Shown here: positions 1 through 64,000 of the stretch, piece by piece
Numbering within the stretch: the stretch's first letter is position 1
Layout of the letters: the number at the start of each line of letters is the position of its first letter
Assembly: GCA_022842065.1 (NCBI GenBank)
Contig: JALHQH010000012.1
Location: 186,001 to 250,000 of the forward strand
Direction of reading: 5' to 3'
From: Caldilineaceae bacterium
GTDB lineage: Bacteria > Chloroflexota > Anaerolineae > Caldilineales > Caldilineaceae
DNA: 64,000 nucleotides
The notes under the pieces: model-generated
The model's database searches: none
What the model saw: only the letters and a program-made list of their open reading frames with translations
What the model was told of the DNA's origin: nothing
Position numbers and translations under genes: made by a program

Positions 1-1403
1 GGCGTATTGATGCCCGGCCACTGCTCGATCGTGACCTGCATGGGGAGCCAGTCACCGCTTGCCAATTGGACGTTGGTCCACTGCACCGGTTGCTCCAGCC
101 GTGAGTTGCCGGTCAGCGGGTCGATGAGGTCGATCTGCAAGCGGTCGCCCCCCCAGAAGTCCCAACTGAGGGCGCGCACAGCGAAGGTGAGAGTCAGGCC
201 GCTGACGCCAGAGGGGATCTCGATGCGCTGGCGGATGGATGCCTGGCTGTCGGCAAAGCGGCCCAGGCGGAGCGCCCAGGCGCCGCTGGTGGCTAAACCT
301 GGCGGTGGATCGTTGATGAGGAGGTTGGCGATGTTATCTCGCTGCTGCCAGAGGTCGTGGTCGGCGGGCGCTTCGAAGTCGCCATTTTGGACGAGGTTTT
401 GGTTGGCAATGCAGGGTTCGTTCGAAGGCGTGGCGTCAAGCAAGGGCGCACGGACGGAGCGGCGGGTGATATCGGTGAGGGTAAGCTCCCAATAAATCAT
501 TCGATTTTCTTCTCTGGCTCGCCCTATACTGTGGAGCAAGAGATCTTCTGCGCCGGGAGGCCGTACGCGTGTAATGCGAAAGTAGGATTGGGTCACTAAG
601 TCATAGCCATAGCTACTGCCCCAAGTGACGATGGTTTGACCTGGCGTTAGATCAAAGATTGGAACATACCGCTCATTGAAAGCAGCATCCAGATCAACCA
701 ATCGCGTCACTTCGCGACGGGTATGCAAATCGTAAACAACAATCGTCTCGGGTGGTTCAAACCATGCAGCCAAGTAGGGGCTGATCCCGAAATAAGCATT
801 GAGACCGCCATCGCCTTGCGTACCAAATCTTTGCGTGAGGGTAATCACCTCTTGGGTTTCAAGATTAGCGGCATACAAAGTCCCCCCGATATCGCCTGTC
901 TGTTCACCAAAGATGGCCCACTCTTCCGCAATCTGGGGAATTGATAAAGGTGCGCCCAATTCGGCGATAAATTGATCGGTCTCCGTCGCCAGATGATAGG
1001 CATGAAGATCGCCATCAAAAAACCATAAGAGATACTCTTCATTCATTGTACCGAAGGCTGCTCCGTGGCTATCATCCCCGAGACGTGTCTCTTGACCGGT
1101 TTGGGTATCAATCAAATAGAGTGGTAGCCATTTCATCCGATCCTCTGGATACTCATTGCGATAGGTGTAGCGTTGATTGACCGGCTTGTCATAGAATTCC
1201 GGTGTGCCGACTCTCACTTGGGGTGTGGGTGTCTGGGATACCTCGGACATTGCCATCGACTGCACTACGACATGCGTTGTGGACATCGAGGTTGCGTTGT
1301 TTTGCCGCCATTGAGCCAGAGGAGCCAACAGTGCCAAGCCACTCACAAGCAAAACAGCCAGTGCAATCCCAATTAGCAGATAGCTTCCTTGTCGAAAATT
1401 CAT
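1..1403 (-). CDS. Anchored propeller protein with C-terminal carbohydrate-binding-like domain (3' end outside window)
   Basis: The frame is open from an ATG at 1403 to the window edge, so the C-terminus is missing. Residues about 7-29 form a hydrophobic signal or anchor. Next comes a region with blade-like repeats resembling TolB-type propellers (LYLIDTQTGQETRLGDDS, LYAANLETQEVITLT, IVVYDLHTRREVTRL). The visible end is a beta-rich domain (NQNLVQNGDFE ... IPSGVSGLTLTFAVRALSWD) like galactose-binding or CBM4/9-type folds. It is closely related to the frameshifted gene at 3074-4572. It starts 62 nt after the glycoside-hydrolase-like gene on the same strand, so the two probably form one operon. 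A role in extracellular glycan binding is inferred from the domains only. Confidence 0.75.
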   Translation of the reverse strand, partial: MNFRQGSYLLIGIALAVLLVSGLALLAPLAQWRQNNATSMSTTHVVVQSMAMSEVSQTPTPQVRVGTPEFYDKPVNQRYTYRNEYPEDRMKWLPLYLIDTQTGQETRLGDDSHGAAFGTMNEEYLLWFFDGDLHAYHLATETDQFIAELGAPLSIPQIAEEWAIFGEQTGDIGGTLYAANLETQEVITLTQRFGTQGDGGLNAYFGISPYLAAWFEPPETIVVYDLHTRREVTRLVDLDAAFNERYVPIFDLTPGQTIVTWGSSYGYDLVTQSYFRITRVRPPGAEDLLLHSIGRAREENRMIYWELTLTDITRRSVRAPLLDATPSNEPCIANQNLVQNGDFEAPADHDLWQQRDNIANLLINDPPPGLATSGAWALRLGRFADSQASIRQRIEIPSGVSGLTLTFAVRALSWDFWGGDRLQIDLIDPLTGNSRLEQPVQWTNVQLASGDWLPMQVTIEQWPGINT

Positions 1404-1465
1404 ATATCACTTCCTTTGATCTTCATCTTGCGTTAAATATGCGAACTGCCTGCGGTATGAGCGGC

Positions 1466-2985
1466 TTACCAAGCGGCTTGCCACCACAGCGGGAACCACG
1501 CCCGTTCATAGACCCGGTTCGCATCTTCGCCATAGGCTTCATGCCACTTCTGCTCATAGTTGTGATTGGCGTGCAGTTTGCCATTTGCGTCCGGTGATTT
1601 ACAGGTGGCCGCCTCATCGGGATCTTGGTTGATCAAGAGCCAAGCAATCACATGGCCGGCCAAGCGTTCTTCTTTAATAAAGGTCAGCAGGGAATCACGG
1701 ATTGCTTCCGGAGACGTATCCTTGCCCGCTGCGGTTCCCGCTTCGTCCAGTTGGCAGGGCGATTTCATGTCCGCTTCGGTAATGAAAGTGGGGTGCCGGC
1801 CGATTTGATGTGCCATACCGGCAGACAAATATTGAATGAAGTGGTCGCTATGTAGGGTACGGGTAGGGGGATTGGTCGCACACAGTACATCCATTGTCGG
1901 CACTGTGCCTATTACCTGCCATGCTTCATAGCCTGCACGCCAGTAGTTGTGCCAGGCAAAGCCGTCGGCTTTGGGATCTGGAGAGGGATCAGCAGCTTCG
2001 GGACTGTAACCAAAGGTCTGCTTCATGAAGTCGATTCCGGAACGTTTTTGGCTGTCGCCCTGAACTTCCCAGGGATCACAAGTTGCCAACCGGTAGTTTT
2101 CTCCATACTGTTCCTGAGAGATGGATGGCGACAAAATCTGCAACGCGGTGGTGATCGCTTTGGCCGTGTCATAGAGTGCCGCAAAGTAATTATCCATCTC
2201 TATCCAAGCTTGTTTATGATCGACCGGTGGAAGTATATCTATATTGCGTTGTTTGTAGATGTTGTACCACTCTTGGTTGGGTTCATTGGCGGGTTCAAAG
2301 AAGAAGGAACCTGGAGGCCACCCGTTGTCGATATTCACCTGATGGATGGCATTCATCTCTTCGGCAATGTCGCGTACATCGCGGTAGCTGTAGTGTTTGT
2401 TGGCATTGCCGCAGTAGTCTCCACCCGCCGGTTCTTCACCATTGAGCAACGTATGCGGTAATGCACCGGGATCAGCATAATCCACAAAGTTCCCTGGCGA
2501 AGGGGTGATCCGAATGACGACTTGCGTGCCGGCCTTGGCCGCGGCAGTCAGATACTTGTAGACATTGTAGGGTTCACCTTCGCCGGTCAATTTCAGGCCG
2601 GCCGCGACAATGCGACATTCGTCGGTGCTGTAGCGATACAGATTGTAGACTTGGTCACTCTGGATCACCACAGCAGAAGGCCAAGTGCCGGTGGTGCCGG
2701 TAATGTGCGCGAAGAGTTCAATGCGCCAATCGGAAGAGAAGCGGTTGCCGAGGTGGATGCCGCTCTTGGCTTTGATTTGGTCAGTGCCATCTTGAATTAG
2801 GGCAAGTAGAAGTGGCGGTCGGCTGCGGCGCTGGTCGTCGCTGTCGTACTAAATGGGGCGGTGGTGGTGATGGGCGCGAGGTCTGCCCTTTGGGCGTAGA
2901 GTGTGGTTGGTGCCCCGCGCGGGAACAAGAGCATGAGGCTGCAGAATAGCCCCAGTGCCAAGCTGATCGGGAGAAAAATGCGCAT
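1466..2985 (-). pseudogene. Second copy of the secreted clan-A glycoside-hydrolase-like protein, frameshifted
   Basis: The first part starts at 2985 after a GGCAGG ribosome site and has a signal peptide (FLPISLALGLFCSLMLLF) up to RHFYLP, where a TAA stop occurs at 2797-2799. The intact paralogue at 4627-6243 reads YLPLI at this point. One T is missing here (CCCTAATT against CCCTTAATT). The remainder continues in another frame to 1466 with the whole catalytic region, including FFEPANEPNQEW and TFITEADMKSPCQ, which match clan-A acid/base and nucleophile regions. The single indel with a conserved remainder points to a recent mutation or a sequencing error. An internal restart at the ATG near 2671 would give a protein without a signal peptide. 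Confidence 0.75.
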
Positions 2986-3073
2986 GAATTACCTGCCTTT
3001 CTTTGTTGAGGGTGTACGTGCCGTGGTCTACAGGATCGCGCCTTTGGCCGGCAGTGTCCAGCGTACTTTAGTC

Positions 3074-4572
3074 CTATTGCCTGACACAGGTCGTGGTCAG
3101 TTGCACATTGTCGACGGTAAAATCGGTAGGGAAAGCCCAGTCGGTCTGCACGGCAAAGACGAGGTCAACTGGCGTATTGATACCAGGCCACTGCTCAATG
3201 GTGACCTGCATGGGGAGCCAGCCGCCGCTCGCCAGTTGGACGTTGGTCCACTGCACCGGTGTGGCGAGGAGCGAGTTGCCGGTCAGCGGATCGATGAGGT
3301 CGATTTGCAAGCGGTCACCGCCCCAGAAATCCCAACTGAGGGCGCGCACAGCGAAGGTGAGAGTCAGGCCGCTGACGCCGGAGGGGATCTCGATATGTTG
3401 GCGGATGGCGGCATGGCTATTGGCATAGCGGCCCAGACGAATTGCCCAGTCGCCGCCGTCGGCGAGACTGGAGGGTACTTCGTTGGCGATCAGGTTGCTG
3501 GGGCTGTCCTCTTGTTGCCAGAGGGCATGGTTGGTGGTGCTTTCCAGATCGCCGTTTTGCACGAGGTTCTGGTTGGCGATGCACGGTGTAGTCGAGGGGT
3601 GGCGTCGAGGAGGGGGGCACGGATGTGGCGTTGGGTGCCGTCGCGCAGATTGATAGTCCAAGATAACATACGATTCCGTTCTTGGATACGATTTACATTG
3701 AGCATGGGCGCATTATCCCAGTCCGGTGGACGTATATCTCCCAGCAAAAAATGGGATTGGGTTACTAGATCATAACCATAGTTAAAACTCCAGGTGACCA
3801 CGGTTTCCCCCGGTGAGACTGAGGTAATCGTTACATTTTGTTGACCGAAGGCCGCGTCGATATTGTGCAATCTGGCAAGCACTTGACGCGAGATAAGATC
3901 ATAAACCACCATCGTGTTGCGTGCTTCGTACCAAGCGGCCAAACGGTCGCTTATGCCAAAATACCCGCCCACCAAAGCATCCTGGGCGGGTAGACTTCGA
4001 GTTAGGGTAATGATCTCCTGAGTCTGTAGATTGGCAGCATATAAGGTGGCGACAGGCGCACCATTCCCATTGTAGGTGCCAAAGGCTAGCCAGTCATCGA
4101 AGAGCTGAGTACGAATGGCGGAACCATTCACCGCTGAGAGCACCATGTCCTGTCCTGTATTTAGGTTATATATATGCGTACCGCCGGAGTACCAGACTAG
4201 ATATTGGTCATTCATAACACCAAAAACAGCAGCCGCGCTATCATCACCCAGCCGCTTCTCCTCTCCGGTCTCTGCATCAATCAAGTAGAGAGGCCGACGT
4301 TTGCTGCGATTTTCCGGAAATTCGTTGCGATAGGTATAGCGTTCAGGTGTGGCAGTCGGTGTATAATATTCTGGTGTACCCATCACAACTTGAGGCGTGG
4401 GTAGCGCATCACTGCGGCTTTCTTGATTGATAGGCCGACGTGCTTGCACCAGTAGTTGGGTGTTCCTTTGTGACGTTGATTGACGGTACTGCACCTGCAC
4501 TAGCCCAACCAGCCCCAGCAATATGCCGGCGGCGGGGATAATCAGTAGATAACTTAGGATACGAAATTTCAT
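3074..4572 (-). pseudogene. Propeller plus carbohydrate-binding-like protein, frameshifted between domains
   Basis: The start ATG at 4572 follows an AAAGGAG ribosome site and encodes an N-terminal membrane segment (YLLIIPAAGILLGLVGLV) and a propeller region closely similar to the gene at 1-1403. After PLLDATP the frame is lost. The carbohydrate-binding-like domain (NQNLVQNGDLE ... NVQLTTTCVRQ) continues in a neighbouring frame to 3074. The break coincides with a short homopolymer (GGGG on the plus strand, 3596-3599). One base is missing relative to the paralogue, where both domains are in one frame. The gene lies 54 nt downstream of the intact hydrolase-like gene. A real mutation, a sequencing error and slippage cannot be told apart here. 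Confidence 0.75.
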
Positions 4573-4626
4573 TGCAAACTCCTTTATATGTAGGAAACCG
4601 ATCTGATCCACAATTGCACAAGATCG

Positions 4627-6243
4627 TCAAGGGGTCGCCGGCCACCAGAGGCGAAACCACGTCCGTTCCGCGCCATCTTCGCGGTAGGCCTCATGCCAGT
4701 TCTGCTCATAATTGGGGTTGCCTCCAGCCAGTGGATCACCACCGACTCGGCAATTTTCTTCCTCATTCGCATATTGATTGGTCAATAGCCAGGCGATAAC
4801 ATACTGAGCACCATAGCCTGTATTCACATAGGCTTCTGTCTCTTGCGTAATAAAGGTATGCAAGGAATTGCTTATCGCCTCAGCCGTAGCATCCTTGCTT
4901 TCAGCAGCCCCGGCTTCACCCTGTTGGCAGGGAGACTTCAAATCCGCTTCCGTAATAAAGGTCGGGAGGATCGACATACTCTGTTGCATACCGTCTGACA
5001 GGTATTGGAAGAAATGATCAGTCTGGGGTCTGTATGCAATGCTTACGTCACAATAGTCGTCGACAGTTGGTGCGGAATTGCCACCATGAAAGGGTGGAAG
5101 CCATGTCTCTTGCCCTTTACTCCAGTAATTATGCCAGGCGAAGCCGTCAGCTTTGGGATCTGGATCGGGATCGGCAGCTTCAGGATCGTAACCAAAGGTC
5201 TTTTTCATAAAATCGAGACCGGTTCGCTCATTTTCACCAATCACTACCATCTCCTTATTATCACAACTGCCTAAAGGATAATGCTCACCGTGAAGTCCTT
5301 GTGACATCGAAGGGGCTAAGATTTGCAGTTCCGGTTGGAGTTGCTTGGCTTGGTCATAGAGCACGGCAAAGTAATCGTCCATATCGATCCAGGCTTGTTT
5401 GTTATTGATTTTCGGATCTAAATTAGCGATTCCACGTTCGACATAACTCTGATACCACTCTTGGTTTGGTTCATTAGCGGGTTCGAAGAAGAGGTTTTCA
5501 GCCGGCCACTTGTAAGTACCGACAACCAATGTGTAGATGGCATTCATCTCTTGCGCAATATCGAGGATATCACGATAATCATGAATTTTATCGTCGGTGG
5601 AAGGACCGTCTTCTGCACGCTCATCGCAGTAATTCCCACCGGCCGGCCCAATATCGATGCGTAGGCGATGGTTGTCGCCAGGGTTGGCCCAGTCCAAAAA
5701 GTTGCCGGGTGACGGGTTGATGCGAATCACAACCTTGGTTCCGGCCTTGATGGCCGCAGTTAAGTACTTGAAAGCATTGTAGGGTTCGCCTTCACCCGTA
5801 AGTTTGACAGAAGCAGAGTTCACCCGACATTCTTCATTACTTGGCGTTGATGGACGGCTAAAGTTGTAGAGCTGATTGCTCTGTACAACAACGGCCGCCG
5901 GCCAAGTGCCGGTGACAGTACCGGTGATGAGGGTGAAGAGTTCTGCACGCCAGTCCGAAGAACCGCGGTTGCCGAGGTGGATGCCGCTTCTTTCCTTGAT
6001 CGGTGGTGGTGTTGGGGAGGGGGTGGGCGTGGGTGGATTATCGGGGCCACGATGAATTAAGGGTAGGTAGAGGTCATAAGCAGCATCAGCGGCCGATGAT
6101 GTGATCGTGTTTGATTGGGTGGTGGTGATGGTTGCCTCGGCGACGCTTTGGGCGTGGACAGTTGCCGGCGCCCCGCGTGGGAACAAGAGCATGAGGCTAA
6201 AGAATAGCCCCAATGCCAGAACAAACGGGGGAAGAATGCGCAT
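4627..6243 (-). CDS. Secreted clan-A glycoside-hydrolase-like protein
   Basis: 538 residues. A signal peptide (about 1-32) is followed by a short region with YLPLIHR (about 59-65) and a PTPTPSPTPPP linker. The rest resembles a (beta/alpha)8 glycosidase of clan GH-A. FFEPANEPNQEW has Glu258 in the Asn-Glu-Pro context of the acid/base, and TFITEADLK has Glu432 as a plausible nucleophile, with FAWHNYW between them. The specific GH family and substrate cannot be named from sequence alone. The start at 6243 is preceded by AAAGGTAGGG. The propeller/carbohydrate-binding gene begins 54 nt downstream, so the pair probably acts together on an extracellular polysaccharide. This is the only uninterrupted copy of the hydrolase in the window. 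Confidence 0.75.
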   Translation of the reverse strand: MRILPPFVLALGLFFSLMLLFPRGAPATVHAQSVAEATITTTQSNTITSSAADAAYDLYLPLIHRGPDNPPTPTPSPTPPPIKERSGIHLGNRGSSDWRAELFTLITGTVTGTWPAAVVVQSNQLYNFSRPSTPSNEECRVNSASVKLTGEGEPYNAFKYLTAAIKAGTKVVIRINPSPGNFLDWANPGDNHRLRIDIGPAGGNYCDERAEDGPSTDDKIHDYRDILDIAQEMNAIYTLVVGTYKWPAENLFFEPANEPNQEWYQSYVERGIANLDPKINNKQAWIDMDDYFAVLYDQAKQLQPELQILAPSMSQGLHGEHYPLGSCDNKEMVVIGENERTGLDFMKKTFGYDPEAADPDPDPKADGFAWHNYWSKGQETWLPPFHGGNSAPTVDDYCDVSIAYRPQTDHFFQYLSDGMQQSMSILPTFITEADLKSPCQQGEAGAAESKDATAEAISNSLHTFITQETEAYVNTGYGAQYVIAWLLTNQYANEEENCRVGGDPLAGGNPNYEQNWHEAYREDGAERTWFRLWWPATP

Positions 6244-6335
6244 GAATCCCTACCTTTCTTTGCTGATAATAGATGCATTCAGAGATACGCACTATCGCGC
6301 TCTTGGCCGGTATGGTCTAGCGTACCTTGGTCCTA

Positions 6336-6536
6336 TTACCTGACACAGGTGGTGGTCAACTGAATGTTATCAATGGTAAAATCGGAGGGCAGTGCCCAGT
6401 CAGTTTGCGTGAGGAAGACGAGGTCAACCGGCGTGTTGATGCCCGGCCAGTCTTGGATGTCCACTTGCAGGGGAATCCAGTCACCACTGTCCAGTTGCAC
6501 ATTCGGCCACTGCACTGGCGTTGCTAGGATCGTTCA
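6336..6536 (-). pseudogene. Fragment of a third propeller/carbohydrate-binding gene
   Basis: Translation on the minus strand gives ATPVQWPNVQLDSGDW ... WPGINTPVDLVF ... DNIQLTTTCVR and a TAA stop at 6336-6338. This aligns with the last about 65 residues of the carbohydrate-binding-like domain of the gene at 3074-4572. There is no start codon or upstream domain. Immediately upstream, short pieces recall the same domain (ALSW, DPL) with an internal deletion, and they merge into the last codons of the LVIVD-repeat gene. It is a decayed remnant showing that at least three cassettes once stood in tandem. Confidence 0.75.
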
Positions 6537-6548
6537 GCGGACGCCAAC

Positions 6549-9107
6549 TCAGGGTTGCGCGCGCTGGATCAGCGGCAAGTAAAGCCGATTCCTGGCCCGC
6601 GCACCAAGCAGCCACACGCCGGTAGTGGTCGGCGTGGCGTGTACCGTCCGCGTCGCCGGGTCCACCATACTCGGTTCGATCACCCAGGTGCCCCCCTCCC
6701 AACGATAGAGCGTTAGGGTCGTTTCATCAACCCATTGCACACGCTCCTTGGTATACTGAATCGTCATGGCAAATGTTCCCAGTGGTGCCACTGGGCGGCC
6801 TGTACTTGTGATCAAGGCTTGTAAGACGAAGGCGTTGCCGACACCCAGTTGCGGGGCGGGCAACGCCAACAGTGGATCGACAAAGCGGGTGGTATGGGTC
6901 ACGGTCACGGGCGCGGCAAACGTGGTCGACGCGAATGTATAGGTCACCCCGTCGGCAACCGCGGCCAGCGTGCCGCCTTGGTCAAGGCGCGTCGTGGCCT
7001 GTGGTGGTGTATAACGATAGGCCCCTAAACGGTCGCCCAGGAAATAGATGGTATCGTCGATGGCGGCCAGTTGGGGCAAGTAGCCGGTTTGACGCGCATA
7101 ACCAGCCAAGCCAGGGGCCTGGGGAATCGTAAAATCCAGCACGGCGAGGCCCGTTTGGTCCCCATTGACGTCGCGCGTCGCAAGGTAGAGCAGATGATCA
7201 GCCCGCAACAGATCAGTGATCTCACCATCCCAGGCATAGTGTAGACGAATCGACGGCCGTGTTGGCTCAGCCACATCGATCAGATAAATCATCGTCGGGT
7301 CGCCCACCGTACCGACCGGCGGTGTCTCATTTTGGGCGATGCCATATAAGGTATCGCCGTCGTGATAGAGACCAACAAACATACGCGGCAAGGCTAAGCT
7401 GGCAATGGTCTGCGCTGTGGCCAAATCGTAAACAGCGAGGCGTGGTGTGATCCATGGGGGTGCTGACTGCGGATCACGGTTACCCACTGTGTAAAGGTAG
7501 CGCTCGCTTACGCTGAAATCATTGAAGGGGGTAAATACTTCCTTGGGCGTCAGCGCGATGACTCTCTCATCAACTGGTTCAGTTGGCACGCTGACATCTA
7601 GAACATGGACTTCGGCCGTAGGTGGGGTGCGCACAAGCGTCTCCAAATAGAGCTGGTGGTTAGCATAAGCGGCGGTCGTAAACGGCGTGGTCTTTTGTTG
7701 CCTTCGCCACTGGGGCACTGTGGGATTGGCGAGGTCAAAGAGGTGGTAACCATCGTATGTATCGGCGACGGAGCCAGCGGCGGGGACGATCAGCCACTGG
7801 TCGGCGATGAAGGGGTAGAATGCCTGCCAGTCAGTTCCTGTGAAAATCTGGGTCAGGGTTGGCGTGGTGGGATTGTGTAAATCAATCGTGCTCAGAAGTG
7901 GGGTGGCCAGGTAGCCGCCCGTGGCATACAGCACGTGGCCCTGGGTAACCAGATCGCCCCAACCACTCGTTACCAGTGCGTTAGATTGACCAATGGCGCG
8001 TGGCCGGTGCGGCTCGCTCAGGTCAAAACTGTGCAACCCGTCATCAGCGCGCCCAATAAAAGCGTAATGGTTCTGGATGGCAAGGGTGTTGATCCGTTGC
8101 GCCATAAAGCCGCTGACGGTCATGGTCGCGGGGTTCTGGATGTCGAGAATGTAGAGGCCGGCGTTGTTGTCCGGTTCATCCACATAGGAGGGGGGTCTAG
8201 TTACATAAAAATATTCGCCTGTTGCCGCGATGCTGCCGGTCGCGATGCCGTCTAATGTAAGCTGTGCAGTGGGCCTCAGTTGCGCTGGGGTATCGAGGGC
8301 AAAACGCAGAATGCGATCGTAGCGGATCACAAAAGCGCTGTCACCGTGGATCTGTAAAGCTGTCGGTTCAATGCGTTCGACGGTTGTCCGTTCGGTGTGA
8401 TAGGCCGGTAACGGGCTTGGTGTCACCGGATCAGTCAAGTCAAAGGCTTGCAGCGCGCCCCAGGTGTCATAGTGTTCGCCGGTATAGTAAAAGCTGCCCC
8501 CAGCCACAAAGAGCTGCCCCTGCGCGATCTGTAAAGCAGTTGGTGTGAATTCTAGCCCGGCGATGTGGGGATTGCGCACGATGGGGGTCGCCGGCCGGCT
8601 TAAATCCAGAATCTGCACACCGCTTTCGACCACCGGATCGGTAGCCGCATAGGTGATATAGACATAACGCCCATCGACCGCGATGGTGTGGACGGTGGCT
8701 GGATCGGGCCGTTCGGCCACCAATTGTGGGTGGTGTTGATCCGTCAGATCGATGATGAAGAGGCCGGCATCGTTGGTCGCCAGCAGGGCGTAGGCACCCA
8801 TGATCGCAATCTGATTGATCGACGCCCCCAGCTCTAGCTGCCCCAACAGCGTTGGCGTAGCGGGATCAGTGACGTCGAAGATCACCAAATCCCCGCCCAT
8901 ACCCACATAGAGCGTGTTGCCGACGGGTGTCAGCGCGCTGATGAGACCGCCCCACCGCCAAAGCTGTTCCATGTTGTGCCGGCGCGGTGTTGGCGCGCTT
9001 TGGGCCTTGAGGAGGCTGGATTGGCAGGCTAGCCAAAGGCTAACACAGATCATCACAGCCTGTAATAACCGCTTGTTGGTTGTGCAACAGGAAAATAACC
9101 TACACAT
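6549..9107 (-). CDS. Secreted LVIVD-repeat beta-propeller protein
   Basis: About 852 residues from the ATG at 9107, which has a GGGAGGG ribosome site; a longer frame reaches 9182. An N-terminal hydrophobic segment (LLQAVMICVSLWLA) suggests export. The body is a long series of repeats of the LVIVD type (LVIFDVTDPATPTLLGQLEL, LFIIDLTDQHHPQLV, LYILDIQNPATMTVSGF, YLIDVAEPTRPSIR), as in cell-surface propellers. The C-terminus ends RLYLPLIQRAQP, the same YLPLI motif found after the signal peptide of the neighbouring hydrolase-like proteins. Its stop codon sits in sequence derived from the carbohydrate-binding domain of the adjacent remnant, so the 3' end was probably reshaped by recombination. Ligand unknown. 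Confidence 0.75.
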   Translation of the reverse strand: MCRLFSCCTTNKRLLQAVMICVSLWLACQSSLLKAQSAPTPRRHNMEQLWRWGGLISALTPVGNTLYVGMGGDLVIFDVTDPATPTLLGQLELGASINQIAIMGAYALLATNDAGLFIIDLTDQHHPQLVAERPDPATVHTIAVDGRYVYITYAATDPVVESGVQILDLSRPATPIVRNPHIAGLEFTPTALQIAQGQLFVAGGSFYYTGEHYDTWGALQAFDLTDPVTPSPLPAYHTERTTVERIEPTALQIHGDSAFVIRYDRILRFALDTPAQLRPTAQLTLDGIATGSIAATGEYFYVTRPPSYVDEPDNNAGLYILDIQNPATMTVSGFMAQRINTLAIQNHYAFIGRADDGLHSFDLSEPHRPRAIGQSNALVTSGWGDLVTQGHVLYATGGYLATPLLSTIDLHNPTTPTLTQIFTGTDWQAFYPFIADQWLIVPAAGSVADTYDGYHLFDLANPTVPQWRRQQKTTPFTTAAYANHQLYLETLVRTPPTAEVHVLDVSVPTEPVDERVIALTPKEVFTPFNDFSVSERYLYTVGNRDPQSAPPWITPRLAVYDLATAQTIASLALPRMFVGLYHDGDTLYGIAQNETPPVGTVGDPTMIYLIDVAEPTRPSIRLHYAWDGEITDLLRADHLLYLATRDVNGDQTGLAVLDFTIPQAPGLAGYARQTGYLPQLAAIDDTIYFLGDRLGAYRYTPPQATTRLDQGGTLAAVADGVTYTFASTTFAAPVTVTHTTRFVDPLLALPAPQLGVGNAFVLQALITSTGRPVAPLGTFAMTIQYTKERVQWVDETTLTLYRWEGGTWVIEPSMVDPATRTVHATPTTTGVWLLGARARNRLYLPLIQRAQP

Positions 9108-9360
9108 GAGCACCCTCCCTAGTTTGAGCAGAACGTAACTACTTGATCTGCTTAGGGTAGGCTTGCGTGGCGGCGTAGACAATGGGCCAATGGTACTACT
9201 ATCCTGACAGGCGGGGCGGAAGGCGCGCTGATTGCTGGTGAAAGTAAGGGAGAAAACGTGTGGGCCGGCTGTGATACCAGCGCGGGTCAGGAAACAATTG
9301 GGGCTACGTTGTCGTCAATTACCTGCAATAATCCTGAAAAGTACGGGGAGGAGAGCGACA

Positions 9361-10581
9361 ATGTGTGAACTATGGAAAATGTTCGCTGCTTGGTTTCTTT
9401 TGTTCTGTCTGTTTATCTTAAGTCCTGTCTTGTTGATCTTGCTGGAGGACGAGCCGGCGCCGACGCCCGCATCGCTCGTGGCCCCCAACGCTACCTTGGT
9501 CTATTCGATGGCGGCGATCAATCAGATGACGGAGCGGTATTATGGATATCCACATCGAATCATTGTCAACTATCCTTGGCTGCTGTGGGCAGGTGTGCAG
9601 GCGGAATTTCTCGCCTCTCATCCTGACCCAGCCGAGAGTCCGTGGGTGACCTTTGTCTATAACTTCGTGACGCACAGCCGCCGCACACTTCCTCCATCGG
9701 AGACCATCGAGTGGGTTGCGCAGGATACAGTCTACTACTACCGCAAACAGTGGTTATACGCCTATAACCTGCGCACCAATGAAGAACAGGCCATGTTTGA
9801 TCGGAACGAGCTTGCCATCAAGAATTACAACCATCCCCAATCGATGCCAGCCTTTAATGGCGTCGACTTTTTCTGGACCGACTCGTATCCGGCCAGTTGT
9901 CAACAAGCTTTGACGTGTGCCGAGAAATATGAATATGCCTGTCAAACTGAGTTGATTGCCTACGAGCTTGCCACGAAAACCAGAAAAAGCCTGGGCGTTT
10001 TCCCCCACCGCACCACTGTGGGGTGGGCGACGGAGCAAAAAATTGTGGCCTATACGCCGTCAGGGGAACCGGGCTGTGATCCAAAGGTCTATCCAGGTAC
10101 AGCCCACGTGATCGACATTGCCACCGGTAAGGTGCAATGGTCGGGAAGTGGCGCCTTTGGCTACTCTGAAAAATTTATTAACATCATTGATCATACGCTG
10201 AGCTATGGTTACGCTGACCTCGACAAGCAGACGACCCATGTCATCAACCTTGATCCGGTCGCGCCGCCCCGTTCGCTCTATTATTTTGATGGCATTGTCA
10301 CCATGGGGACAGCCGGTGCCGATGTCTTGCTCTATACACCGCTGCCCCATGCCGCATCCGCGCAAGCCATCGGGCACCAAATCAGTTTGGGGGCATTTAA
10401 TCCGCGAACCGGCTGGAGCCAAAGGCTTGACGAAGGTCATCACATCGAAAGTGCGACGGGCGATGCGCACTACATTGCCTGGGCAACAAGTGACGGCGAC
10501 TTGTACGTTGCACCGGTCGCGCTAAAACCCGCTACCGATCCAACGCCGGTAAGTGGTACCCCGCCTGCTTCCTGGCGGTGA
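9361..10581 (+). CDS. Membrane-anchored protein of unknown function
   Basis: I chose the ATG at 9361 because GGGGAGGAG stands 7 nt upstream. The same frame is open from 9232 but the extension has no ribosome site. It encodes about 406 residues: a strongly hydrophobic anchor at 8-31 (AWFLLFCLFILSPVLLILL), then an extracytoplasmic region with scattered blade-like segments (LYAYNLRTNEEQAMF, AYELATKTRKSLGVF, HVIDIATGKVQWSG). The architecture recalls the propeller part of the genes near 1.4 and 4.6 kb, so it may be a distant relative without the carbohydrate-binding domain. It is transcribed divergently from the LVIVD-repeat gene. Function not recognised. Confidence 0.6.
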   Translation: MCELWKMFAAWFLLFCLFILSPVLLILLEDEPAPTPASLVAPNATLVYSMAAINQMTERYYGYPHRIIVNYPWLLWAGVQAEFLASHPDPAESPWVTFVYNFVTHSRRTLPPSETIEWVAQDTVYYYRKQWLYAYNLRTNEEQAMFDRNELAIKNYNHPQSMPAFNGVDFFWTDSYPASCQQALTCAEKYEYACQTELIAYELATKTRKSLGVFPHRTTVGWATEQKIVAYTPSGEPGCDPKVYPGTAHVIDIATGKVQWSGSGAFGYSEKFINIIDHTLSYGYADLDKQTTHVINLDPVAPPRSLYYFDGIVTMGTAGADVLLYTPLPHAASAQAIGHQISLGAFNPRTGWSQRLDEGHHIESATGDAHYIAWATSDGDLYVAPVALKPATDPTPVSGTPPASWR

Positions 10582-10641
10582 GGGCAAGCCGCCTCGGTGC
10601 AGGTCGAATCAGTGGTCAATCTGCGTTCTCCGCTGTAAGCC

Positions 10642-11418
10642 TCATTCCCCCAGTTTCGCCACCGGCTCGGTTTGAAAACGCCGGTTTTCTACCAGCACTT
10701 TCCAACTTTGGTCCCGCACGTCGAAAAACTTCACATCCGCGCGGTGATATTGTAGCCCATAGGCAACCCGCGCTTTGTCAGTAAAGTTTGGCCCGCTGCC
10801 ATGCACAGTAAGCCGAGTAAAGGCCACCGCATCGCCGGCACGCATGCGAATCGGCAGAAAGGTTTGGGGATCGATCTTGACCTTGCGGTGGTTATCGCCA
10901 TCGCCGGCATTTTCCCAATCTAAGACGCCCGCCTTGTGCGAGCCGGGCACCATCTGTAAGCAGCCATTCTCCGGCGTCATATCGACCAGCGCCACCCAAA
11001 TGTTGATCGAGCCAAGGGCCGGATCGTGCTGCGTGTAGTTGTTGTCCTGGTGAAAGTGAAATTGACCGCCCCCACCCCCGGCTTTCACCGCCGTAAAGGG
11101 CAGATAGCGCACCGCCTGTCCGCCGATCAACTGCGAGGCAATCGCCAACGTTTGTGGGCCGTTGATCAACTTGTCTAACAGCGAACCGGCGAGGTACTGT
11201 GGATTCTGCCGGAGTTTGTCTGCCGTATCGGACGCGTGATCCAACTGCGCCCGGCTGACGCCATTGGCGACGAGCACATCCAGCACCTGCTCGCCCAAGT
11301 CTGCCACCACCGCATCGGCCAGAAAACCAGGGATGGTCAGATAGCCGGCTTCGCGATAGAAATAAAGTTCATTCTCGGTTAGCGTAATCGGGCGCACCAC
11401 CGCGTCTGTTTGCTGCAT
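10642..11418 (-). CDS. Phytanoyl-CoA dioxygenase (PhyH) family protein
   Basis: 258 residues matching the Fe(II)/2-oxoglutarate-dependent PhyH family. The metal site appears as HFHQDN (His-x-Asp) and a distal His in RLTVHGSGPN. The segment NGCLQMVPGSHKAGVLDW is typical for the family. Bacterial members hydroxylate diverse small molecules, and the substrate here cannot be predicted. The gene is followed by convergent DNA from the gene ending at 10581 and is separated from the SDR gene by a near-perfect inverted repeat. Confidence 0.85.
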   Translation of the reverse strand: MQQTDAVVRPITLTENELYFYREAGYLTIPGFLADAVVADLGEQVLDVLVANGVSRAQLDHASDTADKLRQNPQYLAGSLLDKLINGPQTLAIASQLIGGQAVRYLPFTAVKAGGGGGQFHFHQDNNYTQHDPALGSINIWVALVDMTPENGCLQMVPGSHKAGVLDWENAGDGDNHRKVKIDPQTFLPIRMRAGDAVAFTRLTVHGSGPNFTDKARVAYGLQYHRADVKFFDVRDQSWKVLVENRRFQTEPVAKLGE

Positions 11419-11455
11419 GGGAATTCCCTTTCTTTGACGCCTGTTCTGAAAATAT

Positions 11456-11522
11456 CAAAGATTACGCAGATTGCGCAGATTAAAAGACAGCAGAAAAATC
11501 TGCGTAATCTGCGTAATCTTTG
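11456..11522. repeat. Inverted repeat, 26-bp arms
   Basis: Arms 11456-11481 and 11497-11522 are complementary except for one base, with a 15-nt spacer. They are built from CTGCGTAATCT-like units. The repeat lies between the SDR stop and the PhyH start and could form a hairpin in read-through RNA. Confidence 0.8.
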
Positions 11523-11544
11523 AGAAAAATATTTTCATCCTCTA

Positions 11545-12336
11545 CTACCAACTAGGGATCGGGCTTTGCAGTCCGCCGTCGATCCAGAGAAATTGGCCAT
11601 TAATGGCCGCCGCTTCATCGCCCAATAGCGTAAAGACCAGGTCAACCGCTTTCTCGGGCGGGTCGCCGCCGGTTTCGCCCACCCATTGCGCCCAGCGGCG
11701 GTAGCTCGCCGCCTCTGGCCCCAACTGCGCGGCCTGGTCGCGAATGTCAGCCCACATTTCGGTTTTGACTTCACCGGGATGGATGACATTGGCGGTCACA
11801 CCGGTATTCGTGAGCTCGGCGGCTAGGTGGCGGGTAAAGTGATTGAGTGCGACTTTGCTGGTGGCATAGGCACTGTTGGTGGGGCCGGGCGTGTGCAACG
11901 CTGCGGCCGATGAGACATTGATGATCCGTCCCCAGCCCTGCTGGATCATCGTTCCGACAAAGGCCCGACAGGTGAGATAGGGCGCGATAGTGTTGGTTTG
12001 TAAGGTTTCGAGCCACTCGGCTGGGTCACTGTCTTTGATCAACTTGATCGGACCAAAGATGCCGGCCGCGTTGATCAGAATAGACGGTGGGCCAACCTGG
12101 TCAAGGATTTGCCCTTGCAGCACTTCGACTGCGGTTGGTTGACTGATGTCGGCGGGCAGCACCCACGCCGCCCCGCCGGCTTCGTCAATCAGGCGTTTTG
12201 TCTCCTGTAACTGTGCGTGTCCGCGCGCTACCAGCACCACCCGCACCCCTTGTTGTGCCAATCCCAGCGCCACCGCCCGCCCGATCCCACGGCTGGCCCC
12301 GGTGACAACGGCGATTTTGTTCTGCCACGCTTGCAT
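11545..12336 (-). CDS. Short-chain dehydrogenase/reductase (SDR)
   Basis: 263 residues of a classical SDR. The NAD(P)-binding motif TGASRGIG is at about 13-20, NAAG is present, and the catalytic set is Ser in INVSSAAA with YATSKVAL (Tyr-x-x-x-Lys). These enzymes oxidise or reduce alcohols and carbonyls with NAD(P)H. Dinucleotide specificity and substrate are not evident. It lies upstream of the PhyH gene on the same strand and follows a 75-bp palindrome. Confidence 0.9.
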   Translation of the reverse strand: MQAWQNKIAVVTGASRGIGRAVALGLAQQGVRVVLVARGHAQLQETKRLIDEAGGAAWVLPADISQPTAVEVLQGQILDQVGPPSILINAAGIFGPIKLIKDSDPAEWLETLQTNTIAPYLTCRAFVGTMIQQGWGRIINVSSAAALHTPGPTNSAYATSKVALNHFTRHLAAELTNTGVTANVIHPGEVKTEMWADIRDQAAQLGPEAASYRRWAQWVGETGGDPPEKAVDLVFTLLGDEAAAINGQFLWIDGGLQSPIPSW

Positions 12337-12398
12337 TGTTGCGTCCCTTTTCTATCGATTGGTTTTACAAAACATGAATGGATGGTTTTATCCAGGCG

Positions 12399-12473
12399 AC
12401 ACTACAGCAGATTCGGAAAACAACAGATACAGCCCGAGGCTGTATCTGTTGTTTTCCGAATCTGCTGTAGTGT
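12399..12473. repeat. Perfect 75-bp palindrome, 36-bp arms
   Basis: Arms 12399-12434 and 12438-12473 are exactly complementary around a 3-nt loop. The repeat lies between the end of the GNAT gene and the start of the SDR gene. It has no T-tract of a classic terminator directly after either arm. A cruciform or an RNA hairpin is possible. Origin unknown. Confidence 0.95.
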
Positions 12474-12524
12474 TGACAGTTCTCTTGAATCGTATCTTAC
12501 CACGAATTGAAAAGTCCCCAGGCG

Positions 12525-13778
12525 TTAATAGGGCATCAAAATGTGGGCGGCTAACCCTGGAAAAAGCGCTTCGATCAAATAGCGCGTTTCGGCCTTAATT
12601 ATAATATCCGGCCAACTGTCGCGCAACTGTTCCAGGCTGCGATAGCCCAGCAGCAAGCGGATAAAGGCATCCGGTGGAATGCAGAGATCGCCGCCATCAG
12701 CGCCCATCGACGCATCGACAAAACCCAGCGCTGCGACCGCGATCTGGCCGCGGTTGATCTCTAATGTATACGCCTGGCGATAGAGGTTGAGCCGCAGCGT
12801 CCCGCTAAAATCACCACAGCCGGCCTGCACCAAGCGGCGCGCCAACAGGGGCGCAAGCCGATTCAGCAACTTTACCAGATCAGGGATGCGCCACAGCCAT
12901 TGATCCGCCACCGGCAACCCGACTCCACCCAACGTCCGTGCCAATGCCACCAGGCGATCCGTCGCGGGGCCGGCGCTCTGTATCTCTCCGCCACTGGTCT
13001 GTTTTAGGGCCTGAAGGATGGCCAATCCCACACCATAATCTAGCGCTGCATGTTCATAGAGACGTAAGGGAGCACCCCCGCCGGCGGGGACAAAGTAGCC
13101 AACCCTGCGCCCGGTTTCCCTTTCGACCACCACTTGCGCCGGATGATTTTTGTGTTGCAAGAGATAGTGCCAATCCGCTGCGCTGCGCTCGACAAAGATC
13201 TGCTGCTGGGTCATTGTATCCTGATAGAGCTGGGTGAGATCAGCCACATCGTCAACTGTCGCCGGGCGAATTTCATAGGGGCTGGATACGCCCGTTGCTA
13301 CGTCGGGAATCCGCCAGGCGGCTAGCGCCGTCAACGGGGTGTGATCAAGGGCGTAACTGTAGCCATATTGACGGTAGTAGTAGGGGATACCCTGGATGAT
13401 CGAGAGGTCGAAGCCGCGTGCGGCCACGACCGCGTGAAAATGTTCGATCTGCTTGCGCACCAGCCCACGCTGCCGGTACGCTGGGTCGGTCACTACCATC
13501 TCTAACATGGCAACTTGGAGCGTAAGCCCGTCCAACTGACAACGCCAGGGGATCAGACAGGTGGTTGAGACTGCCGCGCCAGTCGCCTCATCAACCACCA
13601 GCCAATAGTCGGCATAAGTAGTGGTTGGGTGATGATCGAGCAGACGCGCGACAATGTCGCCCTCGTTGGTCACCCTGGCGCTGAGGTCGATATAACGTTG
13701 TACATCCGCCGGCGCACTGACGGCGCGCAGGGTCAGTCCATCGCCTAACGCTTTTGGCAGCGCAGTCATCTCCTTCAT
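12525..13778 (-). CDS. GNAT-family N-acetyltransferase, Eis-like architecture
   Basis: 417 residues. The N-terminal half carries the acetyl-CoA-binding GNAT pattern: VAMLEMVVTDPAYRQRGLVR has the R/Q-x-x-G-x-G/A-like loop (QRGLVR), and TTCLIPWR precedes it. A second GNAT-like half and a C-terminal sterol-carrier-like region (LEINRGQIAVAALG) give the three-part layout of Eis-type acetyltransferases. The start overlaps the stop of the upstream GH39-like gene (ATGA, 4 nt), so the two are translationally coupled. The substrate is unknown; the coupling suggests an amino sugar or glycoside, but that is only inference. Confidence 0.75.
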   Translation of the reverse strand: MKEMTALPKALGDGLTLRAVSAPADVQRYIDLSARVTNEGDIVARLLDHHPTTTYADYWLVVDEATGAAVSTTCLIPWRCQLDGLTLQVAMLEMVVTDPAYRQRGLVRKQIEHFHAVVAARGFDLSIIQGIPYYYRQYGYSYALDHTPLTALAAWRIPDVATGVSSPYEIRPATVDDVADLTQLYQDTMTQQQIFVERSAADWHYLLQHKNHPAQVVVERETGRRVGYFVPAGGGAPLRLYEHAALDYGVGLAILQALKQTSGGEIQSAGPATDRLVALARTLGGVGLPVADQWLWRIPDLVKLLNRLAPLLARRLVQAGCGDFSGTLRLNLYRQAYTLEINRGQIAVAALGFVDASMGADGGDLCIPPDAFIRLLLGYRSLEQLRDSWPDIIIKAETRYLIEALFPGLAAHILMPY

Positions 13779-15187
13779 ACCGTTTCTTCCAAGGTAACCA
13801 GCAGCACACTGTCCGCCGGTAGGTAGAATTGGTAGAGAAAGTCTGATAGTACTGAGACCGTGCGCTCTTCGATCGGGATCAACTCCATTGTTTCGTTTGA
13901 CCAGCGCTGATCGTCGTCTATCCGCCAGGCGCGCAACTTGCGCACACCGGGCTGAAGATTGGCAAAGTTGACCGTCACCACCAGATCGCGCGATTGGGCC
14001 GGATCATAGTTGACGATGAGGGTAGCAAGTTTGCCCCCCTCGCATACCGCCTGCACATGCAGATCCGCTGCGTCGCAAGTGGCCCCAACTTTTTCATCCC
14101 CCATGCGGCTGAGCAACTGGTAGACAAAGTATTGGGGCCGCACCGCGCCCCCTTCGCTAAAGAGGCCAAAGCGGTGGCCGGTTTCATTCCAATGTTTATA
14201 CATCACCCCGCGGATCGACTCCGGCGAATAGAAGCTGGCGAATTGTTCGGGGTAACAGCAGCTATCCCAGAGCAGAAAATAGTGGCTCCAGGCGAGATCG
14301 GTCTGCATCAACGAAAGTAGATTGGCCGCGACAAAGGCCGCACGCCGGGCCGATAACGCCATCTCTTCCACCGAGATCAAATGATAGGACGGTGCCGCCG
14401 GGTCGTAAAAATCAAAGTGCCGGTTCCATTCATTCAACATAATCTCCGGCTTGGGATCGGGCCACTCGGCCAGGTATGCCTGCCATTGCGCTGTGGTTTC
14501 CCCATAGCTGGGCATGTTGCTGCTGTAGCGGTGCCAGGAGACAAAATCGAGTTGGGTGCCCGTCTGCCGGCAAAGCGCAATAAAGGCCGGCACAATCGGT
14601 GAGTTCGGGTTGGCAATCGCCGGTCCACCCACCTTGGCACCGGGAAAGGCGGCCAGGATCGGTTTGAGCAACATTTGGTAACATTCAAAATTTTCCTCGG
14701 CGGTCGTGATCAGATAGGGGCAGCCACCCTGCTCGCCAATATCCGGCTCGTTGACATGTTCCCAATGGGTGACAATCAGCTGGTCAACCGAGTAGCGTTT
14801 GACCAGTTCATAGATCACTTGCTGCCACTCCTCGACATTGTTGGGCCGCCAGATCGCCTGGTCCACAGTGGGGAAGAGCACCGGCGGTTTGAAGTTAATC
14901 GTCGCCAACACCTTGGCCCCCGTCGCGGCCAGGGCTGCCATGTAGGGATCAAGCCGGCTCCAGTCAAAGACGCCGTGGTCGGGATAGACGTTGAAATATT
15001 CCTGCAAAAAGATGCGCAGCAGCCGCGGCTTGAGTTTGGCCGTGCCCTCGATGATGCGGGGCGTCAGTGGCGCGTTGTTCACTGCTCCATGCCCCACTCC
15101 ATGTCGCCACCACTCGAAGGGACCGGTCGTCGTCGCCCCATCGATCCAAATTTGCTCACGTGGCAAGGCCGTATAATCTTTGCTCAT
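13775..15187 (-). CDS. GH39-like glycoside hydrolase
   Basis: About 470 residues from the ATG at 15187, which has GGGTG upstream; the frame allows 15196. It resembles GH39 beta-xylosidase/iduronidase-type clan-A enzymes. EYFNVYPDHGVFDWSRLD is the usual early signature. HWEHVNEPDIG supplies the acid/base Glu (about 147) and EIMLNEWNRHF a nucleophile Glu (about 252). There is no signal peptide, so it is probably cytoplasmic and acts on imported oligosaccharides. It overlaps the acetyltransferase gene by 4 nt. The exact glycoside is not predictable. Confidence 0.75.
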   Translation of the reverse strand: MSKDYTALPREQIWIDGATTTGPFEWWRHGVGHGAVNNAPLTPRIIEGTAKLKPRLLRIFLQEYFNVYPDHGVFDWSRLDPYMAALAATGAKVLATINFKPPVLFPTVDQAIWRPNNVEEWQQVIYELVKRYSVDQLIVTHWEHVNEPDIGEQGGCPYLITTAEENFECYQMLLKPILAAFPGAKVGGPAIANPNSPIVPAFIALCRQTGTQLDFVSWHRYSSNMPSYGETTAQWQAYLAEWPDPKPEIMLNEWNRHFDFYDPAAPSYHLISVEEMALSARRAAFVAANLLSLMQTDLAWSHYFLLWDSCCYPEQFASFYSPESIRGVMYKHWNETGHRFGLFSEGGAVRPQYFVYQLLSRMGDEKVGATCDAADLHVQAVCEGGKLATLIVNYDPAQSRDLVVTVNFANLQPGVRKLRAWRIDDDQRWSNETMELIPIEERTVSVLSDFLYQFYLPADSVLLVTLEETV

Positions 15188-15588
15188 CTGATTCACCCGC
15201 TTTTGTGTGTGGATAGAATGGGGGATCTGTGGCCGGCATTAACAATTAATTGTTTTCCATTTTCAATTAATTATTTGCAACCCGCCGCCGGCGCAGTTGA
15301 TTAGCCGTTATCGTATCATTAGGCAAGCAAAAGCGGCAAGCACAAAATCAGCTACCGAGTTCCCCTATGCTGTCATGAACCGCACAATGCCGGCGAGGGG
15401 ATCGTGCGGCAATCTCGCCACGGTAAATCAGCCCTATCCTTTGTTGGCACTTGGCGTGTTGATCGCCGGGTTTGGGGCAAGTGTCGCGCCGATGATATAC
15501 TGCCCCGACCAGTGAGTTGTCCGATCCACGGAGGGAAATTATGGAGAAGCTACTAGTACACGACGGCCTAAATAGACCCACAGTTCTG
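15188..15588. other. Intergenic stretch, 401 nt
   Basis: No convincing gene. An AT-rich segment at 15237-15285 carries the AATTAATTGTTTTCCATT-type motif that recurs at about 26195 and 45021. The remainder has only short shadow frames. Promoters for the upstream genes may lie here, but none was recognised. Confidence 0.5.
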
Positions 15589-15640
15589 CTGTGTCAAGCT
15601 GGTCCGTGACCAGCGCTGGTCACGGACCAGCTTGGCACAG
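15589..15640. repeat. Palindrome, 40 bp perfect core
   Basis: 15595-15634 is a perfect palindrome with no spacer (arms CAAGCTGGTCCGTGACCAGC and its complement). It extends to 26-bp arms with one mismatch. It directly precedes the truncated nuclease/transposase remnant and may mark the boundary where that gene was cut. Confidence 0.9.
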
Positions 15641-15648
15641 GCAAGCTA

Positions 15649-15930
15649 TTGGCTTATTTGCGCCGCACTGTACTAGCTGTTGAGATGACCTGGGGTGATC
15701 GGTTACGCGCCGAGGGCGAAGAACGCGGCGAAGCGCGCGGCGCGCTAAAAGGCGAACGGAAAATGTTGTTGCGTCTCATCACCGTACTGTTTGGCGAAGT
15801 GCCGGTCCCCCTGGTCGCCCGCATTGAGGCTATCGACGACGAAGAGACGCTGGCACAGGTGGCCCAACAGCTTGTCACGATCCAAAGCCTGGATGAGTTG
15901 ATCCTGCCGGAAAGCGCCGAATCGCACTAG
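15649..15930 (+). pseudogene. C-terminal remnant of a Rpn/PD-(D/E)XK transposase-like nuclease
   Basis: About 93 residues without a proper start; the frame opens at a TTG after the palindrome. The sequence (EMTWGDRLRAEGEERGEARG ... LLRLITVLFGEVP) has the charged linker and the short C-terminal helical domain (DUF4351-like) that close many Rpn-family recombination-promoting nucleases. The catalytic nuclease domain is absent. It is probably an inactive relic of a mobile or recombination-associated gene. Confidence 0.6.
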
Positions 15931-15960
15931 CGTTATTCGCGCTAGTTGCACGAGTACTCA

Positions 15961-16002
15961 GGACTTACGCACACTGCTACGTGAGGTGGCGTGCGTAAGT
16001 CC
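15961..16002. repeat. Inverted repeat after the CopB-type ATPase gene
   Basis: 12-bp perfect arms (GGACTTACGCAC, 15961-15972, with its complement at 15991-16002) flank an 18-nt spacer. It lies just past the ATPase stop codon at 16024 and could act as a weak terminator. The ACTTAC core recurs at about 53072. Confidence 0.6.
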
Positions 16003-16023
16003 GATGGTTGCTAAATCTTAGAC

Positions 16024-18240
16024 TTAAATTGTTGCCCCCTTGTCGCTGCTGGCCAACGGCAGCCGGCGCAATAATTGCGCATTGATGGCAACCACAACCG
16101 TACTCACCGACATCAACAGGGCACCGAAGGCTGGGGAGAGATTAAGACCCCAGGCGGCGAAGATGCCGGCCGCCAGTGGGATGGCCACAATGTTGTAACC
16201 AGCCGCCCACCACAGGTTCTGGATCATTTTGCGATGGGTGGCCCGACTTAGGGTAAAGATTTTGGCAACATCGAGTGGGTTGCTCTGCACAAGCACAATA
16301 TCGGCTGACTCAACCGCAACATCGGTACCGCTACCAATTGCGATCCCGATGTCCGCCCGCGTCAGCGCCGGCGCATCGTTCACCCCATCACCAACCATGG
16401 CCACCTTTTTGCCTTGGGCCAGGAATTCGCTCACCTGACGGTCTTTATGCTCAGGTAAGATCTCAGCGATATACCGGTCAATGCCAAGCTCTGCTGCCAC
16501 TGCCTTGGCCACCGCCTTGCTATCACCAGTCAACATGACCACTTCGATGCCCGTTTCCTGCAATTGCCCGATGGCCCTTTTGCTTTCTGGACGGATCACA
16601 TCAGCCAGGGCAAAGGCCGCCGTAACTTCTGTGCCATATACCAGGTAGACGACAGTTTGACCTTTCGCCTCTGTCTCGGTAATAAATGCTTGTAAGGGAG
16701 CCGGCGGCGCGACTTGGCGCAATTCCAACAACCGTGGGCCGCCGACGTAAATGGGCTGGCCATCGATCACGGCTTTGGCCCCGCGCCCTTTAATTGCTTC
16801 GAATGCACTGACACGGGGGATCCCAAGCTGTTGTTCCGTGGCCGCCGTGCGTATGGCCCGAGCAATGATATGTTCTGAATCACCCTCGACCGCTGCCGCC
16901 ATTGCCAATGCCTGTGCTGCTGACCAATCCGCAACAACGGCGCTATCGACAACACCCTGTTCCCCTTTCGTCAGCGTGCCGGTTTTGTCGAAAATTACGG
17001 TGTCAATATTCCGTGCCGCTTCCAGTGCCAGTCGATTGCGAATCAAAATCCCGTTGCGGGCGGCCAACGCCGTACTAATCGCGACGACCAGGGGTACCGC
17101 CAACCCAAGCGCATGGGGACAGGCAATCACTAATACCGTCGCCACCCGTTGGACAACAGCCACGTTAAAGCCGCTGGCCAGCGTCCAAGCTATCGCAGTA
17201 ATGATCGCAGCGGCCAGGGCAATATAAAAGAGCCAACCAGCGGCGCGATCCGCTAACACCTGTGTGGGTGATTTACTCTGCTGTGCATCTTGGACCAGCC
17301 GCATGATGCCGGAGAGTGCTGTCTCGTCACCGATCGCCGTCACCCGTACCCGCAGACTGCCATCGCCGTTCACCGTGCCGGCAATTACCTTGTAGCCCGA
17401 CTCCTTGCTGACGGGCAGCGATTCACCCGTAATCATCGCTTCATTCACATCGGAGCGACCTTCGACGACTTCCCCGTCAGCGGGTACGCTGGCTCCTGGC
17501 CGGACTAACATAAGATCGCCAATCTGCAAGTCGTGACTGGCGACCCGCTCCGTGGTGCCATCCGGCCGAATGCGCTCTGCCTCATCCGGCAGCAGTTTGG
17601 CCAGTTCGTTGAGCGCCCCCGATGCCTGGCGGACACTGCGCATCTCTAGCCAGTGGCCAAGCAACATGACATCAATGAGCAGGGCCATTTCCCAGAAGAA
17701 GCCACTCGCCGGGTCAATCCACAGCGTAGCCAAGCTGTAAATAAAGGCGACCGTAATCGCCAGCGAAATGAGCGTCATCATCCCCGGTTGGCGGGTGCGC
17801 ACTTCTGGGACAGCCATTTGCAGAAAGGGGATGCCCCCATAGGCAAAGATGATCCCGGCAAAGAGCGGGCCGATCCATTGGCTGCCGAAGAAATGGGGCA
17901 TGGTGAAGCCAAACCACATCTGCAACATGTGGCTATAGAGCAACACGGGCAGCGTCAGGACGAGACAGACCCAAAAACGATTACGAAATATCAATTCGTG
18001 ACCGCTGTGGTCTACCCCGTGACCAGCATGCGCATTGTGCGACATATGGCCTCCTGTTTCAAGTTGGTTCGCTTGCGGTTGCGCCGCTGCCTGTGCGGTG
18101 TGTCCGGTGTGCTTCTCATGCTGTGCATGTGTATCCCCAGTGATTGTAGAAGCTGCTGGCAGATGATGATCGTTGGTAGCCATTTGGCTATCCCCAGTTG
18201 GTCGCTTGGCTGGCTGTGTGTGCTGTTTTGCTGTGGTCAT
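16024..18240 (-). CDS. copB: CopB-type (P1B-3) copper-translocating P-type ATPase
   Basis: About 738 residues from the ATG at 18240, supported by AAGGAG 9 nt upstream. A His-rich cytoplasmic N-terminus (about 85 residues) replaces the usual CxxC domains. The ATPase core has TGES, the metal-channel motif CPH in [14 protein letters not shown], the phosphorylated Asp in [20 protein letters not shown], and the late-membrane motifs GYNIVAIP and [15 protein letters not shown] with MSxST is characteristic of CopB/P1B-3 pumps that export Cu (or Ag). The nucleotide-domain His-Pro dipeptide reads SEHIIA, with Ile in place of Pro. The ECF sigma gene lies 242 bp upstream on the same strand, with an ECF-like promoter between them. 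Confidence 0.92.
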
Positions 18241-18313
18241 AATAACTCGCTCCTTATTCCCAAAGTAGCTATTGATTGGCAATAGTGCCGCTTGTATCCT
18301 TTGCGCTTGTATA

Positions 18314-18339
18314 GACGGCTGAGATCCGGCGCGGTTACA
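18314..18339 (-). promoter_or_regulatory. Candidate ECF-sigma promoter of the copper ATPase gene
   Basis: On the minus strand TGTAACC (18339-18333) and CGTC (18317-18314, followed by TATA) are separated by 15 nt. This is the AAC/CGTC arrangement common to ECF promoters. It lies about 75 nt upstream of the ATPase ATG and directly downstream of the sigma gene. Assignment to that sigma factor is inference. Confidence 0.5.
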
Positions 18340-18482
18340 GTACACAATCAATCAAGGGGGATATTTACTAACATTGGGGCGCTAAATAGGGGTGAGAAAG
18401 GCTGAACCGGCTCAAACAAATCGTTCAATATTGATGGGCAGCACGGCACTTTTCAAGCAACCATGCCTTTCTGCTCGCCCAT

Positions 18483-19028
18483 TTAGACCGTGCTACGAGG
18501 GGGCTGACAGGTACAGTCAAGACAACCGTGCTGGGCACAGACGCGACACGTTTCTTCCAGCCGTTGACGCAGCACCTGGCGGGCACGATGGCGCCGAACT
18601 TTTAAGTTGTTACGCGTAACCTGGAGCTTGGCCGCTACCGCTGCCGGATCGCCGTCATTTAATTCGAGTGTTTCAATTAATTCCGCATAATCAGCCGGTA
18701 GACTTGGCAACAACGCTCTAAAACAGGCACACAGCACTGCCTCATCTGCCGGTGTAAACACCAGTTCTGCCCGCGGGCCATACGTTTCAAGATAGTTCAT
18801 TTCGATCTGGCGGTGCCGATAGGTATCGATGATCGCATTATGCAAAATGCGATAGAACCACGGGAGCGTGCGTTCGCTATCGCGTAAGTCGGGCGCGGCA
18901 CGCAGCGCTTTGAGCAAACTGTCTTGCAGTACATCTTCCGCTAACGCGGGATCAGCGATCTTTTTGCGTACAAACGCCAGCAAATTGGTTCGTTCCGCCA
19001 GTAAGACGGTTTCCAGCGCTTCACTCAT
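18483..19028 (-). CDS. ECF sigma factor with C-terminal Cys-rich domain (CorE-like, copper-dependent)
   Basis: About 181 residues from the ATG at 19028, with GGGGGTGG upstream; the frame allows 19067. Sigma region 2 is visible as LAEDVLQDSLLKALR and WFYRILHNAIIDTYRHR, and region 4 as DPAAVAAKLQVTRNNLKVRRHRARQ. The tail holds five Cys in the pattern C-x2-C-x4-C-x2-C-x-C (CRVCAQHGCLDCTC). Such tails are known from CorE-type (ECF44) sigma factors, where they bind copper and switch activity without an anti-sigma factor. No anti-sigma gene is adjacent. The neighbouring CopB-type ATPase is a typical target of this class, which supports the call. Confidence 0.85.
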   Translation of the reverse strand: MSEALETVLLAERTNLLAFVRKKIADPALAEDVLQDSLLKALRAAPDLRDSERTLPWFYRILHNAIIDTYRHRQIEMNYLETYGPRAELVFTPADEAVLCACFRALLPSLPADYAELIETLELNDGDPAAVAAKLQVTRNNLKVRRHRARQVLRQRLEETCRVCAQHGCLDCTCQPPRSTV

Positions 19029-19189
19029 CGTTGTTACCACCCCCTGTTCCGGTAATGAGTAGTTCACCCAGTGGATAAAAGACTAACTGGCATTGTGGCA
19101 AATGTCTGTCGATGCTATCCCATTGGACTTGCGGAGAAGAGTTCTTTCTTTTGTCGAAATTAAACGAAGTCGGCGATCTGTTTTGTAAA

Positions 19190-19270
19190 TAGGACGCGGA
19201 TAAACGCGGATTGCCGCGGATGAAAACAAATCCGCGTAGCTCAGCGAAAATCCGCGTCCGAAAAATTTTC
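19190..19270. repeat. CGCGGAT-rich imperfect inverted repeat
   Basis: Multiple CGCGGAT and ATCCGCG units (about 19190-19260) face each other around a short A-rich centre. They form an imperfect hairpin between the sigma gene and the DUF1573-like gene. Short frames across it are repeat artefacts. Confidence 0.6.
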
Positions 19271-19347
19271 ATCGTTATTGGTGCCGCCGAGTCATGTTAC
19301 CTGATGGGAAATCGCCGACGTTGAAAAGTACTGCGCGAAGGACAGCC

Positions 19348-19836
19348 CTAGGGTATCCAATTAGACTTAACCAGCAGTAATGTTTCCGGGGCAGCCGGAT
19401 CATTCGTTCGCAAATGCACGCGAAATAGATGCGGCCCAGCCATCCCTGCGTGCATCATATAATCAAGGACGAGCATGGTTTCCGCGCCAGGGTTGAGTGT
19501 CGTCGAACCGACGACCGCCGGGGGCGGTCAGCACCCCTCGACGACTTCGACCTGGGGTTCGCCCAAAATTTGCAAGGGCTGATCCCCAACATTTTGCAGC
19601 CGAAAGGCGCTGCGAACCGTTTGACCGAGTTTCACATCACCTTCGTCAATGCTCGTCTGGTCTACCACGAGGCTGGGCGCGCCCGTTACTTGGGGTGCTA
19701 CCGTTTTGCTGCCACCTAACCCGCGCCAGACGAAAATGCCACCGATACTGAACAGCAGCACACCAGCTAGGATCCAGATCCAATGGGAACTGCTTGACGG
19801 TTTTTGTGTTTGCTTTTGGAATCTTTTTTTCGTCAC
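19348..19836 (-). CDS. DUF1573-like membrane-anchored protein, candidate selenoprotein (in-frame UGA after Cys)
   Basis: A GTG start at 19836 lies 8 nt after AAGGAG. There is one N-terminal membrane anchor (HWIWILAGVLLFSIGGIFVW) and then a DUF1573/Ig-like domain (TSIDEGDVKLGQTVRSAF, LQNVGDQPLQIL). At codon 103 a UGA (19530-19528) follows a Cys codon. The same frame continues with PPPAVVGSTTLNPGAE ... GPHLFRVHLRTNDPAAPE and ends with TAG at 19348-19350, which is what the rest of this domain should look like. Read as selenocysteine, the product has 162 residues and a Cys-Sec-Pro-Pro site. A SECIS-like hairpin begins 12 nt after the UGA. The gene is last in an operon with the PCxCGC and Met-rich genes. 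The alternative is a nonsense mutation. Confidence 0.8.
19499..19515 (-). promoter_or_regulatory. Candidate bacterial SECIS hairpin for the DUF1573-like gene
   Basis: Minus-strand RNA 19515-19499 folds as GUCGUC-GGUUC-GACGAC: a perfect 6-bp stem with a 5-nt loop, or 7 bp with loop GUU. It starts 12 nt after the UGA at 19530-19528. The E. coli fdhF element has a hairpin of the same 17-nt size starting 11 nt after UGA, with G and U in the apical loop that SelB contacts. SelB binding here is inferred. Confidence 0.7.
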
Positions 19837-19845
19837 AGGATCTCC

Positions 19846-20331
19846 TTATTGCACGGTGTCGGTTACATCGGGGCCGATCACATGGGGATGTGGTCCGCTG
19901 TAGCCGTATTGCGTATCAATTGCCGCATGAATCGCTGGTATGGCTTGTCCTTCATTCACCAGCTTTATCACTTGGCGGGTGATGTCAAGGCAGACGGCAC
20001 AGTAGGCGGCATGATTATCATACTGCGCCATGCTGCCATCGACGTTGAAGTCAGCAATGTAGCAAGCTAGATTATCCTTGTGGGCTAAAGCTTTCTCGCA
20101 GCCACAATGGCAGGGAATTTGGGCGAGAATGTCAGGCTGATCGGTGGCGTACTGATAGGCCACCGCTGCCTCAGTGCCAGCCTCTTGCACAAAATCCGGT
20201 AGGTGTGCGTGCTGATTTGAGCTCAGCGCTTGCGTGGCACTGTGGGCAGTACGGTGCCAGAATTGGTAGCCGATGCCAATGCTACTGCTAGCGAGTACGA
20301 GTAGCAGAAGTAGAACAGGCCATTTACGCAA
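19846..20331 (-). CDS. PCxCGC-motif exported protein (PCYCGC family)
   Basis: I chose the TTG at 20331 because TTAAGGAGATG stands 7 nt upstream. Longer frames would run into the preceding gene. The 161-residue product has an N-terminal membrane segment (WPVLLLLLVLASSSIGIGY) and the motif IPCHCGCEKALAHKDNLACY, followed by YCAVCLD. This matches the PCYCGC-motif (lipo)protein family (PF13798-like), exported Cys/His-rich proteins thought to bind metal. It ends inside the ribosome site of the DUF1573-like gene and follows the Met-rich gene, so the three are co-transcribed. The metal and exact role are not proven; copper is likely from the context. Confidence 0.8.
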   Translation of the reverse strand: MRKWPVLLLLLVLASSSIGIGYQFWHRTAHSATQALSSNQHAHLPDFVQEAGTEAAVAYQYATDQPDILAQIPCHCGCEKALAHKDNLACYIADFNVDGSMAQYDNHAAYCAVCLDITRQVIKLVNEGQAIPAIHAAIDTQYGYSGPHPHVIGPDVTDTVQ

Positions 20332-20428
20332 TTTACATCTCCTTAACCAATGGGGGAGAGCAGCTTTTTGGAGGTCGATAACTTCCTGAAAACTGCTCTC
20401 CTTGCTGCTGTTTGACTGAATGCTACAC

Positions 20429-21439
20429 TTAATGGGAATTAACTGCCCAGGTAAAGGTTTGTTCCGTATCAGCCGGCAAGCCACCAATGACAAGTGAGAG
20501 TTCGGCCGCATTGGTTAGGTCTAGCTCAGCTGTGCGCGCGAAGCGGAGTATGCCCTTGATATGGTGGCCTTCTGGGGTATCTGTCTCCCAAGCTGTTGGG
20601 GTTAACTCGCTGTCACCGAGCAAGAGCTTGGCGCTTTGGGCTAAATCAATCGCAATTGCTTCCGTATGGGAATTGAAGGCCACGTTGAAATCAAGGGTGT
20701 CAGCGTCGGTCTCGTGCAGATTGATGGCTGTTACGACGATTTCCACCGTACCGACCTGGGCTGTCTGGGGTGAATCCGCTGCGACTGCGCCGGTGGTAGC
20801 CGTCATTGGCGTATTGTGCTGCATGTGACCACTCATGTCCATCGTCTGGTGCATTTGGTGCAACTCATGCATCTCTGCCATCATCTGGTCCATCATCTGG
20901 CCCATGATGCCGTGCATGGCTTCCATGTCCATCATCGGCATCTCCATCATGCCGCCATCCATCATACCCTTGCCTTCACCCATTGCCATCGGCATAGTCA
21001 TGGGCATCGTGTGCGTCATGGGCATGTTGCCCTGCATCATCGGCATGTCACCACCCATCATCCCCTGCATGTGATCCATCATCCCATGCATCTGGCCCAT
21101 CATTTGCATCATCATGCCCATCATCTGCATCCGGCGGCCCATTGTGGTCATCTGCTCACCCATGCCGGCTTGCTGCATCGGCATCTTGTCCATCATGCCC
21201 TGGCCTTCACCCATCGCGGGGCCTTGGTGCCGGCTGTGATCAGTCATGGGCGGTGTCGTGCCGGTCATTGGCATGGTGTGAGTCATTGGTTGATTGCCGT
21301 GGTGCTGCTGCCAGTCGGTGCTACCGGCGGCGCTGACGGTGGTAGCTGAATTGGCAATTAGTAAGAATAGCGCCGTGAGCAGCGCGCATGAAAAGAGGGG
21401 GATCGATAGATAACGGCGTAGACGTTGATTGAATTGCAT
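20429..21439 (-). CDS. Exported Met/His-rich copper-binding-like protein
   Basis: 336 residues from the ATG at 21439, preceded by GAGG. A signal peptide (YLSIPLFSCALLTALFLLIA) is followed by about 165 residues with more than 50 Met plus many His, in MxM, MMxM and HxxM clusters. Two internal near-duplicates are visible: MTHTMPMT, and GEGQGMMD/GEGKGMMD. The C-terminal about 120 residues form a soluble domain of unknown type (VEIVVTAINLHETDADTLDF). Met-rich periplasmic segments of this kind bind Cu(I). The gene is the second of the leftward operon (small membrane protein, this gene, PCxCGC, DUF1573). Confidence 0.75.
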   Translation of the reverse strand: MQFNQRLRRYLSIPLFSCALLTALFLLIANSATTVSAAGSTDWQQHHGNQPMTHTMPMTGTTPPMTDHSRHQGPAMGEGQGMMDKMPMQQAGMGEQMTTMGRRMQMMGMMMQMMGQMHGMMDHMQGMMGGDMPMMQGNMPMTHTMPMTMPMAMGEGKGMMDGGMMEMPMMDMEAMHGIMGQMMDQMMAEMHELHQMHQTMDMSGHMQHNTPMTATTGAVAADSPQTAQVGTVEIVVTAINLHETDADTLDFNVAFNSHTEAIAIDLAQSAKLLLGDSELTPTAWETDTPEGHHIKGILRFARTAELDLTNAAELSLVIGGLPADTEQTFTWAVNSH

Positions 21440-21507
21440 GGTAACCTCGTGTAATTTGGTAGACTGGATCGCGACTTTTACGCCAGTCAGCTGATGATTT
21501 GAGCCAT

Positions 21508-21663
21508 TTAACTTATGGGAGCGTGGTCTGTTGTTAACCACGCATAGAGCCAGAACGCAAGACAGACACTTAACAAATAGACAAGGAGCGCACGTTCGAA
21601 GGAGAGCAGATAGAAAAGCGCTAGGCCTCCAACCGGCATACCTAACAACCCATAGCGCCACAT
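21508..21663 (-). CDS. Small membrane protein, 51 residues
   Basis: The ATG at 21663 has a strong AAAGGAGG ribosome site 4-5 nt upstream. The product (MWRYGLLGMPVGGLALFYLL ... WLTTDHAPIS) has two hydrophobic stretches and a short polar tail. It is the first gene after the promoter at 21719-21750 and lies upstream of the Met-rich gene, so it belongs to the metal operon. No family recognised. Confidence 0.65.
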   Translation of the reverse strand: MWRYGLLGMPVGGLALFYLLSFERALLVYLLSVCLAFWLYAWLTTDHAPIS

Positions 21664-21718
21664 CTTTGCCTCCTTTCTCACTCCGCGCTCATCTTGCTGT
21701 CTTGTCACTTCTACTGCC

Positions 21719-21750
21719 AGCATAGCGCTTAGATGTGAAGAGAATGTGAA
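21719..21750 (-). promoter_or_regulatory. Promoter of the leftward metal operon with OmpR-type direct repeat
   Basis: On the minus strand, TTCACAT-N4-TTCACATCT (21750-21731) is an 11-bp-period direct repeat. TATGCT (21724-21719) follows 6 nt later as a -10 box. The repeat overlaps the -35 position. The architecture is identical to the divergent promoter at 21810-21841. Control by the response regulator at 24064 is inferred. Confidence 0.65.
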
Positions 21751-21809
21751 GCAACTATAGGCGGATTATAGAGAAGGTAGCTTTGCGAGAATAATATCCC
21801 TGCAATTCG

Positions 21810-21841
21810 TTCATATTTTCTTCATATCTGTTTGTTATACT
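21810..21841 (+). promoter_or_regulatory. Promoter of the rightward metal operon with OmpR-type direct repeat
   Basis: TTCATAT-N4-TTCATATCT (21810-21829) is followed 6 nt later by TATACT (21836-21841). An 11-bp repeat period over the -35 region is typical of sites activated by OmpR/PhoB-family regulators such as CopR/CusR. It reads toward the DUF305, thioredoxin-like, response regulator and kinase genes. Confidence 0.65.
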
Positions 21842-21892
21842 AATGAAAATTCCGTTAGCACAGGTCAGCAGTAGTATCACACAGGAGGAACG

Positions 21893-22070
21893 ATGAGAAA
21901 CAGCTAACCATTGACAAAGCTTTGCCGACGCGCCTTTTTAGAAGGAATCGTTGGCCCACCCTTACTTTTTAGTTTACCAGGATAGCCAGGGCGGCTGGCG
22001 CGTTACTGTCGAAGTGCGCAAGGTACAGCCGGAGACGATTCGCCAAAACTTTGTTATTACGATTCCATAG
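21893..22070 (+). pseudogene. Remnant of a small exported gene
   Basis: An excellent ribosome site (ACAGGAGG) precedes an ATG that stops after four codons (MRNS). Beyond it one frame gives RRAFLEGIVGPPLLFSLP, like a Tat signal, and another frame gives DSQGGWRVTVEVRKVQPETI, ending at TAG 22068-22070. The second piece resembles the C-terminal beta-strands of FixH/YtkA-like or CopC-like domains, but this is weak. Several lesions make it a decayed gene directly downstream of the regulated promoter. Confidence 0.45.
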
Positions 22071-22092
22071 TTTCCGAAAGGAACACTTTATC

Positions 22093-22698
22093 ATGCATAT
22101 TTATAGCAAATTAACAGTTTTACTCATTTTACCTCTTCTCCTGCTAAGCGCTTGTACAGGTGGTATGCCTGGCATGTCCGGCGACTCCAACGGGAGCATG
22201 CAGAGTATGGACAAGGCAACCACGATGCCAATGGATCATAGCAACATGCAGATGGATGCATCCCAACCATTCGACGCCCAGTTCATTGACAGCATGATCG
22301 AACATCATCAGGGTGCGATTGATATGGCGCAGGCAGCGTTGCAACAGGCGGAACACGCTGAACTCAAAACAATGGCCGAGGCGATTATTACCGCCCAGAA
22401 CACCGAGATCGAGCAGATGCAGGGATGGCGCACAGCCTGGTATCCTGATTTGCCCCCCACCGGCGGCATGGACATGAGCATGGGCGATATGGTGATCAGC
22501 AGCGATGAGAACATTCCTTTTGACCAGCGCTTTCTGACAGCCATGATTTCTCACCATCAGGGTGCGATCGAGATGGCGCAGATGGCGCAGCAGATGGCCG
22601 AACACCAGGAGATCAAAGACTTAGCTGATGCCATCAGCACTGCTCAACAGGCGGAGATCGAGCAAATGCAGCAGTGGGAGCAGGCGTGGTTCCAGTAA
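22093..22698 (+). CDS. DUF305 lipoprotein, two DUF305 units
   Basis: 201 residues from the ATG at 22093, with AAAGGAAC upstream. A lipobox (LLLLSAC) places it outside the membrane. A Met-rich stretch (MPGMSGDSNGSMQSMD, MPMDHSNMQMD) precedes two helical DUF305 repeats. Each repeat carries the family signature (SMIEHHQGAIDMAQ and AMISHHQGAIEMAQ) and ends with a Trp-rich tail. DUF305 proteins are ferritin-like helical bundles often found in copper-resistance loci; biochemical function is unproven. It is the first intact gene of the rightward operon. Confidence 0.88.
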   Translation: MHIYSKLTVLLILPLLLLSACTGGMPGMSGDSNGSMQSMDKATTMPMDHSNMQMDASQPFDAQFIDSMIEHHQGAIDMAQAALQQAEHAELKTMAEAIITAQNTEIEQMQGWRTAWYPDLPPTGGMDMSMGDMVISSDENIPFDQRFLTAMISHHQGAIEMAQMAQQMAEHQEIKDLADAISTAQQAEIEQMQQWEQAWFQ

Positions 22699-23005
22699 GA
22701 TTATTGTTTAGTTCAGGTGAAAATTCGGGTGCGCTGGTGGCCGTAGACAGGTAGAAGGAGCATTCGTTCCGGAAATCAGACTTTTTACGCTTTAGCCGGC
22801 AAATGCATAAGACGAGCCAAGTGGGAGATCCGCACGCGCCATTTGGAGGAGTTGCTCGATAATGTCTTGGGCTTGCTGCCGGTAATGTTGCAATGCGCCG
22901 ATTTTATACAGGTCGAAGAAATCGCCCACTACATGACGGTGGTTGGCACGCTCACTATCTTCAAAGCGCACAAGACTCCATAAGCATATACGAAAAAGGA
23001 AAGCA
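22699..23005. other. Unassigned 307-nt stretch
   Basis: Both strands have plausible short frames. One on the minus strand ends DIIEQLLQMARADLPLGSSY (stop at 22792). One on the plus strand reads RTRHLEELLDNVLGLLPVML and stops at 22981-22983. Neither has a ribosome site or a recognised family, and they exclude each other. It may be a decayed gene. No terminator is obvious. Confidence 0.35.
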
Positions 23006-23443
23006 ATGAAATTTGTATACAACCCTTTATCTTGGCACCAACATCGCGGATTCAAGCAACTCAGTGTGATGTTGAGTTTGCTACTAGGATTACTCAGCGT
23101 ATTCGGTTGCAGCAGCAATACATCCCCAACGTTGCCGACACCCGTGGGAGCAACCAGCAGCCTGAATACGTTTATTTTCCTTTACACAGACAACTGACTA
23201 CCTTGAAAGGAGATGCAGCCCATCGTGAATGGGCTTGAACGTGAGTTTTCTGAACAGTTTGCCTTCGAGCGGAGCGATGCCAACACAGAAGACGGCCAAG
23301 CGTTCTTGCGCGCGTACGGTCTGCGCGCTCATCCCAGCTATGTCATCGTCGCACCGGATGGGCAAGTGCTCTGGCAGTTTACGGGAGCGCTTAGCGCCGA
23401 CGCCTTGCGCCAACAGATGTGTCGGTATGGCAGCCAATGTTAA
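23006..23443 (+). CDS. Thioredoxin-like lipoprotein, candidate selenoprotein with UxxU active site
   Basis: The ATG at 23006 follows AAAAAGGA. A signal with lipobox LLSVFGC (Cys35) precedes a thioredoxin fold: beta-strand TFIFLYTDN, active site, helix EMQPIVNGLEREF, then FERSDANTEDGQAFLRAYGL, a cis-Pro loop (AHPSYVIV) and DGQVLWQFTG. At both active-site positions the codon is UGA (23195-23197, residue 64, and 23204-23206, residue 67), enclosing Leu-Pro. The site therefore reads Sec-Leu-Pro-Sec where relatives would have Cys-x-Pro-Cys. The frame is otherwise open to 23443 (145 residues). A SECIS-like hairpin starts 10 nt after the second UGA. If UGA were a stop, the protein would end just before its active site. 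Likely an extracytoplasmic oxidoreductase. Confidence 0.82.
23217..23235 (+). promoter_or_regulatory. Candidate bacterial SECIS hairpin for the thioredoxin-like gene
   Basis: AGCCCAU-CGUGA-AUGGGCU is a perfect 7-bp stem with a 5-nt loop containing GU. It begins 10 nt after the second UGA (19 nt after the first). The inner 17-nt hairpin starts 11 nt after UGA, the same as in E. coli fdhF. A single element would have to serve both UGA codons. Confidence 0.7.
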
Positions 23444-23485
23444 GCGCCAAATTGTCTTCCGTATCCGATTTGAGGTAAAAGTTCG

Positions 23486-24067
23486 ATGCAGACTTATTCG
23501 CATTTGCTGATTACTGCTGTGTTGGATCGTCAACTTGTGCGCCGCCAAATCCGGGTGCATACGATTGCGCTGTTAACGGGCTCCGTCTTGCCCGACATCC
23601 CATTTTTCTTACTGACCCTGTTGGGCGAAGTTTACTTTCGCTGGTTCACCGCAACCCCTACCGGCGAAAGTCCAATGGTGTACATGCATTTTACCCTCTT
23701 CTTTACCGATCCGCTCTGGATCATTAGCCACAACTTCTTCCATGCGCCTTTCATACTTAGCATGTTGGGCCTGGCCGGTTTTGCCGGTGTACAGTGGGGG
23801 CAATGGTGGGGACGCGTGTTACTCTGGTTTGCAGTGGGCGCGGGTCTGCACACGTTCATTGATATTTTTACTCACAGCAGCGATGGTCCTTTGCTCTTCT
23901 TTCCATTCAACTGGCGCTACCGCTTCCGCAGCCCGGTGAGCTACTGGGAGCAGACAAACTTCGGTCTCACCTTTACGATCTTGGAACATCTCGCTGATCT
24001 GGGTATTCTGGTTTATCTGTTTTGGCAGTGGCACCGGCAACGCCTGACCAGTAGAATGGCTGGATGA
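23486..24067 (+). CDS. Membrane protein, YdjM-like metal-dependent hydrolase fold
   Basis: 193 residues with four to five membrane segments. His/Asp residues are arranged as in the DUF457/YdjM group: SHLLITAV near the N-terminus, [20 protein letters not shown] and [22 protein letters not shown]. Members are predicted membrane-bound metal-dependent hydrolases with unclear substrates. The stop codon overlaps the response regulator start (ATGATGA), so it belongs to the rightward operon. The link to metal stress is by context only. Confidence 0.65.
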
Positions 24068-24786
24068 TGACAACCACAATTTTAGTGATCGAAGACGACC
24101 GCCAGATTCGCAAGGTGGTTGAAAGCTATTTGCAGCAAGCCGGCTACCATGTGTTGACCGCCGTCGACGGCAGTAGTGGGTTGGCGCTGGCTCAACAGGA
24201 AAAACCGGCCTTGTTGGTGTTGGACCTGATGCTGCCCGACGTGGACGGGTGGGAGATTGCCAAGCGGCTGCGCGCCAGCAGCGACCCAGCGGTGGCCAGC
24301 ATCTACATTATCATGCTGACGGCGCGCGTCGAAGAGACGGATCGCGTGGTGGGGCTGGAGCTGGGTGCGGATGATTATGTGACCAAACCCTTCAGCCCGC
24401 GCGAACTGGTGGCCCGTGTGCGCGCTGCCCTGCGCCGGCTGGAAACGATCCCCAACAGCAGTGAGATCCAAGTGCTGCAAACCGGCGCGCTGCGGCTCGA
24501 TCCCCACTATCGGACGCTCATTCTAGACGGCAAGGTGATCGAACTGACCAGCACCGAGTTTGACCTGCTGCATCATTTTATGTTGCATCCTGGTCGCCCC
24601 TTTAGTCGGAGCGAATTACTCGATGTCACCCAACCCGATGCGCTGGGGGATATCGCGGCCTATGAGCGCACGATTGATGTTCATGTCAAAAATCTGCGCC
24701 AAAAGCTGGGCACAACGGGCCGCCATAGCCGCTTTATCGAAACGGTGCATGGCATCGGTTATCGCTTTGCCCCGGATGCGGAATGA
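24064..24786 (+). CDS. OmpR/PhoB-family response regulator
   Basis: 240 residues; the start may be the ATG at 24064 or 24067. The receiver domain shows the acidic pair EDD, the phospho-acceptor Asp in [14 protein letters not shown], Thr in MLTAR and Lys in YVTKPF. A winged-helix domain at about 145-235 has the usual [17 protein letters not shown] and [15 protein letters not shown]. It overlaps the preceding gene and is followed 10 nt later by its kinase. The 11-bp direct repeats in the two promoters near 21.7-21.8 kb are the obvious candidate targets. Confidence 0.93.
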
Positions 24787-24796
24787 AAGTTAACCG

Positions 24797-26206
24797 ATGA
24801 CCAATCGCCTGTGGTTCAGATTGATGAGTGCCTTTGCGCTGGTGATCGCGATTGGCGTACTGGTGACGGTGGTGGTGACGCGGCAGGGGGCAGCCAGCCG
24901 CTTTGCCCACTTTATGATCAATCACCACATGGTGCGCCCGGAACAGTTGCAGATCACGCTGGCTGACTACTACCGAGAACAGGGCAGTTGGGCTGGCCTT
25001 GAAGCTCAATTCGCAGCCATTATTGAGCTTTCCACTGATGGCACGATGAGCGATATGATGGGCAGCATGATGGGCATGAACAACAATCAGATCCAGGTGC
25101 TTGATCTAGCCGGCGCAGTGGTTGCCGACAGCTATACCCTGACCGGCAGCCAGGGGCGCGGCGGTCGCCAGTTGGCGACCAATGTCCAACGTTGGCCGAT
25201 TCTGGTTGATGAGGTCCAAGTCGGCGAATTGCTGGCTGAAGGGGGGCTGATGGTCGGTGCCAGTGCGCGCAATAACAGTCTGGTCGCCGGTGTAACACGG
25301 GCGGTGGTCGTCGCTGGGGTAACCGCCGGTCTGGTTGGCCTGGCCCTCGCCTTGTTACTCGTCCGCCAGATCACGCGACCGCTCGGTTCGCTCAGCCACG
25401 CGGCCGGCCAGATTGCCGGCGGCGATTTAAGTGTGCGCGTACCAGTGCAGAGCAACGACGAATTCGGCGCATTGGCGACGACTTTTAATCAGATGGCGAG
25501 TAGTTTGGAGACGCAGGAGAAGTTGCGGCGCAACCTCATGGCCGACGTTGCCCATGAATTACGCACCCCGCTGGCCGGCATTCAAGGGACCGTCGAAGCG
25601 ATGCAGGATGGTATTTTTCCGACCACCGGCGAAAACTTGCAGGCAGTCCATGACCAGGTAATGTTGCTCAACCGCCTGGTCGAAGATCTGCGTACGCTGG
25701 CCAATGCCGAAGCTGGTCAACTCTCGCTGGATCGCCTACCGCTTGATTTGGTTGCACTTTGTCGGCATCAGGTCACCGCTTTTCAGCCCCAGGCGCATGG
25801 CAAAGGGATCGACCTCACCTTGCACACTACTGGAGAGATGATAACCGTGCGCGGTGACGAACAGCGTCTTGGCCAGGTATTGAATAACCTGCTCGACAAT
25901 GCCCTGCGCCATACCCCGCCCGGTGGCACCGTCCAGGTGTCGCTGGCTGTGAGCAATGGCCTTGTCCGCCTCGCCGTCATCGACAGCGGCGCTGGTGTTA
26001 CGGCGGACGCCCTGCCCCACCTCTTTGATCGCTTCTACCGCGCCGAAGCATCGCGCAATCGGCTGACCGGCGGCTCCGGCTTGGGGCTGGCGATTGCCCG
26101 GCAACTGGTGCAGGCCCACGGTGGGCGGATCTGGGCCGAAAGTCCAGCCCCTGGCCAACCGCAAGGCAGCGCCTTCATCCTCGAATTACCCAGTATTAAC
26201 AATTAA
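24797..26206 (+). CDS. Sensor histidine kinase with Met-rich extracytoplasmic domain
   Basis: 469 residues. Two membrane segments (about 8-30 and 165-187) flank a sensor domain containing HFMINHHMVRP and the cluster MSDMMGSMMGMNNN, which could bind Cu(I). A HAMP domain follows (QITRPLGSLSHAAGQIAGGD), then the H-box (ADVAHELRTPLAGIQG) and an ATPase domain with N-box NNLLDNALRHTPP, DSGAGV and GSGLGLAIARQ. It forms an operon with the response regulator. Copper or silver sensing is inferred from the Met/His cluster and neighbours. Confidence 0.9.
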   Translation: MTNRLWFRLMSAFALVIAIGVLVTVVVTRQGAASRFAHFMINHHMVRPEQLQITLADYYREQGSWAGLEAQFAAIIELSTDGTMSDMMGSMMGMNNNQIQVLDLAGAVVADSYTLTGSQGRGGRQLATNVQRWPILVDEVQVGELLAEGGLMVGASARNNSLVAGVTRAVVVAGVTAGLVGLALALLLVRQITRPLGSLSHAAGQIAGGDLSVRVPVQSNDEFGALATTFNQMASSLETQEKLRRNLMADVAHELRTPLAGIQGTVEAMQDGIFPTTGENLQAVHDQVMLLNRLVEDLRTLANAEAGQLSLDRLPLDLVALCRHQVTAFQPQAHGKGIDLTLHTTGEMITVRGDEQRLGQVLNNLLDNALRHTPPGGTVQVSLAVSNGLVRLAVIDSGAGVTADALPHLFDRFYRAEASRNRLTGGSGLGLAIARQLVQAHGGRIWAESPAPGQPQGSAFILELPSINN

Positions 26207-26233
26207 CAATTTTCAATTCTCAATTAATTATTA
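26196..26233. repeat. AT-rich intergenic motif
   Basis: Repeated TTAACAATT and CAATTAATTATTA units fill the gap between the kinase stop and the convergent permease stop. The same type of motif occurs at 15237-15285 and, as a perfect inverted repeat, at 45021-45067. Confidence 0.5.
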
Positions 26234-27139
26234 CTACCCTTTCAACCCCGTCCGCGCCAACCCCTGAATAAAGTAGCGCTGGCCAAAGCCATACAACAGC
26301 AACATCGGCAAAATGATCAGCAGCGACCCCGCCATGATCACCCCAATCGTGCCAACCCCGGTGCCGGCGCGGCCACGTAGATAGGCCAAGCCCAGCGCTA
26401 CGGTCATCTTCTCCTGCGTACTCAAATAAATCAGCGGGCTGAAGAGGTCGTTCCACGAACCGAGAAAGGCGAAAATCGCCACGGTCACCAGCGTTGCCAT
26501 GCCCAGCGGAATAAAGATCTGCCAGTAGATGCGGAAGAAACCGGCCCCGTCCACTTTGGCCGCATCAAAGAGATCCTGGGGAATCGATTTGTAGGCTTGG
26601 CGCAGTAGAAAGACATTAAACGCACTGCCAAAGTAGGCCGGCACAAAGAGCGGATAGTGAGTGTCGAGCCAGCCTAGTTGGCGCATGATCGTAAAGGTGG
26701 GAATTATCGTCACCGCGCCGGGCAGCATCATGGTCGCCAAGAGCACGCCGAAGAGCAGATTCTTGCCGCGGAATTGCATCCGGGCAAAGGCATAAGCGGC
26801 CAGCGATGAGGAAAAACAGGTGCCCAGGACGGTCAGCAACGTCACCTTGAAGCTGTTCGCTAGGTATAACTCCATCGGTGCCACCACAAAGAGCTGCACA
26901 TAGTTCTGCGGGTAGAAAGGATCCGGGATGAGTTGCGGTGGCCAGATCATCTGTTTGCTCGGCTCTTTGAGTGAAGTCGAGACCAGCCAGAGCAGCGGAA
27001 AGATCATCAGCACTGCCATCACTATCAAGATGAGATGGGTTGCCATGCTGCTAAGCAATTTTTCGCCGCGTGCCCGCCGCGCGCTGATCACCGCAGCCGG
27101 TCGTTGGGATTGATCAAGGACCATCTGCTCTTGGCTCAT
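26234..27139 (-). CDS. Carbohydrate ABC transporter permease, MalG type
   Basis: About 301 residues from the ATG at 27139, which overlaps the upstream permease stop (ATGA). Six membrane segments are expected. The ATPase-contact EAA loop reads YKSIPQDLFDAAKVDGAGFFRIYWQIFIP (read in two parts: DLFDAAKVDGAGF and IYWQIFIP). It forms an importer with the MalF-type permease and the binding protein at 28390-29748. No ATPase gene is near, so a shared MsmK/UgpC-type ATPase is probably used. Confidence 0.92.
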   Translation of the reverse strand: MSQEQMVLDQSQRPAAVISARRARGEKLLSSMATHLILIVMAVLMIFPLLWLVSTSLKEPSKQMIWPPQLIPDPFYPQNYVQLFVVAPMELYLANSFKVTLLTVLGTCFSSSLAAYAFARMQFRGKNLLFGVLLATMMLPGAVTIIPTFTIMRQLGWLDTHYPLFVPAYFGSAFNVFLLRQAYKSIPQDLFDAAKVDGAGFFRIYWQIFIPLGMATLVTVAIFAFLGSWNDLFSPLIYLSTQEKMTVALGLAYLRGRAGTGVGTIGVIMAGSLLIILPMLLLYGFGQRYFIQGLARTGLKG

Positions 27140-28047
27140 ACATTTTCCTCGTAGAAGACCCAACGGCGGGCCAGTAAAAAGTTCAGCGCGGTCAGCGTGA
27201 CAATGACAATAAACACGATGTAGGCCACCGCCGACGCCGTCCCCATATTTTGTAGGCGGAAGGCCAGGCCATAGAGATACATGACCACCAGTTGCGTCGC
27301 CCCTGCCGGTCCGCCCCCGGTCATGATGAAGGGGACGGTGAAATCCTGAAAGGTGCCAATCACGCCGGTGACGAGAATAAAGAAGGTGACCGGGGAGAGC
27401 AAGGGCAAGGTGATGTAGAAGAATTGGTGGAGGAAACCCGCGCCGTCAATCGACGCCGCTTCATAATATTCGCGGCCGATACTCTGTAGCCCGGACAGAT
27501 AAATGACGATATTAAAGCCCAACCCGGCCCAGATCGACTGGATGATCACCGCGCGCATCGCCCACTCGGTGTTGCCCAGCCAGGCCGGCCCTTTGATCCC
27601 GATCACGCGCAAGGCCGAGTTGATCAGGCCAAAGTTTGGCTCATAGAGCCAGTTCCAGAGCAGCGCCACCGCCACCGCCGGCACGATCACGGGGACAAAG
27701 TAGATAGCGCGATAGAGATATTTGCCGCGGATCTCTTGATTGAGCAAGATCGCAAAGATCAGCGCGATGATCATCGCCGGCACGACGACGCCAAAGGTGT
27801 AGATGCCGGTGTTCTGCATCGTCTGAAAAAAGAAGCGGTCGGTCGTAAAGAGATCGACATAGTTGTCCAGCCCAATCCAGCGTGGCGGCGTCAGCAGGTT
27901 CCACTGGGTGAGGCTGGCGTAAAGCGAAAAGACGGTGGGGTAGATCTGAAAAATGCCAATCCCCAACACGACCGGCAGTACAAAGAGCCACGCCAGCCGC
28001 TCTTCCTGGCGCAGTTGCCGGCTAAAGGTCGATTTTGCGGCCATCAT
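27136..28047 (-). CDS. Carbohydrate ABC transporter permease, MalF type
   Basis: 303 residues with six predicted membrane segments, starting near WLFVLPVVLGIGIFQIYPTV. The EAA-loop signature is REYYEAASIDGAGFLHQF. It is the first permease of the set and overlaps the MalG-type gene by 4 nt. The substrate is probably a mono- or oligosaccharide or a sugar acid, judging from the adjacent catabolic genes. Confidence 0.92.
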   Translation of the reverse strand: MMAAKSTFSRQLRQEERLAWLFVLPVVLGIGIFQIYPTVFSLYASLTQWNLLTPPRWIGLDNYVDLFTTDRFFFQTMQNTGIYTFGVVVPAMIIALIFAILLNQEIRGKYLYRAIYFVPVIVPAVAVALLWNWLYEPNFGLINSALRVIGIKGPAWLGNTEWAMRAVIIQSIWAGLGFNIVIYLSGLQSIGREYYEAASIDGAGFLHQFFYITLPLLSPVTFFILVTGVIGTFQDFTVPFIMTGGGPAGATQLVVMYLYGLAFRLQNMGTASAVAYIVFIVIVTLTALNFLLARRWVFYEENV

Positions 28048-28150
28048 GCCTCCTGTAGATCGTGCAATCGGGTTTATCCCGACTTCATTCGGTTACCTGA
28101 TAGGATGACAAGGTGACAAGGTGAATGCAGCCCGTCATCATGTCATCATG

Positions 28151-28306
28151 TGATACTGTTGCACTATCTTACGCAATGGGGTTAAAACCCCTTGCTAACA
28201 GCGAGAAGCCGCCTCAGCGGCTAGGATCGTTTTCTCAGCCGCTGAGGCGGCTTCTCGTTGTCAGGCCGGGATTTGAATCCCGTTGTAAGATAGTGCAACA
28301 GTATCA
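28151..28306. mobile_element. MITE-like element, 22-bp perfect terminal inverted repeats
   Basis: Terminal repeats 28151-28172 and 28285-28306 are exactly complementary. Inside, a second inverted repeat (CGAGAAGCCGCCTCAGCGGCT and its complement, about 28202-28258) gives a nested hairpin. There is no open frame. The inner motif is shared with the repeat near 35072. A flanking target duplication is uncertain because 8-bp tandem repeats follow directly. Confidence 0.65.
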
Positions 28307-28365
28307 CCTTGTCACCTTGTCACCTTGTCACCTTGTCACCTTGTCATCTTGTCATCTTGTCGTTG
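28304..28365. repeat. Tandem 8-bp repeats (TCACCTTG)
   Basis: Several consecutive TCACCTTG units, then two TCATCTTG units, directly adjoin the MITE-like element. Inverse-orientation copies (GACAAGGTGACAAGGTGA) stand at about 28106-28125 on its other side. The element therefore seems inserted in, or bordered by, a simple repeat that could form a stem. Confidence 0.8.
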
Positions 28366-28389
28366 GTATAGCTGGCTCCCTGGCTAGCC

Positions 28390-29748
28390 CTACACCTGGC
28401 TAAACTTCTCCCACGCCTTGGTCAATTCTTCGTTGTGGATCTGCGCGGCTTCCACCATCGCAGCTTCGATGTCATCGCCATCGGCATAGGCCTTTTCAAT
28501 CGAGGGGCGGTAGGCGTCAAAAATGGCAAAGAACTCAAAGTAGGTGTAATCGACTTTGGCCGAATCCTGGACAATGTTTTCCAACGCTTTGGGGCGGCTG
28601 TCCGGCGGCGTCTGGTTGTACCACTCGGTGGCAACCGCTTCATAACAGCTGGGCACGATGTAGTTCAATTCGCTAAAACGTTTTTGCCCAGCCTCGTCAA
28701 CCAACGATTTCATCAGGCTCCAAGCCATGTCGGGATTCTTCGCATTTTGGAAGATCCACCAACCGTCGGACTCCAAACTGGTCGTGCGTTTGCCGGTTTT
28801 GGGATGTTTGGGGAAGAGCGCGATGTCCCATTCAAAGCCCTCAATCGTGGCAAAGTCCGAGATCCACCAGACGCCATCCACGACCATGGCCACCTGGCCG
28901 GACATAAAGGGATTGGTGGCGGACTGGGCACCGGGGGCCGGGGCAATCTGATGGGTGTAGACTAGATCCCAGTTCCACTTGAAGGCTTCAATTGATTCTG
29001 GTGAATCGAGCAGCGATTTCTGATAATCACCCGTATGGTTCGCCCCATCGGCCCCAAAGAGGAAATTACCCTTAGTCAAGATCCACGGGCTGATCATCTG
29101 CATGCCCCAGATATTCTGGTCGGCCTTGGTGATCGCTTGGCCGGCGGCGACCAGATCATCCCAGGTCCACTCGTCGGTGGGATAGGCGACCCCCGCGTCG
29201 TCAAACATCTTCTTGTTGTAGGCCAGGATCTGGGATTGGGCATCGCTGGGCAGGCCGTACATTTTGCCCCCCTCGCCGCCGCTGTCAAAGTCGCCTTCCT
29301 GCCAGCGGTATTGGGCGACCGCGGCCGGCAACATCTTGTCGATCCCAAAATCGTCGACCTGAATGTAATCATCAAGCGGCAGCAAAACTCCGCTCTTGGC
29401 ATAGGTGAGCAGCCGCCCATAATCGGCGATGCCAACATCGGGCGGGGTGCCACCGGCCACTTGTGTCTGCAACTTGGTCCAATAATCTTCGGGGAAGAAT
29501 TGTCCTTCGACCGTGACCTCTGGGTGTCCCTCGTTCCAGGTGGCGATCACATCCTTCATCGCCGCTTCATAGCCGGACCAGGTGTAGCTGGAGAAGATCA
29601 GGGTTTGGGTGTCACCGGCGGGGGCGGCCCCGCCTTCACTGCTCCCGCTGCCGGGAACGGTGGTTGATGTACAGGCCGCCAGAACTGCGCCGACGGCACT
29701 ACCGCCGGCCAATTTCAATAGCGTTCGACGTGATAAATGCGTTGACAT
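28390..29748 (-). CDS. Extracellular sugar-binding lipoprotein of ABC importer
   Basis: About 452 residues from the ATG at 29748, with AAGGAG upstream; the frame extends to 29841 without a ribosome site. The leader SRRTLLKLAGGSAVGAVLAAC combines a Tat-like RR and a lipobox. It is a family-1 solute-binding protein (IIATWNEGHPEVTVE-type start, GGTPPDVGIADYGRLLTYA, MSGQVAMVVDGVWWIS). It delivers substrate to the MalF/MalG-type permeases downstream; the MITE-like element lies between them. Confidence 0.92.
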   Translation of the reverse strand: MSTHLSRRTLLKLAGGSAVGAVLAACTSTTVPGSGSSEGGAAPAGDTQTLIFSSYTWSGYEAAMKDVIATWNEGHPEVTVEGQFFPEDYWTKLQTQVAGGTPPDVGIADYGRLLTYAKSGVLLPLDDYIQVDDFGIDKMLPAAVAQYRWQEGDFDSGGEGGKMYGLPSDAQSQILAYNKKMFDDAGVAYPTDEWTWDDLVAAGQAITKADQNIWGMQMISPWILTKGNFLFGADGANHTGDYQKSLLDSPESIEAFKWNWDLVYTHQIAPAPGAQSATNPFMSGQVAMVVDGVWWISDFATIEGFEWDIALFPKHPKTGKRTTSLESDGWWIFQNAKNPDMAWSLMKSLVDEAGQKRFSELNYIVPSCYEAVATEWYNQTPPDSRPKALENIVQDSAKVDYTYFEFFAIFDAYRPSIEKAYADGDDIEAAMVEAAQIHNEELTKAWEKFSQV

Positions 29749-29797
29749 ATGCTGGACTCCTTGTGAAATAAATGGGTATGACTTACATACACCGGTA

Positions 29798-29827
29798 CGT
29801 AGCGGCACGGCATGCCGTGCCGCTACG
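29798..29827. repeat. Perfect 30-bp palindrome
   Basis: Arms of 15 bp with no loop (CGTAGCGGCACGGCA and its complement) lie between the RraA-like stop and the binding-protein start. Possible cruciform or attenuator. Confidence 0.85.
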
Positions 29828-29841
29828 CACCCTAAACGCAA

Positions 29842-30516
29842 TTATAAGATGCCATATTTGTCATAGACTTCGCGCAGGGTTTTGCCGCTTTGCAATTCGC
29901 TGCGCGCTTGGGATTCTTTGCCGACTTTGTCGAGCGCCAGTTGCATCACCGTCGCTTCGACCGCTTGGGGAATGACAACAATGCCGTCGAAATCGGCAAA
30001 GACCAACTCGTGTGGGTTGACCAACACATCGCCACAGCGCACCGGCAGATCATAGGCCATCACGCGCGCCCGGCCCTGCGAGTCGAGCGGGCGGATGCCG
30101 GTGTAGTAGACGGGGAAGCCCATGTCGATGATCTGCACGACATCGCGCACCTGGCTGTCACAGACACAGCCGACGGCACCATTGCGCTTGGCGATGGTGG
30201 TCATCAGCTCACCCCAAGGTGCATTTGTGCCGCTAAAGTCGGTGGAATGAACGACCACATCGCCGGTGGTCAGGGTGTCCATAAAATCAATTTCCAGGCC
30301 ATAGGGATCTTCGGTTACCACATAATCGGTCTCCATCCAGCGCACTGTGCGCGCCCGGCCCACAAAGCCACAGTTGCGGATATCAGGGAGCAGCGGGCGC
30401 AGGCGGTGGTGCATCGCCTGGTTGCGGTAGCCCAGCGTGTCAAGGATGTCGCAGACAGCCGCGACATGCAGCTTTTGACGCACGAAATCAAACAGCTCGC
30501 GGTCATTGGATAGCAT
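29842..30516 (-). CDS. RraA/HMG-aldolase family protein
   Basis: 224 residues of the RraA-like fold. Typical elements are AAVCDILDTLG at the start, the segment TDFSGTNAPWGELM, GAVGCVCDSQVRD (the usual G.V.DG..RD loop, here CDSQVRD) and a C-terminal HELVFADFDGIVVIP. Members are class II pyruvate aldolases, oxaloacetate decarboxylases or RNase E inhibitors. In this catabolic neighbourhood an aldolase or decarboxylase for a sugar-acid product is the more likely role. Confidence 0.8.
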   Translation of the reverse strand: MLSNDRELFDFVRQKLHVAAVCDILDTLGYRNQAMHHRLRPLLPDIRNCGFVGRARTVRWMETDYVVTEDPYGLEIDFMDTLTTGDVVVHSTDFSGTNAPWGELMTTIAKRNGAVGCVCDSQVRDVVQIIDMGFPVYYTGIRPLDSQGRARVMAYDLPVRCGDVLVNPHELVFADFDGIVVIPQAVEATVMQLALDKVGKESQARSELQSGKTLREVYDKYGIL

Positions 30517-30548
30517 AATGGTTCCTTCTGATTGGACGACGGACGATT

Positions 30549-30580
30549 GCTCGTTCCGCCGGTCTCCGGTGGAACGAGTA
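30549..30580. repeat. Short inverted repeat
   Basis: CTCGTTCC(G) and its complement GGAACGAG enclose a CCGGTCTCCGG hairpin at about 30550-30578, between the enolase-superfamily gene and the RraA-like gene. Confidence 0.6.
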
Positions 30581-30591
30581 AATAAGACACT

Positions 30592-31761
30592 TCACAAGAC
30601 CCGAAAACGCGTCAACATGGCCTCATCAATCTCCACGCCCAGCCCTGGCCCAGTCGGCACGGGGACGTAGCCGTCGGTCATCACAATGGGCTCGGTGCAA
30701 AGCTGGTTGAGCAGCGACGCCGAAGAGACGTTGTACTCCAGGTAGAGCGAGTTCATCGCATAGGCATTGAGATGCAGCGATGCCGCCTTGAGCAGATCGG
30801 TGAGCCAGGCGTGGGGGACACAGTCGATCTGTTTGCGCAAGGCCATATCCGCGATCTGTTTGCCGACAGTCAAGCCGCCACAGCGCGAGAGATCCGGTTG
30901 CAGGGTATGCACCTTGCCCACGGTCGCCAATTCCTCAAAGGCTTCATAGCCCGCCATCTGTTCGCCGGCCGCGAGGCGCAGGGTTGTCGTGTGTGCGGCC
31001 ACCTCGGCATAACCTGCCACATTGTTGGGATGGAGAAAATCTTCGAGCCAGAAGATATCCAGCTCTTCCAGTGCATGGACGAGGCGAATCCAATCGCGCA
31101 GTGGGCGCGGCTTGTAGGGGTTCGCATAGCTAGTGCCATACCAGCCGGCATCGACCATCAACTCGACATCCGGTCCGGCCTCGGCGCGTGCCGCTTTCAC
31201 CAACGCGATATCATGTTTGAGATCATAACCAAAGACGCCCCAGCCAAATTTGATCGCCTGGAAGCCGTGGGCCAGATACTCGGCCACCGCAACCTTCATT
31301 GCATCGGGTGTGGGGCGGAAAAGGGTCGAGGCATAGGCTTTGACCTTGTCCCGGTATTGCGCCCCCAACAATTTGCAGATCGGCTGGTTAAAGGCTTTGC
31401 CGGCAATGTCCCACAGCGCGATATCCGCGCCGGAGATCATCTGCATCCCCGCTCCTTCGCGGCCATAGTAGGCAAGGTAGCGGGTCATCTTCTGCCAGAG
31501 CCGCTCCCGCTCCAGCGGATCTTCGCCCACCAGCGCCGCCCGCAGCGATTCAAAGCCAACTGTTCCCCCCGATGGCACGCCAACAATTTCCCGCCCGACA
31601 TGCGGTTGGGTCTCAATATCCGACCAACCAACAATCCCCTCATCGGTGGTGATCTTGATCAGGCTCACAAAGCGCACCCCATGCGCCTCGGCCGCCTCGC
31701 TGGGGTCGGGATAATCTTTGCCGGTGTCGAGCACCATTGCTTCTACGTCGGTAATTTTCAT
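30592..31761 (-). CDS. Mandelate racemase/muconate lactonizing enzyme family (sugar-acid dehydratase-like)
   Basis: 389 residues of the enolase superfamily. Active-site elements are Lys in QAIKFGWGVFG, metal ligands Asp in VELMVDAGWYG, Glu in IFWLEDFLHP and Glu in RLAAGEQMAGYE, and His in CVPHAWLTD. Proteins of this type dehydrate sugar acids (galactonate, rhamnonate, fuconate and others) or racemise alpha-hydroxy acids. With the aldolase-like, dehydrogenase, amidohydrolase and MocA-type genes around it, a sugar-acid catabolic route is likely. The exact substrate cannot be stated. Confidence 0.88.
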   Translation of the reverse strand: MKITDVEAMVLDTGKDYPDPSEAAEAHGVRFVSLIKITTDEGIVGWSDIETQPHVGREIVGVPSGGTVGFESLRAALVGEDPLERERLWQKMTRYLAYYGREGAGMQMISGADIALWDIAGKAFNQPICKLLGAQYRDKVKAYASTLFRPTPDAMKVAVAEYLAHGFQAIKFGWGVFGYDLKHDIALVKAARAEAGPDVELMVDAGWYGTSYANPYKPRPLRDWIRLVHALEELDIFWLEDFLHPNNVAGYAEVAAHTTTLRLAAGEQMAGYEAFEELATVGKVHTLQPDLSRCGGLTVGKQIADMALRKQIDCVPHAWLTDLLKAASLHLNAYAMNSLYLEYNVSSASLLNQLCTEPIVMTDGYVPVPTGPGLGVEIDEAMLTRFRVL

Positions 31762-31773
31762 CGCATTTCTCCA

Positions 31774-31887
31774 GCCTTGAAATAAATTTCAGGCTAATTG
31801 CGTAAGTCGGCTAAAGGCCGACTGGCTGTTCGTCGATCGCCCGTCTTTAGCGGGCTTGTATTGTTAGCCTGAAATTTATATCAAGGC
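31774..31887. mobile_element. MITE-like element with 24-bp terminal inverted repeats
   Basis: 31774-31797 and 31864-31887 are complementary apart from one base (TTAGCCTGAAATTTAT core). Inside are GTCGGCTAAAGGCCGAC and CCCG-type hairpins and no frame. The right end overlaps the stop codon of the adjacent alcohol-dehydrogenase-like gene. Confidence 0.6.
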
Positions 31888-32900
31888 TACCCAATCTGTA
31901 ATGCTACTTTGATCGCCCGATCCTGCCCAGTGGCGGCTAGATCGAGCGCCGCCTGATACGCTTCGAGTGGAAAGGTGTGCGTCACCAATGGGAGCAGTGA
32001 CTCATGCTCGGCCACCAGATAAGCCAGGGCGTCATCAAGCCGTTCGTCGTCATTGCAGGCACCGACGATTTCCAGCTCTTTGGTCTGCACGGTCATCAGG
32101 TCGATCGGGGTTTGCCCGAGCAGCGAGGCGAAGATCACCAGCCGCCCCTTGCGTCGCAACGCAATCAGGGCATCAGCAACCGCCGCTTTGCTTTCGGTGG
32201 CCAGGATGATGGCGTCATATTCGGCCCCACCATTGGCCGCGAGCAAAGCAGCAACCGCGTCCGTTACTTGTCGCGTATTCACCGTCTGCGCCGGACCAGC
32301 ATGCGCCAAGCGAAAGGGGGTATGGCCAGCCAGCACCACCTTGCCTAGCGCCAGCCCCGCGGTCAACTGCGCCATCAACAGCCCGAATGGCCCGTCGCCG
32401 ATGATCAGCAGATGCGCCCCGACCGTGAGTTTGGCCTGCGCCAGCGCTTCCAGGCAGACACAAAGCGGTTCAAAGAGTGCTGCGACGGTGAAGGGCACGG
32501 TCGGGGGGAGATGCCTTGCGCGGTCACTGCGTACCACATAATATTCGGCGAAGGTGCCGGGCATGTTGAGCCCAAAGTGGCCCATCGCTTCACAAAGATG
32601 CGCCATCCCCGTCCGACAAGCCTTACACTGCCCACAGGGGTGGACCGGATGGGTTACCACGTGGTCGCCTGCGCGGAAATCTGTCACCGCCGCGCCGACC
32701 GCAACCACCGTCCCGGCTCCCTCATGCCCTAGCGTAATCGGCAAGGTTGCACCAAAGGGATTCGCCGCAATGTCATGCAGATCCGAGGTGCAAAGTGTGC
32801 TGACCGCGGTCTTGATCAGCAACTCATTGTCGCCAATCGTGGGCGGTGGTACCTCTGTGCAGCGTACCTGGTTGAGCTGCTCTAAGACCAGCGCTTTCAT
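31887..32900 (-). CDS. Zinc-dependent medium-chain alcohol/polyol dehydrogenase
   Basis: 337 residues of the MDR superfamily. STLCTSDLHDI has the catalytic-zinc Cys, GHEGAGTVVAVG has the second ligand His-Glu, and HPCGQCKACRTGMAHLC carries the four structural-zinc Cys. The nucleotide-binding loop is GDGPFG. It probably oxidises a sugar or polyol with NAD(P). Its start overlaps the stop of the amidohydrolase gene (ATGA), so the two are coupled. Confidence 0.88.
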   Translation of the reverse strand: MKALVLEQLNQVRCTEVPPPTIGDNELLIKTAVSTLCTSDLHDIAANPFGATLPITLGHEGAGTVVAVGAAVTDFRAGDHVVTHPVHPCGQCKACRTGMAHLCEAMGHFGLNMPGTFAEYYVVRSDRARHLPPTVPFTVAALFEPLCVCLEALAQAKLTVGAHLLIIGDGPFGLLMAQLTAGLALGKVVLAGHTPFRLAHAGPAQTVNTRQVTDAVAALLAANGGAEYDAIILATESKAAVADALIALRRKGRLVIFASLLGQTPIDLMTVQTKELEIVGACNDDERLDDALAYLVAEHESLLPLVTHTFPLEAYQAALDLAATGQDRAIKVALQIG

Positions 32901-33742
32901 GCGTTGAGCCCCAATAGGCTAAGCGCGTCACGGTGCAAGATGCCCTCGATCGTCGCTTCGGTCACCTGGGGCAAGCCACTGTTGCCGATGATCTGGTTGA
33001 CGTTGCGCAAGCCCTCAATTGATTCGATGCCGCCGGCAAAGGGATAATCAGTGCCAGGTAGCAACTTGTGCGTTACATTGTACTCCTGGGCCGCAATCAG
33101 CATGTTGTAGAACTGCCAGGGCCGATAGTAGAGCGCCGAGATGTCGGCATAGACATGGGGATGTTTGCGGATCACCACCAGACACTCTTCGCAAAACGGG
33201 TGGCCAACGTGGGCCAGGATCATGCGCAGCTCGGGATAACGAAAGCCGACCTCGTCAAAGAGCCAGGGCCGGGTAAATTCGAGCGGCGCATTCTGGTTAA
33301 AGGTGGTGCCGCTGTGAAAGAGAATCGGTAAGCTGTTGGCTTGGCAGTACTCATAGATCGGCAGACAGCGGGCATCGCGCGGGTCGAAGCCAGCATACAT
33401 CGGCACCATCTTCACGCCGACCAGCCCCAACTCTTCGATGCCGTGGCGCAACTCGGGCAGCGCGTTCTCCTGGGTGGGATCACAACAGGCAAAGCCCAGC
33501 AACTTGTCGGGCGCACGCCCGACAAAGTCCGCTACATATTGATCGGGTACCCAGTAACCGGTGCGCCGCGCCTTGAGTCCAAAGACAATGGTCTTGGTAA
33601 AGGGCGCAGCATCGGCCATAAATTTGTCGAAGGGGGTGGTGAGATCCATGGGGCGACCGCGCGACCGGTCGGCTTCGGCGCGGGTGGCCGGCGCAATGTG
33701 GATTTCCGGGTCCCAGGCATGGGCATGAACGTTTTGCATCAT
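32897..33742 (-). CDS. Amidohydrolase-family protein (PF04909-like)
   Basis: 281 residues. HAHAWDPE near the N-terminus gives the metal His-x-His, ILAHVGHPFCEECL and HPHVYADISALYYRPW are typical inner strands, and LLPGTDYPFAGG supplies a C-terminal Asp. The family includes lactonases and decarboxylases related to 2-pyrone-4,6-dicarboxylate hydrolase. A sugar-lactone hydrolase role would fit the locus, but this is inferred. It is coupled to the downstream dehydrogenase by a 4-nt overlap. Confidence 0.85.
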   Translation of the reverse strand: MMQNVHAHAWDPEIHIAPATRAEADRSRGRPMDLTTPFDKFMADAAPFTKTIVFGLKARRTGYWVPDQYVADFVGRAPDKLLGFACCDPTQENALPELRHGIEELGLVGVKMVPMYAGFDPRDARCLPIYEYCQANSLPILFHSGTTFNQNAPLEFTRPWLFDEVGFRYPELRMILAHVGHPFCEECLVVIRKHPHVYADISALYYRPWQFYNMLIAAQEYNVTHKLLPGTDYPFAGGIESIEGLRNVNQIIGNSGLPQVTEATIEGILHRDALSLLGLNA

Positions 33743-33761
33743 AACCTCTTGTTACTTTGGC

Positions 33762-33862
33762 TGGTTCCCACGCTCTGCGTGGGAATCAAGTTTGGACGCT
33801 CCGCGTCCCCAGGGACGCGGAGCGTCCACCTGTTCATTCCACGCAGTGCGTGGAACGAGTAA
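33762..33862. repeat. Nested inverted repeats between genes
   Basis: GTTCCCACGCTCTGCGTGGGA, then GGACGCTCCGCGTCC facing GGACGCGGAGCGTCC with a 4-nt spacer, then CATTCCACGCAGTGCGTGGAA, form three adjacent hairpins. No frame. The class (CACGC...GCGTGG) is a common kind of intergenic repeat. Confidence 0.7.
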
Positions 33863-33867
33863 GCGGT

Positions 33868-35001
33868 TTAGAATGATCGTGGATCAGGCACTTCCACTGG
33901 CATCCCACCCTGTTTGGCCGATTCGAGCGCGAGTACCCCCGGCAGCGAACAGTCAAGGGCGCGGTAGACATCGACCGGTGATGACTGGCCCTGGCGGAAG
34001 GCGTCAACGAAAGCCTTCATCGTCCAGTAATCGGAACCACCGTGGCCTGCTTTTGCCGAATCGGCGCGGGCGGCAACACGGTCGGGAATATATTCTGCCT
34101 CAAAGTCGGCCAGCGCACGCCAGTGTACCCCAGGGCCAGATTTGCCCGGTCGCGCCGCCGGTTCCAACTCTTCCAGCCAGAGCCGCGCCGGATCACCAAA
34201 ACCGCGTGTCCCTTCAAATGAACCGAGAGTGCCCTGCAAGGCGTAATAGTCCATCAGATGCGGGCGGGGCGAGACGATATCGACGCGGATTTTGAGCACG
34301 CGGCCGGCGGCAGTCTGAAAGAGGCTGACCACATTGTCGGGAATGTTGATCTCCGCTTCGAGCCGCCCTGGCTGCATCGTTGCCATCGCCGTGACACGGG
34401 TCGTGCGATCCCCGAGAATGTAGAGCAGTGGGCGCAGACTGTGCCAGATGTAGACATAGCCGGAGAAATCACGCCCGCGCCAGGTCAGTGAGCCATCGGC
34501 AAAGCGGTTGAGGCCGCGACAATCATGCAGATATTCGCCCTCGCCGAAGTAGACATCGCCAAACTTGCCCGCCTGGACCAGGCGGCGGATGAGCTCGATC
34601 TCGTCGCGGTAGCCGTAATTTTCCATGAGCATGTAAAAGCCGCCGGCTTTTTTGTAGGCCTGCACCAAGCGACGGCCATCATCAACCGTGGTCGCGCCCG
34701 GCACTTCCGAAATGACGCCGACGCCGGCTTCCAGCGCGATGGCGGCCATCTGCGCGTGCAGCGTATCGGGCGTGGCGAGGATGATCACATCCAGACCGTG
34801 GCGTAAAAACTTTTCAAAATCGCTATACGGGGTGGCCCCTAGCCGTGCGCCCACCCGCTCTGCCGCTTCGGGCACAATATCGCAGACCGCGACGATCTTG
34901 CCGGCGTTGAGGGCGTCGAGATGACGGGCATGGCTCAGCCCACGGCCATCACCCACGGCATTGCCCCCCGCACCAACGAGACCGACTTTCAATAGGTGCA
35001 T
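33868..35001 (-). CDS. Gfo/Idh/MocA-family oxidoreductase
   Basis: About 377 residues from the ATG at 35001, with AAGGA upstream; the frame reaches 35025. The N-terminal Rossmann fold reads KVGLVGAGGNAVGDGRGLSH. VISEVPGATTVDDGRRLV takes the place of the classical EKP motif. The C-terminal part is the GFO_IDH_MocA alpha/beta domain. Such enzymes oxidise or epimerise sugars and inositols using NAD(P). It fits the surrounding sugar-acid catabolic genes; substrate unknown. Confidence 0.88.
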   Translation of the reverse strand: MHLLKVGLVGAGGNAVGDGRGLSHARHLDALNAGKIVAVCDIVPEAAERVGARLGATPYSDFEKFLRHGLDVIILATPDTLHAQMAAIALEAGVGVISEVPGATTVDDGRRLVQAYKKAGGFYMLMENYGYRDEIELIRRLVQAGKFGDVYFGEGEYLHDCRGLNRFADGSLTWRGRDFSGYVYIWHSLRPLLYILGDRTTRVTAMATMQPGRLEAEINIPDNVVSLFQTAAGRVLKIRVDIVSPRPHLMDYYALQGTLGSFEGTRGFGDPARLWLEELEPAARPGKSGPGVHWRALADFEAEYIPDRVAARADSAKAGHGGSDYWTMKAFVDAFRQGQSSPVDVYRALDCSLPGVLALESAKQGGMPVEVPDPRSF

Positions 35002-35039
35002 ATAATTTTGTCCTTTGTCATTCATGTAATGAATGTTGG

Positions 35040-35270
35040 GATTATGACGGGATTAAAATCCCGCCCTAACAGCGAGAAGTCGCCTCAGCGACTGGGAAAT
35101 GTCCAGCGCCTGTGGGTGCTTTTCGGTGTTATACTCAAATCAGAATGAGACCCCTAGTTTCGGTCAGCGTGCGTCGCACTGACCAAAGAATCTAGCGGAC
35201 TGGAAACAGTTGGCGGTCAGTGCGACGCACGCGATCCCGTTAGCCAGCAAAACGCCGGTTCTCAACTTGA
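35040..35270. repeat. Composite repeat region upstream of the MocA-type gene
   Basis: GGGATTAAAATCCC and AGCGAGAAGTCGCCTCAGCGACT (about 35051-35093) resemble the core of the MITE-like element at 28151-28306. A separate inverted repeat has 18-bp arms (GCGTGCGTCGCACTGACC, about 35167, with its complement at about 35214). No gene in the 300-nt gap. Confidence 0.6.
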
Positions 35271-35306
35271 CTTCAGTATAGCAACGGATTTCAATCCCAT
35301 TGCTGT

Positions 35307-36155
35307 TCAATCACCTGCTGCCAACTCACTCAACGTCACAAAGCGCACATTCCCCTGCGCCCGCGCATAGGCGAAAAGTCGTTCGTAGACTTGCAGGCCG
35401 GTGGCCCATTGGCCGGTCATGGCATAGTAATGGGATAACACGACGAAGGGTTTGCCATTGTGTTTGGCGCGCTCAAAATCGTCACGGGCGAGGGCAAAGT
35501 GGCGGTCAACATCGCCGCTTTCCAGATACCAGGTGTATTCCGAGTGCATGGGAATTTCGGTAATCCCTGCGGCGTGGCGATGGGGATGGGGGGGCAGCCC
35601 TGATGTCCACGGTTCGCCGGCGTCGTAGTCGCGATTGATGTAGCGCCAGCCCATGGGGTTGATCACCTGGTTGGAACTCCATTGAAAGCCCATGGCGGCC
35701 AAGGTGGCATAAGTATTGTCACACATGCCCAGGCAAGGCGAGCGAAAGCCAGTGGGAATGAAGCCCAAGGTCCGCTGAAAGATTTCGCGCCCCGCTTCGA
35801 GTTTAGCCCTAAGGGTTTCGGGTGTGTGCCAAGGAGCCACCGACGCTGGTTCGTTTTCCCACCGCGCCTTCGCATCCGGGATGATGTCGAGCATAAAACC
35901 AGGTGGCACCCCAAACTCGAAGGGCGTTTCGTGGGTGTAACCGTGGTGGGCCAATTCATGGCCAGCGGCCATGGCCCGCCATAAAAGCGCCACCCATTCC
36001 GGCTTGGCATCCAACGGTTCTTTGCCGGCAAAGGGCACCACAAAAAAGGTGCCGGGCACCTGTTGCTCATCGAGAAAATCTAATAGCTCAGCAAAAAGTT
36101 CTGGCTGCTGCATGCCCGGATCATCGTTCGTAAAGGCAAAAAGTGTTTCAGTCAT
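35307..36155 (-). CDS. Polysaccharide deacetylase (NodB-homology) family protein
   Basis: About 282 residues from the ATG at 36155; the frame extends to 36239. FTNDDPG provides the catalytic/metal Asp pair, GHELAHHGYTH the His-x3-His metal site, and FRSPCLGMCD a later family motif. No signal peptide is seen, so it is probably cytoplasmic. NodB-fold enzymes remove acetyl or formyl groups from sugars and related amides. It lies between two ABC importer sets, suggesting work on an imported acetylated sugar, which is inference. Confidence 0.8.
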   Translation of the reverse strand: MTETLFAFTNDDPGMQQPELFAELLDFLDEQQVPGTFFVVPFAGKEPLDAKPEWVALLWRAMAAGHELAHHGYTHETPFEFGVPPGFMLDIIPDAKARWENEPASVAPWHTPETLRAKLEAGREIFQRTLGFIPTGFRSPCLGMCDNTYATLAAMGFQWSSNQVINPMGWRYINRDYDAGEPWTSGLPPHPHRHAAGITEIPMHSEYTWYLESGDVDRHFALARDDFERAKHNGKPFVVLSHYYAMTGQWATGLQVYERLFAYARAQGNVRFVTLSELAAGD

Positions 36156-36237
36156 AAAAGAGCAAACCTCGATTATTTGGCTCAACCGGAATGCAGGGAG
36201 GTGCCATCCCGCCCCGCCGTCAACGCGGCCAGTGGGC

Positions 36238-36325
36238 ACGCGGGCTACCCAATAACGCCGGGTACCCCCCCTCCCTTAGCCGGGTTTACCCGGCGTCGTT
36301 GGGTAGCCCTGCGGCTTTAGCCCAG
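36238..36325. repeat. Inverted repeat with GGGCTACCCAA ends
   Basis: GGGCTACCCAATAACGCCGGGTA (36241-36263) faces TTACCCGGCGTCGTTGGGTAGCCC (about 36286-36309) imperfectly around a C-rich centre. Its position suggests a hairpin upstream of the deacetylase gene. Confidence 0.65.
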
Positions 36326-36385
36326 GGCGGTCTTGGCAACCCCCTAAGATCCCATTGAACCGATTATTTCAAATGCAGGCGATCC

Positions 36386-36455
36386 ATGAAGACACACGAA
36401 GGGACACGAAGAAACCATAACGAGATAAGTCTTTTCTTCGTGTGTCTTCGTGCCC
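36386..36455. repeat. Imperfect inverted repeat (GAAGACACACGAAG)
   Basis: GAAGACACACGAAGGGACACGAAG (about 36388-36411) is mirrored by CTTCGTGTGTCTTCGTG (about 36436-36452). It lies just beyond the MalG-type permease stop, where it might aid termination. Confidence 0.6.
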
Positions 36456-36490
36456 ACTGGACACCCGCTTCGTGGATCATTTGTTTTCCT

Positions 36491-37357
36491 TTACCCTTTC
36501 AACCCGGAAAGCACGACGCCGCGCACAAAGTATTGTTGGGTAAAGAGAAAGACGACGAGAATCGGTAGCAGCGTAATCGTCGCCCCGGCCATCATGTTGG
36601 CCCAAGCCGTGTAATACATGCCGCGAAAACGGGTCAACGCCAGCGGCAGGGTAAAGAGCTCTTCGTCAAAGAGATAGATCACCGGCCCCAGCAGGTCGTT
36701 CCAACTGCCCATAAAACTGAGCAGCGCCAGGGTGGCGATCACTGCCTTGGCCAGCGGCATCATGATGCGCCAGTAGATGCCAAAGTGACTGCACCCATCG
36801 ATCTTCGCGGCATCGTTCAGCTCCTGCGGGATCGTCATAAAGTATTGGCGGATCAGAAAGATGCCAAAGGCGCTGCCCAAATAGGCCGGGACGATCAAGG
36901 GCAGATGGGTATCCACCCACCCAATGCGCGTCATCACCACATAGAGCGGGATCATTGTGATTTGGCCGGGGATCATCAGCGCGCCGAGGGTAATGATAAA
37001 AAGTGCTTCCCGCCCCCAAAAGCGCACACGGGCAAAGGCATAGGCGGCCAGCGACGACGAGAGAATAATGCCGAATGTCCACAGCGAACTCACCTTGACG
37101 CTGTTGAAGATATAGCGATCAAAGGGCAATTCCGTTAGGATATAGGCGTAGTTCGAGAGAATGGCCGGGTTTGGGATCCAATCGGGTGGAAAGGCAAAGA
37201 CCCGCGCTTCGGACTTTAGGGAGGTCGCGATCATCCAGTAAAAGGGAAAGATCATGGTGATGGCCGTCAAGATCAGCGCACTGTAGGCCAGCAGCTTCGC
37301 CACGAAGATCCAGCGTGCCCGTTGCTGATGTTGTTGTTGCCAGGTTACGCTACTCAT
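36491..37357 (-). CDS. Carbohydrate ABC transporter permease, MalG type (second set)
   Basis: 288 residues with six predicted membrane segments. The EAA-loop signature is TIPQELNDAAKIDGCSHF. The C-terminus QQYFVRGVVLSGLKG closely matches that of the first set. The start overlaps the MalF-type permease by 8 nt. It works with the permease and binding protein upstream; no ATPase gene is present. Confidence 0.92.
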   Translation of the reverse strand: MSSVTWQQQHQQRARWIFVAKLLAYSALILTAITMIFPFYWMIATSLKSEARVFAFPPDWIPNPAILSNYAYILTELPFDRYIFNSVKVSSLWTFGIILSSSLAAYAFARVRFWGREALFIITLGALMIPGQITMIPLYVVMTRIGWVDTHLPLIVPAYLGSAFGIFLIRQYFMTIPQELNDAAKIDGCSHFGIYWRIMMPLAKAVIATLALLSFMGSWNDLLGPVIYLFDEELFTLPLALTRFRGMYYTAWANMMAGATITLLPILVVFLFTQQYFVRGVVLSGLKG

Positions 37358-38303
37358 AATGCACCCACCGTTTTTGAAAGCGCAGCTGCAGCAATGTCAA
37401 AGCCAGCAAAATGAAGAAAAGTACATAGGCCAGCGCCGAGGCATACCCCATCTGGAACGACCGGAACGCGTTGTTGTAGATATGCAGCACGATGGTTAAG
37501 GTGGCATAGACGGGGCCACCACCGGTCATGACATAGGTGTATTCAAAGACTTGAAACGCGCCGATCAGGCTCAGAATCAGTAACATAAAGGTGGTTGGGG
37601 AGAGCAAGGGCAGGGTAATGTTGCGGAACTTGGCCCAACTGCCTGCGCCGTCAATCTCGGCGGCCTCATAGTAGACTTCGGGAATTCCTTGCAGCCCGGC
37701 CAGATAGATCAACATGTTGTAACCCAGCCCGCGCCAGATCGACATGATGATGATCGCCGGCATTGCCCAGGTTGACGAGGAGAGCCAGGTTGGCCCTTTG
37801 ATCCCAATCTGTTTGAGCAGAAAGTTGAGCACGCCAAATTCAGGGTTGTAGATCCAGAGCCACATCAGCGAAATCGCCACCGAAGAGGTGATCGTCGGTA
37901 GGAAAAAGATGCTGCGAAAAAAGATAATGCCACGCAGCTTCTGGTTCATGGCCAGCGCCAGCAAGAGCGAAAGCAGCAACCCCGCCGGTACCACACCGAC
38001 AACATAGTAAAGCGTGTTTTGCATGCTCTTCCAGAAGAGATCCTCATTGAGCAGCGCTTGATAGTTGCCCAACCCAATCCACTTAGGCGTGCTGATGTAA
38101 TCGCCTTTGGTAAAGCTCAGAAAAAAGGCGGCCAGCACCGGCCCATAGGTGAATATCAGCAGCCCCAGGATCAGCGGCGCGACAAAAAGATAGCCAACCA
38201 CATGTTCATTGCTAAAAAAGCGCGACCAACGGGATGGTTGTGCCGGGACCCGGCCCGCATTGACCCGCGGCTTTACATTGTTCGCCGTCGTTGTTGTGTT
38301 CAA
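37350..38303 (-). CDS. Carbohydrate ABC transporter permease, MalF type (second set)
   Basis: I prefer the TTG at 38303, preceded by GGGAGGG, giving about 317 residues; the open frame continues to 38408 through poorly conserved sequence. A Pro/Arg-rich cytoplasmic start is followed by six membrane segments (VGYLFVAPLILGLLIFTYGP). The EAA-loop signature is EVYYEAAEIDGAGSWAKF. It pairs with the MalG-type gene at 36491. Confidence 0.88.
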   Translation of the reverse strand: MNTTTTANNVKPRVNAGRVPAQPSRWSRFFSNEHVVGYLFVAPLILGLLIFTYGPVLAAFFLSFTKGDYISTPKWIGLGNYQALLNEDLFWKSMQNTLYYVVGVVPAGLLLSLLLALAMNQKLRGIIFFRSIFFLPTITSSVAISLMWLWIYNPEFGVLNFLLKQIGIKGPTWLSSSTWAMPAIIIMSIWRGLGYNMLIYLAGLQGIPEVYYEAAEIDGAGSWAKFRNITLPLLSPTTFMLLILSLIGAFQVFEYTYVMTGGGPVYATLTIVLHIYNNAFRSFQMGYASALAYVLFFILLALTLLQLRFQKRWVHYE

Positions 38304-38397
38304 AATCACGCCCTCCCTCAGGTCAGGTGTCCCGCTGGGACAAGGAACGGGCAAGCAAACATTGATGAGAGCTAAGTCATTAGTTCGGTAGACCCTA

Positions 38398-38441
38398 CCC
38401 CCTCCCAACCTCCCCCCGCCACGGGGGAGGTTGGGAGGGGG
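38398..38441. repeat. Perfect 19-bp-arm hairpin, C/G rich
   Basis: Arms 38398-38416 (CCCCCTCCCAACCTCCCCC) and 38423-38441 are exact complements with a 6-nt loop. They are flanked by TTCGGTA and TACCGAA. The hairpin lies between the binding-protein stop and the permease gene and may set their expression ratio. Confidence 0.85.
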
Positions 38442-38491
38442 TTTGTACCGAATTATTAATCAACTTCCATCATTCACCTGCTGTCACTCGC

Positions 38492-39859
38492 CTACAATTC
38501 GTCTACCGGCGTCTCCAAGATCGGTGTGATCTTGTCATGGATCGTCTGGAGTACCTCGGCGGCAGGCACATTGTTAAGCCAAAGCGCTTCCAACTCGGCG
38601 TTAAAGACCTGTTTCCATAGATCGCTCTTTAACCCTGGATAGTAGTTGCGCGCATAGGCACCGATTTCTACGGCAATGGCCCGATGCTCTGGCGGCCCAG
38701 AGAGATAGGCATCGGAATTGGCGCTTGCTTGCAACGCTGGTGTTCCTGTCTTGGCAAAGGCTTCCATGCCCTTGGGGCCGGTCATAAATTGCATCAGCGA
38801 CCAGGCTTCATCGAGATGGGCGGAATCTTTGAAGATGTGCAGTGTATTCGTCCCGGCATAGGTGATGCGATCCAACCCCACCGTGCCCTTGGCAATCGGC
38901 GCGATATCCCAGTTGAACTCCAGGTTGTCGCCATAATAGCCGAGATTCCAGGTGCCATCCACACTCATCGCCACCTTGGCCACCTGGAAGGGATTGGGCA
39001 ACCCTTCGAGTTGGGCGGTAGTGGGGTGGACGTGGTGCTCATGCAACAACGAGGCCAACCAGGCAAACATCTCGACGGAGGCCGGCTCGGTCATCAGCGA
39101 GGCGGTCTGGTCGCTGTTGATCAATTCCCCGCCATTGTTCCAGACCGTGGTCGAGATGCCATCGCGGTTGATCATGGTAATGCCCCACTGGGCAATCTCA
39201 TCGGGGTTAAAGTCCGCACTGCCGGCCTTGTTGCCGGCGCTGTCAAGCGTCAGGGCTAAGGCGGCGTCGAAGAGGTTGTTGCGATCCCAACTGTCATCAG
39301 GATAGGGCAGCCCCGCGGCATCGAAGAGATCCTTGTTGTAATAGAGCACCGTCCCGACATAGGTCGCCGGCATGCCAACAAGCGCGCCCTGCCCCACTAC
39401 GCCGGTGGTATTGTCATAACGACAATCGGCCAGGGTGACATCGAACCACTGCGCCAGATCGACGCTGTCACGCTCAACATAGGGTTCCAGGGCCAGGTAA
39501 TAGCCCTTATGCGCATAGCGACCAAAGTAGCCGGGGTCACCAATGCTCAGATCCGACGGATTGCCGGCAGCCAGGCGTGCCTCTTGTCGGGGCCAGAAAT
39601 CATCCCATGGTGCACTTTCCACCTTGACCGTAATGCCTGGGTTGTCGGTCATGAAGACCTCGTACATATCCTCGAGTGCGATTAGCCACGGATCGAAGTT
39701 GTACATGGCAAACGCTAGTTCAACATTTTCGGCTGTTGCGCCCGTGCCACCCTCGGTTGCTGCGGGGCCGACCGGTGAGCAGGCCGCCAGTACCATGCCA
39801 CCGGTTAGGGTGGAAGCCAGGTGCATAAAGTCGCGTCGCGACAGGCGTGAAGCTTTCAT
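38492..39859 (-). CDS. Extracellular sugar-binding lipoprotein (second set)
   Basis: 455 residues. The leader SRRDFMHLASTLTGGMVLAAC combines a Tat-like RR and a lipobox. The rest is a family-1 solute-binding protein (FMTDNPGITVKVESAPW, GNPSDLSIGDPGYFGRYA, AKVAMSVDGTWNLGYYGDN). It is upstream of two permeases and about 215 bp downstream of the GntR gene. The galT and GH4 genes further upstream suggest galactosides or related sugars as cargo, by inference. Confidence 0.92.
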   Translation of the reverse strand: MKASRLSRRDFMHLASTLTGGMVLAACSPVGPAATEGGTGATAENVELAFAMYNFDPWLIALEDMYEVFMTDNPGITVKVESAPWDDFWPRQEARLAAGNPSDLSIGDPGYFGRYAHKGYYLALEPYVERDSVDLAQWFDVTLADCRYDNTTGVVGQGALVGMPATYVGTVLYYNKDLFDAAGLPYPDDSWDRNNLFDAALALTLDSAGNKAGSADFNPDEIAQWGITMINRDGISTTVWNNGGELINSDQTASLMTEPASVEMFAWLASLLHEHHVHPTTAQLEGLPNPFQVAKVAMSVDGTWNLGYYGDNLEFNWDIAPIAKGTVGLDRITYAGTNTLHIFKDSAHLDEAWSLMQFMTGPKGMEAFAKTGTPALQASANSDAYLSGPPEHRAIAVEIGAYARNYYPGLKSDLWKQVFNAELEALWLNNVPAAEVLQTIHDKITPILETPVDEL

Positions 39860-40074
39860 CAGTCCATTCTCCTTTTAAACAAATGATCAATGCAAACGCG
39901 CTGATAAAGGGGGACCATAGGGCAACAAAGTGATGGGTTATGCGGTTATCATTGCTGCGCAACCATAGGCTAGAAATCGGTTGCTACTGCTTACGCCCCA
40001 TTTGGGGTAAATGCGCACGGGACAGGGGAGATGCAGTCCCAAGTGCACAGTGATTGGAGAAAGAACGGCCTACT

Positions 40075-40800
40075 TTAGAGGGCAGGCTGGTTACGCAGTT
40101 TTTCAAAAACTTGCTGTGAAAGTTCGAGGGAATTATTTAGTTGCGTCTCGATGCTCTGTACGGCGGCGTCAATGGCACCCCCACAGATGGCATCGGCTAA
40201 CTCTTGGTGCAGGTGCAAGGTCTCCTGCCAGTTGCGCTGAAATTCGGTGTGGCTGGCGATAAATAGAAAGATCGGCCCGGTGATCGAGTTCAACATTTTC
40301 AGCAGATAGGGGTTGTCGGCCTGTTGCCAGATCAACTGATGGGCTTCGAGGTCGCTGGCCACATAGGCTTCGCGATCGTTTTGGGCGATCGCCTCATTCA
40401 TCTGTTGCAGATTAGCACGCAGGGCGGCACAGTTATCGGGCGAGTTGTTGGCGGCTGCCTGACCGACCGCCAATCGTTCAAGCACGAGCCGCACCTGGAA
40501 CAGATTCTGGATATCAATCTCATCTAATTCGATGACATAACGGCCATTCGGCTTGCTGACGACTAGCCCCTCGCGTTCGAGATCCATCAATGCATCGCGC
40601 GCTGGCATGCGGCTGATACCCAGCAACTCGGCCAGATCACGCTCGGCAAGTTTGGTCCCCTGGGGGATCCGCCCGCTGATGATCTGGGCGCGCAATAGGG
40701 TGGTGCTCTGGACTTTGAGCGAATTACGGTCGAGGCGGACGTTGCCTAGGCTGGCGTTGGTGCGGATGTGGTTGATCGTCATCGTTACATGTTGCCCCAT
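40075..40800 (-). CDS. GntR-family regulator with FCD effector domain
   Basis: 241 residues; an internal ATG at 40782 is an alternative start. The winged helix reads GRIPQGTKLAERDLAELLG and ISRMPARDALMDLEREGLV. The helical FCD domain follows (VRLVLERLAVGQAAANN, DLEAHQLIWQQADNPYL), with conserved Asp/His metal ligands. Such regulators respond to sugar acids and organic acids. Two identical operator-like sites lie directly upstream, pointing to autoregulation and control of the adjacent transport genes. Confidence 0.9.
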   Translation of the reverse strand: MGQHVTMTINHIRTNASLGNVRLDRNSLKVQSTTLLRAQIISGRIPQGTKLAERDLAELLGISRMPARDALMDLEREGLVVSKPNGRYVIELDEIDIQNLFQVRLVLERLAVGQAAANNSPDNCAALRANLQQMNEAIAQNDREAYVASDLEAHQLIWQQADNPYLLKMLNSITGPIFLFIASHTEFQRNWQETLHLHQELADAICGGAIDAAVQSIETQLNNSLELSQQVFEKLRNQPAL

Positions 40801-40822
40801 CTGGGTAATTTAACGTGATGGG

Positions 40823-40875
40823 TATATGGTATACCGCTTTTGTTTGTTTGTCAAGAGGCAGTATATGGTATACCA
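40823..40875. promoter_or_regulatory. Paired GntR operator candidates
   Basis: TATATGGTATACC occurs twice, at 40823-40835 and 40862-40874, exactly 39 bp apart. Each contains the palindrome GGTATACC, and the second has TGGTATACCA, matching the TGGTN(x)ACCA logic of FadR-subfamily operators. The first lies only 23 bp upstream of the GntR start. Confidence 0.75.
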
Positions 40876-40909
40876 GGCGAATTTCGGAGAATTGTTTAAA
40901 TTGGCGATG

Positions 40910-40966
40910 GTGTAGTTCGCATCCCCCGATGCGAACGGGCTCCACATCAGGGGATGCGGAGTACAC
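40910..40966. repeat. Inverted repeat with GGGGATGCG core
   Basis: GTGTAGTTCGCATCCCC is mirrored imperfectly by GGGGATGCGGAGTACAC. The right half (ATCAGGGGATGCGGAGTACAC region) recurs almost unchanged at about 53126-53146. Confidence 0.6.
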
Positions 40967-41057
40967 GGGGGCACAATAGGAATTGTTGTCGTCCCTACGG
41001 AGTGGATAAACCCATCAAATGCTGCGACAAACGCAGTAAATCTGGATTTAGGCAGGG

Positions 41058-42116
41058 TTACTGGAGTTGTGTATGGTAATGCACATCGGTTACCGCCCGT
41101 AACTCCGCCGCCTTTTCCTCCGGCGCGGTGTCGCTGAGGAAGTTGCCGCCGCCAATCTCTGGGCCGGCGAGATATTTGAGCAGATTGGGCTTACGTAAGG
41201 GTGGATGAAACTCAATGTGAAAGTGAAAACCACTGTAGTCGCCGCCATCGGTCGGGGCCTGGTGCAGTGGCATGACATAGGGAAAAGGCATCTGCCAGAG
41301 ATTGTCGAAGCGGATCAGCGTGCGGCGTAGGATGTCAGCAAAGCCGGTGATCTCTTCGTCACTTAGCGCGGCAATGTGCGGATGGGTCGCCTTGGGGGCC
41401 ACAAAGACTTCGTAGGCATAGCGCCCAAAGTAGGGGATGAAAGCAATGGCATGTTCATTTTCACAGATGATGCGGCGGCCATCTGCCTGCTCGGCGGCAA
41501 GGATATCCTGAAAGAGCACCCGGCCGGTCTCCTGGAGATGACGTTGGCCGGCGCGCGCTTCGGTCTCAATCGTTTTGAAGACAAAGTTGGTGGCATAGAT
41601 CTGGCAGTGCGGATGCGGGTTAGAGACGCCCACCGCTTCGCCCTTATTCTCAAAGATCAGCACGTGATTGATGTCGGGGCGACTACCGAGATTGGTGTAC
41701 TGTTGTTGCCAGGTGCCTAGCAACTCTTCCACGCCGGCTGGTGCTAATTCGGCCAGCGTCAAGTTGTGGTTGGGGCTGTAGCAGACGACACGCGCAATGC
41801 CGGTGGCCGGGCGGTTGCGATAGATGCCACCGGGCGCAGGCAGATCCGTTGGCGCGTTGTCACCGACACAGGGATGGTCGTTATCAAAGACATAGGTGCC
41901 CGTGTAATTCGGGTTGCTTTTGCCGCTCACCCGTGGGTTACCGGGGCAGAGGTAACAGGTGGGGTCATAGGCGGGGATGGCTTTCTCCTCATTGGCCAGC
42001 GTCCCCCCAATCCACGGTCGGTTTTGCCGATGCGCGGCGACAATCACCCACTCCTCGCGTAACGGATGCCAGCGCTCTTCCCACTTACCGATCAATTCGC
42101 TCATCATGTCTCTCAA
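41058..42116 (-). CDS. galT: Galactose-1-phosphate uridylyltransferase
   Basis: 352 residues; translation may start at the ATG for MSELIGK. The zinc-site Cys pair is CYLCPGN, and the active-site HPH is in [12 protein letters not shown]. Further matches are [15 protein letters not shown] and [10 protein letters not shown]. The enzyme transfers UMP between UDP-glucose and galactose-1-phosphate in the Leloir pathway. It lies with the GH4 glycosidase and second importer, suggesting use of galactosides; galK and galE are not in the window. Confidence 0.93.
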
Positions 42117-42199
42117 ACTGTCTCTTCAAAAATTGGGCCCAGCCGCACCAGATAAATGTGGATGCGGGTTTGGGCAATGGTTTCTGTGTATTCTAACCC

Positions 42200-43087
42200 C
42201 TACTCCGCGCGATGGGCGGCGACGCCTTTGGGATTCTCAAACGCATCGATCCACAGCCGACACCACTCTTCATAACTAGCCATAACGCTTGTCGGGTTGC
42301 TCGGCGATCTCACCACAAAGTCCGGGTGCGCAGTGCGCCCGGTGTGGTGGCCAGTCGTTTGATAGCGCAGATCGAGTGACCAGCGGCAGTGCTCCGACTT
42401 GTTGGGCGTCGAGCGGTGGGGGGTAAAGCGGCTCATAAAGACGATATCCCCTTTGTGGCACTCGAGGACAAGCGGTTCGCCCTTTGGCATTTGCTCGGGA
42501 TCAATCGTTGTGCCCCCTTCCTTTTTGTGGCGCAGGTAGCCTTGCTTGTGGACGCCGGGCAGCGCCTCCATACAACCCATCGCTACCGTGGCATCGCCCA
42601 GCGGCAGCCAACAGGTGATCACATTCGACCCCTCCGCTTCGGGCATCATCACGCCGGCATCTTGGTGCCACGGTACGACGTGGAAGGAATGGCCTGCCGG
42701 TGCAGGGTCGAAGCGTTCCGGTGGTTTGGCGCGCAGATGCTGGATCGGATTACAAGTGATCTCTGGCCCGGTCAGCCCTTCTACGGCGTTGAGCAAGTTG
42801 GGGCTGTGCAAAAAGGCGAACATGGCCGGCCCGCGGTAGTACATAATATCCATCCCTTTGCCGATCTCCTGGGATTGGCCAAAGAGTAAGCCATACCGTT
42901 GGGTAAACCCAACATCTTCATGGAGATCCGGAATTTTCCCTGCGGCGTGCAAGGCACGGGCACGCGCATCAATCCACGCCGCCAGTTCATCGATCACCGG
43001 CTGTAGATCGGCATCGGTCAACACGCCACGGGCAATGATCACGCCGTCGTTGTGGTACTGGTCGATTTCGGTTTGGCTGAGTTTCAT
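42200..43087 (-). CDS. Phytanoyl-CoA dioxygenase (PhyH) family protein
   Basis: 295 residues of the Fe(II)/2-oxoglutarate family. The metal site is VPWHQDAGVM (His-x-Asp) and a distal His in SRFTPHRSTPN. GCMEALPGVHKQGYLRHK is a family motif. It is only distantly similar to the PhyH gene at 10642. It lies between galT and the GH4 gene on the same strand, so it may modify the sugar or aglycone handled there. Substrate unknown. Confidence 0.85.
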   Translation of the reverse strand: MKLSQTEIDQYHNDGVIIARGVLTDADLQPVIDELAAWIDARARALHAAGKIPDLHEDVGFTQRYGLLFGQSQEIGKGMDIMYYRGPAMFAFLHSPNLLNAVEGLTGPEITCNPIQHLRAKPPERFDPAPAGHSFHVVPWHQDAGVMMPEAEGSNVITCWLPLGDATVAMGCMEALPGVHKQGYLRHKKEGGTTIDPEQMPKGEPLVLECHKGDIVFMSRFTPHRSTPNKSEHCRWSLDLRYQTTGHHTGRTAHPDFVVRSPSNPTSVMASYEEWCRLWIDAFENPKGVAAHRAE

Positions 43088-43183
43088 CTTTAGGCTCCCT
43101 TTTTTGCACAGTCAGACGGTGAATCAGTGGGACAGTAAATCGGTGGAACTGCCTACTGGCCGACCGTCTGACCGTTCGACCAT

Positions 43184-44743
43184 CTACGCCGGCTCTTTCG
43201 TCATCTTACCCTTATCTGCGGCGGCAGCGTTCGCGCGGGCGGCTTCCTTGTCGGCGGCCATCTCTGCGACGGTTTTGGTGTGTTGGCGGGCGGCCCCTTG
43301 CCAGCCTTCACGCAGCTTGACGCGTCTGCCATTTGCTTCGTGAGCGGCCAGGCGCGCTTTGGCATCTTCGATCTCATCGCGATAGTTGGGCAGCCACTCG
43401 GCCTGCGCCACCAACATCTCATCGACCATCTGCCAGATCTCTTCGGGGTTGCAGACAGCAGCGGTCAGTGGATCATGGAGCATCGCTTGCTTGAGTAGAT
43501 TGACATCGCCATGGATCGCCGCTTCCATCGCCATCTCTTGCACGCGGACGCTGGCGGAGCAGGTGGCGGCACAGGCTAGCGGCAGGTCACCAACAACGGG
43601 CATGTTAATCCCATTCTTGTCCACATAGCCGGGAATCTCGATGATGCAGTCGTTGGGCAGGTTGGTGATGTGATTCTGGTTGGGCAGGTTAAAATGGCCG
43701 CGATAGATGCGGCCCGTTTCCAGCGCTTCAATAATGTACGAGCCATGCTCTTCGCTGCGTTTGTCGGCGGCGATCACGGGTGGTTCTTGTTTGAGCCAGT
43801 TGGGAAAGTCGGTCTCGAACCAGTTGCGCCCTTCGGTGCAGACGCGCAGATAACCACCGGTCTCGCCGTTGATCCAACTGGAGAGGTCGATCCAGTCGTT
43901 GATCTCTTCCGGGCGCTTGCGGTACCAGGGCACATATTCACTGACGTGGCCGTTGGATTCGGTGGTGTAGTAGCCAAAGCGGCGGATCATATCGATGCGC
44001 ACCTTTTCGGTCTGGCTATATTGGGGGTGCCATTGGAAGAGGTCGAGCATCATCGGCGTCATATCCATGCCGCGCCACTGCACCTGGATGTACCACGTCT
44101 GGTGGTTGATGCCGGCGCAGATAATGTCCACATCGCGACGGTGTAGCGTTTCATCGGGGCCAAGCAGCCCTTCTTTTTTCGCCCACAGCTCAATGCAGCG
44201 GGTGATCTGCCAGTGGCCACCTTGCACCCCGTGGCAAAGGCCGATGGTCGGCACGCCGCCATAACTGTTACAGGCCCAGACATTCATTGCCATGGGGTTG
44301 GAATAGTTGAGGAAAAGGCAATCCGGCTTGGCCACTTCGCGAATGTCATCGCAGATCGAGAGCAGCGCGGGGATGGTGCGCTGACCATACATGATGCCGC
44401 CAGCACACAGGGTATCGCCGACACATTGGTCGATGCCGTACTTGAGGGGAATGTCGATGTCAAGCTGGAAGGCACGCAGCCCGCCTTGGCGGATCACCGA
44501 GATCACATAGTCGGCATCAATGATCGCTTCGCGTTGATCAGTGTGGGTTGAAATCGTGGCGGGGAGATTGTTCGCTGCAATATCACGTTCGGCCAGTTGG
44601 GCCACCATGTTGAGGTTGTCGGCGTTGATATCCATAAAGGCAAAGTGGGTATCCGTCAACTCGGGTACGGCCAAAATGTCGTGCATGAGTTTGCGCGTAA
44701 AGCCAATCGACCCTGCACCGATCATGGCAATTTTGATAGACAT
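43184..44743 (-). CDS. GH4-family glycosidase (alpha-galactosidase/glucosidase-like)
   Basis: 519 residues of glycoside hydrolase family 4. These enzymes use NAD+ and Mn2+ and an oxidation-elimination mechanism. The N-terminal Rossmann motif is IAMIGAGSIGFTRKLMHDIL. Later motifs are LNYSNPMAMNVWA, GLCHGVQG (metal-site Cys-His) and CAGINHQTW. The C-terminus has a Lys/Ala-rich tail (about 30 residues beyond the usual end). It is located with galT and the importer, which suggests cleavage of imported alpha-galactosides or related substrates. Confidence 0.9.
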   Translation of the reverse strand: MSIKIAMIGAGSIGFTRKLMHDILAVPELTDTHFAFMDINADNLNMVAQLAERDIAANNLPATISTHTDQREAIIDADYVISVIRQGGLRAFQLDIDIPLKYGIDQCVGDTLCAGGIMYGQRTIPALLSICDDIREVAKPDCLFLNYSNPMAMNVWACNSYGGVPTIGLCHGVQGGHWQITRCIELWAKKEGLLGPDETLHRRDVDIICAGINHQTWYIQVQWRGMDMTPMMLDLFQWHPQYSQTEKVRIDMIRRFGYYTTESNGHVSEYVPWYRKRPEEINDWIDLSSWINGETGGYLRVCTEGRNWFETDFPNWLKQEPPVIAADKRSEEHGSYIIEALETGRIYRGHFNLPNQNHITNLPNDCIIEIPGYVDKNGINMPVVGDLPLACAATCSASVRVQEMAMEAAIHGDVNLLKQAMLHDPLTAAVCNPEEIWQMVDEMLVAQAEWLPNYRDEIEDAKARLAAHEANGRRVKLREGWQGAARQHTKTVAEMAADKEAARANAAAADKGKMTKEPA

Positions 44744-44849
44744 AAGTTACTCCTGTCAGGAATAGAAAGTTCATATTTACTTGGCGCTAGTATACCTCCT
44801 TCACGGTAATTAAACAATCTTTTGTTAATTGGTGGTAAGGGCAGACCCC

Positions 44850-44896
44850 AGCACACAAAGCGGCCAGGTCGATTCGACCTGGCCGCTTTGTGTGCT
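44850..44896. repeat. Perfect palindrome, 23-bp arms
   Basis: The arms (44850-44872 and 44874-44896) are exact complements around one base, core GGCCAGGTCGA. It is one of two back-to-back palindromes. Confidence 0.95.
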
Positions 44897-44900
44897 TTGT

Positions 44901-44940
44901 AATTTTCAGTGGGCATGTTGCAACATGCCCACTGAAAATT
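44901..44940. repeat. Perfect 40-bp palindrome
   Basis: 20-bp arms without spacer (AATTTTCAGTGGGCATGTTG and its complement), four bases after the previous palindrome. Confidence 0.95.
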
Positions 44941-45020
44941 GCATTAGTTGTATCGAGATTAGGCGATAAGGGTGTGCCTATCGACAAAAAATGCCGATGT
45001 TCTACGTGGCAGAGAGCTCA

Positions 45021-45067
45021 ATAATTAATGGAAAACAATTAATCATTAATTGTTTTCCATTAATTAT
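45021..45067. repeat. Perfect AT-rich palindrome, 23-bp arms
   Basis: Arms 45021-45043 and 45045-45067 flank one base. It contains AATTAATGGAAAACAATTAA, the motif seen singly at about 15240. It ends 10 nt before the stop codon of the GlsB/YeaQ-type gene. Confidence 0.95.
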
Positions 45068-45077
45068 TAATTAGCCG

Positions 45078-45335
45078 CTAACGACGGACCAGACCCACGA
45101 TAAAGAGCAAGACCACCGAGCCTAAAATGGCAACCAGCAAGCTCCACAAATTAAAGCCAGTGGCACCGCCTTGTCCCAGTGCATTCATGATGAAGCCACC
45201 AATGACTGCGCCCAAAATACCGACAATAATGTTAGCCAGCGTGCCCATCGAGGCGTTACGGCCCATGATAATGCTAGCAATCCAGCCGGCAATACCACCA
45301 AGCACGATCCATACAATAATATCCATAATCCCCAT
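45078..45335 (-). CDS. GlsB/YeaQ/YmgE-family stress membrane protein
   Basis: 85 residues with three hydrophobic helices. The family pattern is GGIAGWIASIIMGRNASMG, then NIIVGILGAVIGGFI and a C-terminal LVAILGSVVLLFIVGLVRR. These transglycosylase-associated-type proteins are induced by envelope or acid stress in other bacteria; the mechanism is unknown. Likely monocistronic. Confidence 0.9.
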   Translation of the reverse strand: MGIMDIIVWIVLGGIAGWIASIIMGRNASMGTLANIIVGILGAVIGGFIMNALGQGGATGFNLWSLLVAILGSVVLLFIVGLVRR

Positions 45336-45459
45336 TGTTTGTTGTCCTTTTCACTGATGATTTTTTGCGTAAATTGTTATGTGCCCTTGAGTATAGATGG
45401 ACGATCAAACGACTTTCGCCCATCTATACCGAGCGCTAATCCCCCAGCGCTAATCCAAC

Positions 45460-45948
45460 CTAGCGGGAGGAACCACCAAAGCTGCCGCCGCTCTTAAAGT
45501 CTTCGCTCTCTTTGCCTTGTCGTGCGCTGCGTTCACGGACCAAGCGGTCGTCTTCGTTATCATTAAGCCCACGCGTGGCGCGGTCACCCTGAATATCCAA
45601 ATCCGGCAAGGTTCGCACGCTGCTGCCACGGTTTGGATCATTCAAATCGCGGGTATCGCGGTCGATACGATCAGCGTCTTCCCGTGGTGGCCGGCTAACA
45701 GGACCACCACCGATGCTACCGCCACTACTATGTTGGGGAGAATTGTTGCCGCGGGTACCGCCACCGATACTGCCACTGCTGCGAACTTCTGGGTCATCGT
45801 GGGCACGCGCCCCACCACCGATGCTACCACTGCTGCGCGTATTTTTGTCGTCGTAAGTACCACGGCGAGCTGGGCGATTGCGGTTAAAAAGAAATAACCC
45901 CACCAGCACCACGACCGCGACAATGACGATAATCGTTGTTGTATCCAT
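45460..45948 (-). CDS. Membrane-anchored Gly/Ser-repeat protein
   Basis: 162 residues. One N-terminal membrane segment (TTIIVIVAVVVLVGLFLF) is followed by a low-complexity tail with three or four copies of RSSGSIGGG (KNTRSSGSIGGGARAHDDPE, EVRSSGSIGGGTRGN, HSSGGSIGGGP). A charged region and a final SGGSFGGSSR complete it. No enzymatic domain is visible. The repeats would form a flexible surface or cytoplasmic tail. No family recognised; neighbours suggest envelope stress. Confidence 0.65.
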   Translation of the reverse strand: MDTTTIIVIVAVVVLVGLFLFNRNRPARRGTYDDKNTRSSGSIGGGARAHDDPEVRSSGSIGGGTRGNNSPQHSSGGSIGGGPVSRPPREDADRIDRDTRDLNDPNRGSSVRTLPDLDIQGDRATRGLNDNEDDRLVRERSARQGKESEDFKSGGSFGGSSR

Positions 45949-46050
45949 ACTACTCCTCCACTCTTACTGCGGACTGCGCCACCAGGGGTCATTGCTCCGA
46001 GCAAACCTTGTCGATGCCCAGAGACCCCTGTGGATGCAAACAGCCGCAAA

Positions 46051-46518
46051 TTAGTCTACATTGAATGCGACTTCTTCCACTGGATTACCATTGACGAAGA
46101 GTTGCACGCTATAATCACCGCTCTCCATCCGGCTCTGTAAATTTTCCAGGTGAAATTCAATATAGGTATCTTGATAGTCTTGGTCAGCCATCAATTCACT
46201 GCTGTCTTCAATGGGCTCCCCGTCGCGGCTCCAACGAGCAAAAAGGGTGGTCCCCTCTTCTATGTAATCAGCTTCAGCCACCACATAAATGTAGTCTTGC
46301 GAAGAGCTAAAGCTGTCAGTTTCACCAACCGGTTCGTTGTTCTGGCCAATTCCTTCGGCCATGACAACGCGACCCAAATCGACCCCTTCGGCGATCTCCG
46401 CATTCTCATTTTCGCGCTGGCGTTCGGCCCGGTTAAACAGACCACAGCCACTCAGTAGCAGCACAACCAGCAACAGCGGTAACAGGCGCTGCTCTGTGCG
46501 CAAATATTTACTTATCAT
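46051..46518 (-). CDS. Putative lipoprotein
   Basis: 155 residues from the ATG at 46518, preceded by GGAAGGG; the frame is open to 46596 but without a site. The lipobox LLLLSGC predicts a lipid-anchored exported protein. The rest is soluble, acidic and beta-rich (DYIYVVAEADYIEEGTTLFARW, YIEFHLENLQSRMESGDYSV), resembling a small Ig-like sensor or carrier domain. No known family was recognised. Two related 78-bp repeats lie in its upstream region. Confidence 0.65.
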   Translation of the reverse strand: MISKYLRTEQRLLPLLLVVLLLSGCGLFNRAERQRENENAEIAEGVDLGRVVMAEGIGQNNEPVGETDSFSSSQDYIYVVAEADYIEEGTTLFARWSRDGEPIEDSSELMADQDYQDTYIEFHLENLQSRMESGDYSVQLFVNGNPVEEVAFNVD

Positions 46519-46598
46519 AAGACCCTTCCTTAACTCGCACTGGTTTATCATTGCTCGCAGACGGCTACGTTTGTAAGACGCTGTACGCCTGCTCATTT

Positions 46599-46780
46599 TG
46601 TCTGCCTGTGTGGTCGCGTTTGGGTAACCATCCGGCCAGGAAAGTCCCTTTGACGGGAGCTACAACAGGCACACAATCGAGCAATCTTCGGATAAATCAT
46701 CATGTCTGTCAGTGTAGTCGCGCTTGGCTCACAATCCGGCGAGGAAAGGTCCAGCGGCGGGAGCTACAACCGACAACCAG
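46599..46780. repeat. Two near-identical about 78-bp units, 104 bp apart
   Basis: 46599-46676 and 46703-46780 share TGTCTG, GTCGCG, TTGG, ATCCGGC, AGGAAAG and GGGAGCTACAAC at the same spacing. On the minus strand they would be in the 5' region of the lipoprotein mRNA. Unknown function; not a known riboswitch that I recognise. Confidence 0.7.
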
Positions 46781-46869
46781 CTATGGCTCTATGATAAAGT
46801 AGTAATTGCTGTGGTTAAATAGACTAATGTACAAGCTGAGGATATGGTGTGGTTATAGATCGAAAGTAG

Positions 46870-46928
46870 CGTGCCAATCAAAAAGCCGCCCGTTGGTTAC
46901 ACCAACGGGCGGCTTTTTGATTGGCACG
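46870..46928. terminator. Perfect 28-bp-arm hairpin after the aldo/keto reductase gene
   Basis: Arms 46870-46897 and 46901-46928 are exact complements with a 3-nt loop. A GC-rich top and a TTTTTGATT lower arm resemble a bidirectional rho-independent terminator. It lies 12 nt past the aldo/keto reductase stop codon. Confidence 0.8.
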
Positions 46929-46940
46929 TTTAAGAAAGCT

Positions 46941-47798
46941 CTACGCAAACATGCTCGACATCTGTCGATCTTCCAACATTTCGGTCATGGCCGCATCTGG
47001 CGTGCGCGCCTGGTAACGGCTGGCGGCATCCAGCAATTTGGGCAGGATGGTGATATCCCCCGTGGTATTGAGGAAGACATTGGGCCGACCGATTACCCAA
47101 TGGACGGCACGGTCAATGTCAGCCTGCTCCGTCAACGGTTGGTACCAGACGCTGTAGTTGCGATCCGCTGCGCCCCATGGCCCGCGCATCAGTGACTTGA
47201 TCGTCTGCACGGCAACATTGCGTTCCTCACAAAGCTTGACCAGCTTTTCAAAATCGTTCATATACTTGCTCTCCCGCTGCATCACATAGTTATAGGGCAA
47301 CAGGACCGAAGCAAAGTCAAAGGCTTTGAGGCTGCGCAGGTGCATGGCGGCAATGTAAAGTCCATGACCGGTGACGCCGATATCTTTTACCAAACCTTGA
47401 TCGCGTGCTTCCACGGCTGCTTCCAACGCCCCGCCCGGCCCCATCGCCGTATCCCATTCGTCGGGATGGCCCAGGTTGTGCAGTTGGAGCAGATCGACGC
47501 TGTCAACGCGCATACGTTCCAGCGAGCGGTGGATCTCTGCCTTGGCCTTTTCATAGGTCCGCTCGCCGGTTTTAGTAGCCAGATAGAAATCTTTGCGATG
47601 CTTGGCCATCCAGGGGCCAATGCGCTCTTCGGCATCGCCATAGCTGGCCGCGGTGTCGATGTGATTTACGCCATATTCCAACAACACGTCAAGTGTGCGA
47701 TCAGCGTCGGCTTGGGTGACACGCCCTAGCGCGGCAGCGCCAAAGAGGGTGACCGTACTCATATGGCCGGTGCGGCCAAAGGGTCGTTTTTCAATCAT
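46941..47798 (-). CDS. Aldo/keto reductase family protein
   Basis: About 285 residues from the ATG at 47798, with TAGGAG upstream; the frame extends to 47831. AKR features are [18 protein letters not shown], the catalytic Asp/Tyr in [16 protein letters not shown], Lys in [11 protein letters not shown] and His in [14 protein letters not shown]. The members oxidise or reduce sugars and aldehydes with NADP. It stands alone, followed by a strong hairpin. Confidence 0.9.
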
Positions 47799-47972
47799 AG
47801 TGCTTTCTCCTAAAGATGATGGTTCAGCCATACAAAGGATGGGTGTTGCAGATCAGCAGCAACAGGGCTGCTTGGTGGCTGAGCCGCATAAGGCACGTAA
47901 TGCAGTAAACAGAACAGTTAACTGCGCTTATTGTACCAGCAATCGCGCGTAGGGCCAAGGCATTGGCCGCAT

Positions 47973-49934
47973 TTACGGTTCATTGTGTTTGTCGAGCACC
48001 TCACGGACTTTGGCGGCAAGGGTCGAGGGCGAAAATGGTTTGGGGATAAATTCTACTTTGGCGGTTAACAAGCCATGTCGTACCACCGTGTCATCGGTGT
48101 AGCCGGACATGAAGAGAATCCGCATGGCTGGATAGCGGCTGCGCAACTGGGCGGCTAATTCAGGCCCACTCATCTGGGGCATAACCACATCGGTTAAGAG
48201 CAGATCAATCGAGCCCTGATAGTGTTCGGCCAAGGCCATCGTTTTGGTGCTTTCGCTTGATTCGAGCACGGTATAGCCACTTTCTTGCAGGACCGTACAG
48301 GCTAATTTGCGCACCATCTCTTCATCCTCGACCAGGAGAATCGTCTCGTGGCCGCCACACTGTTTTAGCTGGATCAACTGCTCTTCGAGCTGTTGCGTTG
48401 CTTTGACATTTGCCGGTAGATAGATCTTGAAGATCGTGCCTTGCCCATACTGGCTTTCGACAACCACATCACCGCCACTCTGTTTAATAATGCCATAGAC
48501 GGTTGCCAGCCCTAAGCCTGTGCCCTTGCCCGGTTCTTTCGTCGTAAAAAAAGGTTCGAAGATGCGCACTTTTACCTTTTCATCCATCCCATGGCCGGTA
48601 TCGGAGACGACTAGTAACACATACGCACCGGCTGCAATTTCGAGGTGTGGGTACGCACGTAAGTGACTGGCATCCAACTGCAGATTCATGGTTTCAATCG
48701 TGAGTTGCCCACCGGTCGGCATCGCATCGCGGGCATTGACCACCAAGTTGATGATCACCTGTTCAAGTTGGCCGGCATCGGCAACGATTGTCCACAGTGC
48801 CGGATCGAGGGTTGTCTGCAAGATAATATCTTCCCCAATCAGCCGTTCCAACATTTTGTAGAGATTGGTGGTGAGCGCATTGAGGTCGATCGTGGTCGGG
48901 GCCAACATCTGTTTGCGGCCAAAGGCGAGCAGTTGGTGGGTTAGTGCTGCCGCCCGTTCATTGGCGCGTTGGATCTGGGTGAGAATATTGAGGAGCGGAT
49001 CGCCTTCACGCAGGCGACTCTTGGCAATGTGGGTATAACCGGACATCACAGTCAACAGGTTGTTGAAATCATGCGCAACGCCACCCGCTAGCCGACCAAT
49101 GCTCTCCATCTTTTGGGATTGGCGCAACTGCGCTTCCAAGCGGGCTTGCTCTTCCTCTGCCTGTTTGCGTTCAGTGATATCACGGTAATTGACCACAATA
49201 GCGGCAATGTCTGGCGCGTCAAGATGGTTAGTCGCCGTTACTTCTAGCCAGCGCCAACTGCCATCATGGCAGCGATAGCGCACTACTGAGTTGGTGGGTA
49301 GCTGTGGCTGCTCGATCAGCTGTTGAAAGTTCACTTGTGCGTCGGCATATTCGTCGGGGTGAAGGAATTCAAAGGCATTACGGCCGATCATCGCATCTGG
49401 GCTGTAGCCTAAGATGCGATGAACCGAGGGGCTTTGATAGCGAATGGTCCCTTCGGCGTTTAAGAGGGCGACGACATCGCTGCTATTTTCGATCAGGGCC
49501 CGAAACCGTTTTTCATTGATTTGTAACGCCTCTTCGGCGCGGTGTCGCTCTTTGCGCATTTGCTTTTCTTTAAGCGCATGGCTCACGGCCTGTCCCAGGC
49601 GCTTGATATGTTCTTTGATCACATAATCGGTCGCACCGGCTTTCATACATTCGACGGCGGTATCCTCATTGATCGCGCCGGTTAAGATAATCACAGGCGT
49701 TAAGGGCGCGTGGGTTAGCGCCAATTTGACGGCAGTCAAGCCATCGAATTGCGGCATTTGGTAATCAGAGATGATCAGATGGGGTTGGAAGCCCGCCAGT
49801 GCTCTCAGATACTCCTCGCCTGTTTCTACTCGTTGGAAATAGCAAGTTGACAGTACTTTTTTAATCTCTCTTTGCGCTAGTTCCGCATCGGTCGGACGAT
49901 CTTCAACAATCAGAATACGAATCCACTCAGTCAC
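47973..49934 (-). CDS. Hybrid histidine kinase: receiver-PAS-kinase-receiver
   Basis: About 653 residues from a GTG at 49934, with AGGAGAAGG upstream. The N-terminal receiver has Asp in LIISDYQMPQFDG. A PAS domain follows (RALIENSSDVVALLNAEGTI). The kinase core has H-box RLAGGVAHDFNNLLTVM and N-box NLVVNARDAM with GTGLGLATVYG. A second receiver has LLLTDVVMPQMSG. There are no membrane segments, so it is a cytosolic phosphorelay protein. It is followed upstream by a single-domain regulator and another kinase, making a probable signalling unit of unknown input. Confidence 0.92.
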   Translation of the reverse strand: MTEWIRILIVEDRPTDAELAQREIKKVLSTCYFQRVETGEEYLRALAGFQPHLIISDYQMPQFDGLTAVKLALTHAPLTPVIILTGAINEDTAVECMKAGATDYVIKEHIKRLGQAVSHALKEKQMRKERHRAEEALQINEKRFRALIENSSDVVALLNAEGTIRYQSPSVHRILGYSPDAMIGRNAFEFLHPDEYADAQVNFQQLIEQPQLPTNSVVRYRCHDGSWRWLEVTATNHLDAPDIAAIVVNYRDITERKQAEEEQARLEAQLRQSQKMESIGRLAGGVAHDFNNLLTVMSGYTHIAKSRLREGDPLLNILTQIQRANERAAALTHQLLAFGRKQMLAPTTIDLNALTTNLYKMLERLIGEDIILQTTLDPALWTIVADAGQLEQVIINLVVNARDAMPTGGQLTIETMNLQLDASHLRAYPHLEIAAGAYVLLVVSDTGHGMDEKVKVRIFEPFFTTKEPGKGTGLGLATVYGIIKQSGGDVVVESQYGQGTIFKIYLPANVKATQQLEEQLIQLKQCGGHETILLVEDEEMVRKLACTVLQESGYTVLESSESTKTMALAEHYQGSIDLLLTDVVMPQMSGPELAAQLRSRYPAMRILFMSGYTDDTVVRHGLLTAKVEFIPKPFSPSTLAAKVREVLDKHNEP

Positions 49935-50028
49935 ACACCTTCTCCTTGTCCTACATTCCGACGGCACAAACCTGCAGGCCTACTTGAAAAACCTGCGCGA
50001 AAATCTGTCCAACAAATTGATCGCAATC

Positions 50029-50502
50029 CTACGGTGCTATCTGATTGACTAACAACCAATAGAAACTAAGCTCGTTTGTAACGCGCAAGAAAGCCTCAAA
50101 TTCTACGGGTTTAATTACGTAACTGTTGGCCCCAAGTGCATAAGCGGCAGTGATATCAGGATCCTCTACCGAAGAAGTTACCACAACGACAGGAATGCTC
50201 ATGGTCGCAGCGTCGGCTCTAATTTGCTTGAGCACTTCAAGACCATCGACTTTTGGCAATTTCAGATCCAGGAGAATGACCTTGGGTGCCCCATTCGCCT
50301 TGCGCGCCAGATAGCGGCCGCGACCAAAGAGAAAGTCAAGGGCTTCGGCACCATCTTCGACGACAAAAAGCTGGTTCGCCAATCCCTGTTTTCTGAAGGC
50401 TCGTACCATTAATTCGGCATCACGAAAATTATCTTCAACCAATAAGATCTCAATTGCATTAAAATTATTCCCATTTAGATCAGTTATCTTTAAATCAGCC
50501 AT
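50029..50502 (-). CDS. Single-domain response regulator, Rcp1-like
   Basis: 157 residues containing only a receiver domain. EILLVEDNFRDAELMVRAF starts it, Asp is in VILLDLKLPKVDG, Thr/Ser in VVVTSS and Lys in YVIKPV. No output domain, as in Rcp1-type phosphorelay intermediates. It lies between two histidine kinases on one strand and probably shuttles phosphoryl groups. Confidence 0.92.
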   Translation of the reverse strand: MADLKITDLNGNNFNAIEILLVEDNFRDAELMVRAFRKQGLANQLFVVEDGAEALDFLFGRGRYLARKANGAPKVILLDLKLPKVDGLEVLKQIRADAATMSIPVVVVTSSVEDPDITAAYALGANSYVIKPVEFEAFLRVTNELSFYWLLVNQIAP

Positions 50503-50541
50503 GTGTCTACCTTTGCTTATTGCGCGCTGCGTAAGTCATCA

Positions 50542-52701
50542 TTAGCTGTGCGGGAGCAGAAAGGAAAAGGTCGCACCCTGGTCAACCTCGCCCTCTGCCC
50601 AAACCCGCCCACCGTGGCGGTGGATCACACGTTGGACAATCGCGAGCCCGACACCGGTACCAGGAAAGGCGCGTTCGCTATGCAGGCGTTGGAAGACACC
50701 AAAGAGTTTGTCCACATAGTGCATATCAAAGCCCGCGCCGTTATCACGTACCCAATAGATATTGCCATTGCTTGTCTCTGTCCCGCCGACTTCGATTAAA
50801 GCATGCTCGCGATTTGCGGAAAATTTGATCGAATTTGACAATAAATTTTGCCATACCTGCCGGATCATCGCCAGATCACCCACCGCTAAAGGCAGCGAAT
50901 TGAGCTTAAAATTGATCCGAGTGCGCTGTTCTTCCCTGACTAATTGGGCAAAAGTTTCACTGGCTAACTTGGTCATCTCTAAAGGTGTTAACTGGACTTG
51001 AATGCGGCCCAAGCGCGAAAAACCCAGCAGATCATCAATAAGCTGACCCATGCGTTGGGCTTCGTCACAGATGATTCCGCAGATCCGTAGGGCTTCACTA
51101 TCCAATTTAGGGGCGTAATCTTCGACTAGTATACGGGTGTAGCCGGCAATCGCCCGCAATGGGGCTCGCAAATCATGCGAAACCGAGTAGGAAAAGGCTT
51201 CTAACTCTTTGTTGGCTGCTTGTAACTGATTTGTCCGGTCGATTACCCGTGCTTCTAGCTCCTCATTCCAATGGTGAATTGCAGCTTCGGCTACTTTCCG
51301 ATCAGTAATTTCAGTCAGCACGCCATACCAGAGAATACTGCCATCGGCTTCTTGCTGCGGAATCGAGCGTCCCTCCACCCAGATCTCGCCGCGCACTGGG
51401 TGGCAGACCCGAAATTCAGCATGCCAAGTGGTCATTTGTTCGAGTGAGACGGCAATCGTCGCCAACGTGTGTTCGACATCGTCGGGATGCCACAGGCGCA
51501 TGATCGTCGTCGCATCTTTGGCTAGTTGCTCGGCACTCAATCCATAGATTTCTTCGATGCGTGGATTGGCGTAGGGAAAGCTGATGGTACCATCGGCCCG
51601 TTGTCGATAGGCATGCACTACCCCAGGCACTGTGTTAACAATTTTCTGAAAGCGATCCTTTTCTGCGCGCAGGTCACCCTCGATTGCTTTGCGCTCCGTA
51701 ATGTCGTGGAGCGTAACAAAGGCCTGGTAAGGTTTGGTTGCCCCTGTTTTAAATTGAGGAATGGCACTGATAATCATCCAGATAAAGCGCTGTTGCGCTG
51801 GATTAAAGACGCCTAAAGTCTGCTGATAGACTGGTTGGCCGGTCTGCAAGGCTAGCCACGAGGGATGTTGGGTCGCAGCGACCGGTGAACCATCTTCGGC
51901 AATGACTTGCCAGGCTGGGCTAGAGGAGGTTCGGTTTAATACTTCATCGCGCGTCAAGCCAAACATGGTGAGCGCTGCCTGATTGACCTCTTCGATGGTG
52001 CCGTCGGCGCGCTGATAAAAGACTCCTTGGACCATGTTATCAAAGAGGGTGCGATATTTGGCCTCGCGCTCGTGCAGGGCCTGTTCAGTTGCCGCCTTTG
52101 CCATGCCACCATAATGGTGGACGAAGCAAATGATTGCCAGCAGTAGTCCTGCGCCACCCAATATCCAAAGAAAAATGGTATGTAGCCATTGCGTGAGTTG
52201 CTGGAGGTGCATCCGAATCAAGGCATCGATTTGGATCGTCTGGCGTTCAAGTCGGCCATAGGTGAGGCGTAGCGCCGTCGCTTGGGCAGGGGTTGGCGCA
52301 GGTGTTGCCCGCCATTGCAGCAGGCTGCTGTGAAAGGCTTCGACATCTGCTTGGAAGGTCGCGGCAAGCTGGTCTGTCTTCTCAAGCTGAACTGCGATCT
52401 GCTCAAAGTTAGCAATTGCTTGTTCCAGTAAGGCCAGTCCCTGTTCCCATTCAAAAGGTGAAGTTGCCTGGTCGGCCAAAGTAATGTGTAAAAACCCTTG
52501 CACAAGATCAATCCGGGCCTGGCGCAGATTGTCAAGCGCCAGGCCTGCGCGCGTCAGGGTATACTGTTGCCGAAAGTGGAGCCAGGTGATAATCACACAG
52601 ATCAAGACCGACATAACCACCACTGCCCAGCTTAGCCATTGGTTCTTCGCCACGCGCACGAATAAAGCGCGTGGATATGTGTAAGGGAGTAGATATTTCA
52701 T
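50542..52701 (-). CDS. Membrane sensor histidine kinase with two PAS domains
   Basis: 719 residues. Two membrane segments (about 20-40 and 175-198) enclose a helical extracytoplasmic sensor. Two PAS/PAC units follow (YRTLFDNMVQGVFYQRADGT, then FQKIVNTVPGVVHAY). The kinase has H-box YSVSHDLRAPLRAIAGYTR, N-box LLSNSIKF and GTGVGLAIVQRV, of the phytochrome-like kinase group. It lies upstream of the Rcp1-like regulator and overlaps the truncated sensor gene (ATGA). Confidence 0.92.
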   Translation of the reverse strand: MKYLLPYTYPRALFVRVAKNQWLSWAVVVMSVLICVIITWLHFRQQYTLTRAGLALDNLRQARIDLVQGFLHITLADQATSPFEWEQGLALLEQAIANFEQIAVQLEKTDQLAATFQADVEAFHSSLLQWRATPAPTPAQATALRLTYGRLERQTIQIDALIRMHLQQLTQWLHTIFLWILGGAGLLLAIICFVHHYGGMAKAATEQALHEREAKYRTLFDNMVQGVFYQRADGTIEEVNQAALTMFGLTRDEVLNRTSSSPAWQVIAEDGSPVAATQHPSWLALQTGQPVYQQTLGVFNPAQQRFIWMIISAIPQFKTGATKPYQAFVTLHDITERKAIEGDLRAEKDRFQKIVNTVPGVVHAYRQRADGTISFPYANPRIEEIYGLSAEQLAKDATTIMRLWHPDDVEHTLATIAVSLEQMTTWHAEFRVCHPVRGEIWVEGRSIPQQEADGSILWYGVLTEITDRKVAEAAIHHWNEELEARVIDRTNQLQAANKELEAFSYSVSHDLRAPLRAIAGYTRILVEDYAPKLDSEALRICGIICDEAQRMGQLIDDLLGFSRLGRIQVQLTPLEMTKLASETFAQLVREEQRTRINFKLNSLPLAVGDLAMIRQVWQNLLSNSIKFSANREHALIEVGGTETSNGNIYWVRDNGAGFDMHYVDKLFGVFQRLHSERAFPGTGVGLAIVQRVIHRHGGRVWAEGEVDQGATFSFLLPHS

Positions 52702-52952
52702 TGCGCCAGAATCACCTTCTGATTAATGCCTAAGTGGGCGCCGATCAATCTGGCCATTTCAGGAAATTCACCGGTTACTTCACCAGCGACACGGAAGGAA
52801 TAAGGGGCCTCGATCGCATAACCTATACGGATCGTGTTGCTCTTTTGTAGACGCTGGAATGATTGATCGCACAGCGCGAAAAACAGCAGCGCTCCTGCGA
52901 GCACCACCAAACTTGTAAGTCCGGCAAGAATTACTTGACGATTATCTTTCAT
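52698..52952 (-). CDS. Truncated solute-binding-domain protein preceding the kinase
   Basis: 84 residues from an ATG at 52952 (frame open to 53018). An N-terminal membrane segment (VILAGLTSLVVLAGALLFFAL) precedes only the first about 45 residues of a family-3 periplasmic binding domain (IRIGYAIEAPYSFRVAGEVT, GEFPEMARLIGAHLGI). The frame then stops, overlapping the kinase start by 4 nt. It looks like the first lobe of a sensor domain that was cut or split from the kinase. Function uncertain. Confidence 0.65.
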   Translation of the reverse strand: MKDNRQVILAGLTSLVVLAGALLFFALCDQSFQRLQKSNTIRIGYAIEAPYSFRVAGEVTGEFPEMARLIGAHLGINQKVILAQ

Positions 52953-53116
52953 CTGCCAATCTTGTATATAGGTAACTGACAAGTTTAGCCACAAATTGTA
53001 CAGCAGATTACTGAACAACTGTATAGAATTATATCATAAGGAAACGGTAAAGTGAAGAAGTGATTTAGGACTTACACTTACTCTTATAGATACGACAAAT
53101 AGAGTTGGCACCAAGC

Positions 53117-53146
53117 GGGCTGCGCATCAGGGGATGCGCAGTACAC
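53117..53146. repeat. Short hairpin shared with 40.9 kb
   Basis: GGGCTGCGCATCAGGGGATGC forms a GCGCATC/GATGCGC stem. The run ATCAGGGGATGCG(C/G)AGTACAC is common to this site and 40946-40966. The surrounding 53019-53305 region holds no gene. Confidence 0.55.
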
Positions 53147-53305
53147 GATTGTGCCATGTTAATCTACGTTGTCTATTAGGCGCATGCGTAAGTTCTAAAC
53201 TCAAAAGTGGTAAGATATTAAGGTGAAGAAGAATTGCCACGCGTAGCACAATTTTTTTGCAAAGCTCCTTTTGGTTATGGTCGGTTACCTCGCTGGGTAA
53301 AAAAC

Positions 53306-53364
53306 CGCGGACGCACAAATAGGCCGAAAATCTAAGGGATTTTCGGCCTATTTGTGCGTCCGCG
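53306..53364. terminator. Perfect 27-bp-arm hairpin after the isocitrate lyase gene
   Basis: Arms 53306-53332 and 53338-53364 are exact complements with a 5-nt loop. It lies 30 nt past the isocitrate lyase stop codon and could terminate its mRNA; there is only a short T-run on the minus strand (GGTTTTTTACCC). Confidence 0.75.
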
Positions 53365-53393
53365 TGGGTGATACGCCGCTTGAATGGGGGCGC

Positions 53394-54698
53394 TTATGCC
53401 AATACGGGGGTAAATTGCGCCTCTTCGGTGGAACCAGTAAGTGCCACGGTTGACGCCAGCCCACCGGTGACGGTCATCTGGACTTCGTCGAAATAGCCGG
53501 CACCCACAAAACTCTGATGTTTCACCGCACTAAAGTTCATGGTGCGTTCCAGCTCAAACTCTTTTTCTTGCAGGCGGGAGTAGGCGGCCATCCCTTGCTC
53601 ACGATAGGCTGTCGCCAACTCAAACATGCTGCTGTTGAGCGCATGGAAGCCGGCCAGGGTTACAAATTGGAACTTATAGCCCATGGCGCCCAATTCTTCT
53701 TGGAAGTGCGCAATCGTTGCTTCGTCCACATGGCGCCGCCAATTAAAGGAGGGAGAGCAGTTATAGGCCAGCAACTTGCCTGGGAATTGGCTATGGATGG
53801 CGTGGGCGAATTCACGTGCCTCACCGAGATCGGGGGTGGAAGTTTCACACCAGACCAGGTCAGCATAAGGCGCATAGGCGAGACCCCGTGCAATGGCATA
53901 GTCAAGGCTGCCTTTGATGCGGAAAAAGCCTTCATGGGTGCGCTCGCCGGTGATAAAGGCATGATCGGCCGGGTCAATGTCACTGGTGACGAGCTGGGCC
54001 GAATCGGCATCGGTGCGCGCAATAATCAATGTCGGCACCCCCATCACATCGGCGGCCAGGCGGGCGGAGACCAACTTTTGGATCGCCTCGCGCGTCGGCA
54101 CCAACACTTTGCCCCCCATGTGGCCGCACTTTTTGGCTGAAGCCAGTTGATCTTCCAGGTGAATCCCGGCTGCGCCTGCTTCAATCAGTGCCTTGGCCAA
54201 CTCAAAGGCATTGAGCACACCGCCAAAGCCGGCTTCGGCGTCGGCCACAATGGGGGCCAGCCAATGCACACTATTTTTGCCCGCCATGTGCTGAATCTGG
54301 TCGGCGCGCAGCAGGGCGTTGTTGATGCGCCGCACCAAACGCGGGGCGCTATCGGCTGGATAGAGGCTTTGATCTGGATAGGTCTGGTCCGCATTGTTGG
54401 CGTCACCGGCCACTTGCCAACCGCTCAAGTAGATCGCCTTCAACCCGGCCTGTACCATCTGCACCGCCTGGTTGCCGGTCTGCGCGCCCAGGGTGCGCAA
54501 AAAGGGTTCGCGCTGCAATAATTCCCACAGGCGTTGCGCGCCCATTTCGGCCAGCGTATATTGCAGCCGCACCGAGCCTCGTAACTTCAACACCTGTTCG
54601 GCGCGGTAGGGGCGTTGCACCCCATGCCAGCGCGCCGAAGTCTGCCAATTATAGGTTAACGCCTTGGCCTGTGCATTCACCTTTGAATGGTCGGGCAT
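53394..54698 (-). CDS. aceA: Isocitrate lyase
   Basis: 434 residues. The catalytic loop is [13 protein letters not shown] (KKCGHMGG, with the active-site Cys). Other family elements are [31 protein letters not shown] and YNCSPSFNW. The enzyme cleaves isocitrate to glyoxylate and succinate in the glyoxylate bypass. Malate synthase is not in this window. Upstream is a 650-nt gene-poor region, downstream a strong hairpin. Confidence 0.96.
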
Positions 54699-55355
54699 GA
54701 AACTTCTCCTTCGATAAAATTAAATTGAATTGAACAAATAAGCGATGAAAGGAACAACAAAGTGACCCCCATGCACGGCAGCAGGCAGCGCTTAGTCGCG
54801 GCACGATGCAACGGGCAAGGGCGAAAGGGTAATTGAAAATGACGGTCAAACCGAATTGGTTAGTGTACAGCTACCACAGAAGGGACAATGAATGAAGAGA
54901 TAACACGCGAAGAAATGACTACAGAAGAGACTGGGACAAAAGCTGCTGCGGCCAGGGCAATCAAGCTCGTTGCGGGGGTGACACCTGGTAAAACAAAATG
55001 CGCTAACCGTGCGTTGACGATCAGCGGACAAAATCGCTGGCACATGGCATAGACTCCTGGCCGTGCTAGGCTACGATTGTAAAAGAGTGGTGCTAATCTG
55101 CGTTGCCGGCAAAGGCCAAACCTGCGCCCTTCAGATGCCGAGTAAAATTAGATATCAATGTGTCGCTAAAGTAAACGCAAGAGGAAAGCCAACTCTTAAT
55201 TAGCGCAGCGTATAAATAGCTAAGGGTGACAGCAGTATAAGTAGCGGTAGTTACATTTTAGTTACGGATATAAGGCTCGTCGAATCTTTCGGGGGATTTA
55301 ACCCGCAGAGGTTGGATAAACCTTGGCAGCAGCGACCAAGGTTTGATAGATTATC
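54699..55355. other. Gene-poor region upstream of isocitrate lyase
   Basis: 657 nt without a supported gene. A minus-strand frame at 54860-55045 (61 residues, hydrophobic: ATSLIALAAAAFVPVSSVVI) may be a leader or small membrane peptide. A possible site CCAGGAG lies just upstream of an overlapping ATG at about 55052. The rest shows no promoter that I can identify. Confidence 0.4.
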
Positions 55356-56567
55356 TCATTCCGCCCTCAATGGGCCATCAGCTTTTTGGTGAGCCATCTC
55401 AGCCACAAAGGTCTGCTGATGAGCGGCGCTCAAGGCAGCTTCGTAGACCATACGCACGGGTACACCTTGTTGCTGGGCAAGCTGTTGGCAGATCGCATAC
55501 TCGGGTTTGACTCCCACTACCTGTCCATCCAGCCATTTACGTTTGATCGGGATCAGGCCATAGCGGGTTTCAATGGTGATAAAATCGCGCGGCGCTTCAT
55601 GGCGATGGACCGTATGGACACGCACGCCTAGCGTTGTTGTCTCGCGCAACAGCAGATCGCTGAGGATTGTTTCGCCTGATTGGGGGGCGAGCAGACTGAG
55701 CAACACGCCTGGCCGCCCTTTTTTCATGCCGATGGGTGTGGTCCACACGTCAAGCGCGCCAGCCGCAAAGAGCTGCTCACTAATGACGCCATATAACTCT
55801 GGGTTCATGTCGTCGATATTGGTTTCGATCTGCACCAGGTGCCCATCGTCCACCGGCTCACCTAGCCAAAGGCGCGCCAGATTCGGCCAGGCAAATTCCT
55901 TCTGCCCGGCCCCAATGCCAATTCGTTGTAGTTGTAGGCGCGGCTGTCGAAAGATCGCCAACTCGGCGATCAGGGCGGCCCCCGTGGGGGTCACCAATTC
56001 ACCAGGGCCAGGGGCCGGGCGGGTTGGCGCACCGACGGCGGTGAGCAGCGCCAGCGTCGCCGGGGCCGGCAGGGGGATGCGCCCATGGGCCGAAGTGGTC
56101 CACCCTTCGCCCAATGGCGCACCGGACGCATAAAGCTGTTTGATCCCCAATGCCTGCAACCCAGCACAGACGCCAACGATGTCAATAATCGCATCAAGCG
56201 CGCCGACTTCGTGAAAATGAACTTCTTCCAGTGTACTGCCATGGACGGCCGCTTCGGCCTGCGCCAGGCGCGTAAAAACGGCGATGGCCTGCGCTTTGAC
56301 TACACTGGGCAACTCTGCCTGTTCGATGATCTGTCGGATATCGTAGAGATGGCGATGGGCATCGCCCACCGTGGCCTGGACATCAACCAGCGTGGCGCGC
56401 AGCGGCCCTTTCATGACGGTACGCGCTTGCACCTGCCAACTGCCCGCCGGCAACCCTAAGGCGGCGACGGTCGCTTCAAGTTGCGCCACTGGCCAACCGC
56501 CATCAACTAGGCAGCCCAAAAACATATCGCCCGAAATGCCCGAAGGTAGATCTAAATAGGCAATCAT
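55356..56567 (-). CDS. larC: Nickel-pincer cofactor nickel insertase LarC
   Basis: 403 residues. It starts IAYLDLPSGISGDMFLGCLVD, the LarC signature, and contains VHFHEVGALDAIIDIVG and VQIETNIDDMNPELYG. LarC inserts Ni into the pyridinium bis-thiocarboxylate nucleotide, using CTP. In some lactobacilli the gene is split by a programmed frameshift; here it is one frame. It is 8 nt downstream of larE. Confidence 0.94.
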   Translation of the reverse strand: MIAYLDLPSGISGDMFLGCLVDGGWPVAQLEATVAALGLPAGSWQVQARTVMKGPLRATLVDVQATVGDAHRHLYDIRQIIEQAELPSVVKAQAIAVFTRLAQAEAAVHGSTLEEVHFHEVGALDAIIDIVGVCAGLQALGIKQLYASGAPLGEGWTTSAHGRIPLPAPATLALLTAVGAPTRPAPGPGELVTPTGAALIAELAIFRQPRLQLQRIGIGAGQKEFAWPNLARLWLGEPVDDGHLVQIETNIDDMNPELYGVISEQLFAAGALDVWTTPIGMKKGRPGVLLSLLAPQSGETILSDLLLRETTTLGVRVHTVHRHEAPRDFITIETRYGLIPIKRKWLDGQVVGVKPEYAICQQLAQQQGVPVRMVYEAALSAAHQQTFVAEMAHQKADGPLRAE

Positions 56568-56575
56568 CAGTAAAC

Positions 56576-57412
56576 TTACTCCGCCATCAGCAGGGGAATG
56601 GCGGTTCCGTTCGCGCCATTGAGCGACCCACTGCGGAACCCGGCCAGATCGAGGGCGACAAAGCGATAGCCGGCAGCTTTGACCCCACTGGTAATCTGCA
56701 GGTGGTGCGCAATCGCTTGGGGGAAATCCTCTGCCGGCAACTCAATGCGCGCAATTTCGTTGTGATGACGTACCCGAAATTGGCGGAAACCCAATGCCAC
56801 CAACACATCCTCCGCCCCTTCAATCTGGCGCAGCAGTTCTGGGGTAATTGGCGTGCCATGCGGCACACGCGACGAGAGGCAGGCCATAGCCGGCTTGTCC
56901 CACACCGGCAACCCCAACTCCTGGGCCAGGGCGCGTACTTCGTCTTTGGTCACACCGACTTCGAGCAGCGGGGAACGCACGCCGCGCTCACGCGCCGCGG
57001 TCATACCGGGGCGGTAGTCGCCGACATCGCTGGCATTATTGCCATCCAGTACAATCCCCCACGCTTCTGCCGTCAAAATCGCTTTGAGCTGATTGTGCAG
57101 CTCCGATTTACAGAAGTAACAGCGGTTGTTGGGATTGGCGGCATAGCTGGGATCCAGATACTCTTCCGTATTGACCAGCCGATAGGGCACCCCCAACTCC
57201 TCCGCCAACTTGACCGCATCGCGCATCTCGCGCGCCGGATAGCTGGGTGAAACGCCGATACAGGCCAACGCCTTGTCACCCAACTCGGCGTGGGCAATTG
57301 CCATCACCAACGCGCTGTCTACTCCCCCTGAGTAGGCCACCAAAACCGAGCCACACTCATGCATGATCGCGCGCAGTGCCGCTAATTTCGCTTGTAATGC
57401 CATCCCTGCCAT
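56576..57412 (-). CDS. larE: Sulfur transferase LarE of nickel-pincer cofactor synthesis
   Basis: About 278 residues from the ATG at 57412, with AAGG 9 nt upstream; the frame runs to 57499. The PP-loop is VAYSGGVDSALV, RCYFCKSELHNQ follows, and the sacrificial Cys is in PAMACLSSRVPHG. LarE adenylates the nicotinate-derived carboxylate and donates sulfur from its own Cys. It lies upstream of larC. Confidence 0.93.
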   Translation of the reverse strand: MAGMALQAKLAALRAIMHECGSVLVAYSGGVDSALVMAIAHAELGDKALACIGVSPSYPAREMRDAVKLAEELGVPYRLVNTEEYLDPSYAANPNNRCYFCKSELHNQLKAILTAEAWGIVLDGNNASDVGDYRPGMTAARERGVRSPLLEVGVTKDEVRALAQELGLPVWDKPAMACLSSRVPHGTPITPELLRQIEGAEDVLVALGFRQFRVRHHNEIARIELPAEDFPQAIAHHLQITSGVKAAGYRFVALDLAGFRSGSLNGANGTAIPLLMAE

Positions 57413-57439
57413 GAAAATCATCCTTCTCTCTATATCCAC

Positions 57440-57710
57440 GACTTGACTACCAAGCCACCCCACCCTAACCCTCCCTGCGATTAAGGTAAGCGACCTCACC
57501 CCTGGGGTCCCTTTGGGAACCTCTCCAAGTTGGAGCGGGGAGATGCAGTTCCCCCTCTCCGCGCTGGAGAGGGGGTCAGGGGGTGAGGTAGATCGGCCCC
57601 TCCTTACCTTAATGGCAGTGTCCCTAACCCTCCCCTGCGAAGGGAGGGGATCTAGCTGGGAGACCCAAGTTCCCTCCCCAAGCTGGGAAGGGTTAGGGAG
57701 AGGTTAGAGT
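57440..57710. repeat. C/T-rich direct and inverted repeat region
   Basis: CCCTAACCCTCCC, CCTCACCCCC, and facing GGGGGTGAGG, AGGGAGGGG and TTAGGG units alternate between larB and larE. TAAGGTAAG/CTTACCTTA mirror each other at 57483 and 57604. No gene; it separates larB from larE by about 350 nt. Confidence 0.65.
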
Positions 57711-57764
57711 TACCCACGACTTGGCCATCGCTGCCAGTGGTGCTTTGCGACCACAGTGTGAACG

Positions 57765-58544
57765 TCAGTGGTCAGTCGTCAGTCCTGCGCCCACAATCCG
57801 GCTGTTGATCAGCGCGGCTTGGTGGCCGGCTCCATAGCCATTGTCGATATTGACAACGGAAACCCCCGACGCACAACTGTTGAGCATCGCCAATAGCGCG
57901 GCAATGCCACCAAGGCTTGCCCCATAGCCGACCGAGGTGGGCACGGCGATCACCGGCGCATCGGTCAGGCCGCCAATCACACTGGCTAGTGCCCCCTCCA
58001 TGCCGGCAATGACAACGATGACATTGGCCGTTTGGATGGTGGGAATATGGGGTAGTAGCCGGTGTAGCCCAGCCACCCCAACATCAACAATGCGGTGGGG
58101 GCGGTGCCCCATCAGGTCAAGCGTTAGACAGGCTTCGTCGACGACGGGCAGGTCGCTGGTGCCGGCGGCGACGACCACGACCCCAGCATGCCGTGCCCGC
58201 TCCGGCTCCCGGTCGAGCCAGAGACAGCGGGCGCTTTCACTAAAATGTAGATCCGGCACCACCGCCAGGGCAGCTTCATAATGCGCCTGGGTAACGCGTG
58301 TTGCCAACACCCGCGCATGGTATTCACTAAGCCGCGCAACAATGCCGGCCACCTGGGCGGGCGTTTTGCCGGCCCCAAAGATCACTTCGGGAAAGCCCCA
58401 CCGCAAGGCGCGGTGGTGATCAATGGTGACAAAGGCCAGGTCTTCAAAAGGTAGGAGGCGCAGCCGGTTGACTGCGCTTTCAATATCGCAATGGCCACTG
58501 GCAACCTCTGCCAGTAATGTGTGTAACTGCTGCTGATCCATCAT
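57765..58544 (-). CDS. larB: Nickel-pincer cofactor biosynthesis carboxylase LarB
   Basis: 259 residues. The AIR-carboxylase-like domain is visible as VVVAAGTSDLPVVDEA, GHRPHRIVDVGVAGLHRLL, VIVVIAGMEGALASVI and TSVGYGASLGGIAALLAML. LarB carboxylates nicotinic acid adenine dinucleotide and hydrolyses it, the first step of the pathway. larB, larE and larC are in order on one strand; larA is not in the window. Confidence 0.94.
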   Translation of the reverse strand: MMDQQQLHTLLAEVASGHCDIESAVNRLRLLPFEDLAFVTIDHHRALRWGFPEVIFGAGKTPAQVAGIVARLSEYHARVLATRVTQAHYEAALAVVPDLHFSESARCLWLDREPERARHAGVVVVAAGTSDLPVVDEACLTLDLMGHRPHRIVDVGVAGLHRLLPHIPTIQTANVIVVIAGMEGALASVIGGLTDAPVIAVPTSVGYGASLGGIAALLAMLNSCASGVSVVNIDNGYGAGHQAALINSRIVGAGLTTDH

Positions 58545-58643
58545 GCGTAGAACAACTACTTTCCAGAATAATATCTATCGCTACGGCCAACGTGTCTGCC
58601 CATAGTCTATGTCTTGCCGCTGGCTTTGTCAAAAATGACAAAA

Positions 58644-58673
58644 ATCGCCCGCAGCCATTTGACTGCGGGCGAT
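58644..58673 (-). terminator. Rho-independent terminator of the SH3 lipoprotein gene
   Basis: On the minus strand ATCGCCCGCAG (58673-58663) and CTGCGGGCGAT (58654-58644) form an 11-bp stem with an 8-nt loop. TTTTTGTCATTTTTG follows, downstream of the gene ending at 58743. Confidence 0.85.
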
Positions 58674-58742
58674 AATGTATGCCGTTGGTCAGCGCACGGC
58701 CGAACAGATCTCGAACACTGGGCGCTTAACTCCTGCACTTAC

Positions 58743-59846
58743 TTAGCGGGGGCGAATGGGGAAGAAGAAGCGATCCCCGGCATTTAAGGTAAATTCCTCA
58801 TTGAGATCGGCCCACGGCGGGGGGGCGTCAACCGTGACGCGGTAGCGACCAGGGACAACACAGAAGGAAACATCTTCCTCCGATGTAACCTGCACCGTCT
58901 CATTAAAGCTACCATCGGTATTGGTGAAGGTAAAGGTCAATTCTGGTCCCAACTGATTCTGTAGCAACAGACAACCCTGATCGGCAGGAAAGCCATCGGC
59001 CGTTGTCGCTGGGGTGGGGGTGGGCTGAATCGTTGGGGTGGTGGTTTCGCCAGCGGGCACAGGGGTGGCGACCGGGGCGGCTGGATCCACTGGGGCAGCC
59101 GGCAGGGCGGTGGCGTCGGTGGCCGCGGCGGCTGGAATCTGGGCACAGTCGCTATCAGCTGCGGCAAATTCACCACCGGCAATCCAGACGCTACCAAGCA
59201 CTGGATGGGTAACCTGGAACCATTGACAGTCAAGCGCCTGGCCAATAATCGGATAGCGTTCGCCCAGGACAGCTGCGCCGACTACCTCGGCCTCTGTGCT
59301 TGGGCCAGTGCGAATGCGCAGCGAGTCAACCAGCACGGTCGCAGTTGCGGTTGTTGCTGTTGCGACTTCAGTCTCCGTTACTGGCGCGCTGTCCGTGACA
59401 ACTGTGCTATCTGTAATAACGGCGCTATCGGTCAGGGTTGCACTGTCAGTCACCGCTGCCGTTTCGGTTAGCACTGGCGTCTCGGTGAGGGTTTCACTCG
59501 TAGTTACTGTCGCTGTCTCGGTCATGACTGGGGTGTCAGTCATGGTCCCCGTGTCCGTCATCCCAACGGTGTCGGTCATGGCGGTGGTGACCGTCGGCTC
59601 TTCCGCGGCGGCGATTGTCTCGGTTTCGGTCATCACTGTGCTGTCGGTCTCGACCGCTGCGGTTTCCGTGACTGGGGTCGTGGGTGTCACTGTCTCTGTG
59701 GTCGTCACCGCTGGCGGAGCAGCCACCGTCTGGCTGACGCCAAGGTTCTGGCTGAGAATTTGTGCGGTTGGCACGATTATTTGACAACCGGTAGCAAGCG
59801 TCACCAAGAGCATGCCGACAAATAAAATTAGGTTCAATTTACGCAT
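58743..59846 (-). CDS. Lipoprotein with Thr/Glu repeat stalk and SH3-like domain
   Basis: 367 residues. The lipobox LVTLATGC is followed by a long T/E/V/M/D-rich stalk of degenerate units (TETVTPTTPVTETAAVE, TDTVGMTDTGTMTDT, TDSAVITDSTVVTDS). A bacterial SH3 domain comes next (VLVDSLRIRTGPSTEAEVVG, GSVWIAGGEF). A Pro-rich linker and a C-terminal beta domain (TFTFTNTDGSFNETVQVTSE) finish it. The layout suggests a surface-anchored wall or matrix-binding protein. Function not proven. Confidence 0.75.
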   Translation of the reverse strand: MRKLNLILFVGMLLVTLATGCQIIVPTAQILSQNLGVSQTVAAPPAVTTTETVTPTTPVTETAAVETDSTVMTETETIAAAEEPTVTTAMTDTVGMTDTGTMTDTPVMTETATVTTSETLTETPVLTETAAVTDSATLTDSAVITDSTVVTDSAPVTETEVATATTATATVLVDSLRIRTGPSTEAEVVGAAVLGERYPIIGQALDCQWFQVTHPVLGSVWIAGGEFAAADSDCAQIPAAAATDATALPAAPVDPAAPVATPVPAGETTTPTIQPTPTPATTADGFPADQGCLLLQNQLGPELTFTFTNTDGSFNETVQVTSEEDVSFCVVPGRYRVTVDAPPPWADLNEEFTLNAGDRFFFPIRPR

Positions 59847-60019
59847 AAGACACCTTGTGGAGTTCTTAATGTTAACTGCGGTTGTTTGAAAATAGTCACA
59901 TTAGTGCTTGCGCACAGCGTGCTAGTGGGTCATGTTCTGTCCACTATATTGCGCGCAGTATAGCGCATTTTCATAAAAATAACAATCTCTTGTCGCCAGT
60001 TGTGCAATATGGACAACCC

Positions 60020-60496
60020 TTACCGCGCCGCCAATACCAGCCCGCGCAGCAGTTCAAATTGGCCGGCATGGTAGGATTCGTGGCGCATGAAGGAGGTGAG
60101 CAGCTCGCCGCGCGCCATTGTAAAACCGGCCGCGCTGATGACCTCACACAACGTCACTTCGTCAACGGTTTGCAAATAAGCAAGCAACTGATGATGGGAC
60201 TGATTGTATGCGGCCAACAAGTGGGCAAAGTCGGCGACATCTGCCCCTGCCCCAATGATGGGGGCCGAATCGCGCGCATAGCGGTCGGCAACCGCTGTTG
60301 TCACGACCGGTTCCAGACCGCAGACTGTCATCGTATAGTTGCGGTAACAGACAATATGGCCCAAGATCCAGTTGATACAGTTGCCGTTGACGGGCGGCTG
60401 CACCAGCGAATCGGCGTGATCCAAGCCAGCCAGCAACGTATGGACATAGCTGGCGTTGCGTTCAAAATTCCAATGTAAATTTTCCCCGGTGATCAT
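60020..60496 (-). CDS. DinB-family protein
   Basis: 158 residues forming a four-helix DinB/YfiT-like bundle. His ligands are in INWILGHIVCYRNY, and in MRHESYHAGQFELLR near the end, the usual nickel/zinc site. Members include thiol-dependent transferases and damage-inducible proteins. It is 12 nt downstream of the GreA/GreB-like gene on the same strand. Partner and substrate unknown. Confidence 0.8.
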   Translation of the reverse strand: MITGENLHWNFERNASYVHTLLAGLDHADSLVQPPVNGNCINWILGHIVCYRNYTMTVCGLEPVVTTAVADRYARDSAPIIGAGADVADFAHLLAAYNQSHHQLLAYLQTVDEVTLCEVISAAGFTMARGELLTSFMRHESYHAGQFELLRGLVLAAR

Positions 60497-60508
60497 CTCT
60501 GCTTCCTT

Positions 60509-60922
60509 TTATTTTTCGTCTTGACCATCACTCATCGTATAGTCACCCCACTTGCCACTGTAGGAGGCGGCAAACATTTCAGCGTTGGTTCGTTCGACTG
60601 CGGCCAGGGCTGCCTGTAATGCGGCCTGGCGTTGTGCTTCGGTATTTTCCAACGCGCCGGTTTGCGCCGGGCGGACGGCGCTAATCTGCACGTGCCGGAT
60701 ATCACCCATGCGATAGGGGACTGTGACCCCGGCCTGTTTGCCCAGGATCGCCTGCGCTAGCGGTGTTTGCGCACCCAGCAAGCCTTTTTCCAGATCGGCG
60801 AATTGTTCGCGCACAATGTCAAATGCCAGCGCTTCTCGTTCGTCCCGGTCGCTGATCAACACGAGCTCCACATGCGCGCCAATCCGTACCTGTTCGGGGG
60901 GTGCTTGCCGATCGGTTGTCAT
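60509..60922 (-). CDS. GreA/GreB C-terminal-domain protein
   Basis: 137 residues from the ATG at 60922, with GAGGAG upstream; the frame extends to 60994. HVELVLISDRDEREALAFDIV, TPLAQAILGKQAG and VTVPYRMGDIRHVQISAV match the C-terminal FKBP-like domain of Gre factors. The N-terminal coiled coil that enters RNA polymerase is missing, and a helical tail (LQAALAAVERTNAEMFAA) is added. It could be a polymerase-binding regulator like Rnk, but function is inferred. It heads an operon with the DinB gene. Confidence 0.75.
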   Translation of the reverse strand: MTTDRQAPPEQVRIGAHVELVLISDRDEREALAFDIVREQFADLEKGLLGAQTPLAQAILGKQAGVTVPYRMGDIRHVQISAVRPAQTGALENTEAQRQAALQAALAAVERTNAEMFAASYSGKWGDYTMSDGQDEK

Positions 60923-60949
60923 CTGCTGTTTGCTCCTCAATATGTCGTA

Positions 60950-61024
60950 AAGCAGCGTTCCGGGGACGCACCAGAGAAATTTTCGTTTTTCCACTAGGCG
61001 TGGTGCGTCCCCGGAACGCTGCTT
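60950..61024. repeat. Inverted repeat, 24-bp perfect arms
   Basis: Arms 60950-60973 and 61001-61024 are exact complements with a 27-nt spacer, between the aldo/keto reductase stop and the GreA/GreB-like gene. Outer ends AAGCAGCG, CGCTGCTT. Confidence 0.9.
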
Positions 61025-61034
61025 CTACCAATCA

Positions 61035-62042
61035 CTAGCGATACTGATGTGGCCCAAAATCTGCTTCATAGAAGGGCGAGACCATACGCCCAGGGGGGAC
61101 TAAGCCATCAATGGTGGCGCGGTCCTCGTCGGTGATGGTGACGTTAAAGGCACCCAAGTTATCTTCCAACTGTTCCATTGTGCGCGGCCCGATGATCGGG
61201 CTGGTTACCCCTGGTTGCTGCATACACCAGGCCAAGGCCAGTTGCGCCACGGTGCAACCTTTGGCAGCGGCCAGCGGTTGTAAACCATCGACCACGTCGT
61301 AGAGATCGCTGGTCATGCGCGCTTGCAGGCGGGGATTGGTGGCCACGTCGGCAAAGCGGCTATCTTCCGGCGGCTTCGTGTTGCGGCCATATTTGCCCGT
61401 CAACAAGCCACCGGCTAACGGGCTCCACGGGATGATCGCCGTGCCATAGCTCTGGGCCATGGGGATCAACTCGCGCTCAATGCGGCGATCGAGGATGTGA
61501 TAGGGCGGCTGCTCACAGATAAAGCGATTGATCCCCAGCTCCTTAGACACCCAAAGTGACTCCATCACCTGCCACGCGGCAAAGGTGCTGGTGCCGATAT
61601 ACCGCACCTTGCCGGCACGAATCAGGTCGTCGAGCGCGCGCAAGGTTTCATCAATTGGGGTATCCGAACGGGGGCGGTGGATCTGGTAGAGGTCGATATA
61701 GTCGGTCTGCAAGCGCTTGAGGCTGGCGTCACACTGCTCGATGATGTGGCGGCGGCTGCTGCCGGCGGCGTTAATGTCATCATCGTCCATGCGTCCGTGG
61801 ACTTTGGTGGCCAGCACAATCTGCGCCCGTTTGCCGTTGCGCTTCAAGGCTTCACCGGTGACAATTTCACTGTTGCCGCGCGAGTAAACATTCGCCGTAT
61901 CTAAAAAGTTGATGCCGGCGTCGATGGCCCGGTCAATCATCTCATAGGAATCTTCGGCACTACTTTTGCCGCCGAACATCATACAGCCCAAACAAAGCGG
62001 GCTGACTTTGACGCCGGTACGGCCCAGGTTGCGATAGTCCAT
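61035..62042 (-). CDS. Aldo/keto reductase family protein
   Basis: 335 residues. GRTGVKVSPLCLGCMMFG is the typical beginning, FLDTANVYSRGNSEIVTG carries catalytic Asp/Tyr, LATKVHGRM the Lys and LYQIHRPRSDTPIDE the His. GGLLTGKYGR and SPIIGPRTMEQLEDN are of the YajO/Tas-like subgroup. Likely an NADPH-dependent sugar or aldehyde reductase. Confidence 0.92.
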   Translation of the reverse strand: MDYRNLGRTGVKVSPLCLGCMMFGGKSSAEDSYEMIDRAIDAGINFLDTANVYSRGNSEIVTGEALKRNGKRAQIVLATKVHGRMDDDDINAAGSSRRHIIEQCDASLKRLQTDYIDLYQIHRPRSDTPIDETLRALDDLIRAGKVRYIGTSTFAAWQVMESLWVSKELGINRFICEQPPYHILDRRIERELIPMAQSYGTAIIPWSPLAGGLLTGKYGRNTKPPEDSRFADVATNPRLQARMTSDLYDVVDGLQPLAAAKGCTVAQLALAWCMQQPGVTSPIIGPRTMEQLEDNLGAFNVTITDEDRATIDGLVPPGRMVSPFYEADFGPHQYR

Positions 62043-62312
62043 GCTGCTGCTCTCCTTTTGTTGCTCTTCTGCGGGGTGCGCTGCTGTGGGTGATCAAGTC
62101 TGTGCCTGATCAAGTATAGTCACATTTTGCGTAGGGTCAACTTGGCAAAGCGCGCTGGTTGTCATCGGACAGCCTTCGGACGGCCGTCGGACGCGCCCTG
62201 GCTACAATGGACGCGGTTGGGCAAAGCGCTGACGACTTCGTGACCACCCCTTTGCTCAGCTTGTCAATGATCCCATAAAAAGCATCGCTAATTTTTAGAG
62301 TGAGGAACAGTT
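62043..62312. other. Divergent intergenic region
   Basis: 270 nt between the aldo/keto reductase gene and the metalloprotease-like gene. It should hold promoters for both. TGAGGAAC stands just before the rightward ATG. No other structure seen. Confidence 0.4.
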
Positions 62313-64000
62313 ATGAAGCAAATTTCCCCGTCAAACGGGCTAAGCACAGCAGGGGCCGGTCGCTATTGGCGGCTTGTCCGGTCACTGCTCTGTTTAGCCG
62401 TGGTGGTGAGCGCCTTCGGTGCCACCCTGCACCCGGTCGCCGCCCATGATGCCAAGGTCGTTGGGCCGGATGGCAAAGTCCATCAGCCGATTGAAGTGAC
62501 CTTGGCCGCCGATCGTACCCCACAACCCGGCGATGTCGTCAACTTGACGATGGCGGCGACCCCTTATCTGAATGGCCCCGCGCTAACCCTGAAATGGGTG
62601 TTGCCCACCGGGGTTGAATTGCTCGGCGGCACGACTGACGAAAGCTTCGCCGCGATTGCGCCTGGGCAAACCGTGCAGAGCCAACGACAGGTACGCTTTC
62701 CCAGTGCCGGGACTTACAAGGTGGCTGTTTCGGCCAGCCTCAGCCCCAATCCGGCGCAACAGCTTGCCTATGCTGATGTGCTCTATTTTATCGTCGCGGC
62801 GGACGGTAAGAGCCGGATTACCAATATCGATCCTGCAGCAAAAAGCCCGCTCGGCTCGACCATGCAGAGTGATATCCACCTGCTTGGCCCAACGGTCAAT
62901 GCGGCGTCTGCTAACGGTGACCCCTGCTTCACGGTGAGTGGTACGATTCGCCGCATCGAACGCACCACCATCTTCCGTACTCTTCTGCCCGATACGTTGG
63001 TGCCTGTGCGTTTTGCTCGCATCGAAGTGCGCGAAGAAGACTTGATCGCCGACGATGTCGAAGCCTATGGGATCACCGATGAGAATGGTAACTACTCCTT
63101 CGATTTCTGCGATAACGATGGGCTGCTTGATGACACGCTCGAACTCTATGTGCGTCTCTACGCCTCGATCTACGAGTCTAAAGATGGCTTCGAGATCGTC
63201 TATGTCGAAGATAGCTCTTATCTCGATGAGATGTACTACTACGATTCGACCATCTTCAGTAGCGGTGGTGGTACCTTTGGGGTGAATATGGATCTGAACG
63301 AGACCCAAAGTGGCCCTTTTAACATTGCCGACACGATCTACGAGGGCTGGCGCTTCTGGAAAGATAGTGGCGGCGAAAGTGATGGTGTCGCTGCCGTTGA
63401 CATTACCGCCGAAGTACACTGGGAGCCAGGCTACGTTGACTACGGCACGCTCAATACCTTCTACGATCAGGCCCAAGAGGAGATCACCATCGGCACGGTC
63501 AGAGATCCCGATACGTGGGACGATTCGTCGATCCTTCATGAATATGGCCATATGATCGAGGATAACTACTCCTGCGACGAATCGCTCGGCGGCGCGCACC
63601 GCTTTACCGATATTTTGGATGATGAAGAGTTCGCCTGGAGTGAAGGCTATCAAAACTATTTCCAGGGTGCCGTCCGCCTGGGCCGTGGTTGGCCGGATGC
63701 CAACTTCTATTTTGATGTCAACGCTGCCGGCGGAATTAGTGCTACCAATCTGGAACTTTGGCATACGAATAACCCCACTTTGGTTGATCCGCGCAACGAA
63801 GTTGCCATCGCCGCCCTCTTCTGGGATCTGATCGATGGCAGTGATCCCATTAACGATGGCCAAGATCGGGTCCAACACGGCCATGCTATGATCCAGGAAG
63901 TCTATACCGACTACGAATTTGCCGACCAAGGGATCGGTGATCAGACCTGTAGTGTCGATCGCTTCTTCCAAGCCTGGCAGGCGTTGGACAAGCCGGCGAA
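62313..64000 (+). CDS. Secreted zinc-metalloprotease-like protein (3' end outside window)
   Basis: The start ATG at 62313 has GAGGAAC 6 nt upstream. The frame is open to the window end (over 560 residues). A signal peptide (SLLCLAVVVSAFGATLHPVAA) is followed by beta-rich domains and a catalytic region. HEYGHM at about 409-414 gives the HExxH zinc site, with WSEGYQNYFQGAVR and AIAALFWDLID resembling the downstream helices of M-type peptidases. Substrate not predictable. The long minus-strand frame opposite it (62583-63971) is a shadow. Confidence 0.8.
   Translation, partial: MKQISPSNGLSTAGAGRYWRLVRSLLCLAVVVSAFGATLHPVAAHDAKVVGPDGKVHQPIEVTLAADRTPQPGDVVNLTMAATPYLNGPALTLKWVLPTGVELLGGTTDESFAAIAPGQTVQSQRQVRFPSAGTYKVAVSASLSPNPAQQLAYADVLYFIVAADGKSRITNIDPAAKSPLGSTMQSDIHLLGPTVNAASANGDPCFTVSGTIRRIERTTIFRTLLPDTLVPVRFARIEVREEDLIADDVEAYGITDENGNYSFDFCDNDGLLDDTLELYVRLYASIYESKDGFEIVYVEDSSYLDEMYYYDSTIFSSGGGTFGVNMDLNETQSGPFNIADTIYEGWRFWKDSGGESDGVAAVDITAEVHWEPGYVDYGTLNTFYDQAQEEITIGTVRDPDTWDDSSILHEYGHMIEDNYSCDESLGGAHRFTDILDDEEFAWSEGYQNYFQGAVRLGRGWPDANFYFDVNAAGGISATNLELWHTNNPTLVDPRNEVAIAALFWDLIDGSDPINDGQDRVQHGHAMIQEVYTDYEFADQGIGDQTCSVDRFFQAWQALDKPA

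Follow-up and report, generated by a model that had tools for sequence, protein, structure and literature searches.

A predicted thioredoxin-fold lipoprotein with UGA codons at both catalytic positions in a Chloroflexota copper locus

The UGA-containing gene and its locus

The window, by which we mean the whole 64,000-nucleotide stretch of Caldilineaceae DNA analyzed here, contains a thioredoxin-like gene whose frame is interrupted by two UGA codons. The features of this gene and of its neighbors are as follows.

16024 to 18351, minus strand: copper-type P-type ATPase (TIGR01511, 595 bits; cut-off, 397)
19348 to 19836, minus strand: DUF1573-like gene, a second predicted selenoprotein, with an in-frame UGA at 19530-19528 in the motif VVEGCU
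19499 to 19515, minus strand: predicted SECIS hairpin of the DUF1573-like gene, GTCGTCG-GTT-CGACGAC, loop 19 nt from the UGA
19846 to 20511, minus strand: PCYCGC-motif protein (PF13798), a Cys form related to the CYCXC (OS_HP4) (seleno)protein family NF041379, below cut-off
22051 to 22698, plus strand: DUF305/CopM-type metallochaperone lipoprotein (Pfam/NCBIfam scan)
22996 to 23000, plus strand: AAGGA, probable ribosome-binding site
23006 to 23443, plus strand: UxxU thioredoxin-fold lipoprotein gene, 145 amino acids with UGA read as selenocysteine (Sec), ending in TAA
23108 to 23110, plus strand: Cys35, predicted lipobox cysteine
23195 to 23197, plus strand: UGA 1, predicted Sec64, N-terminal catalytic position (from the frame, PDB alignment, and homologue codons)
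23204 to 23206, plus strand: UGA 2, predicted Sec67, C-terminal catalytic position (on the same evidence)
23213 to 23443, plus strand: 76-amino-acid fragment from an internal ATG, the form in which database relatives appear; probably not the real gene
23217 to 23235, plus strand: predicted SECIS hairpin AGCCCAT-CGTGA-ATGGGCT (arms 23217-23223 and 23229-23235, loop 23224-23228)

An earlier note on this DNA had described a single frame, running from an ATG with a ribosome site to position 23443 and broken by UGA alone at 23195 and 23204. Translation confirms this frame: it has no TAA or TAG before its terminal TAA, and in-frame TGA occurs only at codons 64 and 67, with Leu-Pro between them. The sequence AAAGGAAAGCA precedes the ATG at 23006, and the AAGGA motif makes a ribosome-binding site probable, as the note had held. 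The N terminus of the protein is lipoprotein-like, with a hydrophobic stretch preceding Cys35 in VFGC-SS and Phe at the -2 position. Every one of the 12 rows of alignment A2 has this Cys; we infer that it is lipidated and that the protein is anchored by this lipid outside the membrane. UGA ends 4 of 15 open frames that were hand-picked around the finding and include the window gene; reading past these stops would lengthen the frames by 5 to 249 codons. UGA thus acts as an ordinary stop in these four frames, and nothing points to a general recoding.

When Cys is entered at both UGAs, the read-through protein matches the Pfam thioredoxin domain PF00085 at 29.7 bits, above the cut-off of 23.5. 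In its best PDB sequence alignment (6zom), both UGA positions fall on the two cysteines of CGPC, in agreement with the earlier placement of the UGAs where a CxxC pair belongs. Further, the protein models confidently as a thioredoxin fold in which helix 1 opens with the redox pair and a cis-Pro loop is present. The cis-Pro place is occupied by Pro110, which is invariant in 12 of 12 rows, bearing out the fold that had been proposed from the letters. Structure matches (VIA-align) are, by title, mostly thioredoxins and thioredoxin-tagged constructs, and other families may be among them.

The more specific models fit less well. Scores fall below the cut-off for the classical thioredoxin TIGR01068 (31.5 bits; cut-off, 96.8), PF08534 Redoxin (14.8; cut-off, 26.6), and NF047660 (12.2; cut-off, 105). 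The peroxiredoxin-type domains PF00578 and PF13911 gave no row at an E value of ≤1 for the window protein, and NF041057 and NF041115 were likewise not listed for it at E ≤ 1. An NCBIfam scan of 20 distinct members of the thioredoxin-like family, the window included, found none that reached a cut-off, judged in part from E values that were too weak. The best NF041057 score among these members was 23.5 bits against a cut-off of 190.

Relatives of the gene and their codons at the catalytic positions

To find relatives independently of the CxxC site, we scanned one genome per bacterial or archaeal species with DNA patterns drawn from two stretches farther downstream, MQPIVNGL and another, that leave out the site itself. 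The scan returned 11 loci, by title five from Caldilineaceae, two from Anaerolineaceae, and four from other Anaerolineae. The first-site codon is TGA in all 11, and the second-site codon is TGA in 8 and TGC in 3. Neither TAA nor TAG occurs at either site in the window gene or in these relatives. The other stops or unrelated residues that would have spoken against the double-Sec proposal are thus absent from the close homologues, 11 of 11 of which have TGA or Cys codons.

When 400 Chloroflexota genomes were searched with a profile, 212 had matches at E ≤ 1e-10; up to 10 candidates were scored per genome, and the counts that follow rest on the matches listed, many of which lack a stop and resemble ordinary CxxC thioredoxins. 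From these we assembled a set of 59 genes, comprising the window gene, the 11 scan relatives, the best 30 loci (L034 to L063), and 20 hand-picked listed matches (L064 to L083), with duplicates removed (L034 and L035, identical to L001 and L006, and L079, identical to L063). By motif, the set contains 13 UxxU, 32 UxxC, 1 UxxS, and 13 CxxC genes; two further UxxU genes (L093 and L094) and one UxxC gene (L095) lie outside these counts. Cys and UGA therefore alternate at both positions among homologues, the pattern for which the earlier note had proposed to look. In the 47 genes other than the window gene and its 11 scan relatives, frames were cut at TAA and TAG, so that these codons could not appear at the sites. 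Three listed matches do carry TAA or TAG, either at the gene end (L095 and L097) or outside the matched domain (L096).

In a tree of the domain, many forks of which are unresolved, 12 UxxU rows form one clade (support, 98/91). The thirteenth, L066, falls outside it on a long branch. One genome, G010, has three UxxU thioredoxin-like genes (L010, L093, and L094), and the motif context of L094 (WUSTU) resembles that of the UxxC group. This resemblance suggests, without proving it, that L094 may represent a second, independent origin of the second Sec. There is also a second group of UGA-bearing genes (L080, L081, L082, L064, L065, L077, L055, L078, and L095), all UxxC except for one UxxS, which by eye are membrane-anchored and have no lipoprotein start. 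A search of plasmid DNA for relatives gave no match, and a plasmid protein search gave three haloarchaeal matches annotated as trxA.

The frame is maintained beyond the UGAs. Comparing the window gene with L001 over codons from +14, past both the UGAs and the hairpin, gave a dN of 0.40 and a dS of 1.85, and L009 and L011 gave 0.09 and 1.51 over codons past the hairpin. dN was smaller than dS past the hairpin in 8 of 8 chosen pairs, dS being saturated in two. By these substitution rates, the reading frame beyond the UGAs and the hairpin is under purifying selection.

In protein databases, nearly all of the relatives listed are truncated forms. Searching 5.8 billion predicted proteins with a profile yielded 210 matches; among the 120 listed, 118 are fragments starting behind the UGAs and 2 (P0004 and P0005) are full length and carry Trp at the two sites, evidently because UGA was translated as Trp. 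One of the 118 fragments, P0002, was the sole match of a first protein search. Of 119 newly listed relatives, 117 are fragments of 72 to 97 residues with a Met start behind the UGAs, one of them the window's own. No full-length CxxC form was among the matches listed, in a search that favors proteins sharing words with the query. Together, the listed relatives point to a systematic annotation error.

A hairpin behind the UGAs and the selenocysteine machinery

The predicted hairpin of the window gene has 7 bp, and its loop lies 26 nt from UGA 1 and 17 nt from UGA 2. The published bacterial SECIS model, as given in the review PMC13188914, calls for a loop of 3 to 9 nt, a stem of 4 to 16 bp, a G among the first two loop nucleotides, a distance of 16 to 37 nt between loop and UGA, and an energy of at most -7.5. 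The window hairpin satisfies this model at both distances, and one SECIS therefore probably serves two selenocysteines. Applied strictly, with contiguous stems only, the model is satisfied for UGA 1 in 35 of 46 genes and for UGA 2 in 11 of 13, compared with 2 of 13 Cys genes and 189 of 4,333 ordinary codons from 13 window frames. The 11 UGA genes that miss the strict model include the UxxU rows L040 and L044. Within the second group of UGA-bearing genes, L080 alone satisfies it among eight genes (L095 excluded). In UxxC relatives, an equivalent hairpin lies 26 to 27 nt from the sole UGA 1. As the hairpin serves UGA 1 alone at this distance, the spacing seems to be kept by selection.

Pairing is preserved through sequence change. 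Across the 46 UGA genes, 90.7% of cells for the seven pairs can pair, against 85.3 in shuffles, figures to be read with the caveats that kinship among rows favors exceeding shuffles and that the structure was derived from the same sequences. Controls answer these caveats in part: slid pairings reach at most 46.6%, and in the 13 Cys genes the share of cells that can pair is 54.9%, the mean of their shuffles being 50.3 and 28 of 500 shuffles being as high. Changes on both sides occur in five of the seven pairs of the UGA genes (as high in 1 of 500 shuffles), with 17 cells showing such compensatory changes (as high in none of 500). The number of further pair types in the UGA genes is not raised (9 versus 8.3 in shuffles; 206/500). 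Mean folding-energy z scores against synonymous shuffles are -1.71 for 12 UxxU genes, -1.10 for 23 UxxC genes, and -0.30 for 5 CxxC genes; this measure is only moderately informative, and the pair counts and model test are better. An Rfam search at the gathering score gave no match in the window.

The DUF1573-like gene on the opposite strand provides a second case of an in-frame UGA with a hairpin behind it. Its product scores below the cut-offs of both Pfam PF07610 (24.8 versus 26.1 bits) and NCBIfam NF041425 (22.2 versus 100). It resembles the DUF1573 (seleno)proteins of OS_HP2 type (NF041425 and PF07610) in having UGA in a Gly-Cys-Cys motif; the motif is GCU in the window gene but UGC in the table of PMC13188914. 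Homologues occur in 4 of 14 genomes, with UGA at the equivalent place in G002 and G348, Cys in G010, and a damaged gene in G007 (L087, with UGA, TAG, a broken frame, and no model hairpin). The G002 UGA also has a model SECIS behind it, the pairing of which is kept through sequence change. The presence of two independent UGA genes with model SECIS elements in one locus suggests that the organism decodes Sec.

ARAGORN finds no tRNA in the window. Among the genomes of the 11 relatives, SelB scores over its cut-off in 9, and a search in which 150 candidates were scored per genome finds a tRNA-Sec above 66 bits in 9, each called as tRNA-Sec with anticodon UCA by ARAGORN. In G001, two partial SelB matches on two contigs apparently represent one split SelB. 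The best tRNA-Sec-search matches in G001 and G007 are Leu and Ser tRNAs. G007, whose UxxU gene (L007) is intact, has no SelB, SelD, or tRNA-Sec over the cut-offs; its assembly may be incomplete or error-prone, or its lineage may be losing the Sec trait.

Among 28 further genomes, SelB is found in all 23 in which the best match to the family carries UGA and in 2 of the 5 in which that match is CxxC. Sec use looks common in Chloroflexota, SelB being over the cut-off in 306 of 400 sampled genomes; SelB presence is thus weak evidence. Among genomes with listed matches, SelB is over the cut-off in 35 of 40 with UGA genes, the UGA place having been taken unchecked for some (P = 0.057 versus all others), and the five that lack it are G001, G396, G228, G270, and G174. 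Against the base rate in the phylum, SelB co-occurrence was set aside as a decisive test.

Taken together, the position of the UGAs on the catalytic Cys positions and the RNA hairpin behind them, which is conserved in relatives, make a two-Sec product likely. The gene is probably translated into a predicted exported lipoprotein with Sec64-Leu-Pro-Sec67, by a single SECIS that would serve both UGAs. The double-Sec thioredoxin-fold reading of the earlier note thus gains support from the thioredoxin fold, the alternation of Cys and UGA, the SelB and tRNA-Sec found for 9 of the 11 relatives, and the copper ATPase gene nearby, with G007, a UxxU-bearing genome without machinery over the cut-offs, as contrary evidence.

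Genomic setting, alternative readings, and related families

The window gene lies 4.7 kb from the copper P-type ATPase gene, in keeping with the copper locus that had been noted. Copper ATPases occur near UxxU genes more often than expected in a test among UxxU genes with a 6-kb limit, which was set after seeing the data, with the third UxxU gene of G010 (which has no nearby ATPase) left out. No copper ATPase was seen within 6 kb for 8 of the 13 UxxU genes; several contigs are too short for any neighbor to show. Four UxxU loci have cytochrome c genes directly upstream, and a CcdA/DsbD-type protein is encoded near one relative's gene. A mercury(II) reductase (MerA) gene with a MerR-family regulator lies a few kilobases from the UxxU gene of G348 (L089, 10517 to 12856). 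At another locus (L006, 9341 to 9955), the gene directly upstream of the UxxU gene is TlpA-like by eye and has its own in-frame UGA, in the UxxC motif HSWUQPC.

Going by this neighborhood, which is the whole basis for the assignment, the product is most likely an exported oxidoreductase of the diselenide/thiol kind, with copper and cytochrome c proteins as its clients. Both UGAs would be decoded as Sec, and the UxxU pair would cycle between diselenol and diselenide. In these exported client proteins, disulfides or thiols damaged by copper would be attacked by the first selenol, and the mixed bond would then be resolved by the second. Such a couple would be fast, strongly reducing, and resistant to over-oxidation, and could be recharged by a membrane thiol carrier, for example of the CcdA/DsbD type.

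The main rival to this function keeps Sec at both UGAs but has UxxU act mainly as a soft-metal ligand for copper or mercury, with the lipoprotein handing metal to the ATPase or metallochaperones. The copper ATPase and CopM neighborhood and the MerA and MerR-family genes near the G348 gene are compatible with such a role, and a metal-binding UxxU selenoprotein family, NF041115, is listed in PMC13188914. Against it, both the sequence and the fold of the domain are those of a thioredoxin rather than of a heavy-metal-associated domain, with Pro at the cis-Pro place in all 12 rows; the redox architecture is kept in UxxC and CxxC sister genes; and cytochrome c genes stand directly upstream in the four loci mentioned. 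We consider a metal-ligand role unlikely. Less likely still is that UGA 2 alone, or UGA 1 alone, is decoded efficiently while the other mostly terminates, leaving the double-Sec protein as a minor product. UGA 2 is nearer to the hairpin loop than UGA 1, the hairpin is common to both, and decoding of two UGAs separated by 9 nt may work poorly with a single hairpin; yet the hairpin of the UxxC relatives serves UGA 1 alone at its longer distance, and UGA is conserved at both sites through the 12-row clade.

The readings in which the UGAs do not encode Sec fare worse. Were they true stops, in a decaying gene or between two short genes, the 76-amino-acid part would restart at the internal ATG at 23213, which in the window is preceded by AAGGAG at almost zero spacing, and the 118 of 120 database fragments have just this form. 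But the AAGGAG is missing from the other rows, there is purifying selection on either side of the UGAs, the sites carry TGA and never TAA or TAG in the window and 11 relatives, the TAA and TAG codons of the three exceptional matches lie at the gene end or outside the matched domain, relatives have Cys at these codons, and the hairpin covaries. We regard this possibility as very improbable and have rejected both its pseudogene and its two-gene versions on the strength of the selection, the TGA-only sites, the Cys codons, and the covariation. The least credible reading, to which we give almost no weight, is that UGA encodes tryptophan in this organism and that the motif is WxxW, as P0004 and P0005 were called. 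It was rejected in view of the termination of nearby frames at UGA (4 of the 15 picked), the Cys found at the site in relatives, and the SelB and UCA tRNA-Sec in 9 of 11 relatives' genomes.

According to PMC13188914, prokaryotic selenoprotein families overwhelmingly contain just one Sec. Its table has thioredoxin PF00085 as UxxC with one Sec and gives UxxU for Prx-like PF00578, FmdB, and the metal-binding NF041115; in the excerpts available from the GOS paper (PMC2398784), UxxU is mentioned solely for a Prx-like family. The open-access literature searched, in so far as its text was accessible, names no thioredoxin-family UxxU protein. The earlier remark that a described family with this motif is not known holds for thioredoxins, which are unlisted as UxxU in the excerpted PMC13188914, and fails for the motif itself, listed there for the three families above. 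Compared with the Sec-form thioredoxin of that review (PF00085, UxxC), the window protein shares the thioredoxin fold, a score above the PF00085 cut-off, and predicted Sec at the first catalytic position; it differs in having UGA at the second catalytic Cys, in being a predicted lipoprotein, and in scoring far below TIGR01068. NF041057 (Rcas_1661 (seleno)lipoprotein) and NF047660 (HUIPC) are also thioredoxin-like, and the former is also a lipoprotein, but both are single-Sec UxxC families in the table of PMC13188914, and their cut-offs are far from reached by the 20 members scanned.

Prx-like UxxC/UxxU proteins (PF00578) and SelL-type proteins have in common with the window protein a UxxU motif with two Sec three residues apart; they are peroxiredoxin-type, whereas the window protein matches PF00085 and its best structures are thioredoxins. 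SelL is reportedly a diselenide family with a UxxU redox motif, said to have been described by Shchedrina and coworkers in 2007. The metal-binding (seleno)protein NF041115 likewise has two Sec in UxxU and a link to metal handling, and its model hits a copper ATPase in the N-terminal region. We take it to be a heavy-metal-associated domain, not a thioredoxin.

We think it reasonably probable that a single 19-nt in-frame SECIS drives two Sec insertions three codons apart to give a thioredoxin whose entire catalytic pair is a diselenide, and that this Chloroflexota UxxU lipoprotein family arose from a UxxC form, is linked to the handling of copper and cytochrome c outside the cell membrane, and is nearly invisible in protein databases, gene callers having truncated its members at the UGAs. 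A conserved thioredoxin family of this kind, with both catalytic residues replaced by Sec, would make it testable what a diselenide gives a thioredoxin beyond a selenenylsulfide, and whether two UGAs separated by 9 nt can share one bacterial SECIS. The copper neighborhood offers a concrete physiological setting for the UxxU protein.
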